Below are positions 1 through 36,986 of a stretch of DNA of 36,986 bases, in pieces. The notes below the pieces were generated by a model. It was not told where the DNA came from and searched no databases. It worked only from the letters and a program-made list of their open reading frames with translations. Within the stretch, counting starts at the first letter, position 1; each line of letters opens with the position of its first letter. The stretch is from an uncultured Clostridia bacterium (GTDB lineage: Bacteria; Bacillota; Clostridia; Christensenellales; Borkfalkiaceae). The translations under genes and the position numbers were made by a program. The stretch covers positions 1 through 36,986 of the forward strand of contig CANQHV010000010.1 in NCBI GenBank assembly GCA_947624005.1, given 5' to 3'.

Positions 1-87
1 AATCTATTCTAACACAGTTGATTTATATGAACTACTTTTTTACCCTCACCCGTTGCACTTGTTATGATAATTCACCTCCATTATTAA

Positions 88-121
88 ATGCGCGCCGACG
101 GCTACTGCCGTCGGCGCGCAT
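88..121 (-). terminator. GC-rich hairpin 3' of the DUF4190 gene
   Basis: A 15-bp perfect inverted repeat (88-102 with 107-121, loop TACT) lies 14 bases past the stop codon of the minus-strand gene at 135-491. No long U-tract follows on the minus strand, so termination is inferred from position and stem strength. It could instead be a member of the hairpin family seen at 28-29 kb and 34-35 kb. Confidence 0.6.
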
Positions 122-134
122 ATTAATTTAGTAT

Positions 135-491
135 TCAAGAAATAAAATTTGATATCATTGCGCCGCCTGCAATCATCCAGGACAACCCCCAAATAGCGAG
201 GGATATAATTCCCAACACCAACCCAGCTACGGCAAGACCGTTGCAGGACGTACACGACTTTCTTTTTACCATAGCAACTATACTTAAAACAAGCCCGACT
301 ACGGAGGCTATGCAAAAGTACACGCCCAACCACAGCGATACAAGACTTACCACAAACCCCGCAATACCGAAGCCGTTTGTCTTTTTAACCGTTTCACCCG
401 CCTTTTCTTGCCACGACTTGGTGGAAACTCCGCAATATATGCAGATATCTGCTTTGTCGTCAATTTCTTTTCCGCAATTTTTACAGAACAT
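135..491 (-). CDS. Zinc-ribbon DUF4190-type membrane protein
   Basis: This is a 118-residue protein of unknown function. The N-terminus is a zinc ribbon (Cys3-x2-Cys6 and Cys17-x2-Cys20, in MFCKNCGKE and CIYCG). It is followed by two hydrophobic segments at about residues 41-74 and 87-112, each with the glycine-rich GFGIAGFVVS / GLAVAGLVLG pattern seen in DUF4190 proteins. The ribbon should face the cytoplasm and the rest should sit in the membrane. The start is ATG at 491, with GGAG about 14 bases upstream. A full consensus promoter (529-557) precedes it and contains a palindrome, and the divergent neighbour is an XRE regulator, so control by that regulator is likely. The family assignment is from pattern recognition, and no biochemical role is known to me. 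Confidence 0.8.
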   Translation of the reverse strand: MFCKNCGKEIDDKADICIYCGVSTKSWQEKAGETVKKTNGFGIAGFVVSLVSLWLGVYFCIASVVGLVLSIVAMVKRKSCTSCNGLAVAGLVLGIISLAIWGLSWMIAGGAMISNFIS

Positions 492-528
492 TTTTTATTT
501 TTTCTCCAGTGCGAATATTGATAATTAA

Positions 529-557
529 ATTATACATATTTTAAATATGTATGTCAA
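529..557 (-). promoter_or_regulatory. Consensus sigma-A promoter with palindromic operator in the spacer
   Basis: On the minus strand this reads TTGACA (552-557), a 17-bp spacer, then TATAAT (529-534), upstream of the DUF4190 gene. The 10-bp inverted repeat ATACATATTT / AAATATGTAT (532-541 and 543-552, 1-bp centre) spans the spacer and touches both hexamers. A repressor bound there would block polymerase directly. Similar half-sites, TATGTAT (575-581) and ACACATA (591-597), lie next to the XRE start and suggest autoregulation. Confidence 0.8.
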
Positions 558-598
558 GCGATAAATAATAAGATTATGTATATTTTAATTACACATAC

Positions 599-604
599 TA
601 TAAA
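599..604 (+). promoter_or_regulatory. Possible -10 of the XRE gene, implying a leaderless mRNA
   Basis: TATAAA at 599-604 is the only good -10 before the ATG at 613. Transcription from it would begin at about 611-613, on or next to the start codon. No Shine-Dalgarno sequence precedes that ATG. The -35 is poor and overlaps the half-site TATGTAT (575-581), as expected for a weak autoregulated promoter. Confidence 0.4.
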
Positions 605-612
605 ATATTGAT

Positions 613-924
613 ATGGATAAGAAGTTTGTACAAGAGCGAATCTCGCGGATACGAAACGCGCACGGGATTTCGGCACGCAAATTGAGCCTTGAGCTGGGGC
701 AGAGTACCGAGTATATAAACCAAATAGAAAACGGCAAAAGTCTGCCGTCGCTTGAAGGGCTTTTTAATTTCTGCGATTACTTTAAAATTTCGTTAGGTGA
801 GTTTTTCGACGAAAGCGTAAATTTTCCTATCGAATATGCTAAAATCATAGAGGAACTGAACAAGATGGACAAGCTTGCAATCGACAGCGTTTACGAGCTT
901 TTAAAACTGATAAACCGACATTGA
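613..924 (+). CDS. XRE-family helix-turn-helix regulator
   Basis: This 103-residue DNA-binding protein has a Cro/C1-type helix-turn-helix at about residues 9-62, with the family signatures SARKLSLELG, YINQIENGK and SLPSLEGLFNFCDYF. A short C-terminal helical tail (about 70-103) probably dimerises. It is transcribed divergently from the DUF4190 gene with a 121-bp intergenic region that holds two sets of TATGTAT-type half-sites. The simplest reading is that it represses itself and the membrane protein. The ATG at 613 has no ribosome binding site, so a leaderless message is likely. No ligand-binding domain is visible and the signal is unknown. The HTH call is firm; the target assignment is inference. 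Confidence 0.88.
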   Translation: MDKKFVQERISRIRNAHGISARKLSLELGQSTEYINQIENGKSLPSLEGLFNFCDYFKISLGEFFDESVNFPIEYAKIIEELNKMDKLAIDSVYELLKLINRH

Positions 925-1245
925 TTCCGACCGTTTTCCGATTAGAATCAAGCGCGCCCGCCGACGGAGGTCTGCGGGCGGGGTAACTTTTTTATTCGGC
1001 ACGGCGCAAGCCGCGATAAAAAATAAATGCGGCGGCGACCTTTTCGGTCGCCGCCGCATTTATACAATTCAGTCAAAAAACCTGCGATTTTGATTTCAGC
1101 CGTCCGAAACGCGGTTTCGCGACCCCTTTTTGCACTTCGGCGGCAAACGCGCCTGTATAACGCCGAAACGCGCTTTCGCATACCGCGCCGCCGCCCGAAA
1201 CGTTTCGCGAACTCGGGATATATTACGGTATAAGCCCGAAAACGC
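925..1245. other. Intergenic region with hairpins and short palindromes, no gene
   Basis: No credible coding frame is seen. The region holds a short hairpin (955-961 with 974-980) just past the XRE gene, a strong hairpin at 1025-1061, and three related short inverted repeats built on CGAAAC/TTTCG at 1105-1119, 1164-1178 and 1196-1207. The last, CGAAACGTTTCG, is a perfect palindrome. Confidence 0.6.
1025..1061 (+). terminator. Strong hairpin downstream of the XRE gene
   Basis: A 16-bp perfect stem (1025-1040 with 1046-1061) carries a 5-nt loop, TTTTC. AAA/TTT pairs flank it, so it could terminate in either direction. It is about 100 bases beyond the XRE stop codon. Confidence 0.6.
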
Positions 1246-1280
1246 AAAAATTCCCGCGGCGGAAAGCCGCGGGAATTTTT
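1246..1280 (-). terminator. Rho-independent terminator of the str operon
   Basis: A 15-bp perfect stem (1246-1260 with 1266-1280, 5-nt loop) begins 8 bases past the tuf stop codon. Read on the minus strand, the stem ends in five T residues. This is the natural end of the rpsL-rpsG-fusA-tuf transcript. Confidence 0.85.
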
Positions 1281-1287
1281 ATTTAAC

Positions 1288-2508
1288 TTAAAGTAATTTT
1301 ACAACCGTGCCGCTGCCGACCGTTCTGCCGCCTTCGCGAATAGCGAAGCGGAGCTTTTCTTCGATTGCGACGGGCTTGATAAGCTCGACCGAAATCTCGA
1401 CGTTATCGCCGGGCATAACCATTTCGGTGCCTGCGGGAAGGTCGATGGAACCCGTAACGTCGGTAGTTCTGATGAAGAACTGAGGACGGTAGTGATTGAA
1501 GAAAGGAGTGTGACGTCCGCCTTCTTCCGCTTTGAGGACGTAAACCTGAGCGGTGAACTTGGTAGCGGTTTTAACCGTACCGGGCTTCGCGAGAACCTGT
1601 CCCTTTTCGATGCCCTTTCTGTCGATGCCGCGAAGAAGCGCGCCGATATTGTAACCCGCGATAGCTTCGTCGACTGACTTGTGGAACATTTCAAGACCGG
1701 TGATAACGGTAGGAACGGGCTTGTCGATAAGTCCTACGATTTCGGCGGGGTCGCCGACCTTGGTCTTGCCGCGCTCTACTCTGCCGGTCGCAACCGTGCC
1801 GCGTCCCGAAATGGTGAATACGTCTTCCACGGGAAGAAGGAAGGGTTTATCTGTGTCGCGAACGGGCGTGGGGATATACTTGTCGATGGTATCCATAAGG
1901 TCGAGAATGCACTTGCATTCGGGAGCCGCAAGAATTTTATCGTTGGAATTCGCGGGATTGGAAGCAACTTCCAAAGCTTTAAGCGCGGAACCTCTGATAA
2001 TGGGGATATCGTCGCCGGGGAATTCGTACTTTGTAAGCGTGTCGCGGATTTCCATTTCGACAAGCTCCAAAAGCTCGGGGTCGTCCATCTGGTCGATTTT
2101 GTTGAGGAATACGACGATATAAGGAACGCCTACCTGACGTGCAAGGAGGATGTGCTCCTTGGTCTGGGGCATGGGGCCGTCGGTCGCCGCTACGACGAGG
2201 ATTGCGCCGTCCATCTGCGCCGCGCCCGTTATCATGTTTTTAACGTAGTCTGCGTGTCCCGGGCAGTCAACGTGCGCGTAGTGACGCTTGTCCGTCTGAT
2301 ATTCGACGTGCGCGGTGTTTATCGTTATACCGCGCGCCTTTTCTTCGGGCGCCTTGTCGATTTCGTCGTACTTCATTTTTTCTGCCTGACCTTTAGCCGC
2401 CATAACCATTGTGATAGCTGCGGTCAGAGTGGTCTTGCCGTGGTCAACGTGGCCTATGGTGCCGATGTTAACGTGGGGCTTGCTGTTGTCATACTTAGCC
2501 TTTGCCAT
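1288..2508 (-). CDS. tuf: Elongation factor Tu
   Basis: EF-Tu is the GTPase that delivers aminoacyl-tRNA to the ribosomal A site. The protein has 406 residues. Visible motifs are the P-loop GHVDHGKT (19-26), switch I RGITIN (59-64), DCPGH (81-85, with catalytic His85) and the guanine-specificity motif NKID (136-139). Domains 2 and 3 follow, ending in GTVVKLL. It is slightly longer than the usual 393-400 residues because of a short insertion at about 180-200 (after SALKALE). The start is ATG at 2508 behind AGGAGAAAT. It is the last gene of the str operon but also has its own promoter at 2656-2684, which fits the need for far more EF-Tu than EF-G. Confidence 0.99.
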
Positions 2509-2655
2509 TTTGATTTCTCCTATAAATTATATTTTATAAAATGATAACTTCCACCTTTCGGTGTCGCAGCTATCTATCATCGTTTCGTTAAGCCTTCGGC
2601 TTCCGCCGACGGTCTTTGCTGCGTGGGGTTTCCCCCTTTCTGTTTCGGCTTTTCC

Positions 2656-2684
2656 ATTATATATTAAAATTACGAAAAAGACAA
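2656..2684 (-). promoter_or_regulatory. Internal sigma-A promoter for tuf
   Basis: On the minus strand this reads TTGTCT (2679-2684), a 17-bp spacer, TATAAT (2656-2661). It lies between fusA and tuf and would give a leader of about 140 nt that contains small inverted repeats such as CACC-TTTC-GGTG near 2552. It would uncouple tuf expression from the rest of the operon. Confidence 0.65.
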
Positions 2685-2711
2685 ATAAAATTAAGCGTTT
2701 TTTGAAATTTC

Positions 2712-4820
2712 TTACGCCTGACGCTTTGCGCGCTCGCCTATAACCTTTTCGGCGACCGACTTGGGCACTTCGGCGTAGTGGTCGAACTGCATAGTGAACT
2801 GTCCTCTGCCCTGCGTGCGCGAACGGAGGTCGGTCGCGTAGCCGAACATTTCGGAAAGAGGCACTTCCGCGTCAACCACCTTTGCGCCCGCTCTGTCGTC
2901 GGTCGAAACTATCGTGCCGCGACGCGCGGTTACGTTGCCCATTATATCGCCGAAATAATCGTCGGGGGTAATGATTTCAACTTTCATTATGGGTTCCAGA
3001 AGCACCGCTTTCGCCTTTGCCATACCGTCTTTGAACGCCATCGAACCCGCTATCTGGAACGCCATTTCGGACGAGTCTACCTCGTGATAGCTTCCGTCGT
3101 AAACCTGTACTTTGAAGTCTACGACTTCATAGCCCGCGAGGAAGCCGTTCTTCGCGGCGCCCCTTATGCCCTTGTCGATTGCGGGAATAAATTCCTTGGG
3201 AATAGAACCGCCGACGGTAAGGTCCTCGAACGAATAGCCCGAACCGGGTTCGCCGGGGATAAGGTGAAGTTTGCAGTGACCGTACTGACCTTTACCGCCC
3301 GACTGCCTTTTGTAAAGTCCCTCGCAGTCCACTGCCTGACGCATTGTTTCGCGGTACGCAACCTGCGGCGCGCCGACGTTCGCCTCGACTTTGAACTCGC
3401 GGAGCAGTCTGTCTACGATTATGTCGAGGTGAAGCTCGCCCATGCCCGCGATAATGGTCTGACCCGTTTCCTGGTCGGTGTAGGTCTTGAAAGTGGGGTC
3501 TTCCTCGGCAAGCTTTACAAGCGCGAGGGTCATCTTTTCCTGACCCGCTTTGGTTTTAGGCTCTATCGAAAGCTGAATGACGGGGTCCGAGAAAGTCATC
3601 TGTTCGAGGACTATGGGGTGGTCTTCGTCGCACAGCGTATCGCCCGTGGTCGTGTCTTTAAGTCCGACTATGGCGCAGATATCGCCCGAGTAAATTTTGT
3701 CTATTTCGGTACGCGTATTCGCGTGCATCTGCAAAAGACGTCCGACCCTTTCTTTTTTGCCTTTCGTGGAGTTGTAGACGTAAGAACCAGAATTGAGTAC
3801 GCCCGAATACGCTCTGAAATAAGCAAGACGTCCGACAAAGGGGTCGGTCGCTATTTTGAACGCAAGACCCGCAAACGGCTCGTCGTCGGAAGTTTCGCGA
3901 ACTTCCTCTGCGCCCGTTTCGGGGTTTACGCCCGTAACGTGGTCTACGTCCACGGGCGAGGGCAAATAGTCAATTACGCCGTCCAAAAGCATCTGTACGC
4001 CCTTGTTTTTATAGGACGAACCGCAGAAAACGGGGGTGCACTTCATGGCGATAGTCGCCGCGCGCAGACCCTTTCTGATTTCGTCGGGGGTGAGTTCCAT
4101 TGTTTCGAGGTACTTTTCCATTACCTCGTCGTCGCCCTCCGCCGCCGCTTCCATTACGGCAATATGCCCCGCTTCCGCCGCGTCTTTGAGTTCGGCGGGT
4201 ATTTCCGCCTTGTGATACTGCTTGCCGTCGTCGGAATCGTAAATTTCCGCGTTCATTTCGACGAGGTCTACTATCCCCGAGAAAGTTTCTTCCTTGCCTA
4301 TGGGCAGTTCTACGGGAACGGGGTTGGCGTTAAGCCTTTCTTTCATCATCTTTACGGCGCGTTCGAAGTTTGCGCCGTTGATATCCATCTTGTTGACGTA
4401 AGCTATGCGGGGTACCTTATACTTGTCCGCCTGCCGCCATACCGTTTCGGATTGGGGTTCCACGCCGCCTTTCGCGCAGAAAGTCGCTATGGCTCCGTCG
4501 AGAACGCGGAGCGACCTTTCGACCTCTACCGTAAAGTCTACGTGTCCCGGGGTATCGATAATGTTTATACGGCACTCGTCCGCCTTGGACATATTCGTTC
4601 TCGTCCAATGGCAGGTGGTAGCCGCCGAGGTTATGGTGATACCGCGCTCTTGTTCCTGCACCATCCAGTCCATAGTAGCCGCGCCGTCGTGAACCTCGCC
4701 TATTTTGTGGGTTCTGCCCGTGTAGTACAGTATGCGCTCGGTGGTGGTGGTTTTACCCGCGTCGATATGCGCCATTATACCTATGTTTCTGGTATGAAGT
4801 AAATCGTATTCTCTTGCCAT
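2712..4820 (-). CDS. fusA: Elongation factor G
   Basis: EF-G is the GTPase that drives tRNA-mRNA translocation and, with RRF, ribosome recycling. It has 702 residues, normal for the family. The P-loop is AHIDAGKT (17-24), switch I is RGITI (59-63), DTPGH is at 89-93 and NKMD is near 142. Domain IV shows [14 protein letters not shown], and [12 protein letters not shown] in domain III is typical. The start at 4820 follows rpsG by 12 bases, so the two are co-transcribed. This is the standard ribosome-associated form: it starts [20 protein letters not shown] and sits between rpsG and tuf. It is not a FusA2 or Tet-type paralogue. Confidence 0.99.
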
Positions 4821-4832
4821 AATTTTACCTCA

Positions 4833-5303
4833 TCAGAATCTGAAATGGGCGAACGCCTTGTTTGCCTCCGCCATTCTGTGCGTATCTTCCTTCTTTTTAA
4901 CCGCGCCGCCCGCGTTGTTGTACGCGTCCATAAGCTCGGCGGCGAGTTTCGCGCTCATTTCGCGTTCGCTTCTTTTTCTGGTGCTTGCGACAAGCCAGCG
5001 TATAGCAAGCGTTTGTCTTCTTTCGGGTCTTATTTCGATGGGGACCTGATAGTTCGCACCGCCTACTCTCCTTGCCTTGACTTCGAGAGTGGGCATAATG
5101 TTGTTCATTGCCTGTTCGAATATTTCCATAGCGTCTTTGCCGAGCTTTTCGCTCATTATATCGAACGCCGTATAAACTATATTCTGCGCCGTGCCGCGCT
5201 TACCGTCGTACATAATCTGGTTGACGAGCTTTGTCACAACCTTCGAATTGTACACGGGATCGGGTAATACGTCCCTCTTGGGAACGTTGCCTCTTCTGGG
5301 CAT
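4833..5303 (-). CDS. rpsG: 30S ribosomal protein S7
   Basis: S7 is a primary 16S rRNA-binding protein that nucleates assembly of the 30S head and lines the E site. It has 156 residues, the usual length. The N-terminus [30 protein letters not shown] and the C-terminal [17 protein letters not shown] are diagnostic. The start is ATG at 5303 with an AGGAGG-type site upstream. A spacer of about 190 bases separates it from rpsL, longer than usual in this operon. In other bacteria S7 represses str-operon translation; no binding structure could be verified by eye here. Confidence 0.98.
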
Positions 5304-5495
5304 AATAAAACCTCCTGTGAATTTTTTGCCGCGTTACGCGGCTTTAAGGGATTACCTTAAATAAGCCGTCGCTTGCCCTTTCGGGTAGCAATCCTTCTCC
5401 GCCTTTCGGCGAATACTGCCTACTTTTACCGGTTAAAGGGCAAATATATTCCGAGAAAAAAGCAGGATTTTCCGTTTGCGGGTAAACCCGCGAAA

Positions 5496-5870
5496 TCAGG
5501 ACTTGGGTTTCTTTGCGCCGTAACGCGAACGTGCCTGCATGCGTTTTGAAACGCCTGCGGTATCGAGCGCGCCGCGGATTATGTGATAGCGCACGCCGGG
5601 CAGGTCCCTTACACGACCGCCGCGGATAAGCACCGAAGAGTGTTCCTGCAAGTTGTGTCCCTCGCCGGGAATGTATACGGTACCCTCTTGCTTGTTGGTA
5701 AGGCGTACCCTCGCTATCTTTCTTATCGCTGAGTTGGGCTTTTTGGGGGTAGTCGTCGTAACCGACAGACATACGCCGCGCTTTTGGGGGCATTCGTCCA
5801 GAATGGGCGACTTGCTTTTGTATACCTGCCTTTCTCTGCCTTTTCTGATAAGCTGGTTGATTGTGGGCAT
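5496..5870 (-). CDS. rpsL: 30S ribosomal protein S12 with Arg88
   Basis: S12 forms part of the decoding centre and controls accuracy. It has 124 residues, with [29 protein letters not shown] and LPGVRYH. Lys43 in TPKKPNS, a classic streptomycin-resistance position, is retained. In the second loop the usual GGRVKDLPG reads GGRVRDLPG, so residue 88 is Arg; the codon is AGG. K88R (K87R without the initiator Met) is a well-known streptomycin-resistance substitution in other bacteria. The start at 5870 follows a GGAGGAG site. It is the first gene of the str operon here, preceded by its own promoter at 6025-6054 and not by rpoBC. Confidence 0.98.
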
Positions 5871-6010
5871 AATCTCCTCCTTTTTTTTACTCGGCTTTAA
5901 AGCCTGCGGAATATATTGCCTTTCGCCGCGCCCTTTACACGGAGAAAAGGAATAAGTATTATAAATAATAAGGAAAAACTTTTTTTGCTTTACGCGCAGT
6001 TTTCCATATT

Positions 6011-6054
6011 AGTCAAGCTTGACTATTTTAGCAAAAACGTGCGCCGATTGTCAA
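6011..6054 (-). promoter_or_regulatory. str-operon promoter with 14-bp palindrome at the start site
   Basis: On the minus strand this reads TTGACA (6049-6054), an 18-bp spacer, TAAAAT (6025-6030). Immediately downstream is the perfect palindrome AGTCAAGCTTGACT (6011-6024), which covers the expected transcription start. The leader to rpsL would be about 150 nt. Confidence 0.65.
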
Positions 6055-6086
6055 ACGTTTTTTCGCATTTTCGCAAAATTAAAAGC

Positions 6087-6120
6087 AATTGCGCCCGCGG
6101 AAAGCTCCGCAGGCGCAATT
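6087..6120 (-). terminator. Terminator of the lipoprotein gene at 6141
   Basis: A 15-bp stem (6087-6101 with 6106-6120) with one C/A mismatch and a 4-nt loop lies 21 bases past the stop codon. On the minus strand it is followed by a T-rich run (GCTTTTAATTTT). Confidence 0.75.
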
Positions 6121-6140
6121 TTTGCCCTTTTACTTGTATT

Positions 6141-7562
6141 TTAAAGCTTTATGAATATTTCACTGCTGCAAGTAATATTCGGCGCAGTAAACATATCTCC
6201 GCTCGTCGGATCGAAATCGGGATTGGGAATTTCGTAATCAACCGCCAGCTGCGCAAATTTCAGAACGACTTTGGTTGCGTCGTATTCGAAACCATCGACA
6301 GTGTTATAACCGAATTCGCCGAATCTGTAATTCATCTCTTGTTCTACTGCGGTCATAAACGCGGTTTTCCAACCTGCGGCTAACTTTATTGTAGAACCGT
6401 CTACTTCCACTCCATCGATTTTTACGGTAATAGGCTCGCTGTAACCTGCCGCCATTGCCTTTTTAACCGCGTCGTCGTTATAGTCCATATATACGGTTAT
6501 CCCTATGCGGGAATTCAAAGATACGGCGGGCATAGATTCCGCTTCTACCTTATAGGTAGCCGCGCCCGCGCCTTTGAGGGCAATGGATATCGCTTCGTCG
6601 TTTTTAATCGCGCTCGCAACCGAGGAATAGTCGGCAGTAGGGTCGAGATAAAGTATGTCTGCAACGCTTTCCGTAGTTACGGGATCCGCAAAATCTTCCG
6701 CCTTATTGCCCGCTTCGAGATCGAGTTTATAGCTTACTTCGCCGCTTACTTCGAAAGCCCTGTAATCGAGATCGCTGTAAATCATTGCGGCGGAATCTCC
6801 GAGATCTCCCTCGGGCGCCTTTTCCGCTTCGTGCGTCGCCTTGTAAGAAACGGTTATTTCGAGCTTGCTGTCCGAACGCTTTGCGCTGAAAGAACCGTCG
6901 GTGATTTTGCACACCGCTTCGTCGCCCAGTCCGTAGCTTATACGCGCATAAACCGTTTCGGACGTATCTTCAAGATAGTCGATAAGATCTCCCGGTACGT
7001 TCCCTAATGCGTTATACGCATCCGCTTCCTCCAACAAATCGGCAAATACGCCTTCCGACTTGTTTGTGTCGGGGTTGTCGGTTTCGCTTTCGGTAAGCAC
7101 GCCGTTCATCAAAGAATACTTTTTATCGTTACGCGCATAAGTCGCCATATTCTGGGTCTGTTCCACGGTAGGGTTCTTCTCGTTGAATGCGTTCCCCATT
7201 TTGAAAACGCCGTTTATAACCGAGTCGGCATAACGTGAATCTTGGTCTATGAGAGCTTTTATGTCCCGCCCTGACGTAATATCGTAAGATATCGCCTTTT
7301 TGTCAGTTGTGTCGTCGGTGGTTTTTACCGTCTGTTTAACGCTCATTGCCGCCGTAAGATCTTCGGCGTTCAATATTTTTCCTTGGAATTCATAGGTAAC
7401 GCCTGTAAGTTTGTCGAGCGAAACGTCCTCTAAAACTTCTTCTTTGGGGTCTTCTTTGTTTTCGTCTTCGTCACCGGCAGCACAGCCCGCCGCGAATGCG
7501 AATGCCGAAACCGCCATCGCGCCCGCGCAGACTATCGCCGCAATTTTGTTAATTTTTTTCAT
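6141..7562 (-). CDS. Putative lipoprotein of unknown function
   Basis: This 473-residue protein has a type II signal peptide: positive KKINK, a hydrophobic run, then the lipobox FAAGC with Cys27 as the lipidation site. An acidic Glu/Asp/Lys linker at about 28-48 follows, as is common for tethered lipoproteins. The rest is a soluble extracytoplasmic domain, probably beta-rich, with several K-A/T-I-x-Y-type strands. I recognise no family. It starts at ATG 7562 behind CGGAGG and has its own terminator. It faces the str-operon promoter downstream and the aldolase gene upstream, and neither suggests a job. It could be a substrate-binding or envelope-stress lipoprotein, but nothing in the sequence decides this. 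Confidence 0.85.
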   Translation of the reverse strand: MKKINKIAAIVCAGAMAVSAFAFAAGCAAGDEDENKEDPKEEVLEDVSLDKLTGVTYEFQGKILNAEDLTAAMSVKQTVKTTDDTTDKKAISYDITSGRDIKALIDQDSRYADSVINGVFKMGNAFNEKNPTVEQTQNMATYARNDKKYSLMNGVLTESETDNPDTNKSEGVFADLLEEADAYNALGNVPGDLIDYLEDTSETVYARISYGLGDEAVCKITDGSFSAKRSDSKLEITVSYKATHEAEKAPEGDLGDSAAMIYSDLDYRAFEVSGEVSYKLDLEAGNKAEDFADPVTTESVADILYLDPTADYSSVASAIKNDEAISIALKGAGAATYKVEAESMPAVSLNSRIGITVYMDYNDDAVKKAMAAGYSEPITVKIDGVEVDGSTIKLAAGWKTAFMTAVEQEMNYRFGEFGYNTVDGFEYDATKVVLKFAQLAVDYEIPNPDFDPTSGDMFTAPNITCSSEIFIKL

Positions 7563-7799
7563 TAAAATCCTCCGTTTGCGCGCCGATTTTATCGGTGCAA
7601 AAGTAGTTTTGTACCATAATTTTGCGCAAAAAAGCCCGTTAAAGTCAAGTTTTTAAAACCTTAAATCGAACACCCCCCCCCCGTGTGAAAAACTTTCAGT
7701 GTGTGTTAATTATTAATATACATATTGTATTAAAATGTCTGAAATTTGCAATTTTTGCGGCTCGGGTCGCGGGCGCGGGCGGCGCGCGAAGATTGGGTC

Positions 7800-7828
7800 T
7801 TGACAATCGGGCGAATGCGTGGTAAAAT
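7800..7828 (+). promoter_or_regulatory. Sigma-A promoter of the aldolase-like gene
   Basis: TTGACA (7800-7805), a 17-bp spacer and TAAAAT (7823-7828) give a start site near 7835. This fixes the translation start at ATG 7861, because the upstream in-frame GTG at 7819 lies inside the promoter. Confidence 0.75.
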
Positions 7829-7860
7829 TTTTAAACACATTTGAAGAGAGGCGAAAAGTT

Positions 7861-8835
7861 ATGGAATTGGGCAATTTACAGTCTGTCAGAAAAAGCATTA
7901 AGGTAGTTGACGCCACGTTGCGCGACGGCGGCATAGTAAATAATTTTTATTTTACCGACGAGTTTGCGAAAGCGCTGTACGCGGCTAACCTTGCCGCGGG
8001 CGTCGATTATATGGAGTTCGGCTATAAGGTGTCGAAAAAGCTTTTCGACGTTACCAAGTTCGGCAAGTGGAAGTTCTGCGAAGAGGACGACATACGTTCG
8101 GTCGTGGGCGAAAACAAAACCGATATGAAGATAAGCGTTATGAGCGACGTCGGCAGAGTAGACCTCGCAACCGAGGTACTGCCCAAAAAGGAATCGGTAA
8201 TAGATTTGTACCGCATAGCGACGTATGTGCATCAGATACCCACCGCCATAGAAATGATAGAGTTCTGCAACAAGATGGGCTATAAGACGAGCTGTAACAT
8301 AATGGCGATTTCGAAAAATCAGGAAAGCGACCTTAAAAACGCGCTTGAAGAGGTCGGCAAAAGCCCCGTGGACATTATCTACATAGTAGACAGCTTCGGC
8401 GCGCTTTACCCCGAAGAGATAAGGCGGGTTGCCGATATGTACCTCGAAGTGGGCGCAAAGTACGGCAAAGAAATAGGTATTCACGCGCACAACAACCAAC
8501 AGCTTGCGTTTGCAAACACCATAGAGGCGTGCGCAAAGGGCGTGAACTTCCTCGACGGCACCGTATGCGGAATGGGGCGCGGCGCGGGCAACTGCTTTAC
8601 CGAATCGCTTTTGGGATTTCTGAAAAACCCCAGATATAAAATGGACCCCGTGCTCGGGTTCATTCGCGAATATATGAAGCCCCTTTCGAAAACCACGGCG
8701 TGGGGCTACGACGTGCCCTACCTTCTGACGGGGCTTTACAACGCCCACCCCTACGCGGCAATCGACTTTTTAAAAGCGGGAAGAACGGACTACGAAAAAT
8801 TCCGCCGCGAGATTCTGGGCGAAAACGAATTTTAA
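7861..8835 (+). CDS. HMGL-like / DmpG-type aldolase-domain protein
   Basis: This 324-residue TIM-barrel protein belongs to the HMG-CoA lyase-like (DRE-TIM) superfamily. It has the metal and base motif VDATLRDGG (Asp17, Arg21, Asp22) near the N-terminus and HAHNN (His208, His210, Asn211) late in the barrel, plus IYIVDSFGALYPEEI and DGTVCGMGRGAGN, which resemble 4-hydroxy-2-oxovalerate aldolase (DmpG/MhpE). A divalent metal-dependent C-C lyase acting on a 2-oxo acid is expected, but the substrate is unknown. No partner dehydrogenase (DmpF/MhpF) is nearby, which argues against a catabolic meta-cleavage role. The start at 7861 has GAGAGG upstream; the alternative GTG at 7819 overlaps the -10. It stands alone between a promoter and a terminator. 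Confidence 0.85.
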   Translation: MELGNLQSVRKSIKVVDATLRDGGIVNNFYFTDEFAKALYAANLAAGVDYMEFGYKVSKKLFDVTKFGKWKFCEEDDIRSVVGENKTDMKISVMSDVGRVDLATEVLPKKESVIDLYRIATYVHQIPTAIEMIEFCNKMGYKTSCNIMAISKNQESDLKNALEEVGKSPVDIIYIVDSFGALYPEEIRRVADMYLEVGAKYGKEIGIHAHNNQQLAFANTIEACAKGVNFLDGTVCGMGRGAGNCFTESLLGFLKNPRYKMDPVLGFIREYMKPLSKTTAWGYDVPYLLTGLYNAHPYAAIDFLKAGRTDYEKFRREILGENEF

Positions 8836-8880
8836 AAAGCCTTACATTCAGACGTTTTCGGGTTACGACCCGTATTTAAA

Positions 8881-8927
8881 AATCAAAGCGCGCCCGCGGG
8901 GTTAAGCCCCGCGGGCGCGCTTTGATT
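8881..8927. terminator. Bidirectional terminator between aldolase and recG
   Basis: A 21-bp perfect stem (8881-8901 with 8907-8927, loop TTAAG), with AATCAAA/TTTGATT at its base, sits between the convergent aldolase (+) and recG (-) genes and can serve both. Confidence 0.8.
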
Positions 8928-8943
8928 ATATTGTCACAAACCT

Positions 8944-10947
8944 TTAATTAAGCACGACGTCTTTTAAACTTTCGTACTTCAAAGCCGCTATTTTTGTCAG
9001 CTCGCGCGCGTCGAACGCGCCCGAAAACGCCGCGTCCGAAAGCGATTTTGCGAAAAACAGCGTATCGACGGGGAAGCGCAGGTTTTTTATTTCGGACAGC
9101 ACCCGCCCCGACTGCCGCGTGCCCATAAAGTCGCCGCCGCCCCGCATTTTAAGGTCGGCTTCGGCTATCGCAAACCCGTCCGTACTGCCGCAGATAACGT
9201 TAAGCCGTTCGCGCGCCTCTTCCGAGTCGGAACCCGCGATTAAAAAACAATAGCTCTTTTTGTCGCCTCTGCCCACGCGCCCGCGCAGTTGGTGAAGCTG
9301 CGCAAGCCCGAAGCGTTCGGCGTTGTAAATTATTATAGTAGTCGCGTCGGGCACGTCTACGCCCACCTCCACCACCGTAGTGGTGACAAGGCAGTCGTAC
9401 TTTTTCTGTTTGAAGTCGGACATTATGCCGTTTTTCTGCGCCTCGCGCATTTTGCCGTGCAAAAGCGCGACTCTTACCCCTTTCAGCTTTGCCGAAAGCT
9501 CTTCGTAAAGTTCGCAAACCGAGGTCATATCCCCGTCGTCGCCCTCTATTCTCGGGCAGACAAAATAAGTCTGCTCGCCCTCCGCCGCCTTTTTGGCGAC
9601 GTATTTAAGCATATCTTCGTACTTCCTTTCGGGTATTACCGCGGTGGAAACGGGCAGACGGTCGGCGGGCTTGTCCTTTATGGTAGTCACGTCGAGGTCG
9701 CCGTAGAAAATAAGCGACAGCGTGCGGGGTATGGGGGTCGCGCTCATAACAAGCGTATCGCAACCCTCGCCCTTTTCCGAAAGCGACGAACGCTGCGCCA
9801 CGCCGAAACGGTGCTGTTCGTCGCACACGACAAGCGAAAGGTTTTTAAACTCCACGTCGCCTTGCAGAACGGCGTGCGTGCCGCAGACTATGCGCATAAC
9901 GCCCTCGGACAGCTCTTTTTTAACGGCTTTTTTTTCGGCGGCGGAAGAACTCCCCGCAAGATATCCCACGTTGAAATCGGGAAAATATGCGCGCAATATA
10001 TCGCAGTTCTGCTTTGCAAGCACTTCGGTAGGCGCGAGCATAGCCGCCTGATATCCGCTTTTTACCGCCATATATATTGCGGTCAACGCCACCGCGGTTT
10101 TGCCGCTGCCCACGTCGCCTTGCAGAAGTCTGTTCATTTTGGCAGGCGATTTCAGGTTGGAAAAAATTTCGTCCGTCGCCGCAAGCTGACCCGCGGTGAA
10201 CTTAAAGGGAAAACGCGATATAAACCCGTCCAAATCGGCGCGCGTAACCGAATATTTGTTAAGGCGCGCCTCGTCTCTGCCGCCCTTTATTACCTTGAAC
10301 GCCGAAATAAGCAGAAAATATTCTTCGAGCGCAATACGCTCGGACGCCTTTTTTACGTCCTCTTCCGACTGCGGCGCGTGGACTTTTTTATACGCCTCGT
10401 CGAGGGGCATAAGCGAATATTGCGCGGCGAGCGCGGCGGGAATTGCGGAACGTATTGCGACTTTTTGCAAAGCGCGGCGTACAGCCGAGCGCACCGCGCC
10501 CTGCGTAAGATTGCCCGAAAGCGAATATACGGGTATTACGCCGCGGAGAACTTCCGCCTTGTCTTTCGGCTCGAACGAGGGGTTCACCATACTGCAACCA
10601 AGCCCGTATTTATTCTGCACTCTGCCGTAAAAAAGGTATTCGCCGCGCTGTAATTTCTGCGCGACGTAGGGCTGATTGAACCATATTGCCGTGAATATAT
10701 AGCCGTTTTGCTGACATAACGCCTTTACGAACGGACGGCGGGAATATCTGTTGACTTCGACGTTCAGAACTTCGCACGGGGTGAGTATAACGTCGTTGTG
10801 GTACGCCGACGAAAGGGGCGCGACGCGCGTAAGGTCGAGATAGTCGCGGGGGAAATGCCGCACAAGGTCTTCGCACGAATATATATTGAGTTTATTGAAG
10901 TCCTTTTCGCGTTTTTCGGATACGAACTTCAACTCGGTAAGCTTCAT
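8944..10947 (-). CDS. recG: ATP-dependent DNA helicase RecG
   Basis: RecG remodels stalled replication forks and branch-migrates Holliday junctions. It has 667 residues, near the usual 680-690. An N-terminal wedge/OB region (about 1-230) precedes the helicase core, with Walker A GDVGSGKTAVA, Walker B-type DEQHRFG, motif III SATPIPRT and the C-terminal helicase signature QLRGRVGRG. The TRG-type region MRGGGDFMGTRQSG is present. The start at 10947 follows GAGGAA. It is the last gene of the yloU-fakA-recG unit, matching the Bacillus order yloU-yloV-(sdaAB-sdaAA)-recG but without the serine dehydratase genes. Just before it is a short hairpin (969-977/982-990 of the 10 kb block) without a U-tract. 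Confidence 0.98.
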   Translation of the reverse strand: MKLTELKFVSEKREKDFNKLNIYSCEDLVRHFPRDYLDLTRVAPLSSAYHNDVILTPCEVLNVEVNRYSRRPFVKALCQQNGYIFTAIWFNQPYVAQKLQRGEYLFYGRVQNKYGLGCSMVNPSFEPKDKAEVLRGVIPVYSLSGNLTQGAVRSAVRRALQKVAIRSAIPAALAAQYSLMPLDEAYKKVHAPQSEEDVKKASERIALEEYFLLISAFKVIKGGRDEARLNKYSVTRADLDGFISRFPFKFTAGQLAATDEIFSNLKSPAKMNRLLQGDVGSGKTAVALTAIYMAVKSGYQAAMLAPTEVLAKQNCDILRAYFPDFNVGYLAGSSSAAEKKAVKKELSEGVMRIVCGTHAVLQGDVEFKNLSLVVCDEQHRFGVAQRSSLSEKGEGCDTLVMSATPIPRTLSLIFYGDLDVTTIKDKPADRLPVSTAVIPERKYEDMLKYVAKKAAEGEQTYFVCPRIEGDDGDMTSVCELYEELSAKLKGVRVALLHGKMREAQKNGIMSDFKQKKYDCLVTTTVVEVGVDVPDATTIIIYNAERFGLAQLHQLRGRVGRGDKKSYCFLIAGSDSEEARERLNVICGSTDGFAIAEADLKMRGGGDFMGTRQSGRVLSEIKNLRFPVDTLFFAKSLSDAAFSGAFDARELTKIAALKYESLKDVVLN

Positions 10948-11001
10948 AAATTCCTCTATACGAAAGAAGTTCCGGAAACTCTTCCGGAACCCTCGAATTT
11001 T

Positions 11002-12654
11002 TTACTCCAAAGCCACCATGTAGTAGTACACGGGCTGTCCGCCGAAGTGACTTTCGACGTCGCATTCGGGGTAAGCCTCTCTCACCTTGTCGGCAAGCTG
11101 TTCCGCGTCCTTCTCGGTTACGCCGTTGCCGTAATAAAGGGTTATCATTTCGTGGTCGCTGTTTTTAAGGGCCTTTATAAGCGCAAGGGTTGTCGAGTCT
11201 ACGTCGTCGCCCTTTGCAAGTATGCGCTTATTGTCAAGCCCTATTATGTCGCCCTCTTTAAGCTTGAAGCCGTTCATAGTGGTGTTTCTTACCGCGTAGG
11301 TAACCTGCCCCGACGACACGTTGTCTATCGCGTGTGTCATATTGGTCTTGTTTTCGGGCACTGAAACTTCGGGATTGAATTGAAGCGCGGCTGCAAAGCC
11401 CTGCGGCACGTTTTTGGTGGGTATTACGTGAATGGTGCGCTTCGAAACGAGGGCTTTCGCCTGTTCCGCCGCGAGAATTACGTTCGAGTTGTTGGGGAAT
11501 ACGAACACGTTCGAGGCGTTTATCTTCTGCACCGCGTCGGCGATATCCTGCGCGGACGGGTTCATCGTCTGACCGCCCTCTATAACTCTGTCGCACATAA
11601 GGTCTTTGAAAATTTCTTCAAGCCCCTGACCCGCGCATATGGCAAGCATTCCCATTTCCTTTTTCTCGGCTTCGAGTTTTGCGCGGAGGGCGCGGTTTTC
11701 TTCGAGCATATTCTCGATTTTTATTCGGTCGAGTTCGCCGAGTTCGAGCGCGTACGACAGCGCGCGACCCGGGGTATTGGTGTGGACGTGAACTTTTACG
11801 AGTTCGAGGTCGCCTATGCATATTACGCAGTCGCCTATGCCCATAAGCCGTTCTTTAAGCTTGTCGATATCGGCAAGGGTGGTCATCTGCTTCATATTTA
11901 TGACGAAAAATTCGGTGCAGTACGCAAATTCTATTTCGCCGAGGTCGAGATTTATGATATCGGAATTGTCGCCGAAAATTTCTTCGTCGGTCTTTGCGTT
12001 TTCGCGCGCCTCGGTCTGCACTTCGCCCGCGACTTCTTCGCCCGTCATCGAGGCGAGGAATCCGCGCATAATGGTCATAAGTCCCACGCCGCCCGAATCG
12101 ACTACGCCCGCTTTTTTGAGAACGGGCAGAAGTTCGGGGGTCTGGGCAAGCGCTTCGTCGCCGACGGCGATAAGCGCGGTCAAAAATTCAACGAAGTCGG
12201 GATTCTTTTTGGCGAGTTTGCCCGCCTGTTCGCTCATAAGTCTGACGACCGTCAGTATTGTGCCCTCTTTGGGAATGGAAACGGCGCCGTAGGCGACTTT
12301 GGTACCCGCCTCCAACGCTTTTGCGAAAGTTTTTGTATCGAAAGAATCCTTGGTATCGCGCAGCACCTGACATATGCCGCGGAATATCTGGGAAGATATA
12401 ACGCCCGAATTTCCGCGCGCGCCCTTTAACGCGCCCTTTGAAACCGCGTCGCAAATTTCCTGAAAACGGTTCGACGAGCAGGCGTTCATCTCCTTTATTG
12501 CGGACTGCAAAGTAAGCGACATATTCGTGCCCGTGTCGCCGTCGGGGACGGGGAACACGTTCAGCGCGTCGACTTTCGCCCGATTGATTTCGAGCATTCT
12601 TGCGCCCGTTGACACCATTTTGCGGAATTCGGTGCTGTTTATTGTTTTCTGCAT
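11002..12654 (-). CDS. fakA: DhaL-domain kinase, FakA/YloV type
   Basis: This 550-residue protein has an N-terminal DhaL kinase domain with the magnesium/ATP motif NVFPVPDGDTGTNMS (Asp38, Asp40, Asn44) and KGARGNSGVISSQI, then the middle and C-terminal domains of the YloV family. In Staphylococcus the orthologue FakA phosphorylates fatty acids bound by FakB, feeding PlsY. No fakB (DegV family) gene is in this window. It sits between Asp23/YloU and recG as in Bacillus, which supports orthology. The start at 12654 follows AAGGAGAAGT. The symbol is given by synteny and motif; the exact substrate is not shown by sequence. Confidence 0.9.
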   Translation of the reverse strand: MQKTINSTEFRKMVSTGARMLEINRAKVDALNVFPVPDGDTGTNMSLTLQSAIKEMNACSSNRFQEICDAVSKGALKGARGNSGVISSQIFRGICQVLRDTKDSFDTKTFAKALEAGTKVAYGAVSIPKEGTILTVVRLMSEQAGKLAKKNPDFVEFLTALIAVGDEALAQTPELLPVLKKAGVVDSGGVGLMTIMRGFLASMTGEEVAGEVQTEARENAKTDEEIFGDNSDIINLDLGEIEFAYCTEFFVINMKQMTTLADIDKLKERLMGIGDCVICIGDLELVKVHVHTNTPGRALSYALELGELDRIKIENMLEENRALRAKLEAEKKEMGMLAICAGQGLEEIFKDLMCDRVIEGGQTMNPSAQDIADAVQKINASNVFVFPNNSNVILAAEQAKALVSKRTIHVIPTKNVPQGFAAALQFNPEVSVPENKTNMTHAIDNVSSGQVTYAVRNTTMNGFKLKEGDIIGLDNKRILAKGDDVDSTTLALIKALKNSDHEMITLYYGNGVTEKDAEQLADKVREAYPECDVESHFGGQPVYYYMVALE

Positions 12655-12675
12655 ACTTCTCCTTGCGGACGGGGC

Positions 12676-13023
12676 TTAAAGCTTGACCCCGATAATATGG
12701 ACGTTTACGGTGTCCACAATCATACCCGTAAATCTTTCTACCTTATACTTAACGCTCTCTTTAAGCGATTCGGCAACCGCGTTTATAGATACGCCGTACT
12801 TGATTATAACGTAAACGTCGATAAAAATTCTGTCGCCCGAAGTTATCACCTTTATACCCTTGCCCACGGGGCGTTTGAACAGCTCGTGCAAGGTGTCGGT
12901 AAACCTGCGGGAAACGGTATCGACTATGCCGTAGCATTCGAGCGCGGCGTTTTTGGCAACCTTTGCGATTGCCGAATCGGATATTGAGATTTTGCCGAAC
13001 ACGTTGCTCGTAGTTACTGCCAT
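12676..13023 (-). CDS. Asp23/Gls24 family protein (YloU-like)
   Basis: This 115-residue Asp23-family protein has the typical pattern: GKISISDSAIAKVAKNAALECYG, a central IDVYVIIKYGVSI strand and the C-terminal VNVHIIGVKL. Family members are implicated in cell-envelope stress and lipid metabolism in Firmicutes. YloU genes are regularly linked to the DhaL kinase, as here 21 bases upstream of it. The start chosen is ATG at 13023 behind AAAGGAGAAACT; the in-frame TTG at 13038 would place the ribosome binding site inside the gene. It is transcribed divergently from rpmB. Confidence 0.92.
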   Translation of the reverse strand: MAVTTSNVFGKISISDSAIAKVAKNAALECYGIVDTVSRRFTDTLHELFKRPVGKGIKVITSGDRIFIDVYVIIKYGVSINAVAESLKESVKYKVERFTGMIVDTVNVHIIGVKL

Positions 13024-13044
13024 AGTTTCTCCTTTCAATAAAGT

Positions 13045-13073
13045 ATTGTATAATAAATCGCAGTATTTTGCAA
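13045..13073 (-). promoter_or_regulatory. Sigma-A promoter for yloU-fakA-recG
   Basis: On the minus strand this reads TTGCAA (13068-13073), a 17-bp spacer, TACAAT (13045-13050), about 20 bases before the ribosome binding site of the Asp23-family gene. Confidence 0.6.
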
Positions 13074-13164
13074 GGATTTTTTTCGGATTTGATGTAAAAT
13101 TGCCATACCTTTACGAATTATTTTGTAAATTTTAAAAAATTTTAAACTTTGCGATAACTTTTGA

Positions 13165-13193
13165 TTGATTTTTTCGCGCCGCCGTGTTATATT
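13165..13193 (+). promoter_or_regulatory. Sigma-A promoter of rpmB
   Basis: TTGATT (13165-13170), a 17-bp spacer and TATATT (13188-13193). The leader to the rpmB ATG would be about 55 nt. Confidence 0.65.
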
Positions 13194-13255
13194 GATTAAG
13201 GTCGTTTACCCGAACGGCTGTATTTTTGACTTTAAAAACCCACGGAGGTGCAGAT

Positions 13256-13441
13256 ATGTCCAGAGTATGCAGCGTATGCGGCAAGGGTCAGCAGTCAGGC
13301 AACAACGTAAGCCATTCCAAGCGCCGCACGAGAAGAACTTTCAAAGCGAACGTACAGCAGGTTACCTATGTCGATAAAAACGGCAAACAGGTGACCGATT
13401 ACGTATGCGCGAGATGCCTCAAAAAAGTAGAGCGCGCGTAA
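13256..13441 (+). CDS. rpmB: 50S ribosomal protein L28
   Basis: L28 has 61 residues and is monocistronic. The start is ATG at 13256 behind CGGAGGTG; an in-frame ATG at 13226 lies upstream of the ribosome binding site and is rejected. It is the zinc-binding (C+) form, with Cys-x2-Cys pairs CSVC and CARC. The core KGQQSGNNVSHSKRRTRR is typical. Its divergent placement against the Asp23 gene is the same as in Bacillus. Its own terminator follows directly. Confidence 0.97.
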   Translation: MSRVCSVCGKGQQSGNNVSHSKRRTRRTFKANVQQVTYVDKNGKQVTDYVCARCLKKVERA

Positions 13442-13453
13442 AGTTAAATTTCA

Positions 13454-13487
13454 AACCCCGCCGAACTTTTACGTTCGGCGGGGTTTT
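13454..13487 (+). terminator. Terminator of rpmB, shared with the BspA-like gene
   Basis: A 14-bp stem (13454-13467 with 13474-13487, 6-nt loop) is followed by TTTTAT on the plus strand and by a weaker T-run on the minus strand. It lies between convergent rpmB and the lipoprotein gene at 13508. Confidence 0.85.
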
Positions 13488-13507
13488 ATCGTTTCCGCAT
13501 TTTTTAA

Positions 13508-14596
13508 TTACTCCGCGCGGGCGGGAAGTCCTTGGGCTTCGGGGTGCAAAGTCGCGTTTTTTATCGCGGCGTTGTCGTACGTCGCCATATCCTGGTCTTT
13601 GCCGCCCATATCTATTTTAACTCCGCTCCACTCTTCCGAGGTGCCGCCGAAATAGACGTCGGTCAGCTGTTTGCAGTTGTGGAAAGCGTGTCCTACTACC
13701 ACTTTGCTTCCCGAATAGTACGCGCCCTGCACTTCTTTGACGCTTGCGGGAAGATAAATTTCTTTAAGCGCGGGGCAGTAGCCGAACGCGCCCGCGGGCA
13801 CTGTTTTCACGCTTCCGAGCACCGTCGCCCTTTCGAGCTTTTCGCAGGTATGAAAGGCGGCTACGCCTATGCCGTACTTCGTAAAGGTCTGAACGTTCCC
13901 GTCGGCGTCCCTTATAACCTTGCCGTTTTCGTCGGTGCGGGGCACTCCTTCGACGTCTTCGACGGTCGCGGGAACGGTCACCTCGGTAAGCCCGCAGCCG
14001 TAAAACGCCTCGGAACCGATGGTTTTCAGACCGTCGTGCATAGTCGCCGTCGCAAGGTTTAAACAGTTTTCGAACGCGCGGTCGCGTATTTCGGTCACCT
14101 GCGCGGGTATGTCGATACTTTTAAGCGATTCGCACGCCATAAACGAAAAATAGCCCAATATCTTAACCGATTCGGGAATGGTCACGGTTTCAAGCGAAGC
14201 GCAGTACGAAAACGCTCCCTGCGGTATCTCTTCTATCTGTATCCCGTCCGCGAAAGTCACGCTTTTAAGCGAGGTATACGCGAACGCCGCTATGCCGATA
14301 TCTTTCACCGTGGCGGGGATTGTAAGCGACGTTATCTTACTGCCCGCAAACGCCTGGTCGGCTATCGAGATTACGGGCGCGCTGCCCTCGTCGCCGTCGT
14401 AAACCGCGGGGATTTCGTAGTCGCCTTTAAGCTTGTCTTTATAGCCCGAAACGTCGAGTTCGTAACCTATAAGCTCGCCGTCGGAATAAACGGCGGTATA
14501 GCGTTGGGTCGCCTTACAGCCCGAAAACGCCGCCGCAATTGGAATGGCGCAAGCCGCCGCCGCGGCGACCGCAAAAAGTCGTTTCAATACTTTCAT
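13508..14596 (-). CDS. BspA-like leucine-rich-repeat lipoprotein
   Basis: This 362-residue lipoprotein has the signal peptide MKVLKRLFAVAAAAA and the lipobox AFSGC, with Cys27 lipidated. The mature part is built of TpLRR/LRR_5 repeats of about 22-23 residues on the pattern x-I-P-x-x-V-x-x-I-G-x-x-A-F-x-x-C-x-x-L, from about residue 90 to the end. Such proteins mediate adhesion or protein-protein contact at the cell surface. The start chosen is ATG at 14596 with GGAG upstream; the in-frame upstream ATG at 14629 would overlap the -10 of a good promoter. Its position inside the otherwise conserved thiN-to-rpmB interval (where Bacillus has spoVM) marks it as a lineage-specific insertion. Confidence 0.88.
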   Translation of the reverse strand: MKVLKRLFAVAAAAACAIPIAAAFSGCKATQRYTAVYSDGELIGYELDVSGYKDKLKGDYEIPAVYDGDEGSAPVISIADQAFAGSKITSLTIPATVKDIGIAAFAYTSLKSVTFADGIQIEEIPQGAFSYCASLETVTIPESVKILGYFSFMACESLKSIDIPAQVTEIRDRAFENCLNLATATMHDGLKTIGSEAFYGCGLTEVTVPATVEDVEGVPRTDENGKVIRDADGNVQTFTKYGIGVAAFHTCEKLERATVLGSVKTVPAGAFGYCPALKEIYLPASVKEVQGAYYSGSKVVVGHAFHNCKQLTDVYFGGTSEEWSGVKIDMGGKDQDMATYDNAAIKNATLHPEAQGLPARAE

Positions 14597-14619
14597 CAGA
14601 ACACTCCGTATATATACGC

Positions 14620-14648
14620 ATTTTAACATACGCCGCGCCGAAAATCAA
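14620..14648 (-). promoter_or_regulatory. Sigma-A promoter of the BspA-like lipoprotein
   Basis: On the minus strand this reads TTGATT (14643-14648), a 17-bp spacer, TAAAAT (14620-14625). It ends only a few bases from the stop codon of the dipeptidase gene. Confidence 0.6.
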
Positions 14649-14652
14649 GTAT

Positions 14653-15525
14653 TTACGGGCGCGCCTCTTTAAACAACCCGACAAAGTTGCCGAAGGCTAT
14701 TTTTTCAGCCGTGCGCCGCCCGAATTTTTTTGCGAAAACCTCCAAAAGCGCGGGCACGCGCGTGCAGTCGGGAAAATCGGCGTTGGGCTTCATACCGTCG
14801 AAGTCGCCGCCGAGCGCAAGCACGTCCCCGCCCCCGACTTTTATAATATGCTCCGCGTGCGCGCACGCAAGCGCGACGGTATCTTCGCCGCCCAAAAACG
14901 CGGGGCAGAAGTTAAGCCCTATAACCCCGCCGCAGTCCGCGATTTTTTTAATAAGTCCGTCGCTTAAATTGCGCGGGTGCGGACAGACCGCGTACGCGTT
15001 CGAATGGCTTGCGACCGCGGGCTTTTTTCTGCCCGTAAGAATAAACTCCGCGCCCGAGGGCGAAAGGTGCGAAATGTCGGGTATGACCGAGTTTTCGTCG
15101 AGAAAACAAATCGCCTCTTCGCCCGCCCTTGTCAACCCGCCGTCCGCGGCTTTTACCCCGTCGAAAGCGGGGCAGGCGAGCCTGTTTTTTACGTTCCAGA
15201 CAAGCGACGCCATCACCGCGCCCGAGTCTGCGACCTCGCGTAAACCGAGCATATTCCCGTTCCAATCGAGATTTTCCACCGTCAGCGCGCACGCGGTTTT
15301 TTTAAGGCGGATTGCGGTTTGCAAATCGGAAAATCGGCGGACGCGCATAAACCGCGCGTCCGCCGTAATTACGTCAAGGCGTTTCAAAGCCTTTAAAAAG
15401 CTTGTTTTTCCGCCGTGAAAATAGGCAAAGCACTGCATAATACAGCCGCTTTTAAAAAGTTTTTCCGCCGTCGAAAGCGGGGCGGGCGCGGTCAGCGCGT
15501 CGCAGTGCATATCGGCGTACTTCAT
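14653..15525 (-). CDS. Membrane dipeptidase family (M19) metallopeptidase
   Basis: This 290-residue protein is shorter than typical renal-dipeptidase homologues (about 310-400). Zinc ligands are visible: His7-x-Asp9 (MHCD), Glu84 (TVENLD), His153 in DISHLS and His174 in ASHSNAYAV, with GGDFDGM near 239-244. It should hydrolyse dipeptides, possibly including those with D-residues at the C-terminal position. No signal peptide is seen, so it is probably cytoplasmic. It lies 58 bases after thiN on the same strand and is likely read through from that operon. No clear ribosome binding site precedes the ATG, but the start fits the family N-terminus. Confidence 0.9.
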   Translation of the reverse strand: MKYADMHCDALTAPAPLSTAEKLFKSGCIMQCFAYFHGGKTSFLKALKRLDVITADARFMRVRRFSDLQTAIRLKKTACALTVENLDWNGNMLGLREVADSGAVMASLVWNVKNRLACPAFDGVKAADGGLTRAGEEAICFLDENSVIPDISHLSPSGAEFILTGRKKPAVASHSNAYAVCPHPRNLSDGLIKKIADCGGVIGLNFCPAFLGGEDTVALACAHAEHIIKVGGGDVLALGGDFDGMKPNADFPDCTRVPALLEVFAKKFGRRTAEKIAFGNFVGLFKEARP

Positions 15526-15583
15526 TTGCGCAGTAAAAGCCTCAACAGTTTTCTGACGGGCAGAGGCGGTTTTACGCAGATTA

Positions 15584-16180
15584 TCATACTTCCCCCTTGT
15601 TTATTATTACGAGAGCAAGCCCCGCGACTTCGAGATACGCGTCGGCGGACAGACAGATATTCGAAATCCCCCTGCATTCGCCGTACGAAATTCTGTCGGG
15701 ATAGGAATATTTAAGCCCCGCACTCTCCAATATATGCAATTCGCCGCCGAAAGGTAACACCGACAGCGTTCTGCCCGCAAACTTCCCCAGAAAAATCTTT
15801 CCGCTTGCGGGGAAAATAAGCTCGGTGTCCGATTCGAGCGAGCACTTCGCCCCGCGCATATGCGCCGCGTACAGCAAATGCAGATTGCCGAGGAAATGGT
15901 CGCTTCTCCCGCCCGTGCCGCCGTAAAATATTATCTCGTCCGCGCCGTCCGCGACAGCCTTGTAAAGGGCTATTTCGCCGTCGGTAAAATTCTTTTCCGC
16001 GGGATAGATTTTTTCGGGCGGAGGCTCGGGGGTAAACGCAAGCGAGTCGAAATCGCCGAGATTTTCGTCTATTTTCACCTTGCCCGCCGCCCACATATAC
16101 GCGCCGTCGCAGCAGTACGCCCTGTCGCACTTTATCTCGCCCGAATACGGGTCGCCGTTTAAAAGTATGGCGGCGGTCAT
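15584..16180 (-). CDS. thiN: Thiamine diphosphokinase
   Basis: The enzyme transfers pyrophosphate from ATP to thiamine to make thiamine diphosphate. It has 198 residues. Motifs are GDFDS (42-46), NFTDGEIAL (near 64-72, the usual TDxE region) and GGTGGRSDH (87-95). The start codon overlaps the rpe stop by 4 bases (ATGA), so the two are translationally coupled. The rpe-thiN order is conserved in Firmicutes. No TPP riboswitch is seen nearby. The N-terminal half is compact compared with Bacillus ThiN (about 214 residues). Confidence 0.93.
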   Translation of the reverse strand: MTAAILLNGDPYSGEIKCDRAYCCDGAYMWAAGKVKIDENLGDFDSLAFTPEPPPEKIYPAEKNFTDGEIALYKAVADGADEIIFYGGTGGRSDHFLGNLHLLYAAHMRGAKCSLESDTELIFPASGKIFLGKFAGRTLSVLPFGGELHILESAGLKYSYPDRISYGECRGISNICLSADAYLEVAGLALVIINKGEV

Positions 16181-16842
16181 CCGCGTATTTTCCTTATCGC
16201 GTAAGACATATCGTCCGCGCCGAACACCGCGCTTCCCGCGACAAGCACGTTTGCGCCCGCCTTTTTTATCGCTTCGGCGTTGTTCAAGGTTACGCCGCCG
16301 TCCACTTCGATATCCATATCGGGTCTGCCGATACTTACGGCATATTCGCGCGCCTTTTTGATTTTTTCAAGAACTTCGGGAATGAATTTCTGCCCGCCGT
16401 AGCCCGGAAAAACCGACATCAGAAGCACCATATCGCATTGAGGGAATACGGGAAAAATGTTTTCGACGGGCACGTCGGGGTTTACGACCGCCCCGCACTT
16501 CACGCCGAAACTTTTAATATATTCGAGCGTTTCCGCAAGATAATCGGGCGAAATGCGGCGGCAGGCGCCGTAATGCACGGTTATTATATCCGCGCCCGCG
16601 TCCGCGAAAAACTTTATCTGGGTTTTGGGGTGCTCTATCATAAGGTGAACGTCGAGGGCAAGCTTTGTAAGCGGGCGTATGTTTTTAACCATCTGCCCGC
16701 CGAAAGTTATCGGCTCGACGAACGACCCGTCCATAACGTCGCAGTGTATAAGGTCCGCGCCCGCGCCCTCTACGGCGCGCACCGCCTCGCCCATTGCGGA
16801 AAAATCAGCCGACAGTATGCTCGGCGCAACTTTGATTTGCAT
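16177..16842 (-). CDS. rpe: Ribulose-phosphate 3-epimerase
   Basis: Rpe interconverts ribulose 5-phosphate and xylulose 5-phosphate in the pentose phosphate pathway. It has 221 residues forming a TIM barrel. The catalytic and metal residues are in the expected places: APSILSADF at the N-terminus, His33 and Asp35 (HCDVMDG), His66 (DVHLM), MSVFPGYGGQKF and EVDGG near 180. The start at 16842 has GGGAGG upstream. In Bacillus prpC, prkC and rsgA lie between rlmN and rpe; here only 19 bases separate rlmN from rpe. Confidence 0.97.
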   Translation of the reverse strand: MQIKVAPSILSADFSAMGEAVRAVEGAGADLIHCDVMDGSFVEPITFGGQMVKNIRPLTKLALDVHLMIEHPKTQIKFFADAGADIITVHYGACRRISPDYLAETLEYIKSFGVKCGAVVNPDVPVENIFPVFPQCDMVLLMSVFPGYGGQKFIPEVLEKIKKAREYAVSIGRPDMDIEVDGGVTLNNAEAIKKAGANVLVAGSAVFGADDMSYAIRKIRG

Positions 16843-16861
16843 ATTTACCTCCCGATAATTT

Positions 16862-17926
16862 TTACTTTCGTTCTCCGCGGAAGCCGTCGTCTGCTCCGCC
16901 CGATATATACGAATTTCTGAGCTGTCCGCAAGCCCCGCCTATATCCGAACCCATCGAACGACGCACCGTCGCCGAAAGCCCGCCCTTTACAAGCTCCGCC
17001 GCGAACGCGTAGGCGCGGGCTTTGGAAACGGCGGCAAGATTGCGTTCCTTTACCTCGTTCAGGCGTATAAGATTGACATGGCAGGGTCTGCCTTTCAGAA
17101 GCTTTATAAGCCCCTCCGCATTCTCTTTCGCGCAGTTTTCGCCGCCTATAAGCGAATATTCGAATATATACCGCCTGCCCGTCGCCGAAAAATAGTAATC
17201 GCACGCCTTTAAAATTTCCGAAATTTTGTACTTTTTCGCTACGGGCATAATGCGCGCCCGCCCCTCGTCCGTGGTCTGGTGCAGCGATATAGTCAGATTT
17301 ACGGGCAGATTTTCGTCGGCGAGTTTGTAAATTTCGGGCGCCAGCCCGCACGTTGAAAGCGATATATTGCGGGGGGAAATATTTATCCCGCCCTCCGCGG
17401 AAACGTTGCGCAGAAATTTTACCACGTTCCGATAGTTGTCGAGCGGTTCGCCGCTTCCCATCAGAACGATATTCGTGACCGCGCGCCTGCCGCCGCCCTC
17501 CGCCGCGTTGACGGCGAGAACCTGCGCAAGAATTTCGCCCGAAGTAAGATTGCGCACAAGCCCGCCCAGAGTGGAGGCGCAGAATTTACAGCCCATACGG
17601 CACCCCACCTGCGTGGAAACGCATTGGGTATTGCCGTACTTGTACGACATAAGCACCCCCTCGACGACGTTTCCGTCCGCAAGCCCGAACAGAAATTTTT
17701 TGGTGCCGTCCGCGGAGGTAAGCGTATTTATTATCTTTACAGGCTCGTCCTCGAATTTTTCCGTAAGTTTTGCGCGCAGTTCCGCGGGAACGGCGGGCAG
17801 TTCGGAAATTTTTCTGCCCTTCATAAGCCCTTCGTAAACCTGACGGGCGCGGAAAGGCTTTTCGCCGAGTTCGGACATTAAGTTTTCAAGCTCGGTAAAG
17901 CTTAAATCCTGCAATATATTCTTCAT
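16862..17926 (-). CDS. rlmN: Dual-specificity 23S rRNA/tRNA (adenine-C2) methyltransferase RlmN
   Basis: This radical SAM enzyme methylates C2 of A2503 in 23S rRNA and A37 in some tRNAs. It has 354 residues. The Fe-S motif is Cys109-x3-Cys113-x2-Cys116 (GCRMGCKFCAS). The methyl-carrier cysteine lies in GSDIGGACGQL near residue 335. MGSGEPLDNY and SLHQTTDEGR are typical. GACGQL and the overall context fit RlmN and not Cfr. It overlaps rsmB by 4 bases and is part of the long minus-strand operon. Confidence 0.97.
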   Translation of the reverse strand: MKNILQDLSFTELENLMSELGEKPFRARQVYEGLMKGRKISELPAVPAELRAKLTEKFEDEPVKIINTLTSADGTKKFLFGLADGNVVEGVLMSYKYGNTQCVSTQVGCRMGCKFCASTLGGLVRNLTSGEILAQVLAVNAAEGGGRRAVTNIVLMGSGEPLDNYRNVVKFLRNVSAEGGINISPRNISLSTCGLAPEIYKLADENLPVNLTISLHQTTDEGRARIMPVAKKYKISEILKACDYYFSATGRRYIFEYSLIGGENCAKENAEGLIKLLKGRPCHVNLIRLNEVKERNLAAVSKARAYAFAAELVKGGLSATVRRSMGSDIGGACGQLRNSYISGGADDGFRGERK

Positions 17927-19143
17927 TTTCTTGTAAAAACCGCGATATAGAACCCCGCGCCGAGGGATATGTGCGGCAGAAACTGCAAGCCGTAGCGCGC
18001 CTTTCTGTGCGCAAGCGGCGACGTGACTTCCGCAACCGAAAATTCGGGATTCTGCGCCAAAAAGCGGTGCGCAACGCTGTCGTTTTCTTCGGGGAGTACC
18101 GAACAGGTCGAATAATACAGTCTGCCGCCCCTCTTTACATACCGCGAACAGTTCGAAAGTATTTTAAGCTGAATTTCCGAAAGCGCGGCGATATCCTCTT
18201 CCTTTCTGAAAAGTTTGACGTCGGGGTTTTCGCATATGACCCCCGTCCCCGAACACGGACAATCGCACAGCACGCCGTCGAATTTTTCGCAAAATTCGGG
18301 CATATATACCGAACTATCCGCCGTTATAACGTCGATATTGTCCGCGCCCATACGCTGTTTATATGCTTTTATAAGCCCCGCGCGGTGCGGATGCAGTTCG
18401 CACGCGGTAACCTTGCCGCACTTGCCCGCAAGCAGTACGCTTTTGCCGCCCGGAGCGGCGCACGCGTCCAGAAGTTCGCCGCAGGGCGCGACTATATCGC
18501 AGATGGCTACGGAACCTGCGGACTGAAAGGTGTAATCGCCCGCAAAAAAGCCGTCGTCGCGGGCAAAATGCCCGAATATATACACGTTTTCAAAGGGCGT
18601 GTCGGTGTGTTCGCGCGCAAGATACTTGTCCGCGTTACGCACGAAGCGCACGCATACTCCCGCCGACTGCGCGCCGAGAATTTCGGCCGCTTCGGACTTG
18701 TAACTGCGCTTTACGCGCTTATAAAGCCACAGCGGCGCGCTCGCTTCGACAGCCGCGCGTTCGCTTGAATTTTCGGGCGGCGGCGGCAGGGTATAGCTCC
18801 TTAAAAACGCGTTCACAAACCCGCTTTCGCCCGCCTTTCCGAGTTTTTTCAGAAGTTCCACCGCGTTATCCGCGACGGCGTGGGGCGCGACGCGCATAAA
18901 TTCGAGCATATAAAGCGCGATTTTCAGAACAAGCCGCGACGCGCTTTTGGGTCGGCGCGCGCAGTTGCCCGAAATTATATACGAAAGGTATATATCCTTT
19001 TCCAGAACGCCGTAGCACACGCGGGTGGTGCGGGCGATATATTTTTGCTCGCACGGGGTTTCGGCGAGCGCCTGTTTTAAGTATTTGCCCCCCGAATATA
19101 CCGCGTTCAACACAAAATAGGGGTCGGCGAGCGGGTTAGTCAA
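17923..19143 (-). CDS. rsmB: 16S rRNA (cytosine-967-C5) methyltransferase RsmB
   Basis: This SAM-dependent rRNA m5C methyltransferase has 406 residues, a little under the usual 430-450. An N-terminal NusB-like helical domain (about 1-130) precedes a Rossmann-fold methyltransferase domain with DACAAPGGKSVLLA (SAM binding) and the two active-site cysteine motifs DCPCSGTG and YSTCSVLPEEN. It overlaps fmt by 8 bases at the start and rlmN by 4 at the end, so coupling is tight. Confidence 0.96.
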   Translation of the reverse strand: MTNPLADPYFVLNAVYSGGKYLKQALAETPCEQKYIARTTRVCYGVLEKDIYLSYIISGNCARRPKSASRLVLKIALYMLEFMRVAPHAVADNAVELLKKLGKAGESGFVNAFLRSYTLPPPPENSSERAAVEASAPLWLYKRVKRSYKSEAAEILGAQSAGVCVRFVRNADKYLAREHTDTPFENVYIFGHFARDDGFFAGDYTFQSAGSVAICDIVAPCGELLDACAAPGGKSVLLAGKCGKVTACELHPHRAGLIKAYKQRMGADNIDVITADSSVYMPEFCEKFDGVLCDCPCSGTGVICENPDVKLFRKEEDIAALSEIQLKILSNCSRYVKRGGRLYYSTCSVLPEENDSVAHRFLAQNPEFSVAEVTSPLAHRKARYGLQFLPHISLGAGFYIAVFTRK

Positions 19144-20059
19144 GCACGTCGCCCGCCTTTATTTTTCTGCCGTTTATAAAGTCGCGCGCGCACAGCTTTT
19201 TGCCGCCCGCGGGCAGTACTTCGTATATCTCCACCGCGCCGTCGCCGCACGCCACCGTAAAACAGCCCGCCTTGGGCGACAGCGACAGCACCTCGCCGCA
19301 CTTTCCCGCCGCCTTTTGCGGGGCGGGGCGGGCGGAGAGAATATTTAAGATATTCCCGCCGTGCATACAGTACGCGAGAGGTTGGGGGTTGAGAGCGCGG
19401 ACGGCGCGGCAGATTTCCTCCGCCCCGCGCGAAAAGTCGAGCTTCGCGTCCGCTTTCGTGATTTTTTTGCAGTACGTCGCGTCGGGTTCATGTTGCATAA
19501 GAAGTTGCGGCTCGCCCTCTTTAAGGTATTCGACCGCTTCCGCCGCCGCCTCCGCGGACAGCGCGGAAAGTTTAGCCGCAAGCTCGCCCGCGTTCATTCC
19601 GTCCACGGCTATGCGCTTTACAAGCATTATGTCGCCCGTATCGAGTTCGGGCTCGGTGCGCATTACGGTGACCCCCGTGTACTCTTCGCCCGCGAGTATA
19701 GCCGACTGAATGGGCGACGCGCCGCGGAACTTGGGCAGCAGAGAAGCGTGCAGATTCCACACCCCGCGCGCAAAAACGCCGAGTATTTCCCGCGAAAGAA
19801 TCTGACCGTAGGCGCAGGTTATCATTACGTCCGCGCCGAGCGCGCGCAATTCGTCCGCGTGCTCGCTTATTTTGGCGTAACCGAAGGTCTTTATGCCGAC
19901 CGATTGCGCAAACTTTTTTACGGGCGTGGGCGTTACAATTTTTTTTCTGCCCTGCGGTCTGTCGGGCTGGGTCACAACCGCAACCACGTCGGCGACTTTT
20001 GTAAGTTTTTCAAGCGTGGGCACCGCGTATTCTGGCGAACCCGCAAAAACTATCTTCAT
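19136..20059 (-). CDS. fmt: Methionyl-tRNA formyltransferase
   Basis: Fmt formylates initiator Met-tRNA using 10-formyl-tetrahydrofolate. It has 307 residues. The N-terminus MKIVFAGSPEYAVPTL and the catalytic/folate motif HASLLPKFRGASPIQ (Asn and His in WNLHASLLP) are diagnostic, followed by TGVTVMRTEPELDTGDI and the C-terminal tRNA-binding domain. Its start overlaps the def stop by 4 bases, the standard def-fmt pair. Confidence 0.98.
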   Translation of the reverse strand: MKIVFAGSPEYAVPTLEKLTKVADVVAVVTQPDRPQGRKKIVTPTPVKKFAQSVGIKTFGYAKISEHADELRALGADVMITCAYGQILSREILGVFARGVWNLHASLLPKFRGASPIQSAILAGEEYTGVTVMRTEPELDTGDIMLVKRIAVDGMNAGELAAKLSALSAEAAAEAVEYLKEGEPQLLMQHEPDATYCKKITKADAKLDFSRGAEEICRAVRALNPQPLAYCMHGGNILNILSARPAPQKAAGKCGEVLSLSPKAGCFTVACGDGAVEIYEVLPAGGKKLCARDFINGRKIKAGDVLD

Positions 20060-20520
20060 TTATCCTCCGCGGGCAAATCGTAAATTCTGTCCGCCTTGTC
20101 GGTATATAAAATCCCGTCGAGGTGGTCGCACTCGTGGCACACCGCGCGCGCGAAAAAGCCCGAGGCGGTAAGCTTGTGCTTTCTGCCGTTTCTGTCGCGG
20201 TATTCCGCCTTTACTTTTTCGGGACGTCTGACCTCGCCCTGCTTGCCCTTGACCGAAAGACAGCCCTCGGGACCAGTCTGTTCGCCCTTTTCGTAGACTA
20301 TGCGGGGGTTTACAAGCTCGAAATACCCCTCTTCGACGTCTATAACCACCGCCCTTACCGGCACGCCTATCTGGGGCGCGGCAAGCCCCGCGCCGTTTTC
20401 GGCGCGCACGGTTTCGCGCATATCGTCAAGAAGGGAAAAAAGCTCCCCGTCGAATTTTCTGACCTCGGCGCATTTTTCGCGCAGAACGGGGTCGCCCGTC
20501 TGTACAACGTATCTCTTCAT
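20056..20520 (-). CDS. def: Peptide deformylase
   Basis: Def removes the N-formyl group from nascent proteins using a metal ion. It has 154 residues, typical of the short (type 1-like) enzymes. All three motifs are present: GAGLAAPQ (43-50), EGCLS (85-89, metal ligand Cys87) and HECDH (129-133, ligands His129 and His133, catalytic Glu130). The start at 20520 follows AGGAGAACGA. It sits between priA and fmt as in Bacillus. Confidence 0.98.
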   Translation of the reverse strand: MKRYVVQTGDPVLREKCAEVRKFDGELFSLLDDMRETVRAENGAGLAAPQIGVPVRAVVIDVEEGYFELVNPRIVYEKGEQTGPEGCLSVKGKQGEVRRPEKVKAEYRDRNGRKHKLTASGFFARAVCHECDHLDGILYTDKADRIYDLPAEDK

Positions 20521-20529
20521 TTCGTTCTC

Positions 20530-22701
20530 CTATGAAAGATTGGCGGGGTTTTCCTCGACGTACACAAGTACGGACGTCCCCGTATTTTCGGCGGCAATTC
20601 TGTAAATTTCCGCAAGGTGTTTGTCGGATTTCAGGCGCATAAGCGTCTGGTAGCGCATCTTGCCCTGTATCTTTTTTACGGGCGAATGCATCTTGTTCAG
20701 AAAGAGGAACTCGTCGGGGTCGCGCGCGCGTATGTCCTCTATCGCAAAGTACACTTTTTTAAGGACGTCCAACGCCTTTTTGTCGTCGGCGGAGGTGACC
20801 ATAACGCGGCAGATTTCCGAATACGGCGGAAAAGCCGTGGCTTTTCTTACCTGCACTTCGTTTTCGAAAAAGCCCTTATAGTCGTAATTTACGGCGTATC
20901 TCAAAATATAGTTTTCGGGCGAATAGGTCTGCAAAACCACCTTGCCCTTTTCGCCCGCGCGCCCGCTTCTGCCCGCGACCTGCGTTATAAGCTGAAAGGT
21001 GCGCTCGCCGCTTCTGTAATCGGAAAAATACAGGCTCATATCGGCGTCGATTATGCCCACAAGCGTGACGGACGGGAAATCGTGACCCTTGGCTATCATC
21101 TGCGTTCCGACCAATATGTCCGCCTCTTTCGCGGCGAACCGCGACAGAATTTTATAGTGCCCGTCCTTGCCCGAAACGGTGTCGTTGTCCATTCTTATGA
21201 TACGCGCCGCGGGGAACATCTCTTTAAGTTCGGCTACTACGCGCTGAGTGCCCGTGCCGCCGTAGCGTATGTGCCTGCCCCCGCATTCGGGACAGGCGGA
21301 AAGCATTTTGTACCTTGCGCCGCAATAGTGGCATTTAAGGCAGTCCTCTTCGCTGTGATAGGTAAGCGCGACGTCGCAGTCGGCGCACTTCGCGACGTAC
21401 CCGCAGTCGCGGCATATCACTTTTTGCGAATACCCGCGCCTGTTTAAAAATATTATCGCCTGATTGCCGCTTGCAAGCGTGCTTTCGAGTTCGTCGCGCA
21501 AAGCTTTCGAAAACGCCGACGAATTGCCGCGGCGGACTTCCCTTTTCATATCCGCTATTATTATTTCGGGCATCGGTTTTTTGTTTATGCGCTCGGTGAG
21601 GGTTATAAGGTTGTATATGCCCTCTTTCGCCGCCAGATAACTTTCGACGGACGGCGTTGCGCTGCCGAGAATAAGCTTACAGCCGTTGTACCGCGCGCGC
21701 ATAAGCGCGATATCCCGCGTGGAATAGCGGGGCGCGGACTCGCTGACGTAGGACGAATCGTGTTCTTCGTCCATAATTATAACGCCTATGTTTTCGAGCG
21801 GGGCGAACACCGCGCTCCTTGCGCCGACCGCGATTTTCGCCTCTCCCGAGCGCAGCCGCCACCATTCGTCGAACCTTTCGCCCGCGGACAGCCCGCTGTG
21901 CAGAATCGCCGCCTCGCCGCCGAAACGCGCGCGGAGTTGCGAAAGCATCTGCGGCGTAAGCGAAATTTCGGGCACGAGAAAAATCGCGCTTTTGCCCTTT
22001 TTTATAACGTCGGCTATGACTTGAAGGTAGATTTCGGTTTTGCCGCTTCCCGTAACCCCGTGTATAAGACTTACCGTCTGACGGCTGTTTTCTATCGAAT
22101 ATATTGCGTCTTTTTGCGCTTGGGTCAGAATTTTCGGTTGATAATCGGGCGATATGTAGGGCGCGGGCGCGCGCTGAATTTGCCGCCTTTCTTCCCTTAC
22201 CGCGCCCTTTGCGACAAGCGCGTTTACAGCCGCCCGTCCGAATTTCGCACACAGCGACGAAAACTCTTCCTCGCCCCGCTCCGAAATATATAAAAGCGCC
22301 TCTTTCTGCTTTTTCGCCGATTTGCCGAGCGCGACGTCCGCCGTCGCGAAAACCGCGAAATTTTTATACGCTTCGCGCACCTTTCCCGTCCGCATTTCCG
22401 AGGGCAGAAAAAGGCGGAGCGAAGCGGCTTTCGGCGTCGCATAGCGCGCGGAAATGCTTTCGCTCAAAGCAAGGCACTCGGGGACGAGCGCGGGCGTTTC
22501 GTCGAAAACCTTTATTATACTTTTAACTTTTTCGCTCGGGTATTCGCTTACGTCTGAAACGCCTATTACGAATCCGTCCGAAATCCTGCCGCCGAAAGGC
22601 ACCTTGACGCGGCAACCCGCCTCAACCCCGTCGCCGCAGGAATATTCGAAGATTCTGTCTACCCGACTGTGGGCGATATCCACTATGACTTTCGCAAACA
22701 T
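20530..22701 (-). CDS. priA: Primosomal protein N' (replication restart helicase PriA)
   Basis: PriA recognises abandoned forks and reloads the replicative helicase. It has 723 residues. An N-terminal 3' DNA-binding domain (FAKVIVDIAHSRVDRIFEY) precedes the helicase core with Walker A GVTGSGKTEIY (near 220) and DEEHDSS. The zinc-binding insert shows CRDCGYVAKCADC, CLKCHYCG and CPECGG. The C-terminal core GRSGRAGEKGKV is present. Coding begins at ATG 22701, just after an intergenic hairpin, and no Shine-Dalgarno sequence is visible, which is unusual for this operon. In Bacillus coaBC precedes priA; it is absent here. Confidence 0.98.
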   Translation of the reverse strand: MFAKVIVDIAHSRVDRIFEYSCGDGVEAGCRVKVPFGGRISDGFVIGVSDVSEYPSEKVKSIIKVFDETPALVPECLALSESISARYATPKAASLRLFLPSEMRTGKVREAYKNFAVFATADVALGKSAKKQKEALLYISERGEEEFSSLCAKFGRAAVNALVAKGAVREERRQIQRAPAPYISPDYQPKILTQAQKDAIYSIENSRQTVSLIHGVTGSGKTEIYLQVIADVIKKGKSAIFLVPEISLTPQMLSQLRARFGGEAAILHSGLSAGERFDEWWRLRSGEAKIAVGARSAVFAPLENIGVIIMDEEHDSSYVSESAPRYSTRDIALMRARYNGCKLILGSATPSVESYLAAKEGIYNLITLTERINKKPMPEIIIADMKREVRRGNSSAFSKALRDELESTLASGNQAIIFLNRRGYSQKVICRDCGYVAKCADCDVALTYHSEEDCLKCHYCGARYKMLSACPECGGRHIRYGGTGTQRVVAELKEMFPAARIIRMDNDTVSGKDGHYKILSRFAAKEADILVGTQMIAKGHDFPSVTLVGIIDADMSLYFSDYRSGERTFQLITQVAGRSGRAGEKGKVVLQTYSPENYILRYAVNYDYKGFFENEVQVRKATAFPPYSEICRVMVTSADDKKALDVLKKVYFAIEDIRARDPDEFLFLNKMHSPVKKIQGKMRYQTLMRLKSDKHLAEIYRIAAENTGTSVLVYVEENPANLS

Positions 22702-22711
22702 AGTTTAAATT

Positions 22712-22743
22712 GCGCGCGGCGTATTCCGCCGCGCGCCTTTTTC
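22712..22743 (+). terminator. Hairpin between rpoZ and priA, terminator-like on the opposite strand
   Basis: A 10-bp GC-only stem (22712-22721 with 22727-22736, loop TATTC) is followed on the plus strand by CTTTTTTC. It is therefore oriented as a terminator against antisense transcription, not for the minus-strand operon. On the operon strand the hairpin would sit about 10 bases upstream of the priA start. Confidence 0.55.
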
Positions 22744-22963
22744 AATCTTTTACGTACTTGATTTTGCCCGAGGCAATCTCGCGGCCCGCTATCGAAAGCT
22801 CTTTATCGACGTGTTCGTCCAAAGCTTTCGGCGCGGACTGTTCTTTTTCGATTATCTGGCGCGCGCGTTTGGACGCAACCACGCACAGCGCGTAGCGCGA
22901 AATTTCTTCGCCGCCGTCGCTTAATTTTTCGATAAGTAAATCTACGGGGGGGTCGTTAATCAT
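22742..22963 (-). CDS. rpoZ: DNA-directed RNA polymerase omega subunit
   Basis: Omega assists RNA polymerase assembly. It has 73 residues from ATG 22963, chosen because AAAAGGAGAAAAA directly precedes it; a start at 22981 would read through that site. The motif EEISRYALCVVASKRARQI is the core of the family (usually YxLvxvaakRArqi), and the partner DLLIEKL precedes it. It overlaps the end of gmk by 8 bases. Its small size and position between gmk and priA agree with Firmicute rpoZ. Confidence 0.93.
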   Translation of the reverse strand: MINDPPVDLLIEKLSDGGEEISRYALCVVASKRARQIIEKEQSAPKALDEHVDKELSIAGREIASGKIKYVKD

Positions 22964-23522
22964 TTTTTCTCCTTTTTTCAAGCGCTATCGCGCTTTCTAT
23001 CTCTTCGACGGCGCGTTCAAGCTCGTCGTTTACTATTCTGTAATCGTACTCGCCGCTTTTCGACAGCTCGTATTCCGTTCTTTCAAGCCGCTCTTCTATC
23101 TTTTTCACGTCCTCGGACCCGCGCGACAAAAGCCTGTTTCTCAATTCCTCGCGGCTGGGCGGAAGTATGAATATAAGCAGCGCGGCGGGGTGGGATTTTC
23201 TGACCGCAAGCGCGCCGTCCACGTCTATTTCGAGTATGACGTCGCTTTTTTTAAGCTTTTCGTCCACAAACTTTTTCGGGGTGCCGTAAAAGTTGCCGAA
23301 GTGTTCCGAGTATTCGAGAAACCCGCCCTCTTTTATGCCCTTTGCAAACTCTTCGCGGCTTAAAAAGAAGTAAGATTTTCCGTTTTCTTCGCCCTTTCGC
23401 GGGGGTCGTGTCGTCGCCGAAACCGAAAGCGCGTAATTTCCGCGCGCCAAAAGCCTTGTCACTATGGTACCCTTGCCAACGCCCGAGGGACCCGACAGGA
23501 CGATAAGGAAGTTATTCGACAT
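22956..23522 (-). CDS. gmk: Guanylate kinase
   Basis: Gmk phosphorylates GMP to GDP. It has 188 residues. The P-loop is GPSGVGKGT (11-19). Typical lid and GMP-binding segments are SVSATTRPPRKGE, YFFLSREEF and YGTPKKFV, and VILEIDVDGALAVR is the conserved central strand. It overlaps yicC by 11 bases and rpoZ by 8, so the order yicC-gmk-rpoZ is tightly coupled. Bacillus has the small remA gene between yicC and gmk; it is missing here. Confidence 0.98.
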   Translation of the reverse strand: MSNNFLIVLSGPSGVGKGTIVTRLLARGNYALSVSATTRPPRKGEENGKSYFFLSREEFAKGIKEGGFLEYSEHFGNFYGTPKKFVDEKLKKSDVILEIDVDGALAVRKSHPAALLIFILPPSREELRNRLLSRGSEDVKKIEERLERTEYELSKSGEYDYRIVNDELERAVEEIESAIALEKRRKND

Positions 23523-24384
23523 TCTGCACCTGCTCGCGGACTTTTTCTATTTCGTTTTTGCCCCCGAGCCCGAGCCGCGTAATCTCCAAATCGTTGGATT
23601 TTGAACATATGGTGTTCGTTTCGCGGTTGAATTCCTGCACAAGGAAGTCGAGTTTTCTGCCCACCACGTCGCTTTTGCATATCTCGCGGAATTGCGAAAT
23701 GTGCGAACGCAATCTTGTCAGTTCTTCGTCGATATTGCACTTGTCGGCAAACAGCGCCGCCTCCTGCAACAGCCTCGCCTCGTCGTAATTTTCGCCGTCG
23801 AGGATTTTGCGCATCTTCGCTTCGAGCTTTTCGCGGTAGTTTTCCGAAACGAGCGGCGCGCGCTTTGAAATAGCGTCCACCGTTTTTTCTATCGCGTCCA
23901 TTCTCGACAGCATGTCCTTTTCGAGCTTCGCGCCCTCTGTTTTCCGCATTGCGTTAAGCCTGTCGAGCGCGGTATCAAGCGCGGCGGCGAGAGCCTTTGA
24001 CAGCTCGTCGTCAAGCCCCGTGTTCTCTTCCGCGCGAAGTACGTCGGGGAAGCGTAAAATATTCGAAACGGTCACGTCGTTCTGCGCCCCGAACAGCTGT
24101 TCGGCGCGCTTTGCCGCCGCGACGTAGCCTTTGGCGAGGTTTTCGTCGAAGTACAGCGTTTTTTCGCGCTCGCGCTTGTCCGAAAGCGAAATATACACGT
24201 CGGCATGTCCGCGCGTCATCTTTTCGCGGACGGCGGCGCGTATAACGTCCTCCGCCGCCGCAAATACCCGCGGACTTTTTACGGCGACGTCGAGATAGCG
24301 GTTGTTTACCGTCTTTATCTCGACAATAAGCTCTATGCCGCCGCTTTTGTATTCGCCTCTGCCGAAACCCGTCATACTAAGCAT
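23512..24384 (-). CDS. YicC/YloC family endoribonuclease
   Basis: This 290-residue protein has the signature N-terminus MLSMTGFGRGE and the C-terminal DUF1732 segment LDFLVQEFNRETNTICSKSNDLEI. E. coli YicC is reported to be a ribonuclease that acts with other factors in small-RNA decay; the Bacillus orthologue is YloC. It is the first gene of a 10-gene minus-strand run (yicC-gmk-rpoZ-priA-def-fmt-rsmB-rlmN-rpe-thiN) and has a good promoter about 45 bases upstream of its start. Confidence 0.95.
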   Translation of the reverse strand: MLSMTGFGRGEYKSGGIELIVEIKTVNNRYLDVAVKSPRVFAAAEDVIRAAVREKMTRGHADVYISLSDKREREKTLYFDENLAKGYVAAAKRAEQLFGAQNDVTVSNILRFPDVLRAEENTGLDDELSKALAAALDTALDRLNAMRKTEGAKLEKDMLSRMDAIEKTVDAISKRAPLVSENYREKLEAKMRKILDGENYDEARLLQEAALFADKCNIDEELTRLRSHISQFREICKSDVVGRKLDFLVQEFNRETNTICSKSNDLEITRLGLGGKNEIEKVREQVQNVE

Positions 24385-24426
24385 TGTTTTTCCCTTTTTT
24401 TACTATGTAAAAACTTTTTCCCATAC

Positions 24427-24455
24427 ATTATAACAGCCCTTGCCGAAAAAAACAA
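24427..24455 (-). promoter_or_regulatory. Sigma-A promoter of the yicC-thiN operon
   Basis: On the minus strand this reads TTGTTT (24450-24455), a 17-bp spacer, TATAAT (24427-24432). It is the only clear promoter before the 9-kb gene run, which has overlaps or short gaps throughout. Confidence 0.65.
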
Positions 24456-24497
24456 CTAAAAAGCCCCGGAATTTGAAAAGGTTTGAAATTTGCTTTT

Positions 24498-25151
24498 TCA
24501 GTAATCCGCCCGCACCGTGTCCATAATCCCGCGGCAGCGGGTAGTCACAAGGCGGTAGCGGTTCTGCGGGTCGAATTCGAACAGCGCGAACTGCTGCGTG
24601 GACGAGGCGATTGCCCCCGTAATATCGGCGAAATACGCGACTTTGCCCGCGCACAGTATGACGGGCGCGCCGTAGAGGTACGCATACGCCCGCGCGAGTA
24701 TCGGGGGTATGCCGTCGGTCACCTCGTCAAGCACGGCGCAGACCACCGAACAACCGCAGGCGGAAAGCGACTTTACCGTTTCGGGAAAAAACAGGTCGTT
24801 GCCCACCACCACGCCCACCTTACAGCCCGCGACCTTATAAAGCCCGAGATTTGCGCCGCTTTTGAAGTTTTCGCCGTCAAAGACGTGGTTCATATCCGAA
24901 ATGCCCAAAAGCCTGCCGCCGTCGGCGACCGCCGCCGACCTGCGCCTTATGCCCCTGCTTAAAGTGCGGCAGGCGCATACCACCCCGCAGCCGTTTTTGC
25001 GCGAAAGGCGCGCCGCCGCCTCGAATTTGTCGCTGTCGCCTTTAAGCTCGCTTTCGAAATTCACTTCGCCCAGCCCCGAAAATCCGAACACCGCGACGTC
25101 GCATTCGGGCAGGTTTTCGCACAAGCCCCCGTTAATGACGCATACCACCAT
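24498..25151 (-). CDS. Nitrilase-fold protein lacking the catalytic triad (putative pseudoenzyme)
   Basis: This 217-residue protein resembles the carbon-nitrogen hydrolase superfamily but is short (usual 260-300). The central segment GCKVGVVVGNDLFFPETVKSL aligns with the family's G-x-x-I-C-Y-D-x-x-F-P-E; the nucleophile Cys position is Gly. AVADGGRLLGISDMNHVF occupies the place of the family's G-x-Y-x-K-x-H-L-F with no Lys. The N-terminal PE motif reads FGFSGLGE. So Glu, Lys and Cys of the triad all seem to be missing, while GAPVILCAGK and the overall strand order are kept. The frame is intact, so it looks maintained, perhaps as a binding or regulatory protein. The family call is by eye and moderate. 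Confidence 0.6.
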   Translation of the reverse strand: MVVCVINGGLCENLPECDVAVFGFSGLGEVNFESELKGDSDKFEAAARLSRKNGCGVVCACRTLSRGIRRRSAAVADGGRLLGISDMNHVFDGENFKSGANLGLYKVAGCKVGVVVGNDLFFPETVKSLSACGCSVVCAVLDEVTDGIPPILARAYAYLYGAPVILCAGKVAYFADITGAIASSTQQFALFEFDPQNRYRLVTTRCRGIMDTVRADY

Positions 25152-25228
25152 CCTTACATTTTATTTTATTTGAGCGCAAATTGTTCTTTTCCGACCTTTT
25201 TCGCAGTATATATAATCCGAGGTGAAAA

Positions 25229-26683
25229 ATGAAAAAATTTATTGCGTTTTTGCTTGGTATATGCTCGGTTTTGGCTGTATTCGCCTTTACGGGCTGTAAA
25301 AAGAAAACCGAAAATTCCCCGATTTTTTACGATATCGCCGTAAGATACGACGAGGACGGGCGCGCGCTTTCGGGCACCGCGCGCATAGATTACAAAAACA
25401 CCACGGGCAACGAACTTACCGACCTTAAATTCAACCTTTACGGCAACGCCTTCCGCGAGGGCGTAAACACCCCGCCCGTGGGCGAGGCGTATGCCGCCAA
25501 GGCGTATTACGACGGCTTTTCCTACGGCGGAATGAAGGTCGAAAGCGTGACGGGCTGTTCGGCGTGGGCGCAGGGCGGCGAGGACGAAAACATCCTTACC
25601 GTAAACCTCCAAACCCCCCTTTACCCCGACGATTCGGCAAGCGTAACCGTAACGTACAGCCTTTCGCTCGCGAACATAAACCACCGCACGGGCGTAACGG
25701 CGAACGCGGTGAACCTCGGCAACTTCTACCCCCAGCTCTGCGCCTATTCGGACGGCGGCTTTATCGAAAGCCCCTACTACCCTTTCGGCGACCCGTTTGT
25801 ATCGGAAATAGCGGACTATAACGTCGTTTTGGACGTTCCCGAGGGTTGGACGGCGGCGGCAAGCGGCTCGCTTACGGGCGAAACGACGGCGGCGGGGCGC
25901 AAAAAATGCTCGTATACTCTTAAAAAAGCGCGCGATTTCGCCGCGGTAATCTCGGACAGCTTCGAAGTCTGCGAGGGCGAAGTCGGCGGCGTGAAAGTTT
26001 ACTACTACCATACGGGCGACGAACACGCGGCGGAATACCTCGCCGCCGCCGAGCAAAGCCTCGAATACTTTTCGCAGACGTTCGGCGAATACGTTTACCC
26101 CACCCTTTCGGTCGTTTCGACGGGCTTTTACTGCGGCGGTATGGAATACCCCGCGCTTACAATGATAAACGACAGTATGAATTTCGACAATACGGTCTAT
26201 ACCATAGTACACGAAAACGCGCACCAATGGTGGTACGCAATGGTGGGGAGCGACCAGCTGAACGACCCGTGGCAGGACGAAGGGCTTGCCGAATACTCCA
26301 CCCTTATGTTCTTCGAAACCCACCCCGACTACGGGTTCACGAGGACGGGGCTTATCGGCTCGGCGACGCGCGCGTACCGCAATTTCTTCTCGATACAAAG
26401 CCAGCTCAACGGCAAGGCGGACACCTCGATGACCCGCAATCTTTCGACCTATTCGAGCGACTACGAATACACCAACGTCACCTATAACAAGGGTATGATA
26501 CTCTTCGACACCCTGCGAAAGTCTTTGGGCGACAAGGCGTTTACTTCCGCGCTTAAAAAATATTACGGCAAAAATCTGTATAAAATCGCCTCGCGCGACG
26601 ATATATGCGCCTGTTTTATATCGTCGGGCACCGATGTCGAGGGATTTTTCGCCGCGTTTTTAGAGGGAAGAATAGTAATCTGA
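25229..26683 (+). CDS. M1-family (gluzincin) lipoprotein peptidase
   Basis: This 484-residue exported lipoprotein has a signal peptide with lipobox FTGC (Cys23). It has an N-terminal beta-domain (about 30-250) like the aminopeptidase N saddle and a catalytic domain with HENAH (328-332), which is HExxH, followed 18 residues later by Glu351 (QDEGLAEY): the M1 zinc site. GGMEYPAL (303-310) takes the place of the GxMEN exopeptidase motif. It should be anchored outside the membrane and trim peptides. The large helical C-terminal domain of full aminopeptidase N is absent. The start at 25229 follows GAGGTGA. It is divergent from the nitrilase-fold gene. Confidence 0.92.
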   Translation: MKKFIAFLLGICSVLAVFAFTGCKKKTENSPIFYDIAVRYDEDGRALSGTARIDYKNTTGNELTDLKFNLYGNAFREGVNTPPVGEAYAAKAYYDGFSYGGMKVESVTGCSAWAQGGEDENILTVNLQTPLYPDDSASVTVTYSLSLANINHRTGVTANAVNLGNFYPQLCAYSDGGFIESPYYPFGDPFVSEIADYNVVLDVPEGWTAAASGSLTGETTAAGRKKCSYTLKKARDFAAVISDSFEVCEGEVGGVKVYYYHTGDEHAAEYLAAAEQSLEYFSQTFGEYVYPTLSVVSTGFYCGGMEYPALTMINDSMNFDNTVYTIVHENAHQWWYAMVGSDQLNDPWQDEGLAEYSTLMFFETHPDYGFTRTGLIGSATRAYRNFFSIQSQLNGKADTSMTRNLSTYSSDYEYTNVTYNKGMILFDTLRKSLGDKAFTSALKKYYGKNLYKIASRDDICACFISSGTDVEGFFAAFLEGRIVI

Positions 26684-26697
26684 ATTTTAACAAACGC

Positions 26698-26726
26698 TTG
26701 CAAAATAAAATATAATGATATATAAT
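26698..26726 (+). promoter_or_regulatory. Sigma-A promoter of corA-fmdB
   Basis: TTGCAA (26698-26703), a 17-bp spacer and TATAAT (26721-26726), about 15 bases upstream of the ribosome binding site of corA. A second TATAAT at 26711-26716 could serve as an alternative -10. Confidence 0.65.
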
Positions 26727-26745
26727 TATACCCGAGAGGAAGACA

Positions 26746-27732
26746 ATGGTTAAGTTCTTTTTGTCTGCGGACGGAAAACTCGATAGAATCGACGCCTTCG
26801 CGCCCCGTTGCTGGATTGATATGGTAAATCCCGACGACGACGAATGCGAAGAAGTCGCACGCATTTCGGGCGTACCCGAAGATATGATAAAAGCCGCCCT
26901 CGACGAGGAAGAACGCGCGCGTTCGGAATCGGACGAGGGTTGCACCATGTTCGTGGTGGACTGCCCGATAATCGAAGAGGGCGAAGTGGGCGACAGCTAC
27001 ACCACCCTGCCCCTTGCCGTGATTTACAACAAAGACTGCATAGTTACGGTCTGCTTAAAGGGCAATACCGTTTTGAAAAACTTTATAACAGGCAGGGAAA
27101 AAATCGACACCACCGCGCCCGTACACTTTATTCTTACCTTTATGCTCGGCAACGCCAAACGGTTTTTGTACTGCCTTAAACAGATAGACAGAAAGAAAAA
27201 CCGTATTCAGGGCGAAATGGAAAAAACCATGCGCAACGCCGAAATTATGCAGCTTCTCGACCTCGAAAATTCGCTTGTCTACTTTTCGACTTCACTGCAT
27301 TCGAACGAACGCGTTCACGATAAACTTTCAAAAGTCGAGGCGGTTGTGACAAGCGAGGAATACCGCGATTTGTACGACGACGTAAGCACGGAATCCAAAC
27401 AGGCAATCGAAACCTGCCATATATATAAGGATATTTTAAGCGTGACGATGGACGCGTACGGCAGTATGATTTCGAACAACGCCAATATCACTATGCGCAA
27501 GCTGACCATAATCACCATAATTCTCGCCATTCCCACAATGATAGCGGGGTTCTGGGGAATGAATATGCCCGTGCCGTTCCAATACGGCGTAAGCGCCGCG
27601 CAGACCGTCTGGTTCTGGGTGGTTATCGCGTGTACCGCCGCCCTTACCGCGGTTATTTCGGTAATGATTTTCAAGACCTCGGCTCTGACAAGACAGCAGA
27701 AAATCCGCCGACGCAGACGGGATAAAAACTGA
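26746..27732 (+). CDS. corA: CorA-type magnesium/divalent cation transporter
   Basis: This 328-residue CorA-family channel has a cytoplasmic N-terminal alpha/beta domain, a long stalk helix rich in charged residues (about 150-240), then two transmembrane segments. The selectivity signature GMN is present (GFWGMNMPVPF, near 270), just after TM1 (IITIILAIPTMIAGF). The C-terminal tail RQQKIRRRRRDKN is strongly basic, as in the family. It likely imports Mg2+ as a pentamer. The start at 26746 follows GAGAGGA. Its stop codon overlaps the start of the FmdB-type gene by one base. The symbol is given at family level, since CorA paralogues also transport Co2+ or Zn2+. Confidence 0.93.
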   Translation: MVKFFLSADGKLDRIDAFAPRCWIDMVNPDDDECEEVARISGVPEDMIKAALDEEERARSESDEGCTMFVVDCPIIEEGEVGDSYTTLPLAVIYNKDCIVTVCLKGNTVLKNFITGREKIDTTAPVHFILTFMLGNAKRFLYCLKQIDRKKNRIQGEMEKTMRNAEIMQLLDLENSLVYFSTSLHSNERVHDKLSKVEAVVTSEEYRDLYDDVSTESKQAIETCHIYKDILSVTMDAYGSMISNNANITMRKLTIITIILAIPTMIAGFWGMNMPVPFQYGVSAAQTVWFWVVIACTAALTAVISVMIFKTSALTRQQKIRRRRRDKN

Positions 27733-27929
27733 TGCCTCTTTTACAGTATTTCTGCGCGGACTGCAACCTGCGCTTCGACGAGTTGGTAAAAAACTTCAAA
27801 GACCCCGTAGTATGCCCCCGTTGCGGCAAAAAAGCCGAGCGCAGTTACTCGGGCGAGGTGTACTCCGCCACGGGCAAAAAAACGGTCCGTTGCTCGGGCA
27901 ATTGCAAAACCTGCGGCGGTTGCAAATGA
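27732..27929 (+). CDS. FmdB-family zinc-ribbon protein
   Basis: This 65-residue protein has the FmdB-type ribbon at the N-terminus: MPLLQYFCADCNLRFDEL, then CPRCGKKAER, giving two Cys-x2-Cys pairs. A further cysteine-rich tail, CSGNCKTCGGCK, could bind a second metal. The FmdB family is a putative regulator group with no defined function in most bacteria. It is translationally coupled to corA (TGATG overlap), which suggests a link to divalent-metal homeostasis, but that is inference. Confidence 0.85.
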   Translation: MPLLQYFCADCNLRFDELVKNFKDPVVCPRCGKKAERSYSGEVYSATGKKTVRCSGNCKTCGGCK

Positions 27930-27944
27930 GTTCACGGAAAAATA

Positions 27945-27968
27945 AAGCGCCTTTGCGGGCGCTTAAAA
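27945..27968 (+). terminator. Weak terminator after the corA-fmdB unit
   Basis: A 7-bp stem (27945-27951 with 27958-27964, 6-nt loop) is followed by AAAATTTT. A second small hairpin, CCGCA-TGCGG, is at 27974-27988. Confidence 0.5.
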
Positions 27969-28085
27969 TTTTACCGCAAAAAATGCGGAATTAATGTGAT
28001 ATATACGTCCCCCGCGCTTATTAAATCCGAATAAAAATATATAGTACGTTTTATTATATAAAATAAAAAATAATGACAAAATACG

Positions 28086-28122
28086 TATACCACTCCGCCC
28101 CGATACGGGGCGGAGTGGTATA
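28086..28122. repeat. Hairpin 1a, 17-bp stem, loop ATA
   Basis: Arms are 28086-28102 and 28106-28122, core CCACTCCGCCCCG. Copied at 34837-34875 with the loop inverted to TAT. Confidence 0.9.
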
Positions 28123-28131
28123 TAAAAAAAT

Positions 28132-28170
28132 GTGCGTGCGCCCGCGGTTTTTAACCGCGGGCGCACGCAC
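28132..28170. repeat. Hairpin 1b, 18-bp stem, loop TTT
   Basis: Arms are 28132-28149 and 28153-28170, GTGCGTGCGCCCGCGGTT and its complement. Followed by TCAAC. Counterpart at 34883-34915. Confidence 0.9.
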
Positions 28171-28194
28171 TCAACACGCCACGCGTATTTATTA

Positions 28195-28222
28195 GTATCG
28201 CGCGGCAACTGCCGTGCGATAC
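28195..28222. repeat. Hairpin 1c, 13-bp stem with one G-T pair
   Basis: Arms are 28195-28207 and 28210-28222 (GTATCGCGCGGCA). A degenerate small CCCC-TAC-GGGG hairpin follows at 28227-28237. Confidence 0.75.
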
Positions 28223-28291
28223 TCCTCCCCTACGGGGTGCGGCGCGTTTTTAATTTATTTCATTTTCTCGCCTCAACCCTTTCTACTCCAA

Positions 28292-28336
28292 ATATTCCCC
28301 ATTGCGGCGCGCAATGCGCGCCGCAATGGGGAATAT
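28292..28336. repeat. Hairpin 1d, 21-bp perfect stem, loop AAT
   Basis: Arms are 28292-28312 and 28316-28336, with an AT-rich base and a GCGGCGCGC centre. Confidence 0.9.
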
Positions 28337-28385
28337 AATTATATAAATATATAGCTGTAATAAGCGTAAGCGCACACACTCTTAC

Positions 28386-28428
28386 ATTTTCCCTTGTCTG
28401 CGCGCTGTGCGCGCAGATAAGGGAAAAT
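28386..28428. repeat. Hairpin 1e, 20-bp stem with one G-T pair, loop TGT
   Basis: Arms are 28386-28405 and 28409-28428 (ATTTTCCCTT base, TCTGCGCGC top). Confidence 0.88.
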
Positions 28429-28475
28429 AAAAGCACAAACACGTTATCCTCGTTTACCCCCCCCTCCCCCACCTT

Positions 28476-28518
28476 CTATCTTCCCCGCCGAGGCTTTCAG
28501 CCTCGGCGGGGAAGATAG
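28476..28518. repeat. Hairpin 1f, 20-bp perfect stem, loop TTC
   Basis: Arms are 28476-28495 and 28499-28518. It shares the core GCCGAGGCT with the hairpin at 34642-34680, whose loop is GAA, the reverse complement. Confidence 0.9.
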
Positions 28519-28553
28519 TATATATAAATGCAAGTTTCTCAACCACTATCCCA

Positions 28554-28580
28554 CCCGCCGCGCGCAACGCGCGCGGCGGG
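28554..28580. repeat. Hairpin 1g, 12-bp perfect stem, loop AAC
   Basis: Arms are 28554-28565 and 28569-28580 (CCCGCCGCGCGC). Confidence 0.88.
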
Positions 28581-28640
28581 CACGTTATATAAGGCGGTCA
28601 ATTCGTTCGGAATGACAATAAAATCGAAAAAATAAATAAT

Positions 28641-28685
28641 TATATACTTCTTTCCGCCCCGATACGGGGCGGAAAGAAGTATATA
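28641..28685. repeat. Hairpin 1h, 21-bp perfect stem, loop ATA
   Basis: Arms are 28641-28661 and 28665-28685. It has the same CCGCCCCG-ATA core as hairpin 1a but a different outer stem (ACTTCTTT for CCACT), changed on both arms so that pairing is kept. Confidence 0.92.
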
Positions 28686-28721
28686 TGTAGAATATGTATA
28701 TCGCGTTTTTATATTACAATT

Positions 28722-28754
28722 GTGAGCGCGCCCGCAGTTTGCGGGCGCGCTCAC
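28722..28754. repeat. Hairpin 1i, 15-bp perfect stem, loop GTT
   Basis: Arms are 28722-28736 and 28740-28754 (GTGAGCGCGCCCGCA). Followed by TCAAC, like hairpin 1b. Confidence 0.9.
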
Positions 28755-28770
28755 TCAACTGCCTCTTACT

Positions 28771-28799
28771 ATCCTCCGCGCGCGTTGCGCGCGGAGGAT
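28771..28799. repeat. Hairpin 1j, 13-bp perfect stem, loop GTT
   Basis: Arms are 28771-28783 and 28787-28799 (ATCCTCCGCGCGC). Followed by GGAAAGATTTTTAT. Relatives are at 29130-29167 and 34934-34958. Confidence 0.9.
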
Positions 28800-28868
28800 G
28801 GAAAGATTTTTATATTAAAGTAACATACAACGTGAGCCGCGACATTTATTATTTATAAATAAAAAAAG

Positions 28869-28906
28869 AATGAGAGCCCGCGAGCTTCCGCTCGCGGGCT
28901 CTCATT
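28869..28906. repeat. Hairpin 1k, 17-bp perfect stem, loop TTCC
   Basis: Arms are 28869-28885 and 28890-28906 (AATGAGAGCCCGCGAGC). Counterpart at 34550-34590. Confidence 0.9.
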
Positions 28907-28959
28907 CATATTATGTTTAAGCAACGCCGCGCATTATTTACGCCGCCTATCTCCCCTCT

Positions 28960-28995
28960 ATATAGCCGCCGAAGCGAAAGCCTCGGCGGCTATAT
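28960..28995. repeat. Hairpin 1l, damaged copy of the GCCGAGGCT hairpin
   Basis: The outer 13 bp (28960-28972 with 28983-28995) pair perfectly, but the left inner arm reads GAAGC where array 2 has GAGGCT, a one-base loss plus a change. It shows that imperfect members exist. Confidence 0.8.
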
Positions 28996-29047
28996 GTAAC
29001 TTCGGTTTTTCAAAACGCAGTTGTAAACGCGATTTTTGACTTTCACT

Positions 29048-29084
29048 TTATGCGGCGCGCGTTTTACAAACGCGCGCCGCATAA
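29048..29084. repeat. Hairpin 1m, 17-bp perfect stem, loop TAC
   Basis: Arms are 29048-29064 and 29068-29084 (TTATGCGGCGCGCGTTT). An identical hairpin is at 34715-34751, with the same upstream linker word CAGTTGTAAACG. Confidence 0.92.
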
Positions 29085-29129
29085 TATTCTTCTCATTTCT
29101 CTTTTGCTTGCAATCACACTCAACTACCA

Positions 29130-29167
29130 CTTTCCCCCTCCGCGCGCGTGCGCGCGGAGGGGGAAAG
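29130..29167. repeat. Hairpin 1n, 17-bp perfect stem, loop CGTG
   Basis: Arms are 29130-29146 and 29151-29167 (CTTTCCCCCTCCGCGCG). Confidence 0.9.
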
Positions 29168-29178
29168 ATTTTTAATAC

Positions 29179-29290
29179 AAAGTGAGCCGCGCGGGACAAT
29201 TTTTTATGTTTGATTGGAACGCAAGTCGGACAAGAACGGAAGCCGAAAAGATACGCCGTCAAACATTCGGTTTGCCGCGCGGCTCACTTT
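29179..29290. repeat. Long-range inverted repeat enclosing repeat unit R1
   Basis: 16-bp perfect arms (29179-29194 and 29275-29290, AAAGTGAGCCGCGCGG) enclose 80 bases that themselves contain ATGTTTGA / TCAAACAT arms (29206-29213 and 29259-29266). The layout is MITE-like but encodes nothing recognisable. In array 2 the corresponding element (34977-35018) has lost the interior. Confidence 0.8.
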
Positions 29291-29366
29291 TTTATGTTTG
29301 ATTAGAGCGCAACTCGGACAAGAACGAAAGCCGAAAAGATACCACGTCAAACATTCGGTTTGCCGC
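29201..29366. repeat. Tandem 88-bp direct repeat R1/R2
   Basis: R1 (29201-29278) and R2 (29289-29366) have an 88-bp period and differ at about six positions by eye. Both start TTTTTATGTTTGATT and contain GCCGAAAAGATA. A third, more diverged copy begins at 35021 in array 2. An open frame in R1 is interrupted by TAG at the fourth codon in R2, so coding is unlikely. R2 is followed by CAAGCGTAAGGCTTG (29367-29381). Confidence 0.85.
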
Positions 29367-29413
29367 CAAGCGTAAGGCTTGCCGCCCGCAGACGGCGGGC
29401 GGGCATTACAGTA

Positions 29414-30850
29414 TTAATACCAATCGTGTTTTTCGCCGCGGTCGAGAGAAGCAATCTCGCTCATTTCCTCGTCCGTAAGCGAAAAACCGAACACCGAAAT
29501 ATTTTCGAGAATATGAGCGGGGTTGGAAGAGCCGGGGATCGCCACAACGCCGCGCTGTAAATGCCAACGTAAAATGACCTGCGCCGCCGTTACATTATGC
29601 GCCTCGGCAATTTTGACGATAGTTCCATCGCCCAAAAGTTCGCCCGTGTGTCCTCTGCCGCCGAACGGATACCACGCCTGCATTACAATTCCCAAATTGT
29701 GCATATACGGCACGACGGCTTGCTCTTGATAATAGGGGTGTATTTCGTTCTGCACGAGCGCGGGCTTAATGTCTACCTGCGAAATAAAACCGTCTATTTC
29801 TTCAATATACCAATTCGACAACCCCAACGAGCGGATTTTTCCGTCGGCTACCGCCTTTTCCATCGCCTTATAAGCCTTGACGTCATTTTCGCCGGGGTGG
29901 TGCAAAAGCATCATGTCGATATAGCCTATATTGAGTTTATCAAGCGATTCCCGTATTGCCTCTTCGGGGTGAGAATATTGTTCGCCGGGGTAAATTTTGG
30001 TGATAACGAAAATTTCCTCGCGCGGTACGCCCGATTCTCTTATCGCTTCGCCTATCTCTTTTTCGTTGCCGTACATATGAGCGGTGTCGATAAGGCGAAC
30101 GCCGCAATCCAGCGCCGCTTTTACCGAAGCTTTGCAGGTTTCGCCCGTAAGGGAGTAAGTGCCAAGTCCCAAAATCGGCATTTCGTAGCCGCTGTTAAGC
30201 GTTACGGTGGGGGCGCGACCGTTTTCGCCGCTTTCAAGATTGAATGAGGATACGTCGCGCGTTAAATTCAATCCGAGTGAATCCACCCATTCGTCAACCG
30301 TGTTTTGAGCAGTTCCCGAAGAAAATCTTATGCCGTCGAGCCAAGTTGCGCCATTTGTAAGTGAATGTAAATTTGTTGCGCTACTGCCGATACCGCTTGA
30401 ATGCGAAGTGCAGAACGGAACAACCGTCTTGCCCGAAAAGTCATAGGATTCGAGAAATGTATATATGATTTTAGGCGCTTGACCGTGCCAGATAGGATAG
30501 CCCAAAAATACGACCTTGTATTTTTCCATATCCTCAACTCTCCCGCTTATTGCAGGGCGAGCGGCGGGGTCGCTCTGTTCCCTGTCCGCGCGGCAGTCAG
30601 TGTAGTATTTCAAATCGTCCTCGGTATAAGGATCTTCGGGTACAATTTCGTAAAGCGTGCCTCCCGTATTTGTTTTAATATACTCCGCGATGTCTTTTGT
30701 GGTGCCAGTGCAAGAAAAATATGCTACAAGTACGTTTGAAGAATCAGCCGACGGCGTAAGATTTCCGCCGTTATCCTCCGCTTCCCCGCACGCCGCAAGC
30801 GCGAACAGCGCAATTACCGCCGCAAGGGCGATTCCGAACAGTTTTTTCAA
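29414..30850 (-). CDS. Lipoprotein flavodoxin-aldo/keto reductase fusion
   Basis: This 478-residue two-domain protein has a lipoprotein signal (lipobox LAAC, Cys21). A flavodoxin-like domain follows at about 38-195, with the FMN phosphate loop FSCTGTTKD (45-53), FLGYPIWHGQAP and FCTSHSSGIGSS. A short linker (about 196-213) leads to a complete aldo/keto reductase domain (about 214-478) with the catalytic tetrad Asp255, Tyr260, Lys285 and His317 (DTAHMYG, ITKIYP, MLLHHP) and AKR-type IPGSSNPAHILENI. Separate flavodoxin and AKR genes are often neighbours in gut Firmicutes; here they are one chain, predicted to lie outside the membrane, where NADPH should be scarce. It overlaps the hydrolase gene by 4 bases and is last in a three-gene operon. 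Confidence 0.92.
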   Translation of the reverse strand: MKKLFGIALAAVIALFALAACGEAEDNGGNLTPSADSSNVLVAYFSCTGTTKDIAEYIKTNTGGTLYEIVPEDPYTEDDLKYYTDCRADREQSDPAARPAISGRVEDMEKYKVVFLGYPIWHGQAPKIIYTFLESYDFSGKTVVPFCTSHSSGIGSSATNLHSLTNGATWLDGIRFSSGTAQNTVDEWVDSLGLNLTRDVSSFNLESGENGRAPTVTLNSGYEMPILGLGTYSLTGETCKASVKAALDCGVRLIDTAHMYGNEKEIGEAIRESGVPREEIFVITKIYPGEQYSHPEEAIRESLDKLNIGYIDMMLLHHPGENDVKAYKAMEKAVADGKIRSLGLSNWYIEEIDGFISQVDIKPALVQNEIHPYYQEQAVVPYMHNLGIVMQAWYPFGGRGHTGELLGDGTIVKIAEAHNVTAAQVILRWHLQRGVVAIPGSSNPAHILENISVFGFSLTDEEMSEIASLDRGEKHDWY

Positions 30851-31842
30851 TTTTTCTCCTTATTAAATGCGTCTTTGAAAAAGTTGACGATTTTTCCGAA
30901 CGGAATTACGTCCTTTTTGTCATACAGGTCGGTATGCACGGCGTTCGGTATTATAAACAGTTCTTTATTCGCCGCATATTTGCCGTTTGCCATTGCGGCG
31001 TAGGCGTCTTTCGAAAAATAGCAAGAATGCGCCTTTTCGCCGTGGATTAACAACGCCGCGCTTCTTATTTCCTTGCTGTAAGCAAGAATGGGCATATTTA
31101 TAAACGAAAGAGCGGAAGTTACGTTCCAACCGCCGTTCGAATTGAGCGAACGCGGGTGATATCCGCGTTTTGTCTTGTAATAGTCGTAATAATCTTTGAC
31201 GAAGAACGGCGCGTCGTCGGGGAGCGGGTCGACAACGCCGCCCGCGAGTGCGTATTTTCCGCTTTTAAAGTCGCGCGTGCGCTGTGCGTTGAGCGCCTTT
31301 TTCGTTTCGTAACGCACCTCTTCGCTATCCTGCGCGTCGAAATAGCCCTTTGCGTTCACGCGGGTCATATCGTACATCGTCGAGGCGACGGTCGCCTTTA
31401 TGCGCGTGTCCATAGCCGCCGCGTTCAACGCCATTCCGCCCCAGCCGCATATACCTATTATGCCTATTTTATCGGGGTCCGCGTCCTCGCGGCAGGAAAG
31501 ATAGTCCACCGCCGCCGAAAAGTCCTCGGTATTAATGTCGGGCGAAGCCACATATCTCGGTTCCCCGCCGCTCTCGCCCGTAAACGAGGGGTCGAAAGCT
31601 ATGGCGAGAAAGCCGCGTTCCGCCATTTCCTGCGCATATAACCCCGAACTTTGCTCTTTGACCGCGCCGAAAGGTCCGCAGACGGCGATTGCGGGGAGTT
31701 TTCCGCTCGCCTTTTTCGGCTTATACACGTCGCAGGCGAGCGTTATGCCGTAACGGTTGCAAAAGGTCGCCTTGCTATGCTCCACCTTCTCGCTCTTTTC
31801 AAATACTTTGTCCCATTCCTTCGTTAACTTCAATTCTTCCAT
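30847..31842 (-). CDS. Alpha/beta hydrolase with cysteine nucleophile elbow
   Basis: This 331-residue cytoplasmic protein belongs to the dienelactone-hydrolase-like (YcjY-type) alpha/beta hydrolases. The nucleophile elbow is GICGWGG, with Cys132 where serine hydrolases have Ser. The oxyanion-region strand is AIAVCGPFGAVKEQ and the catalytic His is probably in IPNAVHTDLYD near the C-terminus. The start is ATG at 31842 behind CAAGGAGTA; an open frame continues upstream but overlaps the acetyltransferase gene out of frame and is very Arg-rich. The gene overlaps the flavodoxin-AKR gene by 4 bases and follows the acetyltransferase by 5. The substrate is unknown, and the operon suggests ester or acetyl chemistry. 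Confidence 0.88.
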   Translation of the reverse strand: MEELKLTKEWDKVFEKSEKVEHSKATFCNRYGITLACDVYKPKKASGKLPAIAVCGPFGAVKEQSSGLYAQEMAERGFLAIAFDPSFTGESGGEPRYVASPDINTEDFSAAVDYLSCREDADPDKIGIIGICGWGGMALNAAAMDTRIKATVASTMYDMTRVNAKGYFDAQDSEEVRYETKKALNAQRTRDFKSGKYALAGGVVDPLPDDAPFFVKDYYDYYKTKRGYHPRSLNSNGGWNVTSALSFINMPILAYSKEIRSAALLIHGEKAHSCYFSKDAYAAMANGKYAANKELFIIPNAVHTDLYDKKDVIPFGKIVNFFKDAFNKEKN

Positions 31843-31847
31843 AATTT

Positions 31848-32417
31848 TTACTCCTTGATGGTTTTTATGATTTTTGCGGGAACGCCCGCCGCAACCGTAT
31901 TTTCGGGCACATTTTTCGTGACTACCGCTCCCGCGGCGACTATCGCGCCGTCGCCCACGGTTACGCCGGGAAGAATAGTCGCGTGCGCGCCTACCCACAC
32001 CCTGTTGCCTATTTTTACGGGCGCGGGCGTCATATTGCCGCGCTTTACGGGGGTTTGGTCGTGATTCAAAGTCGCGATTACCACCTGCTGTCCTATAAGG
32101 CAGTCGTCGCCAATCGTAATCCCGCCCTGGTCCTGAAAACAGCAACCCGAATTGATAAATACGCGCTTGCCTACTGTAATATTCATTCCGAAGTCGGTGG
32201 AAAAGGGCGGAAACAGCCCGAAAGAATCATCGTATTCCTTTCCGATAAGCTCGAAAAAAAGCTTTTTCAGTTCCTCTGGCGCGTGGTATTTGCCGTTTAT
32301 CTCCGCCGTGTATCGAAGCGCCCTCTGCGACATTACGTGCATATAACGGTGCGCGTCCGAACCCGCCTCGATATACGTCCCCTTTGCCATATCTTCGATA
32401 AATTTCCGTCCGTCCAT
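31848..32417 (-). CDS. Sugar O-acetyltransferase (maltose/galactoside type)
   Basis: This 189-residue left-handed beta-helix acyltransferase is of the Maa/LacA/NodL group. An N-terminal maltose-acetyltransferase helix region (about 1-60, KYHAPEELKKLFFELIG) precedes hexapeptide repeats from about 75 (ITVGKRVFINSGC, ITIGDDCLIGQQV, VKIGNRVWVGAHATILPGVTVGDGAIVAAGAVVTK). His119 in ATLNHDQTP is the likely catalytic base. It should move acetyl from acetyl-CoA to a sugar hydroxyl. It is first in an operon with a hydrolase and the flavodoxin-AKR lipoprotein, under a perfect consensus promoter. Assigning maa or lacA is not justified by sequence alone. Confidence 0.93.
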   Translation of the reverse strand: MDGRKFIEDMAKGTYIEAGSDAHRYMHVMSQRALRYTAEINGKYHAPEELKKLFFELIGKEYDDSFGLFPPFSTDFGMNITVGKRVFINSGCCFQDQGGITIGDDCLIGQQVVIATLNHDQTPVKRGNMTPAPVKIGNRVWVGAHATILPGVTVGDGAIVAAGAVVTKNVPENTVAAGVPAKIIKTIKE

Positions 32418-32438
32418 ACTTTTCTCCGTCTATACTAC

Positions 32439-32476
32439 ATTATAATTTACGGCTTTTTGTATGTCAAACAGTTGAC
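32439..32476 (-). promoter_or_regulatory. Perfect sigma-A promoter of the acetyltransferase-hydrolase-AKR operon
   Basis: On the minus strand this reads TTGACA (32462-32467), a 17-bp spacer, TATAAT (32439-32444), an exact consensus. The inverted repeat GTCAA-ACAG-TTGAC (32463-32476) overlaps the -35 and could be an operator. No regulator gene is adjacent. Confidence 0.8.
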
Positions 32477-32488
32477 GGTTTAGAAATT

Positions 32489-32512
32489 ACGCGCTTTTCG
32501 GCGCGTTTTTTT
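32489..32512 (+). terminator. Plus-strand terminator ahead of the 32568 gene
   Basis: A 6-bp stem ACGCGC-GCGCGT (32489-32494 with 32501-32506) is followed by a run of seven T residues. No plus-strand gene lies upstream, so it may insulate the 32568 unit from antisense read-through or act as an attenuator. Confidence 0.55.
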
Positions 32513-32521
32513 ATTCGGGCG

Positions 32522-32550
32522 GTATGAAACAAAAAAATGCGGTCAATAAG
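32522..32550 (+). promoter_or_regulatory. Possible sigma-F/G-like promoter of the LytM unit
   Basis: GTATG (32522-32526), 14 bases, then GGTCAATAAG (32541-32550) partly matches the forespore sigma pattern GHATR-N14-16-GGnnAnAmTw, with mismatches in the last positions. The predicted start would leave almost no leader before the GGAGGG site. It is offered only because the downstream gene resembles spoIIQ. Confidence 0.22.
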
Positions 32551-32567
32551 ATTATGCGGAGGGCGGA

Positions 32568-32987
32568 ATGAAAACGGCAAGACTTTGCGCGGCGGCGCTC
32601 GCCGCCGCCGCGCTTATAATACTTTTTGCGGCTTTGCCGCAAAAGACCGCGTTCGAGGGCGCGGATAGCTACGCGTTTTTCTGCGGCGACACTTCGCGCA
32701 ATTTCAGGGAAGTGCGCGCGGACGGAAACGCGGGAATTATGAAGCTGGTGTTAAGCGACATAAGCGGGGAATGCGCGACTTACAGTCAATTCGACGTCGA
32801 GGGCTTTTTAAAGGCGATAGACGGCGAAATTCAATTCACCGAAGAAATAGCGGGAACGCGCAATCTCTATATTTCGGGCAACCTGCCCTATTCGGTAACC
32901 CTTTACGGCACAACGATAAACGCGCAAATCTGCATAGGCGAGGACGGCGTAAAAGTCGCTTCCCCCATAATCTTCGGCGGGTATTGA
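32568..32987 (+). CDS. Small exported protein of unknown function, upstream of a SpoIIQ-like gene
   Basis: This 139-residue protein has an N-terminal hydrophobic segment (about 5-25, Ala/Leu-rich), either an uncleaved anchor or a signal peptide without a lipobox. The rest is a small mixed alpha/beta domain with GECATYSQFDVEGFLKAI, ITFTEE-like strands and a C-terminal ASPIIFGGY. I do not recognise a family; a relation to short YwmB-like proteins, which sit near sporulation genes in other Firmicutes, is possible but unproven. The start at 32568 has CGGAGGGCGG upstream. It is 90 bases before the LytM gene, with a small hairpin between, so the two are probably one transcript ending at the tandem terminators after 33749. 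Confidence 0.75.
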   Translation: MKTARLCAAALAAAALIILFAALPQKTAFEGADSYAFFCGDTSRNFREVRADGNAGIMKLVLSDISGECATYSQFDVEGFLKAIDGEIQFTEEIAGTRNLYISGNLPYSVTLYGTTINAQICIGEDGVKVASPIIFGGY

Positions 32988-33077
32988 AAGCCCGCGCCCC
33001 GCGGCAAACCCGAAGATTAAAAAAAATTATGATTAAAACGGCGAAAAGCCGTCAATAAATTCAGCAAGGAGTTAAAA

Positions 33078-33749
33078 ATGGAAGAAAACAAGAACAAGAA
33101 ACCCGGTAAAAAAAGACTTTTACTCTACTACTTGTTATTGGCGGCGTGCATACTTATAATCGCAGCCGTCACCGTAACGGTAGTGCTTGCGGTTACCGGC
33201 AAGAACGATAAAATTACGGTCGCTCCGCCCACGCTCGAAGACAACAGCGGCGACAACAACGATATGAGCGGCGGCAACAGCGGCGAAACCGAAAATCCCC
33301 CCGTACAGGAGCCCGACGTGGACGTAAACACATCTTCGGTGTTCATCTTCCCCGTTTCGAACCCCAACGTTTCGCAGGAAATGGACTTCTGGTATAACGC
33401 CACCCTCGACCGTTACCACCAGCACGGCGGAATGGACTTTTCGTGCGCCGCGGGCGACGAAGTTTTTGCGGCGATAGACGGCACTGTGGTTGACGTGATA
33501 GCAAACGACATTTTAGACGGCGGCTATATCAGAATTTCGCACGACAACGGAATTTTCACGGTTTACAAATTCGTCGAACCCGTCGAAGGACTTGTCGCAG
33601 GCGCGCGCGTAAACCGCGGCGACGTGATAGGCACGGTAATGGCGGCGACGGGCGTAGAAGGCGAATGCGGCGACCACCTGCACTTCGAAGTTTACAGAAA
33701 CGGCACGCTTACAAACCCCGCCGAATTCCTCTCGGCCGAAAACAAATAA
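33078..33749 (+). CDS. M23/LytM-domain membrane protein, SpoIIQ-like
   Basis: This 223-residue bitopic protein has a basic N-terminus, one transmembrane helix (about 14-40), an Asn/Asp/Gly-rich linker (about 50-85) and a C-terminal LytM domain. The zinc ligands of active M23 peptidases are all present: His116 and Asp120 (QHGGMD) and His200-x-His202 (GDHLHFE). The topology and size match SpoIIQ, the forespore half of the engulfment channel; the Bacillus protein has lost part of the zinc site while Clostridioides SpoIIQ keeps it. A vegetative cell-wall hydrolase is the alternative. The start at 33078 follows CAAGGAG. No SpoIIIAH partner is in the window. Confidence 0.85.
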   Translation: MEENKNKKPGKKRLLLYYLLLAACILIIAAVTVTVVLAVTGKNDKITVAPPTLEDNSGDNNDMSGGNSGETENPPVQEPDVDVNTSSVFIFPVSNPNVSQEMDFWYNATLDRYHQHGGMDFSCAAGDEVFAAIDGTVVDVIANDILDGGYIRISHDNGIFTVYKFVEPVEGLVAGARVNRGDVIGTVMAATGVEGECGDHLHFEVYRNGTLTNPAEFLSAENK

Positions 33750-33755
33750 CCCCCG

Positions 33756-33787
33756 AAAGATTCCCGCGCTTCGCCGCGGGAATCTTT
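33756..33787 (+). terminator. First terminator after the LytM gene
   Basis: A 13-bp stem (33756-33768 with 33775-33787, loop CTTCGC) is followed by TATTATT. Confidence 0.8.
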
Positions 33788-33795
33788 TATTATTA

Positions 33796-33827
33796 CGCGC
33801 GGGCGTTGAGCCCGCGCGGTTTTTTTG
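33796..33827 (+). terminator. Second, classical terminator after the LytM gene
   Basis: A 9-bp GC stem (33796-33804 with 33810-33818, loop GTTGA) is followed by a run of T residues (GTTTTTTT). The tandem arrangement should fully isolate the downstream micro-peptide promoter. Confidence 0.9.
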
Positions 33828-34023
33828 CGCCCCTACCCCTTCCGACGGCGCCGCCGCAGTTTCAGCCCACGATAGGCTAAATTAACAAAAAAATGAAAAT
33901 TAACGGGAATTATCACAAAAATTTGAATTATAAAAATGTTAAGTTCACATTTTAAAAGTTTTTTACATATGATAGTGTTAGAAAATAACAAAAATAAAAT
34001 TTTTAAAAATTTTTTAATTGTTA
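33828..34023. other. AT-rich region upstream of the micro-peptide promoter
   Basis: No gene is seen. The stretch from about 33880 to 34023 is very AT-rich with repeated A- and T-tracts, clearly different in composition from the genes around it. It could act as an UP element or as curved DNA in front of the promoter at 34024. Confidence 0.5.
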
Positions 34024-34052
34024 TTGACTAACATTTTTTTTAATGCTATACT
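34024..34052 (+). promoter_or_regulatory. Strong sigma-A promoter of the twin micro-peptide unit
   Basis: TTGACT (34024-34029), exactly 17 bases, TATACT (34047-34052), preceded by a long A/T-tract region. Transcription should start near 34059 and end at the terminator at 34383-34415, giving an RNA of about 350 nt. Confidence 0.8.
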
Positions 34053-34125
34053 ACGGGTGCAATCGGAAAAGGGACGGCAAAGGCTCTTTTCGAACGTAAA
34101 GCGAAACACACAAGGAGGTGTTCAC

Positions 34126-34218
34126 ATGTTAATTTACGATAGATTAAACGAGTTGGATGATTGCAAAGATTTGGCGGTAAGTCCGCTTGTTTACGTCGTA
34201 CTCGGTCTTTCGAAGTAA
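34126..34218 (+). CDS. Micro-peptide 1 (30 residues), paralogue of micro-peptide 2
   Basis: The peptide begins MLIYDRLNELDD and ends LAVSPLVYVVLGLSK. It has a near-perfect ribosome binding site, AAGGAGGTG, 5 bases before the ATG. It shares the pattern M-x-I-Y-[DE]-x-[LI]-x-E-L-[DE], then L-x-V-S-P-L-x-Y-V-x-L, with the next gene. The N-terminal half looks like an acidic amphipathic helix; the C-terminal half is hydrophobic with a central Ser-Pro. There is no signal peptide. It contains one Cys (13). No family is recognised. It could be a regulatory peptide, a modified-peptide precursor or a membrane-active micro-protein; no maturation or immunity gene is visible nearby. Confidence 0.75.
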   Translation: MLIYDRLNELDDCKDLAVSPLVYVVLGLSK

Positions 34219-34271
34219 TGACGTAACGGAAAAAAGGAAATTGATGAGAAAAAAATGTAAGGAGGCAAGAT

Positions 34272-34367
34272 ATGTCTATTTACGAACTGATATTCGAATT
34301 GGAAAGCAAAAATGAAAATCTGGGGGTATCTCCCCTGTCGTATGTAGCGCTGAACTGCGCTAGATAA
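34272..34367 (+). CDS. Micro-peptide 2 (31 residues), paralogue of micro-peptide 1
   Basis: The peptide begins MSIYELIFELES and ends LGVSPLSYVALNCAR. AAGGAGG lies 6 bases before the ATG at 34272. It matches micro-peptide 1 in length and in the conserved positions (Ile3, Tyr4, acidic 5, Glu-Leu at 9-10, Val-Ser-Pro-Leu, Tyr-Val-x-Leu and a basic last residue) while the DNA has diverged widely, including at third positions. That pattern argues for real translation and an old duplication. A 53-base spacer separates the two and they share one promoter and one terminator. It contains one Cys near the end. Confidence 0.75.
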   Translation: MSIYELIFELESKNENLGVSPLSYVALNCAR

Positions 34368-34382
34368 TAAGCACAAAAATTG

Positions 34383-34415
34383 CAGCGGGCTTCGAAAAGA
34401 GCCCGCTGTTTTTTT
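34383..34415 (+). terminator. Terminator of the micro-peptide unit, complementary to the 5' leader
   Basis: A 9-bp stem (CAGCGGGCT with AGCCCGCTG, 34383-34391 and 34400-34408) is followed by seven or more T residues. Bases 34391-34403 (TTCGAAAAGAGCC) are the exact reverse complement of leader bases 34082-34094 (GGCTCTTTTCGAA), so the two ends of the RNA can pair over 13 bp. Confidence 0.88.
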
Positions 34416-34463
34416 GTTCCCCCGCCCGCGATATAGGAACGGCAGTTGAAAAATGCATGTTGT

Positions 34464-34508
34464 ATCTTACTAATCGCCGCGCGCAATGCGCGCGGCGGTT
34501 AGTAAGAT
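34464..34508. repeat. Hairpin 2a, 21-bp stem with one G-T pair, loop AAT
   Basis: Arms are 34464-34484 and 34488-34508; the top is CGCCGCGCGC. On the plus strand it ends in TTTTTAT. Confidence 0.9.
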
Positions 34509-34549
34509 TTTTATATATAATGTATGCCGCGGCGTTTATTATATATAAA

Positions 34550-34590
34550 TAATGAGAGCCCGCCCGCAGATTGCGGGCGGGCTCTCATTA
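34550..34590. repeat. Hairpin 2b, 19-bp perfect stem, loop GAT
   Basis: Arms are 34550-34568 and 34572-34590 (AATGAGAGCCCGCCCGCA core). It is related to hairpin 1k, with both arms changed together at the top. Confidence 0.9.
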
Positions 34591-34641
34591 ATAATTATTT
34601 TTTGATTATTTAAAGTTAAATAAATTTCTACCCCCTCCCCC

Positions 34642-34680
34642 TATATAGCCGCCGAGGCTGAAAGCCTCGGCGGCTATATA
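34642..34680. repeat. Hairpin 2c, 18-bp perfect stem, loop GAA
   Basis: Arms are 34642-34659 and 34663-34680 (TATATAGCCGCCGAGGCT). It is the intact version of damaged hairpin 1l. Confidence 0.92.
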
Positions 34681-34714
34681 AAACACAGTTGTAAACGTAT
34701 TTTTGCCTTTCACT

Positions 34715-34751
34715 TTATGCGGCGCGCGTTTTACAAACGCGCGCCGCATAA
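34715..34751. repeat. Hairpin 2d, 17-bp perfect stem, loop TAC
   Basis: Arms are 34715-34731 and 34735-34751. Identical to hairpin 1m. Confidence 0.92.
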
Positions 34752-34836
34752 TATCTTGGCATTTTTCTTTTTGCGTGCTCGCGGCGGGTAAAATCGGAAT
34801 TACAAAAATGAAAAATGAATTATAATGACAAACCAC

Positions 34837-34875
34837 ATATACCACTCCGCCCCGTATCGGGGCGGAGTGGTATAT
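34837..34875. repeat. Hairpin 2e, 18-bp perfect stem, loop TAT
   Basis: Arms are 34837-34854 and 34858-34875. The core is the inversion of hairpin 1a (loop TAT for ATA) in the same flanks. Confidence 0.92.
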
Positions 34876-34882
34876 AAAAAAT

Positions 34883-34915
34883 GTGCGTGCGCACGCAGTT
34901 TGTGGGCGCACGCAC
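34883..34915. repeat. Hairpin 2f, imperfect 15-bp stem, loop GTT
   Basis: Arms are 34883-34897 and 34901-34915, with one mismatch and one G-T pair. Followed by TCAAC. Counterpart of hairpins 1b and 1i. Confidence 0.8.
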
Positions 34916-34933
34916 TCAACGGTCACTTACTAA

Positions 34934-34958
34934 CCTCCGCGCGCGTTGCGCGCGGAGG
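34934..34958. repeat. Hairpin 2g, 11-bp perfect stem, loop GTT
   Basis: Arms are 34934-34944 and 34948-34958 (CCTCCGCGCGC), followed by GGGGAAAGATTTTTA. The outer left arm no longer matches the right. Confidence 0.88.
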
Positions 34959-34976
34959 GGGAAAGATTTTTAATAC

Positions 34977-35018
34977 AAAGTGAGGCGCGCGGGCAATTTT
35001 GCCCGCGCGCCTCACTTT
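34977..35018. repeat. Hairpin 2h, 18-bp perfect stem, loop AATTTT
   Basis: Arms are 34977-34994 and 35001-35018 (AAAGTGAGGCGCGCGGGC). It corresponds to the long-range inverted repeat at 29179-29290 without its 80-base interior. Confidence 0.9.
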
Positions 35019-35090
35019 ATATGTTTGAACTGTACGTAAACTCGACGGGAACGCACGCCGAAAAGATACATCGCTCAAGCGTTAGGCTTG

Positions 35091-36986
35091 TCAATTTCGC
35101 GTTTCAACGCCGTCCTTTGAAATACTCCCGTCCGTGCAATACACGGTATAATCACCTGTACGGACATTCCAAAAGCTATCTTTTTCAATCGCTTCCCAAT
35201 CGTCAATAGTACCGTTAAAATCTATTCTCGCAAGTTTATAGCAATCGCAGAACACACTAGCGCCGAATTCGGTCACACTTGCGGGAATAGTGATGGAAGT
35301 AAGCGAAGTGCAATAGCGGAACGTAGCATAGCCGATTTTGGTCACGCTCTCGGGAATGGTAACAGAAGTAAGCGAACTGCAATAGTAGAACGCCATATCG
35401 CCAATCTCGGTCACGCTCTCGGAAATAGAGATTGAAGTAAGCGAAGTGCAATATTCGAACGCATAATATCCGATTTTGGTCACGCTCTCGGGTATAGTGA
35501 CGGAAGTAAGCGAAGTGCAATCACTGAACGCCCCTGTGCCGATTGAGGTCACGCTGTCGGGAATGGTGACATTGGTTTTTGTTTGCGGTACTTTGATAAT
35601 CTCTGTAAACGTTTTATTATATAGTATCCCATCCCGACTTGCAAAAGTTGCATTGCCGTCGGCCACCTCTATGCTCTCAAGCGAGGTGCACCCCTCGAAC
35701 GCATAATCATGATAGTTGATTTCGGTTATGCTCTCGGGAATAGTTACGGAAACAAGCGAGGTACAACCGTAGAACGCATATCGCCATATCTTGTAATTTT
35801 TACTGTAATTAGGCAATATTATATCTGTATCTTCGCCCTCGTATCTGACCAAATATACTCCGTCCGTATCGTCGTAGAATACAAAATCACCTTGCTGTTT
35901 AAGTTTGCTCTGCATTTCGCCTTTGCCGTAGACATAAAGCGCATATTGCGCTATGCCGCCGTTAGTACTTCCTCCTTTCTGAATATCAAGCGAGGAATTA
36001 TTGTATACTTCCGCAAGATGATGGCAACCGCTGAACGCATAACTGCCGATATAAGTTACGCTCCCTGGAATAGTGACGGAAGTAAGCGAGGTGCACCTGT
36101 AGAACGCATAACCGCTGATAGAAGTGACACTCCCGGGAATTGTGATTGAAGTAAGCGATGTACAACCTTGGAACGCAGCATAGCCGATGGATATCACGCC
36201 CGCGGGAATGTTAACAGATGTAAGCGAGGTGCAACCCTCGAACGCACTGTTGCCGATTGAGGTCACGCCCACGGGGATAGTGACGGAAGTAAGCGAGGTA
36301 CAACCCTTGAACGTCCAAAGGCCAATTGAGGTCACGCCTACGGGAATAGTTACGGAAGTAAGCGAGGTGCAACCCCAGAACGCATAACCGCCGATTGAGG
36401 TCACGCTCTCGGGAACGGTCACGGAAGTAAGCGAAGCGCAATCACTGAACGCCTCGTCGCCGATTGAGGTCACGCTCTCGGGAATGGTCACGGAAGTAAG
36501 CGAAGCGCAATCACTGAACGCCTCGTCGCCGATTTTTGTTACGGGTATACCGTTATAACTGCGGGGTATAATTATATCCTCATCGGTCGCCGTTCCTTTT
36601 GAAACCGAATACCCCACTGTTTCGCTGTTTTCTGTTATGGGAGTAAACTCTAAACCGACTGTAAGCGGAGTATTGCAGTCCGAGCATTTGGTTTCGCCCG
36701 CATTTAAACTGTGTCCGAGTAAAGGCAGTTGCAGATTTTCAAGCGTGGTTTCGTTTTTCTGCTCGTCGAAATATTTTCCGCAAACTTTGCAGTAGTAGTG
36801 TGTTTTAACGCCTTTTTGCGCACAAGTTGACGGAACTGCGGCTTGCAGCGTGCCGTAGTCGTGTTGCGCCAACGGCAGTTGCAGGCTTTCAAGCGTGGTT
36901 TCGTTTTTCTGCTCGTCGAAATATTTCCCGCAACCTGCACAGTAGTAGTGCGCTTTAACGCCCTTTTGCGCACAAGTTGACGGAAC
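35091..36986 (-). CDS. BspA-type leucine-rich-repeat surface protein, N-terminus beyond the window
   Basis: At least 631 codons are open from the right edge (36986) to the stop at 35091. The codon at 36872 is TTG inside the frame and not a start. The visible N-terminal part has two copies of a 50-residue (150-bp) unit with CAQKGVK-x-HYYC-x2-CGKYFDEQKNETT, a small cysteine ribbon. About 14-15 TpLRR repeats of 23 residues follow (pattern SVTIPESVTSIGDEAFSDC), interrupted near 35800-36010 by a non-repeat stretch. The C-terminus DDWEAIEKDSFWN and TVYCTDG is typical of this family. It is probably a secreted or wall-linked adhesin; signal and anchor lie outside the window. Confidence 0.9.
   Translation of the reverse strand, partial: VPSTCAQKGVKAHYYCAGCGKYFDEQKNETTLESLQLPLAQHDYGTLQAAVPSTCAQKGVKTHYYCKVCGKYFDEQKNETTLENLQLPLLGHSLNAGETKCSDCNTPLTVGLEFTPITENSETVGYSVSKGTATDEDIIIPRSYNGIPVTKIGDEAFSDCASLTSVTIPESVTSIGDEAFSDCASLTSVTVPESVTSIGGYAFWGCTSLTSVTIPVGVTSIGLWTFKGCTSLTSVTIPVGVTSIGNSAFEGCTSLTSVNIPAGVISIGYAAFQGCTSLTSITIPGSVTSISGYAFYRCTSLTSVTIPGSVTYIGSYAFSGCHHLAEVYNNSSLDIQKGGSTNGGIAQYALYVYGKGEMQSKLKQQGDFVFYDDTDGVYLVRYEGEDTDIILPNYSKNYKIWRYAFYGCTSLVSVTIPESITEINYHDYAFEGCTSLESIEVADGNATFASRDGILYNKTFTEIIKVPQTKTNVTIPDSVTSIGTGAFSDCTSLTSVTIPESVTKIGYYAFEYCTSLTSISISESVTEIGDMAFYYCSSLTSVTIPESVTKIGYATFRYCTSLTSITIPASVTEFGASVFCDCYKLARIDFNGTIDDWEAIEKDSFWNVRTGDYTVYCTDGSISKDGVETRN

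Follow-up and report, generated by a model that had tools for sequence, protein, structure and literature searches.

The densely packed hairpins that fill the interval between two convergent genes in this uncultured Clostridia bacterium are, judged from comparisons of sequence, probably a dispersed, mosaic palindromic repeat that is specific to its lineage and whose arms and loops have been shaped by the copying of DNA and not by the needs of a working RNA. The stretch that we analysed (the window, 36,986 nucleotides) is contig C10 of a 1.22-Mb draft genome that is 77% complete and lies in 18 contigs. Two such arrays were found in it, and by analogy they are best read as BIME-like in layout and as similar to mitochondrial GC clusters and hairpin elements in behaviour. 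To our knowledge, both the origin of bacterial palindromic repeats and the upkeep of their matched arms are unsettled; here, dozens of hairpins that are related and occupy recognisable slots make arm correction and loop inversion countable within one chromosome.

Array 1 lies between a CorA-like transporter gene (positions 26,746 to 27,732, + strand), with a small, putatively zinc-ribbon-like ORF at its 3' side (27,732-27,929), and a convergent flavodoxin/aldo-keto reductase gene (29,414 to 30,850, − strand). Our main scan of the whole window, which excluded loops shorter than 3 nt, found 13 hairpins at 28,086-29,167, with loops of 3 nt in 10 and of 4 nt in the other 3, and no such hairpin arose in 50 sequences simulated with an order-1 model of the same composition, confirming that the array reported in an earlier note on this DNA is real. 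The "about fifteen" inverted repeats of that note are a fair count if one adds a fourteenth hairpin, which appeared when the threshold was lowered, and a split palindrome beyond the others (arms at 29,179-29,194 and 29,275-29,290). Centres are 47 to 102 nt apart, with a single exception of 163 nt, a gap in which the fourteenth hairpin sits, so that the semi-regular spacing described earlier is borne out along with the predominance of 3-nt loops, as is the contrast between GC-rich stems and an AT-rich background (67% G+C in hairpins and 36% in spacers across 12 array loci). The array is also, as had been stated, not a CRISPR: there is no constant direct repeat, and the direct-repeat families at 27,800-29,700 whose copies lie within 200 nt of each other amount to one 88-nt pair and one 22-nt pair. 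Stems do run from 12 to 21 bp and are mostly perfect (free of mismatches in 11 of the 13), but the earlier confinement of the array to this one interval was too narrow, as a second array lies at 34,464-35,018 and further loci lie on ten other contigs. Together the two arrays hold 19 of the window's hairpins with stems of at least 12 bp, 15 of them with 3-nt loops, against 6 elsewhere in the window, with loops of 4 to 6 nt.

The earlier note had called the hairpins distinct, which does not hold as stated: they fall into recurring types in mosaic order, with types A and J each occurring twice in array 1 alone. When hairpins are grouped by the inner seven bases of their arms, about a dozen recurring types emerge, the remaining hairpins standing outside them. 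On the + strand, array 1 begins with type A (28,086 to 28,122; 17-bp perfect stem, loop ATA), type B (28,132 to 28,170; 18-bp perfect stem, loop TTT, which at other loci is TTC or GAA), the fourteenth hairpin, of type C (28,194 to 28,223; 13-bp stem with one mismatch, loop AACT, which is AGTT at the C5 locus), type D (28,292 to 28,336; 21-bp perfect stem, loop AAT) and a second D-like slot (28,386 to 28,428; 20-bp stem with one mismatch, loop TGT). It continues with type L (28,476 to 28,518; 20-bp perfect stem, loop TTC), type J (28,554 to 28,580; 12-bp perfect stem, loop AAC), a second copy of A with changed outer arms (28,641 to 28,685; 21-bp perfect stem, loop ATA), type I (28,722 to 28,754; 15-bp perfect stem, loop GTT) and a second copy of J (28,771 to 28,799; 13-bp perfect stem), whose GTT loop is the AAC of the first copy in reverse complement. 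The right-hand part consists of type K (28,868 to 28,907; 18-bp perfect stem, loop TTCC, which is GGAA at the C4 locus), a hairpin in a slot occupied elsewhere by type L (28,960 to 28,995; 16-bp stem with one mismatch, 4-nt loop), type M (29,048 to 29,084; 17-bp perfect stem, loop TAC) and type N (29,130 to 29,167; 17-bp perfect stem, loop CGTG, followed by ATTTTTA). The split palindrome encloses part of an 88-nt tandem repeat pair (29,179 to 29,361, + strand, for the two together), whose copies are 90% alike and which has further copies elsewhere in the genome.

Array 2 (34,464 to 35,018, + strand) lies between an M23 peptidase gene (33,078 to 33,749, + strand) and a convergent BspA-type leucine-rich-repeat gene (35,091 to 36,872, − strand), and the main scan found seven hairpins in it: J (34,464-34,508), I (34,550-34,590), L (34,642-34,680), M (34,715-34,751), A (34,837-34,875), a second J (34,934-34,958) and O (34,977-35,018).

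Comparing the array DNA with its own genome gave 94 matches, and the 16 stretches around array matches that were taken for genome-wide analysis contain 13 array or fragment loci, on C2, C3, C4, C5, C8 (two), C9, C10 (two), C11, C14, C16 and C18. Beyond C10 there are thus eleven related loci on ten contigs, those on C16 and the second on C8 being only distantly alike, and the junction on C3, with 16 hairpins, exceeds array 1. The types keep a common order and conserved spacers, with blocks missing, doubled or exchanged between loci, and in some slots the outer arms are common while the tips are different; for example, the arms of K in array 1 and of I in array 2 both contain AATGAGAGCCCGC. One whole hairpin is present at C10b and on C14 and is missing on C8, with AATAAT on both sides where it is present and a single copy where it is absent. 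Three-nucleotide loops occur in 57 of 82 array hairpins and in 19 of 69 non-array hairpins from the fetched parts of the genome, where hairpins outside arrays number 16 per 100 kb. Single hairpins of the kind that the earlier note had feared might turn the array into a set of ordinary terminators therefore do exist, and the arrays stand apart from them. Its other worry, an assembly artefact or chimera, appears next to negligible: the draft consists of 18 contigs, and on C8, C9, C14 and C18 the arrays lie less than 2 kb from a contig end, but aligned pieces of the copies are 74-97% identical, and the arrays on C2, C3, C4, C5, C10 and C11 are internal to their contigs, between ordinary genes.

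Evidence on how the hairpins are maintained comes from the way in which aligned copies diverge, which they do at 7.3% of positions in stems, 14.3% in spacers and 51% in loops. In a strict set of 66 loop comparisons, each with at least 25 aligned spacer columns and together involving 57 hairpins (the copies being related and not independent), 22 loops are identical, 19 are exact reverse complements, 13 are nearer to the reverse complement and 12 nearer to the same strand. Exact flips occur in seven types in this set (A, B, I, J, K, L and M), and type C has one in a looser set, in which 29 of 84 loops are the same, 27 are reverse complements and 28 are neither.

Stem changes were counted in several ways. 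The least biased count defined the stem in one copy and projected it, in both directions, on its partner copy (138 projections; the copies are related, so the events are not independent), and it gave 2,084 unchanged pairs, 143 in which both bases had changed and formed another Watson-Crick pair, 4 in which both had changed and no longer paired, and 96 in which one base had changed, after 38 pairs in gaps and 19 source pairs that were not Watson-Crick had been set aside. Requiring pairing in both copies gave 64 double and 20 single changes, a count biased toward paired positions; when the stem ends were included, 79 changes were double and complementary, 2 were double without being complementary and 71 were single. 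The 82 stems themselves contain 1,391 Watson-Crick and 15 other pairs, a ratio biased by stem calling that penalised mismatches. Complementary double changes remain in excess in every count, but single changes are more frequent than one would conclude from the strict count. The 96 one-sided changes of the projected count comprise 38 G-T, 19 A-C and 39 others, and the preponderance of G-T over A-C, about 2:1, recurs with stem ends included (27 versus 14) and in the strict count (10 versus 4), which makes some constraint at the RNA level possible.

Matched arms together with flipped loops likely represent the published signature of template switching between the arms of a palindrome, in which, as the available portions of the reports describe it, arms are homogenised and the loop is inverted (PMC8794818, PMC8604942). 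During replication the palindrome would fold and the polymerase would switch template between the arms, and with each such switch one arm would be made to match the other and the loop might flip; stems could thereby stay near-perfect without any selection on a transcript. Selection on an RNA would produce double changes too, but by itself it leaves loops that flip strand unexplained. Compensatory double changes, which are often read as proof of a functional RNA, can thus arise from the copying of DNA.

These considerations also bear on the structured RNA that the earlier note had envisaged. Strong folding is indeed predicted, for the RNA of positions 28,071-29,070 on the + strand (z = -31.8, 20 shuffles) and for the DNA of the same interval on the − strand (z = -19.2, 20 shuffles), and a large non-coding RNA family with several paralogues, its hairpins selected as RNA, would accommodate this folding, the many compensatory double changes and the twofold preponderance of G-T single changes. 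As a selected product, however, such an RNA is very improbable: both arms change together, the loops, which change fastest, flip strand, the number and order of hairpins vary between copies, no such array was seen in the relatives searched and none of the 34 Rfam matches to 27,700-36,986 reaches the gathering score. We therefore disfavour this reading.

The position of the arrays relative to genes raises a different possibility, namely that they act as bidirectional terminators or insulators between convergent genes, selected against read-through and antisense RNA. The suspected clustering between convergent genes was upheld: with a simple longest-ORF caller applied to the fetched stretches, the junction is convergent at 8 of 13 array loci, compared with 13 of 110 other junctions. 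The same caller placed the remaining 5 of 13 in tandem (C8, where the left neighbour is cut by the contig start, C11 and C16) or divergent (C5 and C9) junctions, which speaks against such a role. A T-run lies beside a minority of array hairpins (30 of 82, either strand), so that only these have the G+C-rich hairpin and T-run of an intrinsic terminator, and T-runs are no commoner in arrays than in non-array hairpins from the fetched parts of the same genome (32 of 69, either strand), in line with the earlier statement that the hairpins are not simply terminators.

Congeners carry single hairpins at comparable junctions, which would suit a terminator role, but the C3 array, which lies between the iPGM and Coat_F genes, offers a comparison in which one or two suffice. 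Among 68 congeners with an iPGM match, loci were examined in 29, up to 1.5 kb on each side, and Coat_F was seen in 13, with no match to it in the other 16 within these limits; in the 13 the two genes face each other across 40-486 nt with 1-2 hairpins, compared with 1,635 nt and 16 hairpins in the host genome. Since the iPGM proteins of these congeners are only about 60-76% identical to that of the host, the ends of the array insertion cannot be drawn. Taken together, we consider selection for termination an unlikely explanation; hairpins with T-runs at the array edges probably also end transcription, but the arrays are not explained thereby.

If, as we prefer, the arrays are a repeat shaped by DNA copying, the next question is what known elements they resemble. 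REP, BIME and REPIN elements, which are associated with TnpA-REP (RAYT), are likewise short intergenic palindromes in many copies, with linkers and mosaic clusters, according to the accessible part of the source (PMC6006769), and our palindromes and linkers form intergenic mosaics as in the BIME layout. The arrays differ in having about a dozen hairpin types per family, near-perfect stems and 3-nt loops that flip. REPs are further defined, in the portions of the papers available, by a guide tetranucleotide at the hairpin foot, GT[AG]G or, in another super-family, CGTC (PMC6006769, PMC3733652). Within about 10 nt of the foot, GTAG, the one form of GT[AG]G that was counted, lies 5' of none of the 82 array hairpins on either strand, and CGTC or GACG lies on neither side of any; on the opposite side of the stem, CTAC is found upstream of 8 and GTAG downstream of 4 of the 82. 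The genome has three Y1_Tnp genes, one of them about 1 kb from array C8b. The two distinct Y1 proteins read are presumably of the IS200 TnpA kind, and no RAYT was recognised among the genes of a genome that is 77% complete. With neither the GTAG or CGTC foot tag nor a RAYT in evidence, we do not file the arrays as REP/BIME.

The earlier comparison with REP/BIME as the nearest bacterial concept holds, whereas the remark that no described element with this layout was known goes too far, as BIMEs, yeast GC clusters and sponge elements are all analogous. Yeast mitochondrial GC clusters are likewise palindromes rich in G+C, and they are described as proliferating and diversifying and as merging and being shuffled (PMC4478555); our arrays, in contrast, lie on a bacterial chromosome, with up to 16 hairpins per junction, mostly between convergent genes. 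The hairpin elements of sponge mitochondria are perfect intergenic hairpins, sometimes in tandem, that are scattered among related genomes and whose types differ by complementary substitutions, with stems more conserved than loops, as far as the available sections of the study describe them (PMC2800124). The present arrays differ from them in being bacterial, in having many more types and in that inversion is a main change in their loops. Likewise, the reports of template-switch mutation at inverted repeats, with homogenised arms and an inverted loop or spacer, concern rRNA stems, a yeast coding sequence and a reporter hairpin, in the portions accessible (PMC8794818, PMC8604942, PMC6357072), whereas our pattern extends over an entire repeat family within a single genome. 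A search of the open-licence literature on bacterial arrays of this layout and on small dispersed repeats, by titles and the beginnings of abstracts, gave no matching description.

How the blocks disperse is a matter on which we can only guess, from their orientation, their mosaic structure and the presence or absence of the one hairpin: they might reach new sites by replication-linked template switching or by single-strand transposition, and might survive where they do the least harm, at the 3' ends of genes. No array was caught moving, no mobilising enzyme was linked to the arrays in the 77% of the genome that is present, so that one could be missing, and reverse transcriptase PF00078 had no match in the genome (2 candidates scored). 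Transposition would be the main force if the arrays were REP/BIME-like elements that a Y1 (HUH) transposase moves in single-stranded form, be it one of the resident IS200-type enzymes or a RAYT that is lost or unassembled. The Y1_Tnp gene near C8b, the gain or loss of a hairpin between short direct repeats and the agreement of array orientation with total GC skew would fit such a history, but the resemblance of the Y1 proteins to IS200 TnpA, the lack of foot tags and the finding that hairpins beside the resident IS200 copies belong to none of the array types (by eye, from arm sequence) make it quite unlikely.

The orientation of the arrays was a pattern noticed post hoc. Main-family arrays are on the + strand in six contigs with negative total GC skew (C3, C4, C5, C8, C10 and C11) and on the − strand in four with positive total skew (C2, C9, C14 and C18). 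Orientation thus matches total skew in all 10 of these contigs, and in 9 of the 10 it also matches the coding-strand majority. On 9 of the 10 contigs, however, third-position skew is opposite in sign to total skew, which implies that total skew here mainly mirrors gene direction, and we rejected it as an independent sign of the direction of replication. With its sign reversed, third-position skew agrees with orientation on 9 of 10 contigs, C14 being the exception, as it is for the coding-strand majority. Firmicutes genes lie mostly along the leading strand. If genes here mostly follow the leading strand, there is a post-hoc hint that the arrays sit one way round relative to the fork. When hairpins were masked, 20 of 30 locus pairs agreed in orientation; of the 10 that disagreed, 8 involve C8b or C16, which run the opposite way, and the other 2 are C11 against C4 and C5, matched through a block with small ORFs. 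Template switching induced by 5-azacytidine in E. coli is stronger on the leading strand, according to the available part of that report (PMC6357072). A bolder reading, possible although rather unlikely, is that the fork itself copies, perfects and inverts the palindrome blocks, which would make them a replication-coupled replicator without a transposase of its own and with a fixed orientation to the fork; if so, a single lineage would have filled many of its convergent junctions with blocks copied by the fork.

Such arrays have so far been seen in one genome, with none in the relatives searched, at limited sensitivity. At E <= 0.001, array DNA gave one short match each in 9 of 100 relatives (3 candidates scored per genome), and among 391 genomes of the class, including the host, a match at 1e-6 was found in the host only (2 candidates scored per genome). 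The core of type L occurs 9 times in the host genome and in 0 of 100 relatives, that of J 14 times and once each in 5 of 100, and that of B 6 times and once in 1 of 92 congeners. Two samples from eight congeners, of 788 kb and 726 kb (1.51 Mb in all), contain 11.5-26.5 hairpins of at least 12 bp per 100 kb but not one cluster of three. None of 56 aldo-keto reductase loci of relatives has such a cluster either; a separate search found three hairpins within about 0.2 kb at one locus (L033) of congener G031. A phage or plasmid origin was considered and rejected: a search at "distant" sensitivity gave no match, and of 14 viral contigs matched by one core pattern, 12 have no hairpin of at least 11 bp and the other two have scattered, different ones.

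Congener G003 shows what the two junctions of the window can look like without arrays. After its CorA and zinc-ribbon-like genes, at a distance of about 280 nt, come an orthologue of the window ORF at 32,568-32,987 and then the M23 peptidase gene. Neither an array nor anything matching the aldo-keto reductase or the hydrolase occurs in the 8 kb covered at this locus, so that array 1 borders a segment that is absent in G003. The M23 gene there faces a 703-aa ORF, and a single 21-bp hairpin (loop TTC) separates the two, where the host has array 2 and the leucine-rich-repeat gene. The best aldo-keto reductase matches among named genomes are assemblies of an "uncultured Clostridia bacterium" labelled "Lapin", a label that presumably denotes rabbit material.

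Three of the source genome's hairpin array loci, on contigs C5, C11 and C4, contain small open reading frames. The same 34-aa frame, with a hydrophobic N terminus, is found on C5 (L016, 5000 to 5400) and C11 (L013, 4100 to 4600), while the locus on C4 (L010, 5800 to 6300) has a 40-aa frame that differs from it and lies in a similar setting. Each is preceded by a stretch resembling a ribosome-binding site and, as judged by eye, promoter-like sequences are present on both strands at these loci. They resemble candidate type I toxin-antitoxin loci.

The 88-nt repeat that stands in tandem in array 1 (window positions 29186 to 29361) is possibly a separate element. When array DNA was searched against its own genome, partial matches of this repeat were found outside the main arrays, and its other sites lie on contigs C8 (13.6 to 13.9 kb and 19.4 to 19.8 kb), C16 (14.5 and 35.6 kb) and C1 (195 and 239 kb). 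Away from the main arrays, its orientation is mostly opposite relative to the local skew.

Three Y1 transposase genes are present in the source genome, on C3 (5.3 kb; L149), C8 (18.2 kb; L150) and C1 (108.8 kb; L151). They are of two kinds, with two copies 99.6% identical across 667 nt, and by eye their sequences appear IS200-like.

In many of 56 relatives' loci, the hydrolase and aldo-keto reductase genes that stand to the right of array 1 in the window (29414 to 32145) are likewise close together. None of these 56 aldo-keto reductase loci showed the window's genes for CorA, the M1 peptidase or M23; from gene order, the pair therefore appears to change place.

Hairpins were also seen in other genomes. 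Two related, oppositely oriented phage contigs (L158 and L159) carry many scattered hairpins of 11 to 18 bp with mostly 3- to 4-nt loops, several of them common to both. A relative's locus (L045, 977 to 1331 and 13094 to 13119) holds three copies of a hairpin with the arm CCCTCCCCCAA, possibly another small palindromic repeat family.
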